Shown: positions 1 through 64,000 of the stretch, in pieces
Layout: the number at the start of each line of letters is the position of its first letter
How positions within the stretch are numbered: position 1 is the stretch's first letter
Origin: Anadara kagoshimensis
Taxonomy: Eukaryota > Mollusca > Bivalvia > Arcoida > Arcidae
Length of the DNA: 64,000 nt
Assembly: GCA_021292105.1 (NCBI GenBank)
Contig: CM037868.1
Span: 25,253,303 to 25,317,302 of the forward strand
Direction of reading: 5' to 3'
Notes under the pieces: model-generated
Told to the model about the DNA's origin: nothing
The model's database searches: none
Seen by the model: only the letters and a program-made list of their open reading frames with translations
Translations under genes and position numbers: made by a program

Positions 1-3000
1 ATCTTGACTGTAAAGTGAAACACCTCACTATTACAACGTCCTAGAATTGAACACCTCAATAAAAGTGAAATAATCTTACTGTAAAGTGAAACACCTCACT
101 CCATTACAACGTCCTAGAATTGAACACCTCGATAAAAGTGAAATAATCTTGACTGGGACGTGAAACACTTACTCCATTACAACGTCCTAGAATTGAACAC
201 CTCATAAAAGTGAAATAATCTTGACTGGACGTGAAACACCTTACTCCATTACAACGTCCTAGAATTGAACACCTCAATAAAAGTGAAATAATCTTGACTG
301 GGACGTGAAACACCTTACTCCATTACAACGTCCTAGAATTGAACACTCAATAAAAGTGAAATGATCTTGACTGTAGAGTGAAACACCTTACTCTATTACA
401 ACGTCCTAGAATTGAACACTCGATAAAAGTGAAATAATCTTGACTGTAAAGTAAAACACCTCACTCCATTAACACGTCCTAGAATTGAACACCTCATAAA
501 AGTGAAATAATCTTGAATGGGATGTGAAACACCATTACTCCACTACTCGCTAGAAATGACCGCCTCAATATAGCTTGACTGGAGCATAAAATAGCATTAA
601 TCTACTCAACGTCCCAGAATCGACCTCCTAAATATAAGTTGAAAAATCTTGACTGTAGATGAAACACCTTACTCCATTACAACGTCCTAGAATTGAACAC
701 CTCGATAAAAGTGAAATAATCTTGACTGGTACGTGAAACACCTTACTCCATTACAACGTCCTAGAATTCAACACCTCGATAAAAGTGAAATAATCTTGAC
801 TGTAAAGTGAAACACCTCACTCCATTACAACGTCCTAGAATTGAACACCTCGATAAAAGTGAAATAATCTTGACTGTAGAGTGAAAGACCTCACTCCATT
901 ACAACGTCCTAGAATTGAACACCTCGATAAAAGTGAAATAATCTTTACTGGGACATGAAACACCTTACTCTATTTCAACGTCCTAGAATTGAACACCTCA
1001 ATAAAAGTGAAATAATCTTGACTGTAAAGTGAAACACCTCACTCCATTACAACGTCCTAGAATTGAACACCTCAATAAAAGTGAAATAATCTTGACTGTA
1101 AAGTGAAACACCTCACTCCATTACAACGTCCTAGAATTGAACACCTCAATAAAAGTGAAATAATCTTGACTGTAAAGTGAAACACCTCACTCCATTACAA
1201 CGTCCTAGAATTGAACACCTCGATAAAAGTGAAATAATCTTGACTGGGACGTGAAACACCTTACTCTATTACAACATCCTAGAATTGAACACCTAATAAA
1301 AGTGAAATAATTTGACTGTAAAGTGAAACACCTCACTCCATTACAACGTCCTAGAATTGAACACCTCAATAAAGTGAAATAATCTTGACTGTAAAGTGAA
1401 ACACCTCACTCCATTACAACGTCCTAGAATTGAACACCTCGATAAAAGTGAAATAATCTTGACTGTAAAGTGAAACACCTCACTCTATTACAACGTCCTA
1501 GAATTGAACACCTCAATAAAAGTGAAATAATCTTGACTGTAAAGTGAAACACCTCACTCCATTACAACGTCCTAGAATTGAACACCTCAATAAAAGTGAA
1601 ATAATCTTGACTGGGACGTGAAACACCTTACTCCATTACAACGTCCTAGAATTGAACACCTCAATAAAAGTGAAATAATCTTGACTGTAAAGTGAAACAC
1701 CTCACTATATTACAACGTCCTAGAATTGAACACCTCAATAAAAGTGAAATAATCTTAACTGTAAAGTGAAACACCTCACTCCATTACAACGTCCTAGAAT
1801 TGAACACCTCGATAAAAGTGAAATAATCTTGACTGGGACGTGAAACACTTTACTCCATTACAACGTCCTAGAATTGAACACCTCAATAAAAGTGAAATAA
1901 TCTTGACTGGGACGTGAAACACCTTACTCCATTACAACGTCCTAGAATTGAACACCTCAATAAAAGTGAAATAATCTTGACTGGGACGTGAAACACCTTA
2001 CTCCATTACAACGTCCTAGAATTGAACACTTCAATAAAAGTGAAATGATCTTCACTGTAGAGTGAAACACCTTACTCTATTACAACGTCCTAGAATTGAA
2101 CACCTCGATAAAAGTGAAATAATCTTGACTGTAAAGTAAAACACCTCACTCCATTACAACGTCCTAGAATTGAACACCTCAATAAAAGTGAAATAATCTT
2201 GAATGGGATGTGAAACACCATTACTCCACTACTCGCTAGAAATGACCGCCTCAATATAGCTTGACTGGAGCATAAAATAGCATTAATCTACTCCAACGTC
2301 CCAGAATCGACCTCCTAAATATAAGTTGAAAAATCTTGACTGTAGAATGAAACACCTTACTCCATTACAACGTCCTAGAATTGAACACCTCGATAAAAGT
2401 GAAATAATCTTGACTGGTACGTGAAACACCTTACTCCATTACAACGTCCTAGAATTCAACACCTCGATAAAAGTGAAATAATCTTGACTGTAAAGTGAAA
2501 CACCTCACTCCATTACAACGTCCTAGAATTGAACACCTCGATAAAAGTGAAATAATCTTGACTGTAGAGTGAAAGACCTCACTCCATTACAACGTCCTAG
2601 AATTGAACACCTCGATAAAAGTGAAAAAATCTTGACTGTAAAGTGAAACACCTCACTCCGTTACAACGTCCTAGAATTGAACACCTCAATAAAAGTGAAA
2701 TAATCTTGACTGTAAAGTGAAACACCTCACTCCATTACAACGTCCTAGAATTGAACACCTCAATAAAAGTGAAATAATCTTGACTGTAAAGTGAAACACC
2801 TCACTCCATTACAACGTCCTAGAATTGAACACCTCGATAAAAGTGAAATAATCTTGACTGTAAAGTGAAACACCTCACTCCATTACAACGTCCTAGAATT
2901 GAACACCTCGATAAAAGTGAAATAATCTTTACTGGGACGTGAAACACCTTACTCTATTTCAACGTCCTAGAATTGAACACCTCAATAAAAGTGAAATAAT

Positions 3001-6000
3001 CTTGACTGTAAAGTGAAACACCTCACTCCATTACAACGTCCTAGAATTGAACACCTCAATAAAAGTGAAATAATCTTGACTGTAAAGTGAAACACCTCAC
3101 TCCATTACAACGTCTAGAATTGAACACCTCAATAAAAGTGAAATAATCTTGACTGTAAAGTGAAACACCTCACTCCATTACAACGTCCTAGAATTGAACA
3201 CCTCGATAAAAGTGAAATAATCTTGACTGGGACGTGAAACACCTTACTCTATTACAACATCCTAGAATTGAACACCTAAATAAAAGTGAAATAATTTTGA
3301 CTGTAAAGTGAAACACCTCACTCCATTACAACGTCCTAGAATTGAACACCTCAATAAAAGTGAAATAATCTTGACTGTAAAGTGAAACACCTCACTCCTT
3401 TACAACGTCCTAGAATTGAACACCTCGATAAAAGTGAAATAATCTTGACTGTAAAGTGAAACACCTCACTCTATTACAACGTCCTAGAATTGAACACCTC
3501 AATAAAAGTGAAATAATCTTGACTGTAAAGTGAAACACCTCACTCCATTACAACGTCCTAGAATTGAACACCTCAATAAAAGTGAAATAATCTTGACTGG
3601 GACGTGAAACACCTTACTCCATTACAACGTCCTAGAATTGAACACCTCAATAAAAGTGAAATAATCTTGACTGTAAAGTGAAACACCTCACTATATTACA
3701 ACGTCCTAGAATTGAACACCTCAATAAAAGTGAAATAATCTTAACTGTAAAGTGAAACGCCTCACTCCATTACAACGTCCTAGAATTGAACACCTCGATA
3801 AAAGTGAAATAATCTTGACTGGGACGTGAAACACTTTACTCCATTACAACGTCCTAGAATTGAACACCTCAATAAAGTGAAATAATCTTGACTGGGACGT
3901 GAAACACCTTACTCCATTACAACGTCCTAGAATTGAACACCTCAATAAAAGTGAAATAATCTTGACTGGGACGTGAAACACCTTACTCCATTACAACGTC
4001 CTAGAATTGAACACTTCAATAAAAGTGAAATGATCTTCACTGTAGAGTGAAACACCTTACTCTATTACAACGTCCTAGAATTGAACACCTCGATAAAAGT
4101 GAAATAATCTTGACTGTAAAGTAAAACACCTCACTCCATTACAACGTCCTAGAATTGAACACCTCAATAAAAGTGAAATAATCTTGAATGGGATGTGAAA
4201 CACCATTACTCCACTACTCGCTAGAAATGACCGCCTCAATATAGCTTGACTGGAGCATAAAATAGCATTAATCTACTCCAACGTCCCAGAATCGACCTCC
4301 TAAATATAAGTTGAAAAATCTTGACTGTAGAATGAAACACCTTACTCCATTACAACGTCCTAGAATTGAACACCTCGAAAAAGTGAAATAATCTTGACTG
4401 GTACGTGAAACACCTTACTCCATTACAACGTCCTAGAATTCAACACCTCGATAAAAGTGAAATAATCTTGACTGTAAAGTGAAACACCTCACTCCATTAC
4501 AACGTCCTAGAATTGAACACCTCGATAAAAGTGAAATAATCTTGACTGTAGAGTGAAAGACCTCACTCCATTACAACGTCCTAGAATTGAACACCTCGAT
4601 AAAAGTGAAAAAATCTTGACTGTAAAGTGAAACACCTCACTCCATTACAACGTCCTAGAATTGAACACCTCAATAAAAGTGAAATAATCTTGACTGTAAA
4701 GTGAAACACCTCACTCCATTACAACGTCCTAGAATTGAACACCTCAATAAAAGTGAAATAATCTTGACTGTAAAGTGAAACACCTCACTCCATTACAACG
4801 TCCTAGAATTGAAACACCTCGATAAAAGTGAAATAATCTTGACTGTAAAGTGAAACACCTCACTCCATTACAACGTCCTAGAATTGAACACCTCGATAAA
4901 AGTGAAATAATCTTTACTGGGACGTGAAACACCTTACTCTATTTCAACGTCCTAGAATTGAACACCTCAATAAAAGTGAAATAATCTTGACTGTAAAGTG
5001 AAACACCTCACTCCATTACAACGTCCTAGAATTGAACACCTCAATAAAAGTGAAATAATCTTGACTGTAAAGTGAAACACCTCACTCCATTACAACGTCC
5101 TAGAATTGAACACCTCAGTAAAAGTGAAATAATCTTGACTGTAAAGTGAAACACCTCACTCCATTACAACGTCCTAGAATTGAACACCTCGATAAAAGTG
5201 AAATAATCTTGACTGGGACGTGAAACACCTTACTCTATTACAACATCCTAGAATTGAACACCTAAATAAAAGTGAAATAATTTTGACTGTAAAGTGAAAC
5301 ACCTCACTCCATTACAACGTCCTAGAATTGAACACCTCAATAAAAGTGAAATAATCTTGACTGTAAAGTGAAACACCTCACTCCATTACAACGTCCTAGA
5401 ATTGAACACCTCGATAAAAGTGAAATAATCTTGACTGTAAAGTGAAACACCTCACTCTATTACAACGTCCTAGAATTGAACACCTCAATAAAAGTGAAAT
5501 AATCTTGACTGTAAAGTGAAACACCTCACTCCATTATAACGTCCTAGAATTGAACACCTCAATAAAAGTGAAATAATCTTGACTGGGACGTGAAACACCT
5601 TACTCCATTACAACGTCCTAGAATTGAACACCTCAATAAAAGTGAAATAATCTTGACTGTAAAGTGAAACACCTCACTATATTACAACGTCCTAGAATTG
5701 AACACCTCAATAAAAGTGAAATAATCTTAACTGTAAAGTGAAACACCTCACTCCACTACAACGTCCTAGAATTGAACACCTCGATAAAAGTGAAATAATC
5801 TTGACTGGGACGTGAAACACTTTACTCCATTACAACGTCCTAGAATTGAACACCTCAATAAAAGTGAAATAATCTTGACTGGGACGTGAAACACCTTACT
5901 CCATTACAACGTCCTAGAATTGAACAACTCAATAAAAGTGAAATAATCTTGACTGTAAAGTGAAACACCTCACTCCATTACAACGTCCTAGAATTGAACA

Positions 6001-6235
6001 CCTCGATAAAAGTGAAATAATCTTGACTGGGACGTGAAACACTTTACTCCATTACAACGTCCTAGAATTGAACACCTCAATAAAAGTGAAATAACCTTGA
6101 CTGTAGAGTGAAACACCTCACTCCATTACAACGTCCTAGAATTGAACACCTCAATAAAAGTAAAATAATCTTGACTGGGACGTGAAACACCTTACTCCAT
6201 TTCAACGTCCTAGAATTCATCACCTTAATAAAAGT
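1..6235. repeat. Satellite I: ~74-bp tandem monomer array
   Basis: About 84 head-to-tail copies of a monomer averaging 74 bp fill this stretch and continue past the left edge. Recurrent landmarks in each monomer are TTGACTG, GTGAAACACC, ACAACGTCCTAGAATTGAAC and ATAAAAGTGAAATAATC. Variants alternate between TGTAAAGTGAAA and GGGACGTGAAA types, and between CTCAATA and CTCGATA. Short minus-strand open frames here are only readings of the monomer. The core CTCGATAWAAGTGAAA...TTGACTGGGACGT matches the 3' tail of the SINEs at 20345, 34193 and 52331, which suggests the satellite grew from a SINE tail. Confidence 0.97.
511..4910. repeat. Higher-order repeat (~1985 bp) within satellite I
   Basis: A divergent landmark beginning TCTTGAATGGGATG and containing CGCTAGAAATGACCGCCTC recurs at 511, 2197 and 4182. 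A second landmark, TCTTTACTGGG, recurs at 942, 2926 and 4911, a spacing of 1984 and 1985 bp. Landmark 1 to landmark 2 is 729 bp in copies 2 and 3 but only 431 bp in copy 1, so copy 1 lacks 298 bp, which equals four monomers. The array therefore evolved by duplication of blocks of about 27 monomers plus later loss of whole monomers. Confidence 0.9.
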
Positions 6236-6380
6236 AAAAGAAGCTTGACTGGGGCGTAAAACGCCATTACTCCACTCAACAGTCCCAGAATGTAGGGCTT
6301 TGATACAAATGAAAGAATCTTGAATGGGGTATAAACATCATTGCTATACTTTGCCGTCCCAGAACTGACCGCCTCGATAT
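6236..6380. repeat. Degenerate junction between satellites I and II
   Basis: Two or three diverged monomers containing CTTGACTGGGGCGTAAAACG and GACCGCCTCGATATAAGTG bridge the two arrays. They keep the SINE-tail-like core but not the 74-bp period, so they look like older or intermediate units. Confidence 0.6.
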
Positions 6381-7490
6381 AAGTGAAAGAATCTTGACTG
6401 GTTCTTAATACAGCATTCTACAGAACTGACCCCTCGATATAAGTGAAAGAATCTTGACTGGTTCTTAATACAGCATTCTACAGAACTGAACCCCTCGATA
6501 TAAGTGAAAGAATCTTGACTGGTCCTTAATACAGCATTCTACAGAACTGACCCCTCTATATAAGTGAAAGAATCTTGACTGGTTCTTAATACAGCATTCT
6601 ACAGAACTAACCCCCTCGATATAAGTGAAAGAATCTTGACTGGTTCTTAATACAGCATTCTACAGAACTGAACCCTCGATATAAGTGAAAGAATCTTGAC
6701 TGGTTCTTAATACAGCATTCTACAGAACTGAACCCCTCGATATAAGTGAAAGAATCTTGACTGGTCCTTAATACAGCATTCTACAGAACTGAACCCCTCG
6801 ATAAGTGAAAGAATCTTGACTGGTTCTTAATACAGCATTCTACAGAACTGAACCCCTCGATATAAGTGAAAGAATCTTGACTGGTTCTTAATACAGCATT
6901 CTACAGAACTGAACCCCTCGATATAAGTGAAAGAATCTTGACTGGTTCTTAATACAGCATTCTACAGAACTGAACCCCTCGATATAAGTGAAAGAATCTT
7001 GACTGGTTCTTAATACAGCATTCTACAGAACTGAACCCCCTCGATATAAGTGAAAGAATCTTGACTGGTTCTTAATACAGCATTCTACAGAACTGAACCC
7101 TTCGATATAAGTGAAAGAATCTTGACTGGTTCTTAATACAGCATTCTACAGAACTGAACCCCTCGATATAAGTGAAAGAATCTTGACTGGTTTTTAATAC
7201 AGCATTCTACAGAACTGACCCCTCGATATAAGTGAAAGAATCTTGACTGGTTCTTAATACAGCATTCTACAGAACTGACCCCCTCGATAAAAGTGAAAGA
7301 ATCTTGACTGGTTCTTAATACAGCATTCTACAGAACTGAACCCCTCGATATAAGTGAAAGAATCTTGACTGGTTCTTAATACAGCATTCTACAGAACTGA
7401 CCCCCTCGATATAAGTGAAAGAATCTTGACTGGTTCTTGATACAGCATTCTACAGAACTGACCCCCTCGATATAAATGAAAGAATTTTAA
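6381..7490. repeat. Satellite II: ~60-bp tandem monomer array
   Basis: About 18 tandem copies of a 60-61-bp unit, marked by GATATAAGTGAAAGAATCTT followed by GACTGGTTCTTAATACAGC and ATTCTACAGAACTGA. Copies are nearly identical, which implies recent amplification. The GATATAAGTGAAA...CTTGACTGG core is shared with satellite I and with the SINE tails, but the other half of the unit is different. Confidence 0.95.
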
Positions 7491-7762
7491 CTGGGTCCTA
7501 ATACAACATTCCTCCACTCAACCGTCCCTGAATGGACCGCCTCGATATAAGTAAAAGAATTTTTACTGGATCCGAAAATACCATTACTCCACTCAACAGT
7601 CCCTGATGTAAGTGAAAGAATTTTTACTGGATCCGAAAACACCATTACATGATCACTCAACAGTCCCTGAATTGACCGCCTCGATGTAAGTGAAAGAATT
7701 TTTACTGGTCCGAAAACACCATTACATCACTCAACAGTCTCTGAATTGACCGCCTCGATACA
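7491..7762. repeat. Degenerate satellite-edge units
   Basis: Four diverged units carry GACCGCCTCGATRTAAGTG, AAGAATTTTTACTGGATCC and CACTCAACAGTCCCTGA. They decay toward unique sequence at about 7763, as expected at an ageing array edge. Confidence 0.75.
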
Positions 7763-8045
7763 CAGAGGCGACAAGAAGTATTCGGACACTTTGTACGTAA
7801 AATCCATCTTTGTTTCATGTAAAACTTTTTTTTTTTTTAAATCTCAAAAAATTATTTCTTGGTCTATTTCCTTAAATTTTTCACAAATACATGTAAATTT
7901 TATATAATTTTTCTTAAAAATAATTAGAACAGAGAATTTCGTTGTTTTTTTATAGATAAAAAATTCAAATTCAACGAAAAATTTTTAAAATTGAAATATA
8001 TAATCATGCTTCATATGGTGGTTAAATATTTACCACGCTGTTCAC
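7763..8045. other. AT-rich spacer, no gene seen
   Basis: Poly-T and poly-A rich sequence between the satellite edge and a LINE fragment. No splice-consistent coding segment or repeat family was recognised. Confidence 0.5.
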
Positions 8046-8049
8046 CTTA

Positions 8050-8350
8050 TGTTTTCTTGACTGTTATAACCAACCTACCTATCCAGGTGGAGAGTAAGGT
8101 CAATACAAGGTTTCGCCATTCCAATCTGTTTTTTGCCTTCGTCTCAGCCTCTCCCCAAGTCAGCTGCAGATCTTTCAGTTGACCTTCTACAGTTCTTCGC
8201 CATGTTGTTTTTGGCCTTCCGCGATGTCTTTTCTCTTGGGGTGTCCATCTTAATGCTTCTTTAGTTATGCATTTCCCATTCTAAAATCATGCCCAAGCCA
8301 TTTAAACCTTCTTTGAGTGTTTTCGTCAATGATACATTTTGAATCTGTCA
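8050..8350 (-). pseudogene. LINE reverse transcriptase C-terminal fragment
   Basis: On the minus strand from about 8350 down to 8050 the translation reads RRFKWLGHDFRMGNA, then after a frameshift LRWTPQEKRHRGRPKTTWRR, followed by LTWGEAETKAKNRLEWRN and LVLTLLSTWIG. This is the characteristic C-terminal tail of non-LTR retrotransposon endonuclease-reverse transcriptases of the RTE-like kind in invertebrates (known family pattern). Only the last ~95 residues are present, with a stop and a frameshift near 8275, so it is a dead 5'-truncated insertion. The exact clade is inferred. Confidence 0.8.
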
Positions 8351-8562
8351 TTTTAAATAAGTTTGAATTTGATATGACTGTTATAAGACAGACAGTATTT
8401 TGAAAATTATTGGAAGAAACTACAACTAATTTTACATGTAACGGTGAAAAATTCATGGAAATTGGACAAGAAACAAAGAAATTTAAAAAAATTCTTTTTT
8501 ATCAATCATTGACAAGTTTTTCCGATTTTTCTAAGCTTGTTTTTTAAGTACGACCTTAGATG

Positions 8563-8745
8563 TACAGTCAAACCTGGTTATAGAGGCCACCCAAGGGAAC
8601 TAGTAAAAGTGGCCTTTATGGGCAGGTGGCCTTTATATACAGGTTCAAATAATAAGAATAAAGAACAATCGTGATACAATTCTACTGGCCTTTATAAGCA
8701 AGTGACCCTTATATAGAGGTGGCTTTTAAAGCAGGTTGGACTGTA
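8563..8745. mobile_element. MITE family A (TIR CAGTCAAACCTG, TA flanks), copy 1
   Basis: A 183-bp element begins TACAGTCAAACCTGG and ends CAGGTTGGACTGTA, giving terminal inverted repeats flanked by TA. That is the arrangement of Tc1/mariner-type non-autonomous elements. Internally it repeats GGCCTTTATA-type motifs (GTGGCCTTTATGGGCAGG, CTGGCCTTTATAAGC). No coding capacity. Related copies lie at 11506, 14634, 16562 (expanded, inverted) and 24063. Confidence 0.85.
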
Positions 8746-8755
8746 CACTCAAATA

Positions 8756-9149
8756 TTTACAATATGACTGTATCTCTCTTCGATGAAACACACAAAAGCA
8801 ATTGTATTTCAGTTCCCGTTGAAAGACAATAAGGGTCATGACCCTTGATGTGTATCAATTTTCCCGCAATATTACGTCATGTCTCACACAGGGGGTCACG
8901 TGATCATGTGAGATACTAAAAACCCTATATTACACGAGGAGATATGAAAAAAATAGCGCCAAGGTACAAAATATTTATTGTAAATATAAGAAATGACATT
9001 TCTGCTCATGGTATTTCAAGGGGTAATAAAAGATATTGTGGCGCGTGCCAAATTCAAAATGAAGGGCTTCGCCCCTCATCGAATTTGGCACGCACCACAC
9101 TATCTTTCATTACCCCTTGAAATACCATGATCAGAATGTCATTTCTTAG
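8756..9149. repeat. Foldback repeat, copy 1 (66-67-bp arms)
   Basis: Left arm 8989-9055 and right arm 9081-9146 are near-perfect inverted copies containing GGCGCGTGCCAAATTC and TCAAGGGGTAAT. They are separated by a 25-bp loop that itself holds a GGGCTTCGCCCC hairpin. The sequence 5' of the arms, from TTTACAATATGACTG through GTCACGTGATC, is shared with the second copy at 50572. The matched outer limits of both copies suggest a dispersed non-coding element. RNA read through it would fold into a long stem. Confidence 0.85.
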
Positions 9150-9393
9150 TCGAAGAAATATTTTAATTAACTACCATCGGAATTTGGATCGTAAATCATT
9201 ATATTATGTCGCCATCCTGTTACACGGTATTACACATATAAAAGTGAATTCTACATGTAGTACTAGCCAAATCGGATTACCCATTGATGTAAATTTGATA
9301 TTTTTTTCTATATGATGATGTAGTTAATGTAAATGTTTAAGAAGCTGAATAAATAGCATGACAACCTGTTTATTATAAAGGAAACTCTTAACA

Positions 9394-9451
9394 ATGGCAA
9401 ACGTGTTTATAGCTATTATTGTGTGTAGTGTAATCATTACAGCTGAAACAG
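9394..9451 (+). CDS. DUF3011-like gene, exon 1 (signal peptide)
   Basis: Encodes 19 residues from ATG at 9394, a hydrophobic leader ending ITAET, then one base of a split codon. The donor is ACAG|GTAATC at 9452. This exon end is the template of the tandem array that follows. Confidence 0.7.
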
Positions 9452-9471
9452 GTAATCTCTCATCCCCCCCC

Positions 9472-9519
<48 letters not shown>

Positions 9520-9613
9520 CACACACATAAACACACAAACATACACAGCTGAATTAGGTAATCTCTCACTCTCTCTCTCACACACACGCACATATACGCA
9601 GCTGAATTAGGTA

Positions 9614-9657
<44 letters not shown>

Positions 9658-9847
9658 CACACACATAAACACACAAACATACACAGCTGAATTAGGTAAT
9701 CTCTCACTCTCTCTCACACACACACGCACATATACGCAGCTGAATTAGGTAATCTCTCTCTCTATCTCTCTCTCTAACACACATATACATAGCTGAATTA
9801 GGTAATATTTCTCTCTTTCCTAACACACATATACACAGCTGAATTAG

Positions 9848-9893
<46 letters not shown>

Positions 9894-9976
9894 ACACACA
9901 TAAAGACACACATACACAGCTGAATAAGGTAATCTCTCTCTAAAGCACAAATATACACAGCTGAATTAAGGTAAAA

Positions 9977-10032
<56 letters not shown>

Positions 10033-12166
10033 AGAGTTTTTCCGAACATAATTTTTGAATGGAGATGTTAACCGGAGTTTTCAGAAAAAGGAATTCATAA
10101 ATGGCCAAGGAAATCGGAGTTTCCGGAATATACTGTTTGAAATGGCGAAGGAAACCGGAGGTTCCGGAATATGATGTTTAAATGGCAAAGGTTGCGGTTA
10201 TTTCGGAAATGCTGTTTAAATGGCAGAGGTTACAAGATTTTTTCGGAATATCATGTTTAAATGACGGAGGGTATTAGATTTTTTGGAATTTTATCTTTGA
10301 ATGGCGAAGGAAACCGAAGTTTTCAGTATGATTTTTGGGAATCCGAGTTCCCATGTATGATTTTTGAATGGCGCAAGTAACTGGATTTCGAATATGAATT
10401 TTCTGTCATAATAAAGGGTAGTTTTTTCGAATATCATGTTTGAATGGCAAGGAAATTGGAGTTTTTCGAATATAATTTTTGAAGAGAGAAGGAAACCAGA
10501 ATTTTCCGAATATGGTTTTAAACAGCGAAAAATGGGAGTATTTCGAATATGATTCTCGAATGACGGGGGTAAACGGAGTTTTTGCAAATCAAATATGATG
10601 CTCGAATAGCGAAGTTAACCGAAATTTTCCAAAACTGATTTTTTTGAATGGCAAAAAACCCGTAGTTTTCTGAATATGATGTTTGAATGCAAACATATTT
10701 TTTATATGATTATTGAATGCCGAACGAAACCAGAAATTTTTTAATATGAATTTTTGCGTCAGTTAATTTTCGCAATCTATTCGCGTATTTCAATTTTGGC
10801 GTCGTTGGATAATGAACAGTTAAAATCAAACAATATAAAAAATAATATATTCGATTTTTTTTTTAATTATCGCTTCTTGTAACTCGAATTTACACGAAAA
10901 ATAAACGAACGCGAAAATTCCCCGATTTATAGTACTTCCGTATCCGGTTTAAATACTCTCGATACCAAAATTAATGTCGAAGTCACTTTATTAGTGGCGC
11001 TAAATTATGCAAACATTTCAGAGAAAGGTCATAAAGTTGAATAAAGTCTTGATATGTTTCACATACCTTAATCTATATAACCGGTAAAACAAATACATAT
11101 TCGTGATAATCGTCACATACAGTGCATGTCTGTCGAAAGTTTAACATTGAGCTAACGAATCAGATTACATTGACCCATCGTAAGCCATATCTAAGCTGCT
11201 TTTCGATAGCTTTTTCTATCACATCTTTCGACAGCTTTTCGACCACTAGCTATCCATATCTCGAGCAATTGACAGATCGCCGGCCACGCCCACAATGTTC
11301 CGACAAAAACCTGGCATGCTTGAATTTCACTCAAAGGAACGAAAACTTGGCCTGAAGTAAGCCATTTAATGACGTCACTGATACTAGTACGTCATTAATT
11401 GCCGTGACGCGCTCCTTTTCTATCGCGATGGTAGCCTTTGTCGGAACATTGTGGGCGTGGCCGGCAATATGCCAATGGCAGTCGAGAGACCCGAATCCTT
11501 CTCGTTACACACTCAAACCTGTCTATAAAGGCCACTCAAGGAAACCAGTAAAAGTGGTCTTTATGGGCAGGTGGCCTTTATATATATATATACAGGTTCA
11601 AATATATTAATAAAGAACAATTGGGATACAATTCTACTGGCCTTTATCAGCAGGTGGCCCTTATATAGAGGCAGCCTTTAAGGCAGGTTGGACTGTAATT
11701 AGCCCAGCGTTAAAATTTCGACAAGAAGTGTCTTTAGCGTGCACTGAGGCACGGGGTCTTGGTTTTGAGTATCATCCGAAAGACTACCTTGTAATGAGCT
11801 TTTTACATCTCTAGTATAAGCAGGAAATGAAAATTTCCAAGTCCCGAGTGAGATTCGAACCCACAACCCTTGGCTTCGAAAACCAGTGTAGTAACGGGTA
11901 CATGTCGATTTCAATGTTCTTTGTCCAGTAAGAAGGACCAGATAAAGAGCGCTAACTGTGTCCAGTATACACTTCTGCAACCTCATCTATGGATGGTAAC
12001 GTCTCGATGTAAACAGTATACAAGTAGCTAAAGAACACATATAACTCTTTTAAGAGTGACATATTTATATATTTTATGTGTGCTAATAATGTTTTATATG
12101 TTGTTTATATTATGATGAGACTATAATAAAATGTATTATTATATTATAGAACGTCGGTGAGCAAAA

Positions 12167-12217
<51 letters not shown>

Positions 12218-13123
12218 ATTACACTTTTCGAAGTTTTAATCATAAAGAAACATCAAATTTTTAAACTACATTTTATATTTTATATCATCAGGAAGAAAAA
12301 GTACTTTTCAAATTCTACCACTAAATTATACATCACTTTTAATTTCACATAATTATATAAAAAAAATAAAAACCAAAAGAGTTGTTTATTCAAGATTATA
12401 ATGCATTATTTGTCCCTCAACCCGACAAAAGTATAAAAGTACAATGTGACAAGAAACAGAACGAAAGAAGCAGAGAACAAAACAAAACAACATAAGCATG
12501 GAATGCAAATTATAGTCCGTCAGCGATATTGTGACAGAGGGTTTATCAACATGGAAAACGCTTTTCAAAACGTTCCATACAGAAACGTTGGTAATTGGTT
12601 ACGTTGGTACGTACACGGCGAACCTCATTGGGTTATAGCCGCCGGCGTACGAAAGTCTATTAAGATCATAAACTTAAACAAATTAAAAGGCGAATAACGC
12701 CTTTTTCGCATTATAACGACTTAATTTCGCGTTATTACGCCTTTTATTTTTTATTCATGAACCTAATAGGCTGCCGTAGCGGCGTCATTCCACTGATGGA
12801 ATATGTCATGACTTTGCTCATGTATTTTAGCATCAATTTAGCAGATCGTAGCACATTGGTGTTTTTCACTGCCTTTTACAACTGCAAAAAATAGTGTGCG
12901 GCGACATTTAATGTAACAGCCACGTTTATATATAAGGCGACCATTACAAAGAGCATCAGTTTTTATGCACATGGTCTCTATAGGACCCGTTATGCCATAG
13001 TTAGTTGCCTGTTCGGGGCACATGGCTTAAACTAAACCACGAGGCGAACATGGATAGATTTGGTTATTTATATTTTTTCTGTAAATATCGAATGTACATC
13101 ATTCACTTGACGCAGTCGGGATT

Positions 13124-13155
<32 letters not shown>

Positions 13156-13202
13156 TTTGTAAATATCAAATGTACATCCATCTATCACTTGAAGCGGTCA
13201 TG

Positions 13203-13238
<36 letters not shown>

Positions 13239-13351
13239 TTTGTAAATATCAAATGTACATTTATCACTTGAAGCGGTCATGATTATTTATTTATTTATTT
13301 ATTTATTTTTCACTAAATATCAAATGTACATCAATTGTAGCAGTGAGAATT

Positions 13352-13403
<52 letters not shown>

Positions 13404-16400
13404 TTTTTCACTAAATATCAAATGTACATCAATCACTTGTAGCAGTCAGGATTATTATTTATTTATTTATTTATTTATTATTTATTTATTTTTCAGTTAA
13501 TATCAGATGTAAATCCATTACTTGTAGCAGTCGAGGACAAAAGTATAATCGATGTAAAGTACCCGGATCAATGTACGTCACAAATGTGACGATCCTGTCA
13601 CACAAATCGCCAAACAATCCCTGCTTCTACAGACAATCGTACGGGAAGTTTCTCGGCGATATATGGGCAGCACATGGGTGCAAAGCAAGGTTCAAAGTCT
13701 GTTTTAAACCAGGTACGTTACAATATTTACAGCGATACCCTTAACCCTCTTGTTGTCTAATAGTCCTCTGCCGATAACCAGGCCCACGTCTCTTAAGAGC
13801 CAAATAACCACGCCCCCAACATTTAATGTTTGGCCCGACCTTAACCTTTAATATATGACCCTGGCTCAAGGTCACGACACACCTTTAGACCATGGAGGTT
13901 ATAATTATTCATGTGGAGTTTTATGAAAGTCCTCCAAAGCAGCTATGAGATATGGCCCGGACACAATTTTACACAGACGGACAGACAGACATAGTGATTT
14001 CTATATATACCCCCTAACACTACTTTATGGGGTATAAAGAGCAAAATAACTTGATTTTAGTGTTTAATACATAATTTATATAAGTAAATTCTAACAGATT
14101 TTGTTCTTTTTAGTCCACAAAATAAATTTTTTTTGTTAACAATTGTGCTTGTCCGATAGCTTTAATACAAAGATTATTTAATTTAAACTTTTTCGAGATT
14201 AACGATTTTTAGAATGCATAAAAAAGAATTTTGAAAAGCTAAAATACATATTGAATTCATTTTGTCAGTTTTCAATTTGGCGGGAGTGGGGCTTGGTGTA
14301 TTATTTTTCGATTTATAAAACCTTACGGTACATACATACGACTGATTGATTGGTTGATTGGTTGATCAATTGATTGTTTGATTGATTGATTGATCAATTG
14401 ATTGATTGAATTTGTTTTACGTCCCAGTCAAAACTGTTTCAGTTTTATTAATGCGTCACCAGCTAAAGGAGCTATGGCAAAAATTTTGACTGTTACATTG
14501 CGTTCAGGACAGTTTACAGAAAGAGAGTTCTTTAGAGCGCTAGGTCTAAAATTACAAAAAGCATCGGAGTTTATGATCTCCTCGGGACCGTTTTGTCACA
14601 GTCGGATACCTGTTTTCGGACTAAATTGCAATGTACAATCCAACCTGTCTATAAAGGAAGTAAAAGTGGCTTTCATATACAGGTTCAAATGATATTAAAA
14701 GAGAACAATTTGGATACAATGCTAGTGGCCTTTATAAGCAAGTGGCCCTTATATAGAGGTGGTCTTTACGACAGACTGGACTGTATAACAGATTAGTTGA
14801 AATAACTTGTTTAATGTTGTAACCACAAGACGAACACGGTCAAAATCAGTTATATTATTTTGAGGGCGCGGTGGCCTAATGGATAAGACGTCAGTTCTCA
14901 AATCCAGGGTCTCTCAACGCTGTGAGTTCGAGTCCCACTTGGACCACATGTGGAAAAGTGAATTTCCCTTGCCGTTGGCCTTTACTGATTCACCTGGTAT
15001 CAGTATAATAGACTGGGGGAGTGGTACGCTTGTCTGCGGCGTACTGACTCTGTAAGCTAGCACAGTAAATTAAAGTCGCCCTGAGTGCGCGCTAGTACAA
15101 CACAGACCATACAACACACTCGCACTTCACATGCATAAACAAAATTGTTCATAGATTAATACACAGAGATTAATTAAACAGTTCTCGTCGCGAATAGCTG
15201 AAAAATCGCTAATGCGACGTTAAGCAACATTCAACCAACCAACCAAGTTATAATATTTTACAGAATGGTAACTTTTACATATATAAATCAGATACAGTTT
15301 TGACCTGTCAAAAGTTTAAAAATGAACCAGCAAAAAGATTTGAAGATTTGATGTTGAGTTGCTTAGATATGGATAGCTAACTGTTAAAAAATAAAATGCA
15401 GCTGGTATATCCGAAAAAAAAAACTCGTTATATAGGTATATCCGAAAAAAAACTCGTTATATAGGTAATGCGGAGTGAATAGCTATCAGTTTCGCACTAA
15501 GTGACGTATCGCCGGCCATACCTATTATGTTCCGACACTGGCCGCCATCACGGTACCAAAGCAGCGTCACGGCAACTAATGACGTACAAGTGTCTGTGAC
15601 GTCATTAAACGGCCGTCATTACGGTACCAAAGCAGCGTCACGGCAACTAATGACGTAATAGTGTCTGTGACGTCATTAAACGGTCTAGTTTTTATTCTTT
15701 TTGTGTATAAATCAAATATATCGGCCATCTGTCGGAACATTGTAGGCCTGACGGCGATCCATCAATTTGTTAAATTTTAAAAGTTAAACTTTCGACAGGT
15801 CTGTACGGTTTATGATACAGTCCCAAGTGGAAATCCCATCTACGGAACAAATTGAATATTTTTAAATTTTAATCAATAATAAAAGCACTAGATCTGAAAT
15901 TTTATTTCAACTCAAAGTTTGTCATAATATACGTTTCTAAACATAAAAATACACAGGTCAAAGGTCAATTATTTTAAAACATTTATCTATACATAAATTA
16001 CATTTACGTACAGTAGTGACGTCACCCACATTACATAAAATACTTCTTTTTTTTAAAATGGTAAGTATTGGAACATGCGGAAGAACAATTATGTGTAACG
16101 TATTTTTTTTCACTCAAGATTAAAAAATACTTTAAAGAAAATAATGTAGATTCAGTGAACAGGTGATGTGCACAACTTGAGGCGACGTCATCATGACGTA
16201 ATATTACTGTCTTGGTTTCTCGGATTGTCAGTTTGTTCCGTAGATAGGATTTCTACTTTGGACTGTCACAATTATGCTTCACCAGTGACTTACATTTCTA
16301 TATTTTAATTGTCACACAGGAACCAGTGTCGATATTGAATGTGAAAGCGCAGGTTACAAGCGACGGATATGCCCTGCTGGAGAAAGGAAAATTTACTTTG

Positions 16401-16522
16401 TCTCACTCCTAAAAACAAAGTCGGAGGACCCTTGTATACATAGTCATAGTTTTGGCAGATTTGGCAACTATATTTTTGTTGACCATGGGTGTCACGGTGT
16501 ATTTCGAGTTTTTCAGTATTAA
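9394..16522 (+). CDS. Secreted two-repeat DUF3011-like Cys protein (3 exons)
   Basis: Three coding segments, 9394-9451, 13497-13712 and 16320-16522, join with canonical GT-AG borders and matching phase (each junction splits a Gly/Val codon after base 1). Together they give 477 nt, or 158 residues plus TAA. Residues 1-17 are a hydrophobic signal peptide (MANVFIAIIVCSVIITA). Two ~65-residue repeats follow. Repeat 1 has C29, C39, C62, C81 and HGCKARFKV; repeat 2 has C99, C109, C130, C149 and VDHGCHGVFRV. Cys spacings are 10/23/19 and 10/21/19. The pattern CES..KRR.CPA...PC...G..G..I.VD.GC...F.V matches what is known of DUF3011 domains, whose function is unknown. Repeat 1 has an extra Cys at each end (C24, C88). 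Secretion is inferred. The ATG is chosen because it opens the signal peptide and is preceded by AACA. One domain per exon suggests growth by exon duplication. The transcript itself is not proven. Confidence 0.75.
9452..10030 (+). repeat. Tandem array built from the exon 1 splice-donor region
   Basis: Eight copies of CAGCTGAATTAGGTAATCTCTC-like sequence occur near 9547, 9599, 9687, 9737, 9789, 9838, 9919 and 9959. The last base of exon 1 and its donor (ACAGCTGAAACAG|GTAATCTCTC) match this unit. Copies are separated by long (TC)n runs, (CA)n runs and a poly-C run at 9463-9482. Most copies keep AG|GTAAT, so they remain plausible 5' splice sites. Open frames here, rich in Arg-Glu, are only the TC repeats read in reverse. 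Confidence 0.85.
10040..10760. repeat. Degenerate ~40-bp minisatellite
   Basis: About 17-18 diverged copies of a unit with GGAAACCGGAGTTTTCCGAA and TATGATTTTTGAATGGCGAA. Divergence and small indels are high, so this array is older than the satellites at the left edge. It lies inside intron 1 of the DUF3011-like gene. Open frames on the minus strand reflect its periodicity. Confidence 0.85.
11117..11500. mobile_element. MITE family B, foldback copy
   Basis: Begins TACAGTGCATGTCTGTCGAA and continues AGTTTAACATTGAGCTAACG, the family B terminus. Inside are perfect 29-bp inverted arms, 11279-11307 and 11437-11465 (GCCGGCCACGCCCACAATG and its complement), around a centre with AATGACGTCACTG. The right terminus is missing or cut by the adjoining MITE A copy. 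Other members lie near 15290, 17983 and 18875. Confidence 0.7.
11506..11697. mobile_element. MITE family A, copy 2
   Basis: Same family as the element at 8563: starts ACTCAAACCTGTCTATAAAG and ends CAGGTTGGACTGTA, with GTGGCCTTTATATATA inside. It lies directly against the minus-strand SINE that follows. Confidence 0.85.
11698..11992 (-). mobile_element. tRNA-derived SINE with Meta-like core (minus)
   Basis: On the minus strand a box-B-like GGGTTCGAATCTC lies at 11862-11850 (read as GAGATTCGAACCC on plus). Downstream come TTCGGATGATACTCAAAACC and CCCCGTGCCTCAGTGCACG, followed by CTAAAGAC. This resembles the Meta SINE core known from molluscs (GATGAGACGTAAAACC...CCCGTG...GCACGTTAAAGA). The head is degraded and no clear target duplication was found. 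Confidence 0.65.
12164..12219. repeat. (AAAT)n microsatellite
   Basis: About 13 units of TAAA/AAAT after GAGCAAAATAAATAAA. It may be the tail of a retroposed sequence beginning upstream. Confidence 0.9.
12220..13061. other. Intron 1 interior with two unproven short ORFs
   Basis: No gene can be supported. A plus-strand frame at 12446-12697 (83 codons) and a Cys-rich minus-strand frame at 13023-12838 (61 codons, seven Cys) are open but lack signal peptides and recognised domains. A short stem, AAAAGGCG...CGCCTTTT, lies at 12686-12707. Confidence 0.4.
13062..13496 (+). repeat. Tandem array built from the exon 2 acceptor region
   Basis: Five copies of TAAATATCAAATGTACATC followed by ATCACTTGTAGCAGTCAGG-type sequence start near 13082, 13160, 13243, 13314 and 13412. 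They are separated by (ATTT)n runs. Exon 2 itself starts TTAATATCAGATGTAAATCC ATTACTTGTAGCAGTCGAGG after TTATTTTTCAG, so the unit is a copy of the acceptor plus the first ~35 exonic bases. Copies read TTTTCACTAAAT or TTTGTAAAT where the true site reads TTTTCAGTTAAT, so the AG is absent from the decoys. Confidence 0.85.
13497..13712 (+). CDS. DUF3011-like gene, exon 2 (repeat 1)
   Basis: The acceptor TTATTTTTCAG ends at 13496 and the donor GTACGT starts at 13713. The 216-nt frame is open and encodes one complete Cys repeat, including YNRCKVPGSMYVTNV and IWAAHGCKARFKVCF. Phase is 1 at both ends, so the exon is symmetrical and could be duplicated or skipped without shifting the frame. Confidence 0.75.
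13713..14335. other. Intron 2, first part, no gene seen
   Basis: Begins with the donor GTACGT. It contains a repeat-like segment ending ACAGACGGACAGACAGACAT and then AT-rich sequence. No coding segment recognised. Confidence 0.5.
14336..14540 (-). mobile_element. SINE 3' portion with (CAAT)n tail (minus)
   Basis: On the minus strand the sequence reads AGCTGGTGACGCATTAATAA, then TTTTGACTGGGACGTAAAAC and a tail of CAATCAATCA repeats (14336-14410 on plus). It shares GCTGGTGACG and TTGACTGGGACGTAAAAC with the SINEs at 20345, 34193 and 52331. The 5' part is not clear. Confidence 0.65.
14634..14785. mobile_element. MITE family A, copy 3 (internally deleted)
   Basis: Starts TACAATCCAACCTGTCTATA and ends AGACTGGACTGTA. 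The internal CTAGTGGCCTTTATAAGCAA matches the family, but it is about 30 bp shorter than the copy at 8563. Confidence 0.8.
14862..15245 (+). mobile_element. tRNA-Arg-derived SINE with target duplication
   Basis: The head GGTGGCCTAATGGATAAGAC (box A) and GAGTTCGAGTCCC (box B) resemble tRNA-Arg. The tail reads AATAGCTGAAAAATCGCTAA and then TGCGACGTTAAGCAACATTC plus (AACC)n, a form common in mollusc SINEs. Flanks AGTTATATTATTTT (14848-14861) and AGTTATAATATTTT (15246-15259) form a 14-bp target duplication with one mismatch, so the element is full length (384 bp). It sits in intron 2 of the DUF3011-like gene, same orientation. Confidence 0.9.
15290..15815. mobile_element. MITE family B copy with 71-bp internal duplication
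   Basis: Left end GACCTGTCAAAAGTTTAAA, right end GTTAAACTTTCGACAGGTC followed by TGTACGG. Internal CACGGTACCAAAGCAGCGTC ACGGCAACTAATGACGTA is present twice, at 15551 and 15622. A short CCGAAAAAAAACTCGTTATA segment is also doubled near 15410 and 15442. Confidence 0.7.
16320..16522 (+). CDS. DUF3011-like gene, exon 3 (repeat 2, stop)
   Basis: The acceptor TTTTAATTGTCACACAG ends at 16319. The 203-nt frame encodes IECESAGYKRRICPAG through VDHGCHGVFRVFQY and ends in TAA at 16520-16522. Four Cys align with those of repeat 1. ATTAAA overlaps the stop; no strong AATAAA is close by, so the 3' end is uncertain. Confidence 0.75.
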
Positions 16523-16561
16523 ACGATTCCTTGTGTTGTATTTGTTTTTTTTCTTCTAAAA

Positions 16562-17955
16562 TACTCCCGACCTGCCTTAAAAGCCACCTGATCTCTATAT
16601 TAGGCTCACTTGCTTTAAAAAAAACCAGTAAAATTTTATCCCATTAGTCTTTATTTGTGTTATTTAATTTTCTATATATAAGAGTCAACTCGCCAAAAAG
16701 TGTACTTTACTAATCCCCTTTGGTTGCCTTTACTGATCCCCTTAGGGTTGTCTCTATTGGTCCCCTGGGGTTGTCTTTACTGACTCTCTTTGTTTGTCTT
16801 TACTGATCCCCTTAGTTGCCTTTACTGATCCCCTTGGTTTATCTTTCCTGGTCCCTTTGGGTTATCTTTACTCGTCCCCTGGGGTTGTCTTTACTGATCC
16901 CCTTGGGTTATCTTTACTGATCCGCTTGGACGCCTTTACTGATCCCCTTGGGTTATCTTTACTGATCCCTTTGGGTTGTCTTTACTGGTACCCTGGGGTT
17001 ATCTTTACTGATCCCTTTGGGTTGTCTTTATTTATTCCTTCGGTTGTCTTTACTGATCCGCTTGGATGCCTTTACTGATCCCCTTGGGTTGCCTTTACTC
17101 ATCCCCTTGGAGTGCCTTTACTGATCCCCTTGGGTTAGCTTTACTGATCCCTTTGGGTTGTCTTTATTTATTCCTTCGGTTGTCTTTACTGATCCGCTTG
17201 GGTTGCCTTTACTGACCCCCTGGGTTATATTAACTGTCTCTCTTTGTTTGCCTTTACTGATCCCCCTTGGGTTGCCTTTACTGATTCTCTTTGTTTGCCT
17301 TTACTGATCCCCTTGGGTTGTTCTTTATAGACATGTTTGACTGTATTCCCTTGGGTTGCCTTTACTGATCCCCTTGTGTTGCCTTTACTGATCCCTTTTG
17401 GTTGCCTTTATTGATCCCCTTGGGTTGCCTTTACGGATCCCCTTTGGTTGCCTTTATTGATTCCCTTGGGTTGCCTTTACTGACCCCCTTGGGTTGCCTT
17501 CACGGATTCATTTTAGTTGCCTTTTCTGATCCCCTTGGGTTGTCTTTACTGACCCCTTTGGTTGCCTTTACTGACCCCCTTGGGTTGCCTTTACTGATCC
17601 CCTTGGGTTGCCTTTACTGATCCCCTTGTGTTGCCTTTACTGATCCCTTTTGGTTGCCTTTATTGATCCCCTTGGGTTGCCTTTACGGATCCCCTTTGGT
17701 TGCCTTTATTGATCCCCTTGGGTTGCCTTTACTGACCCCCTTGGGTTGCCTTCACCGATTCATTTTAGTTGCCTTTTCTGATCCCCTTGGGTTGTCTTTA
17801 CTGACCCCTTTGGTTGCCTTTACTGACCCCCTTGGGTTGCCTTTACTGATCCCCTTTGGTTGCCTTTACTGATCCCCTTTGGTTGCCTTTACTGATCCCC
17901 TTGGGTTGTCTTTACTGATACCCTTGGGTTGTCTTTATAGACAGGTTTGACTGTA
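16562..17955 (-). mobile_element. MITE family A copy inflated by ~25-bp internal minisatellite
   Basis: The element starts CCTGCCTTAAAAGCCACCTG and ends ATAGACAGGTTTGACTGTA, i.e. family A in inverted orientation. The normal segment TTTTACTAGTTCCCTTGGGT GGCC (complement of the 8563 copy) has become about 50 tandem units of TTTACTGATCCCCTTGGGTT GCC, enlarging a ~185-bp element to ~1.4 kb. A 252-bp block (about ten units) is itself duplicated, with copies starting near 17352 and 17604. A second terminus-like TTTATAGACATGTTTGACTG lies inside at 17313-17332. Open frames rich in DPLGL are the minisatellite in translation. Confidence 0.85.
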
Positions 17956-17982
17956 TTGATCTTTCGTTTGATATCAATTACA

Positions 17983-18413
17983 GTACAGACTGTTAAATGT
18001 TTAGTATTAGCTAACAAAATAATGCTGTATCGACCGTTTAAATAAGCCTCTAGTGAATGATATATCCGATAGCATTTTAGAAACTGTAATCTCCCGGCAT
18101 TTGTTTTGTCAACTTACTATCCATATCTCAATAGCCATGCTTTAATTGACGTATAGCCGGCCATGTCTTTTATATATCGACACTGGCCTCCATCACGGTA
18201 CTAAAGCAGTGTCACGGCAACTAATGACGTACTTGTGTCAGTGATGTCATTAAATGGCACAATTCAGGCGAAGGTTTGATATTTTGTGTATAATTCAAGC
18301 ATACCGGACCTTTTTGGGACATTATGGGCTTGACCTCCTTTTCTGAGGCATTTGGGATATACATGCAAATACCGAGGGTCGATTAGAATTAAACTTTCGG
18401 TCTGAACTGTATC
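17983..18413. mobile_element. MITE family B, full-length copy
   Basis: Termini TACAGTACAGACTGTTAAAT and TTAAACTTTCGGTCTGAACT plus GTA are inverted. The interior shares GACGTATAGCCGGCCATG, CACGGTACTAAAGCAGTGTC and AACTAATGACGTAC with the 15290 copy. Confidence 0.75.
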
Positions 18414-18709
18414 TTTTCCCATAACGGACTATGTTCAGTCACACAGCGTACCAAGAGAGGTAACTCTTTCAATATATTTAGTTTTAATAAATTATCAAAA
18501 ATTATATAGAAAGATAACTTACGGTACAAAATAACAATAAAATCCATATCTTTATATACATCATATATATCACAAACACAGCATTTTTTATATCCACGGT
18601 ATTATACACCACATGTATTGACCTCTTTAAAGTCACGCACGGGATATTCATGCGTGTTTTAGCGTTTGTACATCGATTTAGTGCGTCAGAACTCGCAAGG
18701 ATGTCGGGC

Positions 18710-18712
<3 letters not shown>

Positions 18713-18750
<38 letters not shown>

Positions 18751-18857
18751 CTCGCTCTCTACAACACACTTCACACACACACACACGCACGCACGCAGTT
18801 TTTGACACACACACACACACGCATTTTTTGGCACACACACACACACGCACACTTTTT
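18713..18857. repeat. (CT)n and (CA)n microsatellites
   Basis: A (TC)n run at 18713-18748 is followed by three (CA)n runs spaced by GCACGCAGTTTTTGA-like sequence. Open frames on both strands here are low-complexity artefacts. Confidence 0.9.
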
Positions 18858-18874
18858 CTATAGAATGTATTTAT

Positions 18875-19100
18875 TGTTACAGTACAGGCCTGGCGGAAGT
18901 TTAACACTGAGCTAACGAATGGATGTCGAATCGAAAGCTAATCGCCTACTTTCGTTACATATACATATAACAGCTGTTGTCGTATATATATCAGCAGCTT
19001 CGGTCACTAGTTATTCATACATCGGAGTTCGGCAGCTGATCATCAATTCTTTTCGTTACCTCAGTGTTAAACTGTAGACAGATCCGTACTGTATATATAT
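18875..19100. mobile_element. MITE family B, short copy (~225 bp)
   Basis: Left end TACAGTACAGGCCTGGCGGA then AGTTTAACACTGAG; right end CTCAGTGTTAAACTGTAGAC then AGATCCGTACTGTA. Terminal inverted repeats of about 34 bp with mismatches. The interior is unlike the longer copies. Confidence 0.75.
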
Positions 19101-19259
19101 ATGTATTATAATTTATTAATTAATTACGTATTTACTATCTATATATTGCTGTAGTATAACAAATTTACTCACACATATTGTGTGAAGGATTGTGAATTCT
19201 ATGGAAATAAAACACATTACAAAAAAAAAAAAAAAAAAAAAAAAGAGAGGTAACTCTTA

Positions 19260-19798
19260 CATCTTGGCGGTCAATATAAGTTTTGCAAGTCTCATGAAAT
19301 TGATTCGGTTAAAAATATTTCAGTTATATCGATACATCACCAGCTATATGTGAAGTGGCAGTAATATTGATATTGCAGTGAGCCTGTCATAACACGGTGC
19401 ATCTGTTTAAAGGCCTTCTCCGTACGTAGAACTCCGTGACTTTTATTTCTTTTACATATTATGTTTTACATTTGCGAATGTGACGTCATCCATCTCTTGC
19501 TTACGCCTATACCAGCAGTTGGTATTCATGTCGTAAACAACAGTGTTTTAAATTTGTTTTATGATTCAAAACAAAAATAAGATTTACAAAATATAACCAT
19601 TGAATTGTCTAGAAATGGCGTTTATAGTGCTATAACTTCCATTGTCGTGCAAAGAAAACTAATCATAACGCGCTAGAGCGTTTATTTACACAAAAAGTCT
19701 GGACTTTAGTCCTCTTTGCCCTCATAATATTATATTTTGTTATGCAGCAAATGAATTTTGGAGCATTTGGAGCAAGTTATGTTATTGATAGTTTCCAG
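19260..19798. other. No gene seen
   Basis: Unique-looking AT-rich sequence between a retroposed insert and a MITE. No coding segment or repeat family recognised. Confidence 0.5.
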
Positions 19799-20058
19799 GT
19801 CCCGGTTTCACAATCATTCCTTAGCTAAGATTTTCCCTAACTTAAATACGGCAAAATTTCAAATCGATATAATTTTGTTAATTTTTCAAGATATTGAGGA
19901 ATTTAAGGTGTCATTTTTAAGATCACTTCTAGATTAAAACATTTGCATTTAGTTTTGACAAAATATTCACCAGTAGTTCCAAAAAAGGGAATACAAAAAT
20001 TTGCTAAATTTAAGTTAAGGAAAATCTTAGCTAAGGAATGATTGTGAAACTGGTCCCA
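19799..20058. mobile_element. MITE family C with ~46-bp terminal inverted repeats
   Basis: Left GGTTTCACAATCATTCCTTA continues GCTAAGATTTTCCCTAACTT; the right end is its complement (AAGTTAAGGAAAATCTTAGC, then TAAGGAATGATTGTGAAACT). The ~170-bp interior is AT-rich and non-coding. A poly-A run of about 25 lies just beyond, at 20089-20110. Confidence 0.85.
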
Positions 20059-20344
20059 GGTTCATTAAATGTCTTTTCATTTAATCAAAAAAAAAAAAAA
20101 AAAAAAAAAAACATGCTAATTTACGTCTAAATTACCAGTTAAAAGCGAAGTAAAAACTTTGAAGTTGGTAAATAATTAGGTTTATCACGTGCACCTCTAT
20201 TAGCAAAGTGAAGAGGTGTAAGCAACCTCTGCTACACTAACCCTAGATCAATAAAGGGAGACCCGATCTTGTGTATTCAGTGGTACTAAATTGTTAAAAA
20301 AAAAGGAAATATGAGGAGATAAGTTGATCATATTTTCTCTTTAA

Positions 20345-20650
20345 AGTCATACCGTGAGTGGGAGGTCGTGGGTTCGATCCTTGGCCGGGTCTGACCCAAG
20401 ACTTGAAAGTGGGTAGTGACTTTAGCACTCGGCATTACGAAATGAAAGTCGCGGTTCTTTCGAATGGGGACTTAAAATAAACTAGGTTCCGTGTCACGGT
20501 AGGCTTGGCACGATAAAGAACCCCGCTGGTTATATATTGCCACCAGCGCATAGCACAGAGAAAATGTCTGCACTTTCGCCTATAGCTGGCGACGTCTCGA
20601 TATAAATGAAATATTCTTGACTAGGACGTTAAACACAATTACACTCAATC
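20345..20650 (+). mobile_element. tRNA-derived SINE abutting the 56-bp array
   Basis: Box-B-like GTGGGTTCGATCC lies at 20369-20381. The body contains AGTGGGTAGTGACTTTAGCA, TTCGAATGGGGACTTAAAAT and GGCTTGGCACGATAAAGAAC. The tail reads GACGTCTCGATATAAATGAA, then ATATTCTTGACTAGGACGTT and AAACACA. Box A is not clear, so the 5' end may be truncated. The tail runs directly into the 56-bp tandem array. Confidence 0.8.
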
Positions 20651-20654
20651 TGAA

Positions 20655-23600
20655 AATATATATAGACATAACTATACGGGTATACATGTACTGATATGAC
20701 TCTACGGAGAGGGATGGGATATATAGACTTGACTATACGGATATACCAGTACCGATATGATATATATACATGGCTATACGGATATACTTGTACCGATATA
20801 ACTATACCAACAGGGATATACAGACATCACTATACGATATACATGAAACTTATGACTATACAGACAGGGATATATAGACCTGACTATACGGATATACCTG
20901 TATCGATATGACTATACCGACAGGGATATACAGACATGACTATACGGATATACCTGTAACGATATGACTATACCGACAGGGATATACAGACATCACTATA
21001 CGATATACATGTACCGATATGACTATACAGACAGGGATATATAAACATGACTGTACGGATATACCTGTACCGATATGACTATACAGACAGGGGTATATAT
21101 ACATGGCTATACGGATATACTTGTACCGATATAACTATACCGACAGGGATATACAGACATCACTATACGATATACATGTACCGATATGACTATACAGACA
21201 GGGATATACAGACATGACTATACGGATATACCTGTATCGATATGACTATACCGACAGGGGTATATATACATGGCTATACGGATATACTTGTACCGATATA
21301 ACTATACCGACAGGGATATATAGACATGGCTATACGGATATACTTGTACCGATATAACTATACCGACAGGGATATATAGACATGGCTATACGGATATACT
21401 TGTAGCGATATAACTATACCGACAGGGATATACAGACATCACTATACGGATATACCTGTACCGATATGACTATACCGACAGGGATATATAGACATGACTA
21501 TACGGATATACCTGTATCGATATGACTATACCGACAGGGATATAAAGACATGACTATACGTATTTACCTGTAACGATATGACTATACCGACAGGGATATA
21601 TAGACATGACTATACGGATATACCTGTACCGATATGACTATACCGACAGGGATATATAGACATGACTATACGGATATACCTGTACCGATATGACTATACC
21701 GACAGGGATATATAGACATGACTATACGGATATACCTGACCGATATAACTATACAGACAGGGATATATAGACATGACTATACGGATATACTTGTACCGAT
21801 ATGACTATACCGACAGGGATATATAGACATAACTATACGGAAATACTTGTACCGATATGACTATACCGACAGGGATATATAGACATAACTATACGGATAG
21901 ACCTGTACCGATATGACTATACCGACAGGGATATATATACATGACTATACGGATATACCTGTATCGATATGACTATACCGACAGGGATATATAGACATGA
22001 CTATACGGATATACCTGTACCGATATGACTATACCGACATGGATATATAGACATGACTATACGATATACCTGTACCGATATGACTATACCGACAGTAATA
22101 TATAGACATGACTATACGGATATACCTCTACCGATATAACTATACCGACAGGGATATATAGACATGACTATACGGATATACCTCTACAGATATAACTATA
22201 CCGACAGGGATATATAGACATGACTATACGGATAGACCTGTACCGATATGACTATACCGACAGTAATATATAGACATGACTATACGGATATACCTCTACC
22301 GATATAACTATACCGACAGGGATATATAGACATGACTATACGGATAGACCTGTACCGATATGACTATACCGACAAGGAATTATATAGACATGACTATACG
22401 GATATACCTGTATCGATATGACTATACCGACAGGGTTATATAGACATGACTATACGGATATACTAGTAGCGATATGACTATACCGACAAGGATATATAGA
22501 CATGGCTACACGGAAATACCTGTATCGATATGACAATAACGACATCCCTATACCGACAGGGATATTTAGACATGACTCTACGGATATACGTGTACCGGTA
22601 TGACTATACCGACAGGGATATTTAGACATGACTATACGGATATACCTGTACCGATATAGCAATGCCGACATGGTTATACCGATAGGGATATATTGACATG
22701 ACTATACGGATATGCCTGTACCGATATAGCAATACCGACATGGTTATACCGATAGGGATATATTGACATGACTATACGGATATACCTGTACCGATATAGC
22801 AATACCGACATCGTTATACCGATAGGGATATATTGACATGACTATACCGACATGGATATATAGACATGACTTTACAGACAGGGATATATAAATATAACTA
22901 TACGAATAAACCTGTACCGATATGACTATACCGACAGGGATATATAGACATGGCTATACGGATATACTTGTACCGATATGACTATACCGACAGGGATATA
23001 TAGACATGACTCTACGGATATACCTGTACCGATATGACTATACCGACAGGGATATATAGACATAACTATACGGATATACCTGTACCGATATGACTATATA
23101 GACAGGGATATATAGACATGACTATACGGATATACCTGTACTGATATGACAATACCGACAGGGATATACAGACATGACTATACGGATATATCTGTACCGA
23201 TATGACTCTTCAGACAGCGGTATATAGACATGACTATATGGATATACTTGTACCGATATGTCTATACCGACAGGGATATATAGACATGACTAAACGGATA
23301 TACCTGTACCGATATGACTATACCGACAGGGATATATAGACATAACTATACGGATATACCTGTACAGATATGACTATACCGACAGGGATATATAGACATG
23401 ACTATACGGAAATACTTGTACCGATATGTCTATACCGACAGGGATATATAGACATGACTATACGGATATACCTGTACCGATATGACTATACCGACAGGGA
23501 TATATAGACATAACTATACGGATATACCTGTACCGATATGACTATATAGACAGGGATATATAGACATAACTAAACGGATATACCTGTACCGATATGACAA

Positions 23601-23868
23601 TACCGACAGGGATATATAGATATGACTATACGGATATACTATTACCGATATGACCATATCGACAATGATATATAGACATGACTATACGGATATACCTGTA
23701 CCGATATGACTATACCGACAGGGATATATATACATGACTAAACGGATATACCTGTACCGATATGACTATACAGACATAGATATATAAACATGACTGTACG
23801 GATATACCTGTACCGATATGACTATACAGACATAGGTATATAGACATGACTATACGGATATATATGGT
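20655..23868. repeat. 56-bp dimeric tandem array (~57 copies)
   Basis: The unit is GACATGACTATACGGATATA CCTGTACC plus GATATGACTATACCGACAGG GATATATA, i.e. two related 28-bp halves sharing ATGACTATAC. Copies differ mainly by TTGTACC versus CTGTACC, and by loss of single bases. Near 22520-22860 a variant unit adds GCAATACCGACATGGTTATA CCGATAGG. All open frames here are repeat artefacts. Confidence 0.95.
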
Positions 23869-24062
23869 GTTACTTACAATTAAATATTCACGTAAGTATC
23901 TTGCTATACAAATGTAAATTTGTCAACATCTTTGGATAGAGCTTGTTTTAACGAATTACATCAAGTATTCTTTGATCGTCTGGAAATTTATTAGCTATCG
24001 CAGCCAATTCTCACCTTATAATAAAAAAACAAATTTACTAACCATGTCCGATGCAAAGTAAA

Positions 24063-24245
24063 TACAGTCGAACTGTCTTAAAGGCCACATTTGTAAAAGG
24101 GCCACCTGTTTATAAAGGCCATTAAAGTTGTATCCCAATTGTTCTTTATTTATATTATTTAAACCTGTATATAAAGGCCACCTGTCCATAAAAGGCCACG
24201 TTTACTGGTTCTCTAGGGTGGCCTTTAACTGCAGGTTTTACTGTA
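24063..24245. mobile_element. MITE family A, copy 5
   Basis: Starts TACAGTCGAACTGTCTTAAA and ends GCAGGTTTTACTGTA. Interior TATAAAGGCCACCTGTCCAT and GGTTCTCTAGGGTGGCCTTT match the family in inverted orientation. Confidence 0.8.
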
Positions 24246-24334
24246 TTTTGAAACTTACAAATAAGGTAAAATACGCGAACCTTCCCCGGGGAAAAAAGAC
24301 CGAGAGTGAAAAACTAAAAGTACCGCCTTTTAGT

Positions 24335-24565
24335 TAAAAGTGGGTAGTGACTGTTGTTTCGCCAAGTCACGGATCTGTCTTTGGGAACTTAAAATAAATA
24401 GGTCCCTTGTCACTGGTAGGCTTAAGCTTGGCACGATGAAAAACCCTGCTGTATAATCGCAAGGCACAAATAAAATTTCTGCAGCTTTGCCTTTTGCTGG
24501 TGACGTCCCGATATAAGTGAAATATTTTTGACTAGGACAGTAAACACCACTACTCAACTCAAATC
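24335..24565 (+). mobile_element. SINE, 5'-truncated copy
   Basis: Shares AGTGGGTAGTGACTG, GGCTTAAGCTTGGCACGATG and the tail GCTGGTGACGTCCCGATATA AGTGAAATATTTTTGACTAG with the SINE at 20345. The tRNA head is absent, consistent with 5' truncation. Confidence 0.8.
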
Positions 24566-24865
24566 AACTCGAGCGAAATATTGTAATACGAATCTGTGCG
24601 TCTCTGTATGGTGATTGTGTAGTATAAATCAAAGAACGTTTCATAAAAATAAATTGACATTATTGTTACTAACCAATAGGACCTAAGTACAAATGTTTAG
24701 GACATGCTTCATAAAATATTCGGATCTGATTTAAGTTCCGATTCATTTCCACTTCAGGTATTATTATAACCCTTAGATAAGTTGGAACTTGACACACACA
24801 TGCACTGTGAATATGGGTAGGTCATAGATATACTTTTTTAAAAACTAACTCATCTTTTTAAATAT

Positions 24866-24870
<5 letters not shown>

Positions 24871-24906
<36 letters not shown>
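24871..24906. repeat. (CT)n microsatellite
   Basis: About 18 CT units in AT-rich sequence. Confidence 0.95.
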
Positions 24907-24909
<3 letters not shown>

Positions 24910-25074
24910 AATGGTGTGAATTATTATTAAGGAAGACGATCGAAAAAGCACTTTCGTTTTGTATGGTATAATTATAATGAATAATGAACTGCGGATTAAA
25001 CGATTTCTTTCTCATGTTATAATTGTAATGAATATCAATTTATAATCATTAAAGTATTACGACAGTTTACTAAT

Positions 25075-25760
25075 TAAAACATAATAAAAATAATATAAAA
25101 TTTACTTTGAATAAAAATAAACTTCCTGGTTTGGTTTCTAAGTAACATACTCGTAACATTACCGAGAGGTCCCAAATGGGAAAAGAAATTCTCTAATTTA
25201 TTTTTATAGCCAGAAAATGGATAAAAGGGGCTAAATTGAGGTCTTTGTATTAGGGAATATTTATAATGATCATTAACATATAACAATGACAGTAAAATTT
25301 AAAAATACTGTATTATTATATTTACACTAAATAAAACTATCTTGCTTGTTTAGATAGCAAGGTTACATACAATCAAAGTGTAAATATAGATATTACCAAG
25401 AGGACTCCGATGGGAAACAACACATTCTTTATCTCAGTTTATCTCAGTAAATAGATAAAATGGCTAAGTTGGGGTACCGAGAGGACTCCGATAGGAAACA
25501 CATTCTGTGTCTAGGTAAATAGATATATTACCGAGAGGACTCCAATGGGAAACACATTCTTTGTCTCAATTAATAGTTGGGGTCTTTAAATACTGAAATT
25601 ATTTCAATAACCATCAACATTTAAAATTGACAGTAGAATTATAAATTTTGTGGCATGAAATGAATATTCAATAAAATAGCTTCCCTTTATCAAAGTTACA
25701 TACATACAAATTGTAGATAGAGATATTACGAATAGGCCTTGAAATAGAAAAAAATTCTCT
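25075..25760. repeat. Degenerate local tandem duplication (~280-bp units, short inner unit)
   Basis: Landmarks ATTACCGAGAGG..CCAAATGGGAAA, then GGTCTTTGTATTAGG and CATTAACATATAACAATGAC AGT recur as ACCGAGAGGACTCCGATGGG AAACACATTCTTTGTCTC (25397, 25476 and 25531, an inner unit of ~60-80 bp) with GGGGTCTTTAAATAC and CATCAACATTTAAAATTGAC AGT near 25572-25630. A third, poorer copy begins near 25690. No coding content. Confidence 0.65.
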
Positions 25761-26091
25761 ATATTCTCTGTTTCATTTTTATTGGTTTTTTGCTCTTGTT
25801 ACATAATAAATCAACAAAATACTTATTTGGTTTGCACTGACAATAAATATAGATATATACTACACGTTTATGTTATAAGTAGGTCTACTCGCCGTACTCA
25901 TCAGGCAGCAGATAAAACATATAATCGTTAAATTGAGGAGGCCGTTAAATTGGGAAATAATTGAAATGCATAAGAAAAACACTTTTTAAATTTATTATTA
26001 TTATTATCATTATAAGTTTTATTATTGATATTAATATTGTTAATTTATATATGATATATAAAAATAAAATACATATTTATGTATATTTCAC

Positions 26092-26128
<37 letters not shown>

Positions 26129-26184
26129 AAAATATAAAATACATCTTTGTGTATATTTCGCTATTCTTTATTATTATCATTAAA

Positions 26185-26225
<41 letters not shown>
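26092..26225. repeat. (ATT)n microsatellites
   Basis: Two ATT runs (26092-26127 and 26182-26226) flank a duplicated AAAATACATNTTTGTGTATA TTTC segment. Confidence 0.9.
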
Positions 26226-26227
<2 letters not shown>

Positions 26228-28514
26228 GTTTTACGTGTATATTGTGCTGTTCAGTGAAACAAGTAATATAAATTGATATTACTTTTGTCCTGTTCTAATT
26301 TGACATACATTTAAAATATTTTATTAAAAAGAGCTAAATTACGTCACATTTTTAATCTCATATGTCTTTATATTTGAACAATTTTCATAAAGAGTTTTAC
26401 GATAACATACATATTGAATTATCTGCTTACATTATAAGTAAAACATTCGTGATATTTGAATTCACAAAAGGTGTAGTTATTGTAAAAATGTTTTAATATT
26501 TACGCTATGGTAGAATTCGACTGACAAATCATGTGTAATTTAAAAGTCGGAATAGCTGTAGTAATTGTAAAACAAATAGTTCTATATTCGTTTCATTTTC
26601 ATTTCACTATGGAAATGGGAGTTGCATATCCTGCTGTATCACCCGACCTCACTTCCCAAGTACAACTTTATTTCTTTAACTTGCCATTTTCAAAGTTTTT
26701 ACTTAGTTTACGGATTATGACTTGTGTATGGATTGATATGCTCGTTTTCTTTTTATGTCATAAGTTTTTCAATGAAGCTATTACAAATTATATGTTTATA
26801 CGAAACTCATTTTAAAATAGTGTGTACGATACCAAAACTAAAAATAAAATTAACTATAACTGTTTATATTTAAAAACGAGATCTTCAATTCTATATGTTA
26901 CAACTATCCAACAGGCGTATGTGATTTATTTAGTGTTTATATTAACATACACAAAAAATAGAAATAACAAAAACATATGTATCCTACAATTTTATTTTTG
27001 ACAAAAACAGAATATCAGAACATCAATTAAAATTAGAAATATTGATTAGGGTATTAATATTGTTTTAAAAATATACATTTCGAATTAAATAATAATTAAA
27101 CAAAATCATATCCTAATTAAATGTATTTATTCTGATTACCATGTGTAACACTAAATACTACTAAAAAGATTACAAGGCGAGAGTTTAAAGACAATTGCTG
27201 AATTAAAATTTATTCAACATCATCAGAGTTTGTTTTTCTTACGCTAGTTTAAATTTGATTTAAATAACCTTGATTGATTTAAACATTTTATTTATCGATT
27301 TACTTTAAATTCATTAATTTTAAATAACTTATCATGGCATTTAGAATTTTTTACTGATTTCTCACTCTGAGATAATAACTCCAGATGTGATGTAATATAT
27401 GCAACGTCATTCAGGCTATTCTTTTGATGTTTATATATATTTCAGAAATAGCACGTGACAATTAGCAGCCACATAAGTGTTTTAAAAATAAGGTTATAGT
27501 ATCATGGGGTTCAAAGGCTAACCCCGTGAATAAAATTTATCCATATGCAACGCCATTTGGCACTTCTTTTGATGTTTATACAAAAGTTTTATTTTTCTTG
27601 TGTATTTATTCCATATTTCATAATAATTCCAATTTATAAACTACAGTTGTTACATAAAAACAAAATTGGAAAATAACAGGTTCATCCAGAAAGATTTGCG
27701 CCCCCCTTATATACCATTGTAAAACAGCAGTTTTGACGGTTTTAGTACTTGATAATTTGTTAACTTATATTTGTCGAAGGACTAGTTTTATATACTACAT
27801 AGAATGTTTTTCAACTTGCATAATTGATAAAGGGTTTAATTTTTAATTTTAGTGATCTGCAAGTGAAAAAACAATAAAAAGATTTGGGTAAAAATCAAAT
27901 TGCTTTAAATATGGACTAAATGAATAGAAAATATTGAAAAAGGGCTATAAAAACGTAAGTTTTGTGTGATAACCGAAAACTTTCAAAGGCAAATATGCAC
28001 TCTTATTGGTTGGAATTTATTTTGTATTTAAAATACCAAAATATTTAGAAAAGGGGAAAATTGGATTTTTGGTGAATGTTTTTACCGATTATGTAATTTT
28101 CATATAACGTATATTTTCAACTGCAAAAAGACATTTTAAAATATCATTTATCGTAAAAAACGATTTTATTTATGTTTGGAGCATATGCTTTGTTTCCGGT
28201 GTCTGAAATCATTTTTGTGAAATGTCATCAATTTTTGAAATATATAAAGGGAAATAACCATGTCTTTTGCAATTTTTTGCAAAGAATTTACATCAGTGAG
28301 ATATGGTGGTTTGTCACATATAAGTAACTATCAAACAAATCGTTGATAGAACTCTGTTATAGCGAACAAACTCGTACCTAGCTATGAACAGCTTTTAAGC
28401 GGTGGTCCAAATTTTCTGGACAGACCTTTATATGCTATATACGGCTATATCTACATTCTATGTGCGCACAAGCCATGCATTTCATGTATTGTTTATCATC
28501 CGGTATTACTATTT
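26226..28514. other. AT-rich intergenic region upstream of the first TRIM gene
   Basis: No gene recognised. Around 26600-26740 the order CACCCGACCTCACTTCCCAA ... CCATTTTCAAAGTTTTTACT ... CGGATTATGACTTGTG echoes the 3' untranslated part of the Penelope-like copies (44215-44400), so it may be an old fragment. At 27394-27560 the TATGCAACGYCATT..CTTTTGATGTTTATA segment occurs twice. A 5' leader exon and promoter for the TRIM gene presumably lie here but cannot be placed. Confidence 0.45.
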
Positions 28515-28520
28515 TTCAGA
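28515..28520 (+). promoter_or_regulatory. Candidate 3' splice site before first TRIM coding exon
   Basis: CTATTTTTCAG ends at 28519, 65 bases before the ATG. The paralogous gene has CACTTTTTTCAG at the same relative place (44950). A non-coding leader exon upstream is inferred for both. Confidence 0.5.
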
Positions 28521-28584
28521 TTCTACAAAAAACGAACACCTAGACCAAACCATTTCATAGAACCTTAGTTTTAAAAAGACCAAA

Positions 28585-30535
28585 ATGGCCGAACAGCAGA
28601 AAGTAGATATTTTTAAATGCGGCATTTGTTCAATGACTCTGGATGTTCCAAAAAGGTTAGCATGTCTTCATAATTTCTGTCAGTCATGTTTATGTCAACA
28701 TATAGAGAAAGCAACAGCGACCCAGATTGTTGATGAACGTCATAACCAGTTCCGGTGCCCGGTATGTAAAACCATTATCCAACTTCCAGATAAGGCCACG
28801 CCGTCGTTGTATGTTAATAGCCTTCCAACTAATAACTTGCTTCAAGCATTAATCCAGAGGAAGAAAGTCAAACCCGGAGAGGAAAATTGTGCCTGGTGTC
28901 TACACAAGGGACAAAAACAGCAAGCTGAAGTATGGTGTGACGAATGCAGTGAAGGATTATGTAAAGAGTGCTCAGAATTCCAAAAAAATTAAAAATTTGA
29001 AATCGCACGAATTAATCCGCATTGAAGATGTAGAAAATTTAAACATAAAACTACACTTTGAAATCCATTGTCCAGAACACAAAGGGAAGAATATCGAAAA
29101 TTTTTGCCATGATCATCAGACAACCCACTGTTCTTCATGTTTTACTGATTACCACAGGAAATGCACAAACGTGGCAACGATTGAAAAGGTATCTAAAGAT
29201 CAGGAGCAGAGTATATCAGACCTCATGGAAACAATCCAAGACATAATTGTTATTGCCAATGACTTCCTTGACGAGAGATATCGTAACTGTAGAGAGATAG
29301 AAAAAGAAAGAAGAGAGGTAATTGAGAAAATACGTTTTCTACGGAATGAAATCGTTGTTCACCTGGAGAAATTAGAGACAGATTTCCAGCATATGTTTGA
29401 TGAAAATCATGCCAAGATCAAAAAAGATATTGAGGATGAAATAGAAGTTTGCAGTAACCATAGAGCGATAGTAACCAATTGTAAGGAACTTCTTTCTCTA
29501 TCAGTTACCCATTCATCAGACGAAAATGTATTTACTGAGAAGCAAATAATTGAAAAGAAGATCAAGGAAGCGATGGAACTGGTAAAGCAACTAACAGCTG
29601 AAGCAAAGATGAGACGGTATGAAATTGAACTGGCACCGGAATTGGTAAATTTAACCAAACGTGTTACCTCCCTTGGAAATGTCAATAATACTCTTGGTAC
29701 AACGGTGCAACTTACACTTCAGCCATTACAGAAATTACCAAGTAGTTGTCACAAGCCCACCAAACACTACAATGCACAACATGTATTAAGCTTCAATCCA
29801 GAGAAATTTCCAGCAGGATATATTCACGGTGCAAAGATACTTAACGATGGGCGAATACTACTGACGAATTATAATAGTAAACTTCTACTTATCTTTGATA
29901 AAACAGGGAATCTGAAAAAAGAAATAAGTCTAACAGGTGAACCATGTGATGTTACTATGATCAGTGATAAAGAAGCTGCTGTGTCATATTGGTTACCTAA
30001 AGGTATAGCTGTTATAGATATCATCACGGGGAATATCAAACAAAATAACATCATGAAGAACCCTGATACCCGAGTATGTGGTATTACATCAGATGGTGTA
30101 AAACTTGTTGCTGCTTGTAAAGATAAAATACTTGTCATGGACAAAACTGGATCCATAATCAGAGAAATCAAAACGTCGAACACTGATAATCAACGGTACT
30201 TATGTTTTGTAGCTGACACAAGATTGTGTTACAGTAACAGAGATCCTCATTCAGTTCATTGTATTGATCTTGATGGTTCAGAAGTCTTTGAATACAAACA
30301 TAATTATCTTAGATGTCCATACGGTATTACATGTGATGATGAAGGTGTGATATACGTGGCTTGTAATTGGTCACACAATGTCCACCAACTGTCACCCGCT
30401 GGTGACTTAACTAAAATTTTATTTTCAAAAGAAACTGGAATAGAAAAACCTTTAGCCATAAATTGTAACACAAATACAAAAAAACTTATACTTACTCATT
30501 CAGAAAAAACAATTTCAGTTTATTCCCTAAAGTAA
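28585..30535 (+). CDS. TRIM-type RING/B-box/coiled-coil/NHL-like protein, frameshifted
   Basis: Paralogue of the intact gene at 44999. The first frame (28585-28992) encodes RING Cys/His pairs (FKCGIC, CLHNFCQSC, CPVC) and the first B-box (CAWC...CDEC...CKEC). It then hits TAA at 28990. The second frame, open to TAA at 30533-30535, encodes the second B-box (CPEH...FCHDH..HCSSC), a coiled coil and a C-terminal beta-propeller-like region (GAKILNDGRILLTNYN, LCFVADTRLCYSNRD). Against the paralogue, an A-rich stretch near 28980 is 2 bp shorter (19 versus 21 bases after TTC), which explains the shift. No other stop breaks the 650-codon frame, so the lesion is recent or is a homopolymer sequencing error. 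Proteins of this family are E3 ubiquitin-ligase candidates; activity is inferred. If real, only a 135-residue RING and B-box 1 peptide is made. AATAAA lies at about 30722. Confidence 0.85.
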
Positions 30536-30990
30536 AAGAAGAAACATTTTGTCACCTGTACAACATAATTGATGTTACAAAAATTTGCATCAATTAACCG
30601 AAAATGTGGGCTTGATTAAAAATATATTCACAGAAAAAGCTTTAAGCGAAACATTGTAACTCAAATACTAAAAAGCTAATCCTGAACCAGTCAACCAAAA
30701 CGGTTTCAGTCTATGCTTTAAAATAAAAAGAATAAAATGACAAACATTTCGTCGCCTATAAATCACATTATAAAATAATGATTCAGAAAAAATAGAATTC
30801 CCTCATCAAATCTAACATGAATAACTAGTATATGCATTATAACTTTATCAAAACAAACTTCTATTGGCACAATCATTTTCACTTGTGAGAAATTAGTTTT
30901 ACATAATTGACTTTGTAGTAAAGAAGACATTATTTATGGGATTATATAATTACGTCGGTGTGAAAAAGCCAAATTAAAATAATTGTTCTA

Positions 30991-31038
<48 letters not shown>

Positions 31039-31546
31039 CAAGACATATAATTGTTAACAATGAACATTGTTAATAGTAAGTATTTTCCTCATTTCGAACT
31101 TTTACAAACTCTTTGAATTGAAACATTTAATTAAGATTGTAAAATATAATCAAAGTTACGAGGACTGTGGTTGAGTAACAGACTAACTCTTAGGTATAAT
31201 GATTTTTAGAGCATTATTAACCTTACGGCGACGTTAAATACCTAAATGAAAAAGTAATTTATTTGTTTCTCCCAATCCATTTGCCCGTTTACATACGTGT
31301 ACTAATGCTGTAACAATTCGCTTATTTCGTTCAAACGATATAGCTGGTTATTATTGTGTTCGATAACATTTTTTGTCCTCCCACTGCACCGAATTTAAGA
31401 GATTATTATGGGAAGCATTGTTTGTATACTTTAACAATGTATTGACAGTCATACTGAAGCTGTATATATCAATTATATCTTTCAATAGTTTAATTTTATA
31501 CATAAGTTTGTTGTAAATATTTTTATTGCACAATTTTATCCGTGTC

Positions 31547-31583
<37 letters not shown>

Positions 31584-32991
31584 TTATTATTATTATAATC
31601 ATTCATTTATTATTTATTTTAGAAAAATGTCAAATATTATTTATTTATATTTATTTGTTTGTTTATTTATTTAATCAATTTATTTTTTCATTTATTTATT
31701 TATTTATTGATTTTATTTATTTTTTTTATATTCAGATGTACTGATTTATGTTTTTTTTTATATTTACTTTATTTTACTTTTATTATTTTTGCCATTTTAT
31801 TTAAGGTAATTTGCATTTTATATATCTACATATGTCTAAGATTTTGTCTGTACTTATGAAATAAATAAAAAGAAAATTTATAATTTGTAAATAGCATTTA
31901 ATAAAGCATATAATTTTGAAAAAATACCGTCTTCTTTTGATTTAATTTACATTGGTGTTATCGTTATTTCTAAAATGTATATCTTGTCAGTTCAGCACCT
32001 AATCTAAATATACCTTGTGATGTTCTGATATTCCATATTCTTGATGGAGACGTACATTCCTTTTTATTAATTCATTTTAACGCTACGCTATTTTGCACAC
32101 TTATTGCGAAAGTATTGAAAGATCATTCCTAAAATTATTTTAAGGGTTATTTCCCTTTGAACACGTCAGTATTTGTTATTATAGAAAATTTCTATTGATT
32201 AAATATCGAACTTTTGATATTTCCTTTTAATTTTAATTGTAATACTTTGGAATAGTTAGAAAATTGAAATGTTGAAGCATGTGTTGTGTACATATCCAAG
32301 TAAAGAATTGGGCAATTTGAGAAATCCAAAGTGCTTGCAAATACATCCCAATAGTCTGCACGCAAATTGAAGAACGGTATAACAAGGCGGCAAGTTCTAG
32401 AAAAGTTTGCAGGCAAATTGACAACCTCTCACACTAGGAATTAGTCTCACCAAAACAGTTAAAGACATTATGATTCATATGGCACTGGTATAAAAATGTC
32501 GCGATTCAATGCATTTGTAACGTAAATGTTTGCAAAACGTCCACTAGCAAACGTTAAAAGGCATTTATCACGTGGTACGCTGACGACGTCTTTTTTAAAA
32601 GAACAAAGTGTTTAGTAACGGCTGGTGCTACCAAAAACACAACGGAATTATGCACACAAAGAAATCTGACCTGTCCGTTTGACCTTTCTTTTCAATATTT
32701 TTATAGAAAAGTACATTTATGTAACGGGAATACAGGTGTCTATTTCGTCTAATTGGTTGAAAACAATAATTGTTTATGTTTGATTTCCGAGTTCTAACAT
32801 TACGCATGGGTGAAGGCTATCTTATTTGAATATTCCCAATGAAATGTCGAACAGGCAGTTCATAGTTGTTTGCCTACAAATAAAGTGAAAAAACAGTGAA
32901 TAAGGAAATAATTATTATAATTTTGATTTCAACGGTCATCGAAATCATTGCTTATTTATTTATTTATTTATTTATTTGTTTATTTATTTAT

Positions 32992-33022
<31 letters not shown>

Positions 33023-33101
33023 GTTTGTTGTTTGTTTATTTATTTATTTGTTTATTTATTGATTTATTTATTTAAATTTTATTGCATTTATAGCTCGTCA
33101 A
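30536..33101. other. Unit 1 non-coding module A
   Basis: No gene. It contains a (CT)n tract (30992-31034), (ATT)n (31547-31580), an ATTT-rich stretch (31640-31730), CTTGTCAGTTCAGCACCTAA (31984-32003), and (TTTA)n runs (32950-33075). The part 30790-32130 is similar to 35236-36560, 49270-51070 and 53881-55500, so this module exists four times in the window. Confidence 0.7.
30992..31034. repeat. (CT)n microsatellite
   Basis: About 21 CT units at the same relative place as the tracts at 35468 and 49538. Confidence 0.95.
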
Positions 33102-33965
33102 GTTTGACCCTGCCGCTTGATCTTTTATTTAAATATTTATTAGGAATGATCGATTATGAAGGTATACTTGATTAAAAATAAGACGTGAGCTTTTGAACTC
33201 TTTTTTTTTCAAATGTACGTAAATACTAAGTCTTATTTTTAAATTCACGGTATATGTGTAAAATGAATTGAGAAAAATATATAAAAATACGTGTATCAAT
33301 AACGTTTAAATAAGAAACAAAACGAGTCATGGGTTTATTTTTTGCAACCACGTTCAAAGTCAATATCCAGGGTGGCCGAGCATATAATTGTGTTGTCTAC
33401 ATAATTGTTAAGCTGGCTACTGGGTCAAGGTTCGAATCTTGCTAAATCTGTTCTTTTGCTTCCCAGTTTTTTTAATTTTACTTGATTTTCTTGTGTCTCT
33501 TTCACACATGAAAAATCCGTGCATCATTCTCTTTTTTTGTCGGTTTAGTATTAAATTCTAATGATTAGAAACATGTCCGACAGAATACGCAATTTAAAAT
33601 GATGCTAGAAACATCATTTGTGATACTGCTAGTTTTTGTAAAGAGAAGTGCATAAATCTTAAGAACAAATATAATAATAATATATTCAAATAAGTCGAAC
33701 CCCAAAAAATGTTTAAAATACAAAGTGCATATAAAAAGTGAACAGTACAAGTATTGTAAAAATACGGCGCTAGCATGTGCTCCGAACCCCTACATTCGGA
33801 ATAGACATTTTGAAACAATATATCTTAACGTGGTATATACTTCTTATACGGTTGTTTAATACATCTTTCTGATGTCGTTGGCGACATTTGTATAGATACT
33901 CTTATATCTATAATCGATCGTTCCTGATAAAGATTCAAATTAAAGGTCAAGCGGCAGGGTCAAAC
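33102..33965. mobile_element. 864-bp element with ~60-bp terminal inverted repeats
   Basis: Left end GTTTGACCCTGCCGCTTGAT, right end the complement (TCAAGCGGCAGGGTCAAAC). Homology continues inward for about 60 bp to the TCGATTAT region. Unit 2 has no element at the matching place (52045-52060), where CATTTACCTATCC runs into AGAGTTGTCAGTATTG, so this is an insertion in unit 1 or a clean loss in unit 2. Target duplication not resolved. No transposase frame, hence non-autonomous. Confidence 0.8.
33367..33452 (+). other. tRNA-like relic
   Basis: CCAGGGTGGCCGAGC (box-A-like) and AGGTTCGAATCTTGC (box-B-like) are spaced as in a tRNA with a long variable arm, but the stems do not pair convincingly. 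It lies inside the 864-bp inverted-repeat element. More likely a decayed tRNA or SINE head than a working gene. Confidence 0.3.
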
Positions 33966-34192
33966 CTATCCAAAGAGTTGTCAGTATCGATGTGTCTAAC
34001 GGTTATACAATGTATACGCAACAAAACTTATCTGAACGAACCTGTCAATGCTCGGTAATTTCCGACACCGGAACGATATGCTATTGATGACGTTCATAGT
34101 GTTATGATGCTAAGGAAAGACACCTTACCTAAAGACTATCTTCAATGATAATGGAGACAAGTTTCAATCCGTGTTTGAGGTCTACGTAGAAA

Positions 34193-34530
34193 CTCTACGG
34201 TAGCTCAGTTGCTTGCTTCCTATATGGAATATCATTGGTTTGAATCCCAGTGGAGGTCTGATTAAACCTTGAAAATAGGCAGTGATTGTTCTTTCGCCAA
34301 GCGCTCTGCATTTAGAAATGGAAGTCATGTGATATTCTTCGGAAAGATCCACAAAAGTAGATGCCTTGTGCAAAACATGCGTGGCACACTAAAACAGTAT
34401 CCCTGCATATTGTCTTGACCGCGCTTCAAAGGTAAAAATGTTTACCACTTCACCTGCAGTAATGTGATGACTTCTCGATATAAGTGAAATGTTCTTCACT
34501 GGGACGTAAAAACACATTCATTCAACCAAT
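34193..34530 (+). mobile_element. tRNA-derived SINE (unit 1 copy)
   Basis: Head CTACGGTAGCTCAGTTGC (box A) and GGTTTGAATCCC (box B). Body AATAGGCAGTGATTGTTCTT and GCGTGGCAC. Tail TCTCGATATAAGTGAAATGT then TCTTCACTGGGACGTAAAAA CACATTCATTCAACC. Its orthologous position in unit 2 is 52331. Confidence 0.85.
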
Positions 34531-34711
34531 TATCATTGTATGATAGACAGCTGCAATGTGCAGTTATGACTGCCAACAGCTGAATGTATAGTTGTTTAGC
34601 AACATAGTCCCACGGAAACAAACCTTTACGAGATATCTCATATTCACGCAAGACTAGAGCCCGAAAGCCATCAGTAATACGATACAGTTAACAGCAAAAG
34701 AATGTAAAAAG

Positions 34712-35230
34712 TGTATAGTTCACCTTCCTAAAAAGATTACAGCCTCCTAGATAGGTGAGGTGTATAGTTCACCTACTTTATAATAGAACAGCCTACTTTT
34801 GACAGGTGAAAAGTGTATAGGACACCTTCGTTTAAATTTCACCACATACTACAGACATGTGAAATGTATACAACACCTCCTAAAAATAGCACCACCTACT
34901 ATAGACAGGTGAAATGTATAGGTTACTCTTTTAAAATAGCACCACCTACTATTAACAGGTGAAGTGTATAGGACACCTTCTTTTAAATGTTACCACCTAC
35001 TATAGACAGGTGAAATGTAAAGGTCACCTTCTTCAAATAGCACCACCTACTATATGCATGTGAAATGTATGTGACACCTTGTAAAAAAGCACTATTTACT
35101 ACATACAGGTGATTGAATAGCACACCTTTTAAAATATTACCACCTACTTTAAACAGGTGATTGAATTGGGCACCTTCCTAAAATATCAACACCTACTATA
35201 GATAGGTGACGTGTATAGGACACCTTAAAA
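34712..35230. repeat. AGGTG..CACCT minisatellite (unit 1 copy)
   Basis: About nine diverged ~55-bp units of ACAGGTGAAGTGTATAGGAC ACCTTC...ACCACCTACTATAG. Each unit carries a dyad in which AGGTG and CACCT face each other about 13 bp apart. Expanded in unit 2 (52890-53880). Confidence 0.85.
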
Positions 35231-35465
35231 TTAAGATACAATACACATGAAAATTAGTAGAATAACCTCATATCCGATTCTCTCATAAATTGGTTGTATA
35301 TGCACCACAACAGTAACATAAATAACAAGTATATGCATCATAACTTTACCAAAACAAACTGATATCGGCACAATTAATTTCACTTGTGTCAAATTATTTA
35401 TGTTACATCCGTAGTAAATAAAATATTGGTTTGAAAAATAACAAATGAAAAAAAATCGTTCGAAG

Positions 35466-35467
<2 letters not shown>

Positions 35468-35513
<46 letters not shown>
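35468..35513. repeat. (CT)n microsatellite
   Basis: About 22 CT units interrupted by one TATC, following CGTTCGAAGGA. Confidence 0.95.
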
Positions 35514-36068
35514 TGTAACGTATATTATCTTTAACATTAAACATTACACATATTATTTTTTTCTTCATGTTGAGCTTTAATATTAACAACTAGTATACAC
35601 ATTACAATTTCACCTAAACATACTCTTGAAATTGTAACATTCAATTTAGAACGTAAAATTTGATCAATGTTATGAGGTTTGTGGTTGAGAATTAGACAAA
35701 ATCTTGCGTACAAGTATTTTCTACTATTTTTTATTTATTTTTTTTTTACGGAGACGTTAAATAGCAAAATGAAAAAGTAATTCTTAAGATTTTCTCCAAT
35801 CCACTTGCCCGTTTACATACATGTACAAATGTTGTTACAATTGGCTTATATCGTTTAAACGATATAGCTGTCACTATTTTGTTCGATCATATTTTTGTCC
35901 TCACAATGCACTAAATGTTTTGAAGTTATTGTGGACAGCATTGATTGTATACATACTCTAGGTATTGACGGTTATCTTATACTGTATATATCGAATGTAC
36001 CTTTCAATTATTAATTTTAATATCTAAATTTATTGCAGATATTTTTATTGTAGAATCATATCCGTGTC

Positions 36069-36099
<31 letters not shown>

Positions 36100-39000
36100 A
36101 TTTTAGAAAATATTATTTATTTATTTTTATTTTTGTTTATTTTTTATTCATTATTTATTATTTATTTATTTATTTACACGTACTGATTTATGTTTTTATT
36201 ATTTGATTTTATTTTATTTATTAATTTATTGTTTTTTAAAGGCATATTTTTGAAGACTATCTGTATATATTTAAATGTTTATATGTCGGATACTTTTTCT
36301 GTACTCATTAAAAGGACTATAATTTTTTTTCAATTTTTGAATATTATTGAATAAATCATACAAAATGTTTCTGTTGTCTATTAATGTTGCTTACATTAAT
36401 GTCATCATTATTTTTTTAATTTATACCTTGTCAGTTCAGCACCTCATCTAAGTATGTCTTTTGATGGCCTAATATTCAATATTCTTGAGAGGGACGTACA
36501 TCTCATGCATTTAATTCATTCCTTTACTTTGATTTTGTACACCTATTGCTAAAGTATTGTTACTGAAAGCTTAAACAAATTATTTTGGTATGCATATTTA
36601 CAACTTTTGAATTATGTCTAGAATTATTTTAAGAGTTATTTCCCTTTAACATACTATATCCTATATACTTTAACATTTTTATTATAAAACTTTTTTAATG
36701 ATATTGGTCAGAAATTGTGATTGTTTTTATTTATGTAATACATATACGTCCGAGTCAAGACTTTTTTGATCGAAGCGTCATCTCTTGGCACTTAAAGATA
36801 TCCAGAATATGTGGAAATCACTCACAAGTGTCGGATAGAAAATGTACAAAACAAGAAATCAAAATTTGAATTTTGGCGATAAGAGGCACTTTGATCTGTA
36901 CCTGCATTTGGGAATGTCAGGAAATTATAATTCACACATTCTAAGTTTTGTCTTTCATTTATGTCTGGCAGCACGATGATCGTGTAGTTAGGTAAGTAAT
37001 GAATCAATGACGAAATCTTATTTGCAATAGCGTCTAGAACAATATAACCTATTGCAGATGAATTGGCACACTCTTACACAAAGGAACTAGTCCAATTATA
37101 TTTGCATCTAAGCGGTTAAATACACTATAACCTGTTTGACAGTACGGACACTGAGACCCAAACCAGTAGTCAGAATTGTAAACTTTAAAATCATGGCGCC
37201 TAACCTCTTTGCTGTCAAGCAAAAATAAGTAATTTCCCTTTTGTAGAACTTTACTTATTACTATAGTTATCTGTGGCATTATTGCCGAGTTTGAATTTGT
37301 CGAGGAAAATTGACGGTGAACAACATTCAACCTACCAATCTTCTACAATCCTGAAGGAATCCTCCGCACCATTTATATAAGCCGGTTTAGTGTCTTATTA
37401 ATTTGTTTTCGTGCATCGGTCAAAATGTTGTATAGCCGTGACTACAATATTGTTTATAAGTACCGCGTCTCTATATTAAAAATACGCTGGATTTTTTTTC
37501 ATTGAAAAATATATTATGTTTAAGAACTGTAAATGGCAAGAATACGATAAATATTGGAAGCACTGGATGAATTTGTTTTAAGATATAACTGTTATCCTCC
37601 CTCCCCAAATGACCTATAAAATTCTTTAGGATTTCCTTAAAAGGAAAAAAGCAATTAACCATTTGTGTTTCCAATTTTATTTTTTACATAATACATATTT
37701 AAGACTACCATCAGATATGTAGAATGCATTATTTCTACACGTAAATGGAATTAATTAATATAACCTGATAAACACCAAAGATATGAGAATTATCTCCCTT
37801 TATATATAAAACATGTAACTATGTTAAGGAATGTCTTTATTTGTTAGTATTTATATACTATGCTCTTTTTATTGTATGGTTATAGCATGTAATGTGTCAT
37901 TAAAAATAATAAAAATATAAAAAAATACGCTGGATATATTTATCCAATAGTCCTATGTTACTTTAATTTATTTTGATTACGGGTGTAGCCAGCATAGCAG
38001 GTGTTCCTTACTCTCCCGAAACACCCAGCTTTAGTTCCCAGATAAACGTACATATGTTTAACCGAATTTGCAAACTTCAAATTTTTACAGTTCCCTTTGG
38101 TTAAAAGTTTTGGGTATGAATTTGTATGTTTGCTTTTGATGATTAACTATATTTTCTTTTGAGATATTAAATTAAATTACTTGTGTTAATTGGTGTCATT
38201 TGGACATGCTAACGACAGTGTAGATAAATGGAGCCTTAGGCACTTGAAATTTCCCTTCGTATCAAGACGACTTTGTGTTCTAGAAGAAATATGAGTGTCA
38301 AGAAAAAACAACGACCTTCCATAAATTCACATAAAACTTCCTCACACCAGGGTTTGCTATTAATGAGATTTGAACAACGTGATCCGTAAACGTACTCCAC
38401 ATATACACGTATTCAAAAATAGAATTAAATAAATTCAGCAAATTACCATGTGATACCTTATAACTGTTATGCAGAACAATTTTATTAAATATGGCATTAT
38501 ATATAAGCATTGTCCCTTACGATAGGACCATTCCATTAGTCTTAACATTTTACAAGGTGAGAACATTAATCACGCAGTACTCCGGCACACATTCTTTGGA
38601 AATATGAAATGTTGTACATCAGCTAATGCACCATTAACATGACGTCATTTTAATTGAACCAGGTGTAAAATCTAACGGCCGTTGGTTGGAAATATTCTTA
38701 GAATATATTAATAGTTCTAAATACTCTCTGTTATTGATAGTTTTGTAGAAGAAGCACCCGAAAAATTTAAAACTTTAACTTTGAAAATAACTACATATGC
38801 CATATAACCAATGGCCTCTCGACATAAGCAAATTACATATTGGGTCAAACTTCTGAATAAGAAACAATTTAATATGATAAGCGCAGTATTTAACTATTGC
38901 TATTGCTGTTTCGATATACGACAAAGAAACAAGTGAATATCAACATTTGCGTATTTCCAATAAAACATGTACTCAAATAGGCACTGTATAGTGGCAGAGA

Positions 39001-40959
39001 CAAACATTATTCTCTTTTTCTTATAGCTGAAAATGATGGCGTATCTGTACAAAATTTAGAAAGTAGTTTTCCTATCCTCATTAGTTGTATTTTTAATGAT
39101 ACCTTTAGACGTATCACGGAATAAAGAAAAATTCTATAGTATCATAATCGCAAAGCAAACAAGACCTGTATACATCAGAATCTGAAAGTATCTTGATATA
39201 ACTTCACAAAAGAGTACTTATCGACATTTCCACATTTGGAAAGGGATATCGAGGTAGATATTGCTCAAAGAAAATTAAACAAAGTGATTTCGACAATGTT
39301 TCCAATGTACTGCTACCGAAGTATGCCTTGCAGCTAGAAATAAAGGTTATACCTACAGCTGTCGATTTCGGTATTTCTAAATTGATATAGAAGTGGAATA
39401 TTGACACAACGATCAAGACGGCATTATATCATACTGCTAACTTCGGCATTGCGTGCTTGTCTTTCAATTTGCTTCATCTTTAGCTGGTGACGACTCGATA
39501 TAAATAAGAAACTCGTGGCTTGTTATTATTTCCTTGTGACATATTGAAAGTTTTGTTTTACTCATAGATATTAATCAAAGGTTATTTTCAAGTATTATGT
39601 TAAAAGTCGCAACAATATCAGCCATAAAGATACTGTCCGGTGTTCAAGTCACAATACCGCAACGACATTAGTTGTAAAACTCTATAGATTTCCCGACGTA
39701 ATGCTCAAATGCTCAAAATGTTCTAGACGCAGTAACCCAATTTTCACTAAAAAAACAATTAAAACTTTGTTTTGATTAAAGATAAGAGGTAATTATTTAA
39801 GTTGTCGGTAAATATCGAAAACCCGTAAACCTTAATTCAGTGACAGAATTGGTGTAAATTTTGTCGCATCGAATGTTTGAATTCATAACATCTGGGAATT
39901 ATATTCGCCAATTGGTCAATGTGCAGCCGAGTCAAGATGTTGTTGTTGAAAATCGTTTTAGGTTTTCATCGGTTTATTTTTTATATCAAAAGGTACATTT
40001 ATTTTCCGAAGATAAATTATTTTCCACACATTTATTTGTTTTTACATTTTACATAGATTACTGACCGCAATTGTTACAGAACACAATCATTAACCTAGAT
40101 TACCTGTTAACATTTTTGCTGAGCATACCAATTTTGAAAAGTCACGGTGATTTTTTCATTATTTACTGGCATGGATTCATATTTTAATTTTTGATTTCTC
40201 GGTCTAATGAGTTGTTCAAAAACAATTATAGATTGTAAATATAGTTTTCATTACAGTTTAGACTATTAAAGTCCTATTGACAAATTTGAAACGTTGTGAT
40301 TCAAAGTATCAATACTTTTTCCTATTTTAATATGGTACATGGCGTTTCCGTTTCTGTGAGACTAGAGGTACCTCGGAAACGAAATATTTGTCACCCTCCA
40401 AAGAATGTTTTCGCATAGTGATTAGTTAACTTGCCCGGAAACAGAAATTTGCTGGAAAATCTGCAGGGAGACATAAAGGCACGGGACGTTTAGCGGTAAA
40501 AGGGGAGTAACTCGTACATCGCAGACGTCTAGTAACGGTGGCGACAAGATACGCAAGTCACACAAAATACGTAATAGAAGTTAAAAAGTTTCAACTGGTT
40601 ACCCTCTAAGGGCCTTAAGGTACATACATTTTTGACGGGGTAGATTGGACAGTGTAACCCGTCAAAAAACGTATATTGTATTTGCGATTTTTTTGAGCGA
40701 TTAGATTTAAGATACATATTTCAGATATATCATAAAGATGCTAGTATATACATAATAAAAGGCGTTACTTATAAAAAATATAAACATAAGAACCTAGACT
40801 TAACATTAATTGGTAATAAATGGTACTCTTAAAGTAATCATGACATGGGTTTCAAAAACAGTTCCCATGGTTGCATCAATAAATAACAATTTGGCATTAT
40901 TTCACAATAGCAAGCTCATGTAAGTATAAATAATAACTTAATTTGTGTACAATGTATTT

Positions 40960-40960
<1 letters not shown>

Positions 40961-41006
<46 letters not shown>
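40961..41006. repeat. (ATT)n microsatellite
   Basis: About 15 ATT units. Only a few remain at the matching place in unit 2 (60531-60550). Confidence 0.9.
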
Positions 41007-41010
<4 letters not shown>

Positions 41011-41972
41011 TATTTATTATTATTAATGTAAATCACATTTTAAATACATGTACCTAATAAAATTAAAGATGGCGAAAGAATGAACATTTTGTATAAAATA
41101 TCACATATGTGTGTAAAGGGTAGATAAACTTTAAATATGAATACAGATACCACAATGATATACATGTGACTGTCTGTTGTGATAAGATAAACGAATTACT
41201 AATGAATTAAGTGACATAATTTTATATAAATGTAACACTGGAAGATACATCATCTTATATAACTGGTAGAGCAAGTGCTTTTGTTAACTAGACACGACAT
41301 AATGTATAACTTTTAGAGGGCTGAAGAGCAAGTCCTTTTGTTAACTAGATACATCAACATATTTAACTGGTAGTCTGACAGAGAGCAAGTTCTTTTGTTT
41401 ACTGGACACGACATAACGTATAAATGGCAGATGGCTGGTTTCCAACTAAACATGACATCAATGGTTAATGAAGTAAAGAAAACCAATGTGAACATAGATA
41501 TAGACAATGAATAGAAGATTAATATAAATTGGTAAGTAGAATGTTTGTTATATTTACTTAAGATTAAAACTCCTTTACTTTGTAGTCAAAACATATTTGT
41601 TTTATTTAACACCTGGTGGATGTAGGTAGCTAGATAGGAGGTAATTATCCTCCCAGAAAATGTGACCCAACTTCCAAGATGGAAGTAAATACGTTTAACT
41701 TAATTTACCATTTTAAAAATTTAAATTTGCTTTAAGGATTATGATTTGGAAAACCGCTAATGGGTGTTTATTTGAATATGGTAGTAAATAAAAATTAAAA
41801 TAAGTCCTATTAATCAAAAAAAAATTACCATCATTGCCTAACAAAATTCAAACAAATATTTAGAAGAAGTTTTAACGTTCTGCATGGATCATTTTACCTA
41901 CAACAGGAAACTTCATTCATTGTGCCAGAGTCAGGTAATTAAAGTACTATACGGACTTGAGCTACATCTAAC

Positions 41973-42603
41973 TAAAGTCCGTTTACGATACTTTAGTCTC
42001 TCGGTTTTTCGTAAAATTCTCTAAAACGTAACTTTTTATTGTGAAAGTAAAATCGTACATTTGTTATTTAATTCATGCCGTAATTAATTTTTAATATTTC
42101 TATTCTTAAACTTTTCTCAGTTTTGCCCCATACTCCGTAAATTTTGGAAAAAACTTAGACAACGGCGATTTTATCTAAGTCCTACATTTCGGTCGAAACC
42201 ATTTTGGACAGGAAAAATACTGAGCTAATTTGCATAAGAAATACTTATCGACGATGTTGACACGCAACACTACACATGATTGACAAGGACGGATATTGTT
42301 TTCATAACTTTGTATATAAAATTACTAAAAATTGTTTAATTTTGTCAATAGTTAACAATATACATGTACATATGGTGTAATAATGCTGCACCTACGAGTA
42401 TGCGCGTGCAAATCATTTTTGAGACAACTCTCTCTCTTTCTCTCTCAATCTCGTTGTACCATAATTCTTACTGAAAAAACGGTCATACTTAACCCTGACA
42501 AACTAATGTATGTTTTGTTTACAAGATTTTTGTGCGAAATAGCATTCTTGCCACAAATCACGTGTAAATCATTTTTGAGACAACGCTCTCTCTCTATCTC
42601 TCC

Positions 42604-42648
<45 letters not shown>

Positions 42649-42982
42649 GATATTAATATACACATGGTTAGGACTGCTAAGATTGTGTTAATGACCCCGT
42701 AACATAAACTGATTAGCATATGAAAAACCCTCTCACTCCTGTTTTTGGTATCGCCGCAAAGGTTAGGAAAATGGGGCTAAAACAATTTACATAGCGATAT
42801 AGAGGGCGATATTAAAAAGTTTTAATATGAAGTCAAGAGAGTAGATTAGACACCGGTTAAAACAGGCCACACTACGGCATGGGCTTGTTTTCACGATGCA
42901 AAAAGCTATGATTTTTATTCACACGTTAACCGCATGAAAACGGACAAAAACCAAGAGACTAATTGGTTGTAAACAGACTTTA
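41973..42982. mobile_element. 1006-bp TIR element with TA target duplication
   Basis: Left end AAGTCCGTTTACGATACTTT then AGTCTCTCGGTTTTT at 41975; the right end is the complement, ending ACAGACTT at 42980. Inverted repeats are about 36 bp. TA flanks at 41973-41974 and 42981-42982. Unit 2 holds the empty site at 61484-61485, reading CATCTAACTACAGCTAAA with a single TA. This is the Tc1/mariner-type target choice. No transposase frame is visible. The interior has a duplicated AAATCATTTTTGAGACAAC plus CT tract (42411 and 42567) and a (CT)n run to 42645. Confidence 0.9.
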
Positions 42983-44084
42983 CAGCTAAAAAAACATCAA
43001 TGTATATCACATCTTATTACATCTACATCAAACAACTTGTGATAAGAAATTCATGAATGCCTAGGTGTTATTTTTGTTTATCTTTTCGAGATGAATATGT
43101 TTTGTTTGATGGTATAGTTGCTTTGTCCTTTTGTATGCGTAACAAGGAATACTAGTTTTAAATGAGTGCTGTCACTTAGAAAATCGTATCTGTCCACTTC
43201 TTGACGTTTTTATTGTTTTTTCAAAGTTCAAATAAAGTGAACCAAATATGTGGTTGCTTATTCCGGTTGTCTTTTATTATTTAGTATCGTTTTGTGTTTT
43301 GGTATTACATTGCTGGTTATTTTCATTCATTACATTACATATTATTATTGTATACATCATAATCCAAATTAATCAACTATATAGTATAAATGCTTCTTAA
43401 TTATAAAAGTAACATATAGTTGTGTATAGCAATCAACAGTTTTTATTTTTAAAGAAATTCCTCTTATTTTTTATTCTGTGTAAATTGAGTCAAAATTGTT
43501 TTGAAACAAAGTAAAAAGTCTGGACTCTTTTTTTCTTGATAGGGCATGGTTCCATATCTGAGCAATAAACTCCTTAAGTTTTCTTGATTTCACAAATTAA
43601 CATTTTGATTTCAATTACATGGCTTGGTACGTTTGGTTTGTTTTTTTTTTTTTATTTTATTAATTTCATATTTTCTGCCATGATTAAAATTTTAGTATTA
43701 TTGTTTAGAATTCACCGATGATAGTACTTAAATTGACACCCACCACTACCTTACTTTGTCAATGAATCCGAGAGTTAGTAACCATAGTACGTCATGACTG
43801 ATATAAATATTAGTACAAGGACATTCTATAAAATTTAAATACTTGTAAAGCTGATAACATAGATTATAAAGTCATTTTATAGATGTAAAATGTACACCAT
43901 TTCAGAACCTCAACCAGTTATCTAAATACTGTTACAATCTAACCAACTTATTACTCTTAAGTTTTGGTATTTTATCATCTGGTATTGAAAATAACAAAAG
44001 GCAATTGAAATAGAATAAACGAAAGCAAATGTAGAGGAATAATACTACACGGGGATTTGTACAACGAAGCAGGTTGCTTAAAAA

Positions 44085-44410
44085 ATAATTTCTTGACTCA
44101 GGTATAGTGCAAGCCTAGACTTTTCAAGGCCTTCAAAAGTTTTATTGCCGTCATCAGAGTATTGTTGATAAGTTTGATGTTTTGTGTGCAGGATATATCT
44201 GACGTCTCATAGTTTCATGTTCCTTTCACGCAATTTTTATTTCACACGTGGCGGGTGTAGCTTAGCTAGCTAAACAGGAGATGCTTACCCCTTCCGGAGC
44301 ATCCAGCCTCACTTCAATTGTGTAAATTGATGTGTCTAAGCTGACTTGTCAGTTCCAAAGTTTTTACTTTGCTTCTGGATTGTGATTCGGGCATGTTTGG
44401 TTTTTTTTAT
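44085..44410 (+). pseudogene. Penelope-like element 3' fragment (unit 1)
   Basis: In plus orientation it carries the end of the reverse transcriptase frame (GTGCAAGCCTAGACTTTTCA through GTATTGTTGATAAGTTTGAT) and the 3' untranslated block TAGTTTCATGTTCCTTTCAC, CACGTGGCGGGTGTAGC and GCTAAACAGGAGATGCTTAC. The same block occurs inverted at 61675-61990 and 63345-63560. 5'-truncated and disabled. Confidence 0.7.
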
Positions 44411-44944
44411 ATTTATAAAATAAAAATAATGTACCAGTCTATATCCGAATCACAATTCTCAAATGGTCATAAACGTTACTAGCATTTATATTGGTATGTT
44501 TGTTCTTGATATATCAGTCTTCAGAGGTAATATGATTTTGCTGCCAAGACTAAACAAAAATAAAATTAAAATTTACGTGTCAGGATATTCCTCTTTCTGA
44601 TAAATGTTACGTTTATCTATCTAAAGATCAAAATACGAAAATTCTTAAATTTGTTACTGATTTAAAAGAAATCTGAACCTAAGTGTTAATTAGAGAGAAA
44701 AAATCATATTGGAAAAACTACAGAACCAAATGACTGACTTAAAATAAATATAGATAAATGTCCGTTTTCTTAATTTATTTTTTTTATAAATATATACTTC
44801 ACATCTATGTGGTTTTGAAACTCTTAAAAGCATTCATATCAATCAGGATCATGCGAGCGGTCCATGTTTAAATAAAAATTATTAAGAATTCATGCTGATT
44901 AATTTTAAGAATGATTTTTTAATAATTATATCCATAACACTTTT

Positions 44945-44951
44945 TTCAGAA
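44945..44951 (+). promoter_or_regulatory. Candidate 3' splice site before second TRIM coding exon
   Basis: AACACTTTTTTCAG ends at 44950, 48 bases before the ATG, mirroring the first TRIM gene. A 5' non-coding exon is inferred. Confidence 0.5.
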
Positions 44952-44998
44952 CTAAAGATCGTAAGAATTGACCTGGTTTAAAAGAACGCATATACATA

Positions 44999-46960
44999 AT
45001 GGCTGAAAAGACTGAAGAAGACCATGCTGATACTTTTAAATGCGGCATTTGTTCAAAGATTCTGGATGTTCCAAAAAGGTTAGCATGTCTTCACAATTTC
45101 TGTCAATCCTGTATATGTCGACATATAGACAATATCATAGCGACTCAGGTTGATGATGAATGTCAAAACCAGTTCCCTTGTCCGAGTTGTAAAACCATTA
45201 TCCATATTTCTGACAAGGTCACAACATCTATATATACCAATAACCTACCAACTAATCACTTGATTGAAACATTAATCCAGAGGAAGAGAATCAAACCCGG
45301 GGACGAAATTTGCGCCTGGTGTCTACACAAGGGACAAAAACAGCTAGCTGAAGTATGGTGTGACGAATGCAGCGAAGGATTGTGTAAAGAGTGCTCGAAA
45401 TTCCACAAGAAAAATAAAACTTTGAAATCGCATAAATTAATCCGAATTGAAGATGTAGCAAACTTTAACACAAAACTACATTTTGAAATCCATTGTCCAG
45501 AACACAAAGAGAAGATTATCGAGAATTTTTGCCATGATCATCAGACAACCTGCTGTTCATCATGTTTTACCGATTACCACAGGAAATGCAAAAACGTGAC
45601 CACTATCGATAAGGTATCTAAAGATCAAGAGCAGAGTACATCAGTCCTCATGGTGACAATCCAAGACATACTTGTTATAGCCAATGACTTCCTTAACGAG
45701 AGATATCGTAACTGTAGAGAGATAGAAAAAGAAAGAAGCGAGGTAATCGAGAAAATACGATCACTACGGAATGAAATCGTTGTTCACTTGGAGAAATTAG
45801 AGAAAGATTTCCAGCAGATGTTTGATGAGAACCATGCCAAAATCAAAAGAGAGATTGAAGATGAAATAGAAGTTTGCAGTAACCATAGAGCGATAGTAAC
45901 CAATTGTAAGGAACTACTTTCTCTGTCAGTTACCCATTCATCAGACGAAAACACATTTACCGAGAAGCAAATAATTGAGAAGAAGATCAAGGAAGAGATG
46001 GAACTGGTGAAGCAACTAACAGCCGAGCAAAAGATGAGACGGTACGAAATAGATCTGGCTCCAGAATTGGTCAATTTTACCAAACGTGTTACTTCCCTTG
46101 GTAATGTCAATACTACCATCGGTACAACGGTACAACTTACACTTCAGCCATTCCAGAAATTACCAAGTAGTGGTCACAAACCTACCAAACACTACAATGT
46201 ACAACATATATTAAGCTTCAATCCAGAGAAATTTCCAGCAAAGAGAATCCATGGTGCAAAGATACTTAACGACGGGCAAATACTACTGACGAATTATAAT
46301 AGTAAACTTCTACTTATCTTTGATAAAACAGGGAATCTGAAACAAGAAATAAATCTGCCAGGTAATCCACGTGATGTTACAATGATCGGTGATCAAGAAG
46401 CTGCTGTGTCATATAGGTCACCTAATGGTATAGCTGTTGTAGATATAATCACGGGAAATATCATACAAAATAACATCATGAAGAACACGGATATTAAAGT
46501 ATGTGGTGTAACATCAGATGGAGTAAAGCTTGTTGCTGCTTGTGAAGATAAAATACTTGTCATGGACAAAACTGGATCCATAATCAGAGATATCAAAACG
46601 CCGAACTCTTCTGCTAAGCGGTACTTATGTTTTGTAGCTGACACAAGATTGTGTTACAGTGACATAGATCCTCATTCAGTTCATTGTATTGATCTTGATG
46701 GTTCGAAAGTCTTTACATACAAACATAAAGATCTGATATTCCCATACGGCATAACTTGTGATGATGAAGGTGTGGTATACGTGGCTGGTTTTAAATCACA
46801 TAATGTCCACCAACTGTCACCCGCTGGTGACTTAATTAAAATTTTATTTACAAAAAAATCCGGAATAGAAAATCCCTTGGCTATAGATTGTAACACAAAT
46901 ACAAAAATGCTGATACTTACTCATTCAGAAAAAACAATTTCAGTTTATTCCTTAAAGTAA
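44999..46960 (+). CDS. TRIM-type RING/B-box/coiled-coil/NHL-like protein, intact
   Basis: Intact 653-residue frame in a single exon. RING, C3HC4 type: C15, C18, C30, H32, C35, C38, C61, C64. B-box 1 spans C105-H136 (CAWC, CDEC, CKEC). B-box 2 spans about 164-202 (CPEHKEK, FCHDH, CCSSCFTDYHRKC). An amphipathic coiled coil rich in Glu/Lys covers about 207-345. A C-terminal beta-propeller-like region, about 395-653, has repeated motifs such as GAKILNDGQILLTNYN and LIFDKTGNL, as in TRIM2/TRIM3/TRIM71-like or mollusc TRIM proteins. The domain order predicts an E3 ubiquitin ligase, cytoplasmic, with the propeller binding the partner (inference). The ATG directly precedes the RING and is conserved in the paralogue. 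AATAAA lies at 47148 and 47161. It is a copy of the gene at 28585 by tandem duplication, same strand. Confidence 0.95.
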   Translation: MAEKTEEDHADTFKCGICSKILDVPKRLACLHNFCQSCICRHIDNIIATQVDDECQNQFPCPSCKTIIHISDKVTTSIYTNNLPTNHLIETLIQRKRIKPGDEICAWCLHKGQKQLAEVWCDECSEGLCKECSKFHKKNKTLKSHKLIRIEDVANFNTKLHFEIHCPEHKEKIIENFCHDHQTTCCSSCFTDYHRKCKNVTTIDKVSKDQEQSTSVLMVTIQDILVIANDFLNERYRNCREIEKERSEVIEKIRSLRNEIVVHLEKLEKDFQQMFDENHAKIKREIEDEIEVCSNHRAIVTNCKELLSLSVTHSSDENTFTEKQIIEKKIKEEMELVKQLTAEQKMRRYEIDLAPELVNFTKRVTSLGNVNTTIGTTVQLTLQPFQKLPSSGHKPTKHYNVQHILSFNPEKFPAKRIHGAKILNDGQILLTNYNSKLLLIFDKTGNLKQEINLPGNPRDVTMIGDQEAAVSYRSPNGIAVVDIITGNIIQNNIMKNTDIKVCGVTSDGVKLVAACEDKILVMDKTGSIIRDIKTPNSSAKRYLCFVADTRLCYSDIDPHSVHCIDLDGSKVFTYKHKDLIFPYGITCDDEGVVYVAGFKSHNVHQLSPAGDLIKILFTKKSGIENPLAIDCNTNTKMLILTHSEKTISVYSLK

Positions 46961-47465
46961 AAGAATAACATGGCAAACATTTTGTCACCTATAAAACATA
47001 TTTTAGAAATAATGATACAAAAATTTGAATCAAACAACCCAAACTGGGGGCTTGATAAAATCCTATTCAGAGAAATATTTTTTATTTAGACATTGTAACT
47101 CAAATACAAGAACATATTCCGATTTAGAAAAACTGTATGTGCCTTGAAATAAAAGAATTAAATAAAAACGTACCGTCATTTATCTAACATTAGACTAGTT
47201 TCTTTACCCGATTTGACGAAATACACGTTTATCGAACACGTATGATACAGAATCTTAAAGTGACTACTTTTGGTGACGTAATGGGGGAACTCCGATAAAT
47301 ACATTGTCATTGTAATGTAAACATAACAAAATTCGCATCACATTAAATTAATTTACTATTCTTATTTTAAGTATGTAAATATTTTAGAAAATAAATAAAA
47401 TTAAGTTACTATAAAAAATAAATAGATCAAAATGTTATTTTCGTATTTTCGCATAAATCGTCAAC

Positions 47466-49061
47466 ATGGACGACAACAACAAAAACAACAACAACCAAAA
47501 AAAAATCAGATGTTTTGATTGATCTAATGATTAACTTTCCGGATGAGGAATTACTACAGTTTGAAATTCAGTGTTATCAAGAAATAGTGTTCCCATTAGA
47601 AGAAAATGAACGCAATGAACTATTAGACATTTTTGTGTCAGCGGTCCCGTTATGGCAATTTAGAAATTCGACCAGTAGAAGTACTACTGAAACCTCTGTT
47701 CAAAACGCCCAAAATGAAAGTTAGATAACTAAGAATTCAGACAGTATAACAAATCAAAATAAGAAAGCCCCCACATTTATAGAAATTGCAGAAAATTATA
47801 AAAATGAATTTAACGATAAAATGAAAAATAAAAATAATGTCAGAAAAACAACAAGTGCCATGAATACCTTTCAGTCGTTTGTTGACAGAACACTAAATAT
47901 GGACTCTGTCTCTATTATTGATTTAGAAACGAATAAACTAGACAGTATCATCGGGTCATTTATTCTTGCAATAAGAAAAGCAGATTGTAACGAGTATGAG
48001 CCAGACACTCTTACTTCATATTCTGTGCGAAAATGGATATCAATTTCGTATCACTGAGGATCGTGAATTTCAAAATTCAAGAAATAATTTAGCAAATAAA
48101 AGGAAAGAGCTGAAACAAAAAGGAAAGAGGGTTAACCTAACAGAGCTGAACCATTGTATGAAGAAGAAGAGAATAAATTGCGAGAAAATGGACTAATAGG
48201 AACCTATGACCCTAAAGCATTAACAAATTTGATATGGCTTAACAACACAAAACTTTTTGGGATGCGGGAGACAACAGAAAACCATAATTTGAAATGGGGA
48301 GATATAAAATTAAAAATCGATGCAAACAATATTGAATATCTTGAATTTAATGAAAGAGAAACAAAAACTAGAACTAGTTATACCACACACCTGAGAGAAT
48401 TCAATCCAAAAGCGTATGGAATTCCGGAAAACTTAAACAAATGTTCTGTTAATGCCTAAAAGCAGTTTGAATTTCGTCGTCTCATAATAAAACGACAGAT
48501 TTCCCATTTTATATTGCGATTTGTCACAACAGGAAACCTGATTCACAACATTGATACAAAAGACAGTCTCTTTCTATCCATTCTACTCAAAATATTATGA
48601 AAACCATGGCATCATCCGCAAATTTACCAGGGAAAAAACAATACCAGCGCCAGAAAAACAACATGTACTCGCCTTTTTCATTCAGGAATTGCCCCAAACA
48701 CAGTTCAACAGTTGTCCGGTCATAAAAATATTTTGAGTGTCAACAATTACGCATTCGCATCAAAATCCATGCAACATTAAATGTCAAACATATTATGTGG
48801 TGTCAATCGTAACACAAATGTCAACAGTCAAACAAACAATGACAATGTTTCTGTAAATTCCACATCATCCAGTCGTTCTTCAACTGCTAATTTTAGTCAA
48901 ATTAATGAACAGTATTCCAGATAATCATTTTCCGGTTTTCTTGGACATAATTTTCACATATCTGGCAATGTCACCATCCAATATATAAACAATTACAAGT
49001 CCGAATAACCAAAAAGAAAACGACCACGCATAGTGATCTACAGTGACGAAAGTGATTAAAG
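47466..49061 (+). pseudogene. Decayed Crypton tyrosine recombinase (DUF3504-like)
   Basis: The coding remnant is spread over three frames. An N-terminal part from ATG 47466 shifts frame in an A-run near 47500 and has TAG at 47722-47724. The core-binding region includes YEPDTLTSYSVRKW and, after a frameshift near 48030, EDREFQNSRNNLANKRKEL. The catalytic part holds TKLFGMRETTENHNLKWGD (first Arg), then later SARKTTCTRLFHSG (48646 on), QQLSGHKNILSVNNYAFAS with the GHK His and the Tyr at 48748-48750. The end has KRKRPRIVIYSDESD and a stop at 49061. These are hallmarks of eukaryotic Crypton/KIAA1958-like recombinases (established family pattern), which move DNA through a Tyr-DNA link. At least three shifts and several stops make it inactive. 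It sits exactly where unit 2 departs from unit 1 after the TRIM gene, so it inserted after, or only in, this copy. AATAAA at 49211. Confidence 0.85.
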
Positions 49062-49537
49062 TAGGTCAGTTTGAACTTTTTGAAAATGAAACTTTTCTGT
49101 GACGTCAGTACATGTCATGTCAAACTTCAGTTCAGTGTTTTTCTGTAGTAAATAATATTTTTCACACAAAGTGTTGTTTGTATTATTAAAATAACCTTGT
49201 TGGAAATGTTAAATAAAAATATCATATACACACTGTGTATATACTATGTATTTATATCACATTTTTTAAAATTAAGATACAATACACATGAAGATAATTA
49301 GAATAAACCTCATATCCAATTCTCTCATAAATTGGTTGTATGCACTACAACAGTAGCATAAATAACAAGTATATGCATCATAACTTTAACAAAACAAACT
49401 GGTATTGAAACAATCAATTTCACTTGTGAATAATTAATCATTTTACACTAGTAAATTAAATATTGTATACTAGTATCTCTATGAAATTATATAATTACCT
49501 CGATGTGAAAAAAACAAATGAAAAAATCGTTCGAAGG

Positions 49538-49570
49538 ACTCTCTCTCTCTCTCTCTCTTTCTCTCTCTTC
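49538..49570. repeat. (CT)n microsatellite
   Basis: Short CT tract with one TTT break following CGTTCGAAGGACTC, homologous in position to the tracts at 30992 and 35468. Confidence 0.95.
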
Positions 49571-50571
49571 TGCATTATGTATTATTGTTAACATTGAACA
49601 TTGTAAATAATAATTTTTTTCCTCATTTTGAACTTTAACATAAACAAACGGGTGTACACATCATTCAAGCAATCTCTTGAAATGGAAACATTCAATTTAG
49701 AACGTAAAATTTCATCAATGTAACAAGGATTGTGGTTAAGTGTTAGACAAAATCTTAGGTACAAGTATTTTCTAATAATTCTTACGACAACGTTAAACAT
49801 ATAAATGAAAAAGCAATTCGTTAGATTCCCCCCCCCCCATCGATTTGTCCGTTTACATACATGTACAATTGCTGTTAAAATTCACTTATTTCGTTAAAAC
49901 GATAAAGCTATTTATTATTTTGTTCGATCATATTTTTGCCTTCCCAGTCCACCGAATGTTTTGTGATTATTATGGGAAGCGTTGTTTGTATACTTACTCA
50001 ATGTATTGACGGTCATACTGAAGATGTATGTATCAATTATATCTTTCAATTGTTAATTTAATACTTAAATTTATTGTACATATTGTTATTGAACAATTTT
50101 ACCCGTGTCTATTATTATTAATTTTATTATTAATATTACTATTTTATTATTAATATTTCTTCTTATTATTATTAGTAGTAGTAGTATTAGTATTATTAAA
50201 TAATAATAATAATAATAATTTTGAAAAATGTCAATTATTGTTTAATTATTCAATTATTCATGTATTTGTTTATTTATTTATTTTTTATTTATTGTTTGCT
50301 TACTTTTTTATTTATTTTAACATATACTGATTTATGTTTTTTTTTTTTTATAAATTTCTTCTTGATTTTTGTCATATTTTGCCAAATTAATGAAGATAAT
50401 CTGTATTGTATATACATGTATTAACAGTTTGTCCATGATTTTTCTGTACTCAGGAAATCAATAAAAAATAGAATTTATAACTTATGAAAAGTAATCAATA
50501 AAACATAATTTAGAAATGATTCTGTCTCCTCTTTATTTCGTTTCCATTCATGTTATTATTATTATATATTT

Positions 50572-50906
50572 ACAATATTACTGTATCTCTCTTCTATGAA
50601 ACATACAGAGGCAATTGTATTGCAATTCCCGTGAAAGACAATTGTGGCCATGACTCTTGATGTGTATCAATTTTTCCGCAATATTACATCATGCCCCACA
50701 CAGGGGGTCACGTGGTCCTGTGAGATACGCGAATCTCGCATGCTAAAAACCCTATCTCACGCAAGCAGATATTGAAGAAATTGCCTTATTGTATTTTAAG
50801 GGGTAATACAAGAAAGTGTGGCGCGTGCCAAATTTTAGAATTTGGCACGCGTCACACTATCTTGCATCATCCCTTGAAATACCATGATCAGAATGTCATT
50901 TCTTAA
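50572..50906. repeat. Foldback repeat, copy 2
   Basis: Matches 8756-9149 from TTTACAATATTACTGTATCT to AGAATGTCATTTCTT. Arms here are shorter, roughly 50791-50834 and 50840-50884 (GGCGCGTGCCAAATT / AATTTGGCACGCGTC), with a loop of only a few bases. Modules A, B and D lack it at the matching position, so it is an insertion in module C. Confidence 0.85.
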
Positions 50907-51897
50907 TTAAATTTATATATTGTTCAGCACCTTATCTTTATATTAAAGATGATCCGATATTCAGTATTCTTGACTGGGACGTACATTCTGTGCAATTAAT
51001 TCATTTTTACGCTACGCTTTTTTGCACACTTATTGCGAAAGTATATTCCTGAAAACTTGCAAATTATATTTTACAGTAAAATATCTAGAATTGTTTTTAG
51101 AGTTGTTTCCCTTTGAACACGTCAATATTTGTTGTTATAGAAAATTCCTATTAATGACATTTATAACTCGTGATTTTTTTCTTCTAATTTCCAAAATTGA
51201 AATGTTAAAGCATCTGTTGTGTTCATGTCCAAGTAAAGACTTTTGCAATCGAGGCATTATGATCATCTGGCAATTTCAGGAATCCGAAGTGCTCGAAAAT
51301 CACGCACGATAGTCGGCACGCAAATTTAAGAACGGTATAACACGGCGGTCAGTTCTGGAAAAGTTTGCAAGCAAATTGACAACCCCTCACACTAGGAATT
51401 AGTCTCACCAAAAGTGTTAAAGACAATATGATTCCTATGGCTGTGGGATATAAATGACGCGATTCAATGCATTTGTAACGTAAACGTTTGCAAAACGTTC
51501 TGCGCAAACGTTAAAAGGCATTTATGACGTGGTGCGCTGACGACGTCTTTTATAAATGAACAACGTATTTAGTAACGACTGATGCTACCAAAAACACAAC
51601 GAAATAATGTAGACAAACAAATTTAACCTGTCTGTTTGACCTTTCTTTTCAATATTGTATGGGACAGTACATTTATGTAAAGGGAACAAAGTTGTCTATT
51701 TTAACTAATTGATTGAAAACAATAACTGTTTATGTTTGATTTCCGAGTTCTAACATAACTCATTGGTGAGGGTAATCTTATTTGAATATTCCCAATGAAA
51801 TGTTCATAGTTGTTTGCCTACAAATGAAGTGAAAAAAAATCAATGAATAAGGAAATAATTATTATATTTTTAAGGTCAACGGTCATCGAATTCATTG

Positions 51898-51928
51898 CTT
51901 ATTTATTTATTTATTTATTCATTTATTT

Positions 51929-51976
<48 letters not shown>

Positions 51977-52045
51977 TTTTATTCCATTTACCTATCCTCA
52001 TTTATTTATTTATTATTTATTTATTTATTACATTTCATTTCATTT
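51898..52045. repeat. (ATTT)n arrays
   Basis: Long TTTA runs with two copies of CATTTACCTATCC. Open frames of Tyr-Leu-Phe-Ile here are repeat artefacts. Confidence 0.9.
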
Positions 52046-52330
52046 ACCTATCCGCAGAGTTGTCAGTATTGATGTTTCTGACGGTTATACAAAACGTAAA
52101 AATACACCAACTTACCTGAACGAATCTGTCAATGATCGGTAATTTTTGGCACCACTCGTAGCTTTCCAGCTGCGAAACAGTGTGTTATTGATGATGTTCA
52201 TAGTGTTATGATGCTAAGGAAAGACACCTTTCTTTCTGTGACAGCGGGTTATCGGTTGGTCAGAGTCTAAAGACTATCTTCAATGATAATGGAGACAAGT
52301 TTCAATCCGTGTTTGAGGTCTATATAGAAA

Positions 52331-52657
52331 CACTACGGTAGCTCAGTTGCTTGATTCCTATAATGAATGTCACAGGTTTGAATCCCGGTGGAGGTCTGAT
52401 TAAACCTTGAAAATAGGCAATGATTGTTCGTTCGCCAAGCGCTCTGCATTTTGAAATGAAAGTCATATGGTATCCTTCGGAAGAAGCCTTAAATACAAAT
52501 GTCACAAGCGTGGCACACCAAAGCACCCTCCCTGCATATTGTCGTGACCGCGTTTCAAAGGTAACATTTCTGCAACTTCACCTGCAGCTATAATATGACG
52601 TCTCGATATAAGTGAAATATTCTTAAATGGGGCGTAAAAACACATTCATTCAACCAA
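52331..52657 (+). mobile_element. tRNA-derived SINE (unit 2 copy)
   Basis: Same insertion as 34193: CTACGGTAGCTCAGTTGC, AGGTTTGAATCCCGGTGGAG, GCGTGGCACACC, and tail ACGTCTCGATATAAGTGAAA TATTCTT. Shared by both units, so it predates the duplication. Confidence 0.85.
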
Positions 52658-52889
52658 TCATCCTTGTATAATAGACAGCTTCAATGTGCAGTTATGAGCT
52701 AGCGACAGTTGAATGTATAGTTGTTTAGCAACAGTGTCCCACGGAAACAAACCTTTACGAGGTTTCTTGAATTAACACAAGACTAGAGTCCGAAAGCCAT
52801 CAGTAATACAATACAATAAACAGCAAAGGAATGTAAAATAGTCCAATTTGACATTTTTGTGCTACTTAATTAGAATCATCAGCACAAGA

Positions 52890-53880
52890 GAAGTACTGCT
52901 ATTGACAGGTGAAGGGTATAGGTCACCTTCTTTAAAATAGAGCAACCTAATTTTGACAGGTGAAGTGTATAGGTCACCTTCTTTAAAATAGAACAGCCTA
53001 CTATTGACAGGTCAAGTGTATAGGTCCCCTTCTTTAAAACAGAACAGCTTACTATTGACAGGTGAAGTGTATAGGTCACCTTCTTTAAAACATCAGCACC
53101 TACTATTAACAGTTGAAGTGTATAGGACACCTTCTTTAAAGTAGAACAAGCTACTATTTACAGTTGAAGTGTATATGACCCCTTCTTTAAAATAGAACAG
53201 CCTACTATTGACAATTGAAGTGTATAGGACAGCTTCTTAAAATATCACAACCTACTATAGACAGGTTAAGTGTATAGGACACCTTCTTTAGATATCACCA
53301 CCTATTACAGATAGGTGAAGTGTATAGGTCATCTTCTTTAAAATAGAACAGCCTACTGTTGACAGGTGAAGTGTATAGGTCACCTTCTTTAAAGTAGAAC
53401 AAGCTACTATTTACAGGTGAAGTGTATAGGTCACCTTCTTTAAAATAGAACAACCTACTATTGACAGGTGAGTAAAGTAGCATCATCTACTATAGACAGG
53501 TGAAGTGTATATGACACTTCCTAAAAAGCACTATTCACTACAGACAGGTGATAGCACACCTTCTTAAAATATCACTACCTACTTTAAACAGGGGTTGAAT
53601 AGGACACCTTCTTAAAATATCACCACCTACTATAGATAGGTGAAGTATATAGGACACCTTCTTAGAATAGCACCACCGACTATAGATAGGTGAAGCACTA
53701 TTCACTACAGACAGGTGATAGCACACCTTCTTAAAATATCACTACCTACTTTAAACAGGGGTTGAATAGGACACCTTCTTAAAATATCACCACCTACTAT
53801 AGATAGGTGAAGTATATAGGACACCTTCTTAGAATAGCACCACCGACTATAGATAGGTGAAGTGTAAGGGACACCTCAAA
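52890..53880. repeat. AGGTG..CACCT minisatellite (unit 2 copy, expanded)
   Basis: About 18-19 units of ACAGGTGAAGTGTATAGGTC ACCTTCTTTAAAATAGAACA GCCTACTATTG-type sequence, roughly 52-58 bp. A 167-bp block is duplicated exactly (copies start near 53531 and 53698). This array is about twice the length of the unit 1 version, so it expanded after duplication. Confidence 0.9.
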
Positions 53881-56800
53881 ATTAATATACAAAACACATG
53901 AAAATTAGAAGAATAAACCATAAATCTAATTCTCTCATAAATTGGTTATACATGCACAAAAACAGTAACATAAATAACAAGTATATGCTTCATAACTTTA
54001 CCAACACAAACTGAAATCGGCACAATCAATATCACTTGTGTCAAGTTATTTACATCATTGACTCCGTATTTGAGTGAAAAATAACAAATGATATTTTCTA
54101 CTATTTTCTATTTTTACGGCAACGTGAAATAGCGAAAGGAAAAGGTAATTCGTTAGATTTTCTCCCATCCACCTGCCCGTTTACTTAAGGAATGACATTC
54201 GTTTTTTTTTGTTATCAAAGCAAGTGTGAATAGCAATAGCCAGACCAAATTGCATGACGGCGAAGCCGTTCATGTATAATATGTCATTTCTTATATTTTT
54301 AATCTTCAATTTCAAAACAAAATCTGAATACGTAATACCTTGTATGTATTATTAAAAGAATCCAATTTTTATTTTGCATCGACACCCATCGGCGGAAAAA
54401 TTGAAGCGCCCACAACCATTTCCGAACCACAATCCAGAAGCACAAACGATAACAAAAAATAGTTCTTCTACTCGCCATAATTTTTATTCATACTGCTTCG
54501 AAAAAATAAAAAATTCATGTTAAAATCACATGTACATTGACTTTCTGTTCCACATGATAACACTCAGTATTGTATTTAACCGTAAAAGTTACCGTTAAAA
54601 GGTGCTTTGTGATTGTAGTGTATTTAAACGCGGTGATTTGACGTAACAACCTAATGAAGTATTTTCATGATGACGTCAATTATTTTCTATAATACTATAA
54701 CATAAAATTGCTCAAAATGTGTTATAGAAGGAGAAACAATGACAATTGTAAATATATACATGCACAAATGCTGTATCAATTCACTTATTTTGTTTAAACG
54801 ATATAGCTGGTTATTATTCTGTTCTATCATATTTTTTGTCCTCCCAATGCACTAAATGTTTTAAGGTTATTGTGGACATCATTGTTTGTATACTTACTCT
54901 ATGTTATAATTAAGCTGTATATATCAAATTTATCTTTCAATTATTAATTTCAATATCTAAATTCAATGCAGATATTTTTATTGTAGAATCATACCCGTGT
55001 CTATCATTGCTATTTTTTTATTGTTATTATTATTATTATTATCATTATTATTATTATTAATTTTAGAAAATATTATTTATTTATTTATTATTTATTTACA
55101 TGTACTGATTTATGTTTTTATTATTTTATTTTATTTTATTTTATTAAATAATATTTTGCTTTTTTATTATTTTCATATTATTGAAGACTATCTGTATATA
55201 TTTAAACCATGTCGAATACTTTTTCTGTACTCATAAAATGACTATAACATTGTTTTCAATTTTTGAATATTATTGAATAAATCATAATTAAGAAATGTTT
55301 CTGTCTTCTATTAATGTTGCTTACATTGATGTTATCACTATTTTTTTTATTTAATATCTTGTCAGCTCAGCACCTCATCTAAATATGCCTTTTGATGGCC
55401 TAATATTTAATATTCTAGACAGGGACATACATCTCATGCATTTAATTCATTCCTTTACGCTGATTTTGTACACCTATTGCAAGAGTATTGTTACTGAAAA
55501 CTTGAAAAATTCATTTTTGTATCCATAATTACAACTTTTAAATTGTGTCTAGAATTATTTTAAGAGTTATTTACTTTTGACTACCTCGATATTCTTATTA
55601 TATTATTACTTTTTTAATGATAGTGTTCAGGAATTGTTGTTTTTTATTTGAGTAACACACATACGTCCAATTTAAGAATTTTGCAAACGAAGCGTCATCT
55701 CGGCATTTCTAAATATCCAGAAGGTGCGGTTAGCAAGGAAATTTACAAAACGAGAAATCAAAAATTTAAATTTGGTTGATAAGAGGCACTTTGATCTGTA
55801 CCAGTCCTGTGTTTGCTATGTCAGGAAAATATAATTCACACATTCTAAGTTTTGTCTTTACTTTATATGTCGGAAAGCGCGATAATCGTGTAGGTAGTGA
55901 AATAATAGATCAAGGTTTTTGCAAGAGTATTGTTACTGAAAACTTGAAAAATTCATTTTTGTATTCATATTTACAACTTTTAAATTATGTCTAGATTTTT
56001 TTAAGAGTTATTTCCCTTTGAATACCAACATTTTTTTATATTTTTTTTTAATGATAGTGGTCAGGAATTGTGATTTATTTTTATGTAAAACATGTACGTC
56101 CGAGTCAGTCAAGCATTTTGTTATCGAAACGTCATCAGAATCCAGAAGATACGGAAATCACTCACAAGTGTCGGCAAGCAAATGTACGAAACGAGATCAA
56201 AATTTGAATTTTGGCAATAAGAGGCACTTTGATCTGTACAAGCTTTTGGGAATGTCAGGAAATTATAATTCATTTGGATATCTCAGGAAAATACAATTAT
56301 CACATTCTAAGTTTTGTCTTTCTTTTATATGTCTGACAGAGCGGTGATATTGTAGTTAGTTAAGAAATGAATAAAAGAATTTTCGACGCAACCTAATCTC
56401 CAATGGTGTCCAGAAAAATACACCATTTGGCAGAGTAATTGACACACCTTCTTACATAAGGAACTAGTCCAATTATATTCGCATCTAAGCGGTTAAATAC
56501 ACTATAACCTGTTTCAAAGTACGGACATCGGAACAATAAAAAGTAGTCAGAATTGTAAACTTTAAACAATGGCGCCTAACCCATTTGCTGTCAACCAAAA
56601 ATAAGTATTTCCCGTTTTATAGCACTTTACGGGTTGCGAAAGACACTGACAGTAAATAACATTCCACTTACAATCTTCCACAATCCTGTACTAGTCCTCC
56701 GTACCTTTTGTAGTTTAGTGTTTTGCTAATTTGTTTTCTTGTATCGCTCAAAAAGTTAAATGTATGTCATTACAATATTGTTAAAACGTGTCATATCTCT

Positions 56801-59800
56801 GCATTCAAAAGAAGGCTGGATATATTTGCTCTATAGTCCTATGTTTCTTTCATTTATTTTGATTACATTATTGGCTTAGCAGCAGTTGTTTACCTTCACG
56901 TATCACCCAGCTTTAGTCCCCATAAACGTCCATACCCCTAATACAATTTGCAACCTTCAATATTCTTCACGTTGGAATTTTTGTTTCGACAAAGATTGGT
57001 ATGTTTGTTTTTTATGATTAACTATATTTTATTTTGAGATATAAAATAGATTTTTTGGACAATTGATGACATGAGAACATGTTAACAACAATGTAGATAA
57101 ATGGAGCCTTAGGTCCTTGTAATTTCTCCTCGTAACAAGTGGACTTTGTGTTCCGGAGGAAATCTGAGCGTGAAGAAAAAAAACGACGATTTCACCTGGG
57201 ATGCTAATAATGAGATTTAAAATCTGTGAGAGATGTTGAGATCTGTAAGTGAAATATAATAAAACGGGTTCAGCAGATTATCACATTATACCGTTTAACG
57301 GTTATGCAGAGCAATTTCATTGAATGGCATTGTTTTTCCTTACAATTGGACAATTTCATTAGTTTTAAAATTTTCTACAACGTTACAATATTAATCATGG
57401 AGTACAACCGCACACTTTCATTGGAAATTTTAAAAGTTGTACATCAGCTAATGCACCTAAAACATGATTTCATTTTAATTGAACTAGATGTAGAATCTAA
57501 CGGCCGTTGGTTGCAAACATTCTAAGAATATATTAATAGTTGTAAATACTCTGTTATTGATAGTTTTGTAGAAGAAGCACCTGAAAAATTCAAAAAATTG
57601 AACTTTGAAAATAACTACAGATGGCATATAGCCGATAACATCTTGATGTAAGTAATTTACGTATTGAGACAATTTTCTGAATAAGAAACTAATTAATATG
57701 ATAAGCACAGTGTTTAACTATTGCTATTGGTGTCTCGATATAAGACAAAGCAACAAGTGAATATCGAAATTTGCGTATTTTTAATAAAACATCTGACGGG
57801 ATTGCAGGGCTGCAGGGGTGACGTTTATTTTGACACAGTAGGGGTGACGTTAATTTAACATTGACCTGTACTCAACTTGGCACTGTATAGTGATATAATG
57901 GCGGAAACGAACATTTTTCTCTATTTTTCTTATAGCTGAAAATAATGGCGTATCGGTACAAAATTAAAAAAGTAGTTTTCCTATCCTCATTAGTTATATT
58001 TATAATGAGACCTTTAGACTATCTGTCACATATTACGGAATAGAGAAAAATTCTATAGTATCATATTCGCGAAGCAAACAAGACCTGTCTACATCAGAAT
58101 CTGAAAGTATCTTGTTATAACTTCACAAATGAGTACTTATCGACATTTCCACATTTCAAAAGGGATATCGAGGTAGATGTTACTCAAAAAAAGTTACAAA
58201 GAGCGATTTTGACAAAGTTTCCAAGGTACTGCTACCGAAGTATGCCTTGCAGCTAAAAATAAAGGTTACATCTATAACTGTCGATTTCAGTATTTTGAAA
58301 TTGATATAGTAGAAGATGTTATCTAGAGAATATTGACACATCGATCAAGACGACATTATATCATACTGCTATCTTCAGTATTGCAATCTTGTCTTTCAAT
58401 TTGCTTCATCTGATGACGACACGATGTAAATAAAAGTCGTCATTTGTTATTAGTTCCTTGTGACATATTTAATGTTTTGTTTCTCTGACAAATATGAACA
58501 GTTATTTTCAAGTATTTTGATAAAATTCGCAACAATATCAGCCATAAAGGTATGTTCAAATAACAATATCGCAACGACATTAGTGGTGAAACTCTATAGA
58601 TTCCCCGACGTAATGCTCGACAAAGATCTTCTTTAACTCTTGTTTGTTTAAGAAATGACAGTAATATCGATGTGCATAAATCGCTGTTTTATTCAAAAGT
58701 AAAACCAAAAACATCAAATTTTAAATTATTTTGTTTTTATATATTATTATTCTAAGACGTATACGAGGATTGTTGAATGTGTAAGATCGGATTGATATGG
58801 TGCAGATTAATTTGATTTTGATCATCAAAGCGCCTGTAACATTCATTCTTGATTTATTGATTAATAAATAATTTTGATTAAAACCCGTAAACCTTAACTA
58901 CTGTACATAAAGACTGTTTGAACATGCATATATTGCGATTAAATTTTTATTTCAATTATTTTGTTAACATTTTAATTATATTTCAACACAGAAAAGAGAG
59001 ACCTAAGTGGAAAAAATATGTCTTCTTTTTAAATCAGTCTATGTGAGTGTATGCATACCATAAATTTTGCCACTTTTTCAATAAAATCAAAATAGATAAG
59101 TATAAATACTCCTATTAGATACCTCATAGGTTATATGTAGGTCGTCCAGTTGTGAATTGTCTTGATTCAATCACGCAGGTAAAAGGTACATTCATTCGTA
59201 ATTTGGGGCCCAAATTGATAGCTGGGATACATATTTTCTGTCAAAAATTTGATTTTTTCTATATACAGACGTTAGCCAAAACACACAACATTGACAAAAA
59301 TATAATTTTTAGTTAGGTCTCTGAATAATGAATAAATATGCACTATTAATTTGTCCAAGCAATTCTTTATTAAAATGTAATTTACAATATTCCATGTTCA
59401 AAATAGCCTTTATGCACAGTAAGTGACAGAATTGATGTAAATTTAGTCGCATCGAATGTTCGAAATTATAACATCTGGGAATTATATTAGCCAATTGGTC
59501 AGTGTGGAGCCGAGTCAAGACGTTATTGTTGAAAAACATTTTAGGTTTTTATCGGTTTATTTTTTAAATCAAAAAGTACATTTGTTGTCCGTTCTAGTAT
59601 TTGCTTTTACATTTTTTATAGATTACTGACCGCAATTGTTAGAGAACACAATTATTTACCTAGATTACCTGTCAACACATTTGCTGAGCATACCAATTTT
59701 TAGTCACGGTGATTTTCTTTTATTTTCTGAAATGGATTTATATGTTTATTTTTGATTCTTCGGTCTACTGAGTTGTTAGAAAAAAATATAGATTGTAAGT

Positions 59801-61647
59801 TTAGTTTTAGTTTAGAATATTGAAGTCCTATTAAAGAACTTGAAACGTCGTGGTTAATATTTTTCCGATTTTATTATGGTACATGGCGTTTCTGTGGGTC
59901 TAGAGGTTCCGCAGAAACAAAATATTTTTCACCCTTCAAAGAATGTTTTCGCATAGTGATTAGTGAAAATGCCTGTAAACATAGAAATTTGCTGAAAAAT
60001 CTGCCGGGAAACATGAACGCACGGGACGTTTAGCGTTAAAAGGGAAGTAAATCGTACATCGCAGACGTCTAGTTACGGTGGCGACAAGATTCGCAAGTCA
60101 CACAAAATACGTAATGGAAGGTAAAAAGTTCCAACTGGTAATGCTTTGAAAGGCCTCAGTGTACATAAATTTTTGACAGGGAAGATGGGACCGTGTAACC
60201 CGTCAATAAACTTATAATGTATTTGCGATTATTTTGAGCGATTAGATCTGAGATATATATTTTAGATATATCATAAAGATGATAGTATATACATAATAAT
60301 ACATTAGAGACAGTAAATAAAATTAAAGGCGTTGTTTATAAAAAATATAAACATAAGAACCTAGACTTAACATTAATTGGAAATAAAAGGTATCCTTAAA
60401 GTAATCATGACATGGGTTTCAAAAACAGTTCCCATGGTTGCATCAATAATTAACAAATCGGCATTATTTCACAATAGCAAGTTCATGTAAGTATCAATAA
60501 TAACTTAATTTGTGTACAATGTATTTTCATTATTATTATTTTTATTATTATCGATGTAAATTACAATTTTAAATACATGTACATAATAAAAATTAAAGAG
60601 GACGAAAGAATGAACGCTGTACAAAATATCAAATATGTATGTTAAGGGTAGATAAACTTTAAATATAAATACAGATACCACACTGATATACATGTGACTG
60701 TCTATTGTGATAAGATAAACGAATTACTAATGAATTAGGTGACATAATTTTATATAACTGGTAGATGGTTTAAGAGCAAGTGCTTTTGTTAACTAGACAC
60801 GACATAATGTATAACTTGTAGAGGGCTGAAGACCAAGTCCTTTTATTAACTAGATACATCAACATATTTAACTGGCAGTCTGAAGAAGAACATGTTCTTT
60901 TGTTAACTAGACACGACATAACGTATAACTGGTAGATAACTGGTATTTCAACTTAACACGACATCAATGGTTAATGAAGTAAAGATAGTAAATGTGAAGA
61001 TAGATGTAGACAATGAATAGAAGATTAATATAAATTAGTAAGTAGAATGTTTGTTATATTTACTTAAGATTAAAACTCCTTTACTTAGTCAAAAGATATT
61101 AGTGTTTATTTTACACCTGGTGGATGTAGGTAGCTAGATAGGAGGTAATTATCCTCCCAGAATATGTGACCCAACTTCCAAGATGGAAGTTAATACGTTT
61201 AACCTAATTTACCAGTTTACAAAAATTTAAATTCTTTAAGGATTATAATTTGGAAAACCGCTAATGGGTGTTTATTTGAATATGGTAGTAAATGAAAATT
61301 GAAATAAGTCCTACTAATGAAAATTACCATCATTGCCTAACAATATTCAAACAAATATTTATTGCACGGAAAAAGCAAGTAGTTTTAACGTTCAGTATGA
61401 ATCATTTCACCTACATCAGGAAATTTCATCCATTGTGCCAGTCAGGCAAATAGTGTACTATACGGACTTGAGCTACATCTAACTACAGCTAAACAAAACA
61501 ACATCAATGCATATCACATCTTATTACATCTACACTAAACAACTTGTGATAAGCAATTCATGAATGCCTATGTGTTATTTTTGCTTATCTTTTCGAGATG
61601 AATATGTTTTGTTTAATGGTATAGCTGCTTTATCCTTTTGTATGCGC
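53881..61647. other. Unit 2 non-coding module D and flank
   Basis: Collinear with 35236-43160 of unit 1. It contains ATT/ATTT runs (55016-55150), a 440-bp local duplication (55479-56350), a small insert GGGGTGACGTTTATTTTGAC near 57825 with a repeated AGGGGTGACGTT, and a SINE-tail fragment near 58408-58435. No gene recognised on either strand. Confidence 0.6.
55479..56350. repeat. 440-bp local tandem duplication
   Basis: TGCAAGAGTATTGTTACTGA AAACTTG at 55479 recurs at 55919, and the following sequence through GATAAGAGGCACTTTGATCT (55788 and 56217) is repeated. Unit 1 has one copy (36550-37000), so the duplication is specific to unit 2. Confidence 0.8.
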
Positions 61648-63128
61648 ATACAATCAAAAACAAACATACTAATCCATTTCCGAATCACAATCCAGAAGCA
61701 CAGTAAAAACTTTGGAACTGACAAGTTAGGTTAGACACGGAAGTGACGCCCGGTGCTCCGAAAGGGAAAGCACCTCCTGTTTAGCTAGCTACACCCGCCA
61801 CGTGTGTAATTAAAATTGTTTGAAAGGAACATGGAACTATGAGACGTCAAATATATCCGAGGCAATCCTGCACACAGAGACATTATGCTCCGGAAGGAGT
61901 AAGCACCTCCTGTTTAGTTAGCTAAGCTACACACGCCACGTGTGTAATCAAAATTGTGTGAAAGGAACATAAAACTATAAGACATCAGATATATCCTGCA
62001 CACAAGACATCAAACTTATTAACAATACTGTGATGACAGCCATAAAACTTTTTGAGGGCCTTGATAAGCCTAGGCTTGCAATATCCCTGAGTCAATAATT
62101 TATTTGCTAGCAACCTACTTCGTTGTACAAAGTCCCCGTAGTGGGAACAAGCTCTACCATAGCGTATTAATTGGGAAAAACAAATACACCATAAGCAGGA
62201 GAAGCAGGTATATTGCTGCATAAAAAAGGAAAGTTGACAATAGAAAAAGTCATCACGTTTGTCATAAAGTTTCAAATGTAGCCTTTCCTTTGCGTCATAA
62301 TTCAGGTATAGGTCTTAATATGAAGCAGAACTTGAGGAATCAGTTGTGTCTTTTATTTCAAGCTCACTAGGATAGATTACATTTACATTACAGTATCCAA
62401 ATTTAGGATTGTTAGGAGACAGAACGTCATCTGTATATCTGTATGTTGAGTTGAATGATTTGGCGACAGTTTTCTCTCCAGATTTAACAAGGTTTTGCAT
62501 AAATTCTGCTTCGTAAGAATAAAGAAACAAATCAGCAAGCAATGGTGCACAGTTTGTAGCTATTGTTATACCGATTGTTTGCTGAAAAACTACATTAACG
62601 AAAACAACAAATATGTTATCTATCAAAAAATCCAAAATCTTCAGTATATTTTTGTTTGGAATCCGTATGGATCTTGACAAAATAACCAGAATCCCTGTTC
62701 AGCACCAGATATTTGTATCTTGGCTTACTGTTTTTGTAGAAGAAAGACAAGTGAATAATTTCTTTAAGACGTACTTTCAATTTAGAATGAGGGGTTGTGG
62801 TGAATAGTGTAGAAAAATCAAATATTTTTACACTTTTTACATGAGATAAAGTATAAGAAGCAAGATGTTCAAGTAATTCTTTAGAATTTTTGAGAATCAA
62901 CATTTGGTTGATTAAAGATGTAGAATATACTTTTTCTGAATAAGACTGAAGACCATCGTTGACGATTTAATAGTACATTTAGATGGGCCTGCTATATATC
63001 TTTCCTTGTATGGATTTTAATGGAGTTTAGGAATCCAATATAAGTAAGGAAGATCAAGATCTTCCTCTTTAAGATTGATAACGAATGACTCGAGAACTCC
63101 CCTATGGTTGGTAAGAAGTTCATCTTTG
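61648..63128 (-). pseudogene. Penelope-like reverse transcriptase insertion, broken
   Basis: Minus-strand reading from about 62903 gives FDFSTLFTTTPHSKLKVRL and KYLVLNRDSGYFVK. Then, after a shift, come VFQQTIGITIATNCAPLLAD, LFLYSYEAEFMQ and YRYTDDVLS with a YxDD-type catalytic core. A further shifted frame (62275-61985) gives YDKRDDF, SQLIRYGRACSHYGDF and ANKLLTQGYCKPRL. This order matches Penelope-type RTs (assignment fairly confident, clade unknown). Glycine and Met/Gly changes before NCAPL and several shifts make it inactive. The 3' untranslated block is present twice in tandem (61740-61850, 61885-61990). Unit 1 lacks the insert: its sequence runs from GTATGCGTAACAAGG directly to GAGTGCTGTCACTTAG (43134-43165). 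Confidence 0.8.
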
Positions 63129-63345
63129 GAGTGCTGTCACTTAGAAAATCGTATCAGTACACTTCTTTACGTTTTTAGTGTTTTCTCTCAAAGTTTAAAT
63201 ACAGTGAACCAAATATGTGGTTGCTTATTTTTGTTGTCTTTTATTATTTAGTATCTTTTCGTGTTTTGGTATTACATTGCTGTTTATTTTTATCCACTAC
63301 CTTACATATTATTATTGTATTCATCATTCCAAATTTTTTAACTAT

Positions 63346-63897
63346 ATCAAAATCAAACATACTTATCCATTTCCGAATCACAATCCAGAAGCAAAGTAAA
63401 AATTTTAGAACTGACAAGTTAGGTTAGACACGTAAACTTCCACCAGAGAAGTGAGACCCGGTGCTTCGGAAGGGTAAGCACCTCCTGTTTAGTTAGCTAC
63501 ATCCGTCACGTGTGTAGTCAAAATTGTGTAAAAAGAACATGGAACTATGAGACGTCAAATATATCCAAGGCAATCCTGGACAAAGAGACAACAAACTTAT
63601 CAACAATACTCTGATGACGGTTATAAAACTGTTTGAGGGCCTTGATAAGCGTAGGCTTGCAATATCCCTGAGTCAACAATATATTTGCAAGCAGCCTACA
63701 TCGTTGTACAAAGTCCCCGTAGTTGAACAAGCTCTACCATAGCGTATTAATTGGGAAACAAATGCACCATAAGCAGGAGAAGCAGGTATATTGCTGCATA
63801 AAAAAGGAAAGTTGACAATAGAAAAATTGAAGTCATCACGTTTGTCATAAAGTTTCAAATGTAGCCTTTCTTGTTCGTCATAATTTAGGTATAGGTA
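63346..63897 (-). pseudogene. Second Penelope-like insertion, 5'-truncated
   Basis: About 552 bp, minus orientation: MKLYDKRDDFNFSIVNFPFL, SNIPASPAYGAFVSQLIRYG, then a frameshift, YGDFVQRCRLLANILLTQGY and a 3' untranslated block shared with 61675-61990. Unit 1 has the uninterrupted site near 43380 (AACTATATAGTATAAATGCT). The frameshift near 63735 disables it. Confidence 0.8.
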
Positions 63898-64000
63898 TTA
63901 ATGCTTCTTAATTATAAAAAGTAACATATAGTTGTGTACAGCAATTAACAGTTTTTATTTTTAAAGAAATTCCTCTTATTGTTTTATTCTGTGTAAATTG

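Follow-up and report, generated by a model that had tools for sequence, protein, structure and literature searches.

The window analysed here, a 64,000-nucleotide stretch of the Anadara kagoshimensis genome (C12:25253303-25317302 in genome coordinates), contains a three-exon gene whose exons join at GT/AG splice sites, both introns being in phase 1, to give a product of 158 aa as read from the sequence (Table 1). A preliminary description had proposed this gene, and all of its coordinates (exons, ATG, donor after 9451, stop codon and the length of 158 aa) proved exact, as did the canonical splice sites with their agreement in phase and the cysteine spacings of 10/23/19 and 10/21/19. A GT/T-rich stretch at approximately 16530-16556, recognised by inspection, lies downstream of the candidate polyadenylation signal. 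Directly 3' of the gene, positions 16705-17937 are occupied by a large minisatellite with a 23-base unit (CTTTACTGATCCCCTTGGGTTGC), which is also present in the near-copy of the gene described below.

Table 1. Parts of the gene and repeat arrays within intron 1, in positions of the window.
Feature	Position	Strand	Description
Candidate TATA box TATAAAAG	9237..9244	+	157 bases 5' of the ATG; predicted by motif scan
Exon 1	9394..9451	+	58 bases; ATG at 9394 and predicted signal peptide MANVFIAIIVCSVIITAET; phase-1 end at CAG/GTAATC
Intron 1	9452..13496	+	4045 bases, GT-AG, phase 1
Donor minisatellite	9537..9982	+	8 degenerate copies of the exon-1 end and 5' splice site, set in CT/CA repeats
Acceptor minisatellite	13074..13451	+	5 copies of a unit spanning the 3' splice site region and roughly the first 40 exon-2 bases, set in TTTA repeats
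Exon 2	13497..13712	+	216 bases; DUF3011 repeat 1 (C24, C29, C39, C62, C81, C88); phase 1 at both ends
Intron 2	13713..16319	+	2607 bases, GT-AG, phase 1
Exon 3	16320..16522	+	203 bases; DUF3011 repeat 2 (C99, C109, C130, C149); stop codon 16520-16522
Candidate polyadenylation signal ATTAAA	16518..16523	+	overlaps the stop codon; predicted by motif scan

Elsewhere in the window, a TRIM-like gene at 28588-30535 is divided between two frames, with an overlap at 28853-28989; one ORF has a RING domain, and the following one matches B-box and NHL weakly. By contrast, the similar gene found at 45002-46957 forms a single long ORF. Furthermore, the last ORF of a three-ORF run at 47422-48459 matches DUF3504 weakly (28.2 bits, just short of the cut-off of 29.7; E 2.2e-6), and this run may stem from a mobile element of the tyrosine-recombinase type.

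The product as a whole matches the Pfam family DUF3011 (PF11218, curated cut-off 25 bits) with 65.6 bits (E 7.5e-18, residues 27-155), so that the profile search suggested in the preliminary description places it well within the family; repeat 2, encoded by exon 3, also passes alone (37.9 bits, E 2.3e-9), and repeat 1, encoded by exon 2, narrowly misses with 24.7 bits. The two repeats share 35% identity (tblastn) and recover one another in six-frame searches of the window (E 6.6e-8 and 2.1e-7), in which neither of them detected a third DUF3011 exon. In the mature protein, repeat 1 accounts for six cysteines, counting those at its edge, and repeat 2 for four, and the four-cysteine pattern of DUF3011 with its terminal GC-x3-F is found in both repeats (C, C, C, GC and F). 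The two residues after the Trp, VD in most relatives, are AA in repeat 1 of the window gene and its near-copy; repeat 2 of the window gene has kept VD. By the boundaries of the DUF3011 profile, 11 residues link the two repeats. Structure prediction, likewise suggested earlier and run on repeat 2, yielded a confident all-beta AF2 model of a 66-residue domain (pLDDT 95.9, pTM 0.81), and for a bacterial two-repeat relative AF2 predicted two confident domains on a loose linker (pTM 0.54). Since no solved structure of the DUF3011 class turned up in sequence searches and the predicted domain is both small and confident, the repeat represents a tractable structural target.

In the original gene claim, the signal exon was the least secure element. 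Among 48 phase-1 ATG..GT pairs at 5000-13300, exon 1 is the only one to pass a combined donor and hydrophobic-core filter, which four such pairs, exon 1 included, pass in the whole window on both strands. Its hydrophobic core, scoring 3.32 in this simple hydropathy filter, corresponds to the secretion signal of AKL/ADEL-type lectins. The proposed signal exon is supported by the filter, and in addition by its identity in the near-copy and by the phase-1 signal exons upstream of the repeats in related loci.

These relatives are numerous. In the genome searched (1.115 Gb, 36 contigs), the DUF3011 profile gave at least 26 exon-level matches, and none in 14 control genomes; with the 158-aa protein as query, the genome returned at least 43 matches. 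The DUF3011 matches are densely clustered at C12:14.92-15.44 Mb, and further ones occur as a pair on C8, as a group on C2 and elsewhere. Nineteen regions were fetched, 11 with two repeats and 8 with one, and a phase-1 signal exon lies upstream in nine of ten two-repeat regions, the near-copy not being counted; none was found at the two-repeat locus L133. All ten genes that were modelled (the window gene, its near-copy and eight paralogues) consist of a signal exon and two repeat exons separated by phase-1 introns. The preliminary description was right about the gene, which is, moreover, not isolated but one of a large family. Single-repeat, lysine-rich DUF3011 domains at C2:27790051-27822780 (L140-L143) form a separate long branch, apart from the genome's other repeats.

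None of the exons is a long ORF, and intron 1 is rich in simple repeats, where assemblies err, so that open segments joined by chance or an artefact of assembly might be suspected. However, both repeats match the profile independently, nine other modelled loci share the architecture, and one of these, the near-copy, has a near-identical exon set, which leaves such an origin of the exons scarcely conceivable. Given the Pfam score, the near-copy and the paralogues of matching architecture, the proposed three-exon gene is confirmed at the sequence level as real, beyond chance.

The near-copy (C12:25053032-25059918; L129, L148) lies inverted about 203 kb away and comprises the gene together with its flanks. 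It retains all three exons and every splice site, exon 1 being identical at 58/58 bases. An intron 2 segment (14938-15246 in the window) is flipped between the two genes. Their coding sequences differ at 10 of 477 sites, without indels, and seven of these changes are silent and three replace an amino acid, as compared to 24% silent changes expected (p 0.003); the resulting dN of 0.0081 and dS of 0.072 correspond to a dN/dS of 0.11. Non-coding DNA, compared without the tandem arrays (in which 64 of 2134 sites differ), differs at 247 of 6082 sites (4.1%) versus 2.1% in the exons (p 0.016), and the 48 gap openings are all non-coding (p 0.027). The conservation of the exons above non-coding DNA is modest, and the window gene shows signs of purifying selection. 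The pair shares 44-47% protein identity with the six intact paralogues, among which (C12/C8 cluster) dN/dS ranges from 0.13 to 0.91. By this range, constraint on the wider family is weaker. No dS value was returned between the window gene and the cluster genes, which we read as saturation.

Overlooked in the preliminary description, both ends of intron 1 are minisatellites made of the adjoining exon-intron junctions. In the window gene, the GT is kept in all eight copies of the donor array and the AG in none of the five copies of the acceptor array; the near-copy has six donor and five acceptor copies, so that in both genes together GT stands in 14/14 donor copies and AG in 0/10 acceptor copies. 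An exact 17-mer of the donor unit occurs six times and an exact 18-mer of the acceptor unit eight times in the genome, always within the window gene and its near-copy, these being exact matches beside which diverged copies may exist elsewhere. At the threshold applied, the eight modelled paralogues elsewhere have no junction arrays. As a rough control of the donor array, the same scan was run with random 33-mers, and one of 100 drawn gave at least four matches in the intron; draws of low complexity were skipped but still included in the 100, so that the number actually tested may be lower. On a plain reading, the arrays grew by slippage at both exon edges, and decoy acceptors would be tolerated only when dead. 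As the copies within an array are not independent, the pattern of kept GT and lost AG serves as a lead rather than as a test. The arrays offer a clean natural case for asking how the spliceosome chooses one donor among nine look-alikes.

The eight decoy donors trailing exon 1, whose use would make exon 1 end at 9557, 9610, 9695, 9748, 9801, 9847, 9928 or 9970 and in each case lead to a premature stop codon, make it more plausible that the gene is a silent or decaying copy, no longer correctly expressed, in a family whose members are often duplicated and lost. Frame-shifted paralogues are a sign that genes of this family die: six of the eight modelled paralogues, and thus eight of the ten genes, are intact, and L136 and L147 have frame shifts in exon 3 and were left out of the dN/dS comparison on account of their broken frames; L133, which like L137 stands outside the ten modelled genes, is shifted in exon 2, and some fragments within the cluster contain stops. 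The window gene itself, however, has an open frame, whole splice sites, the low dN/dS towards its near-copy and no coding indels, and the array, being common to both genes, has been tolerated since before they split. Decay is therefore a very improbable reading of this locus.

A bolder proposal, which we put forward as a long shot, is that DUF3011 constitutes a compact glycan-binding fold passed between bacteria and lophotrochozoans and deployed here as a multigene recognition repertoire, and that the duplicated junctions of the gene pair act as a length-variable splicing switch, whose decoy donors would divert transcripts into stop-bearing, non-productive forms and so tune lectin output. The near-copy and the intact and broken paralogues provide a usable test of DUF3011 proteins as such a diversified repertoire. 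One exon per repeat with phase-1 introns is the building plan shown in this genome, and it favours the gain and loss of repeats.

As to function, a profile built from four paralogous proteins found the lectin ADEL of Aplysia californica as the best of 208 matches (E 6.2e-35), and ADEL lectins are the closest named relatives among the 120 matches listed, which also comprise 'ADEL-like' proteins of Mya arenaria, Mercenaria mercenaria and Lingula anatina as well as many bacterial DUF3011 proteins. A search with the single protein sequence returned no relative at E<=0.001; aligned pairwise with A. californica ADEL, it has 30% identity over 142 columns (E 3e-15). Taken together, these comparisons show the kinship of the predicted protein to this lectin. 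An additional pair of cysteines at the repeat edge (one before strand 1, one in FxVC) links it to several molluscan proteins: C24 and C88 of repeat 1 align with the pair in Aplysia repeats 1 and 2, and the pair also occurs in a rhinophore protein of A. dactylomela, in Mercenaria and in Bulinus repeat 1. It is absent from the last repeat of both the Aplysia protein and the window protein, from the Lingula repeats and from Bulinus repeat 2, and the Mya repeats share only the second cysteine in register.

The Aplysia kurodai egg lectin AKL, with three DUF3011-like repeats, was reported in 2017 to bind galacturonic acid, and its authors regard it as the first member of the DUF3011 family for which a function is known (PMC5484111). 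Antibacterial and antifungal activity is reported for an Aplysia egg lectin of 40 kDa assigned to the same family (PMC8306185, PMC13027682), a review from 2026 names the 'DUF3011 family' among marine lectins (PMC13027682), and a survey of six rotifer species counts zero DUF3011 lectins (PMC8878817), which suggests that the family is patchy. The earlier statement that DUF3011 proteins have no established function is therefore out of date. Moreover, databases label molluscan and brachiopod members 'lectin ADEL' or 'ADEL-like', including those of Mya arenaria, Mercenaria mercenaria and a 162-aa two-repeat Lingula protein, so that neither the family nor the small two-repeat form, which had been presented as a candidate novelty, is new. 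The suggestion of a lectin-like molecule fared better, as it is supported by the kinship to the ADEL/AKL lectins. Judged by its sequence, the window gene is a new member of an already known lectin family, and with the loci described here a lectin class that has received little study gains a well-supported gene family.

We consider it probable, with fair assurance, that the three exons make up a working gene whose small, secreted product belongs to the DUF3011 (AKL/ADEL lectin) family and binds glycans, this product most likely being a disulfide-braced, two-domain glycan binder from a multigene family. The signal peptide encoded by exon 1 would direct it into the secretory path, and each repeat may fold independently as a six-stranded beta domain. 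By spacing and conservation, a family-wide disulfide would join C62 to C81 and C130 to C149, one of bacterial type C29 to C39 and C99 to C109, and an edge disulfide, common to several molluscan relatives, C24 to C88 in repeat 1 only. The H-type lectins, which have the Helix agglutinin fold, form a six-stranded antiparallel beta-sandwich. With one putative sugar site in each repeat, and hence one binding unit per exon, the protein could cross-link glycans of acidic or galactose type, whether these are carried by microbes or by the surfaces of the animal's own eggs or mucus. As repeat 1 has AA in place of VD, binding may fall mainly to repeat 2, and without dimerisation the protein may be nearly monovalent. 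Glycan binding as such we infer from kinship, and the type of sugar, uronic acid or galactose, is suggested by the Aplysia lectins alone.

The same replacement of VD in repeat 1 can also be seen as a mark of a DUF3011 protein that no longer binds sugar and has a structural or other extracellular role, for example, as a component of egg coats, mucus or the shell matrix. In addition, all nine repeats compared from this genome are without the Trp and Asp that the bacterial repeats have in WGYD, and in the literature found, measured activity of animal DUF3011 proteins comes from Aplysia only. However, repeat 2 has retained VD, selection apparently maintains the sequence, and sugar binding is the only biochemistry measured for the family in that literature. 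We therefore regard a non-binding role as rather unlikely and prefer the secreted glycan binder.

Among known systems, the Aplysia AKL/ADEL egg lectins come closest, as they likewise combine a signal with tandem DUF3011 repeats, the family-wide cysteine pair and the edge pair, and the sequon N49-V-T of the window protein falls in the alignment column of N-M-T in A. californica repeat 1. They differ from it in having three repeats rather than two, at about 30% identity, and in lacking the bacterial-type C-x9-C pair, which the window protein keeps and the three Aplysia repeats do not. As it has two repeats and no third exon, we file it as DUF3011/ADEL-like and not as an AKL-type three-repeat lectin; the gene places the signal on one exon and each repeat on one exon. 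The ADEL-like proteins of Mya arenaria, Mercenaria mercenaria and Lingula anatina (186, 88 and 162 aa), for which literature searches found no measured function, are akin to it in size and have one or two repeats, those of Mya and Lingula two as in the window protein, but their sequences diverge (36, 39 and 30% identity over the parts aligned in the search with the four paralogous proteins). The bacterial DUF3011 proteins (Xanthomonas, Lysobacter, Competibacter, Acidobacteriota) carry one to five repeats per ORF among the 120 ORFs listed, with C-x9-C...C-x18-C and GIWVD-GCRA-F, conservation at GIWVD-GCRA being biased because this motif served to select the bacterial repeats. Their DTRGGV, WGYD and WVD motifs are kept only partly in the window repeats, and no edge cysteine pair was seen in the bacterial repeats listed. 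Bacterial linkers span 11-30 residues in 106 neighbouring pairs (counted up to 30), and that of the window protein lies at the short end. The seven bacterial DUF3011 ORFs shown start with a hydrophobic stretch, and a relative from Competibacter (L046) shares with the window protein its layout of a signal followed by two repeats.
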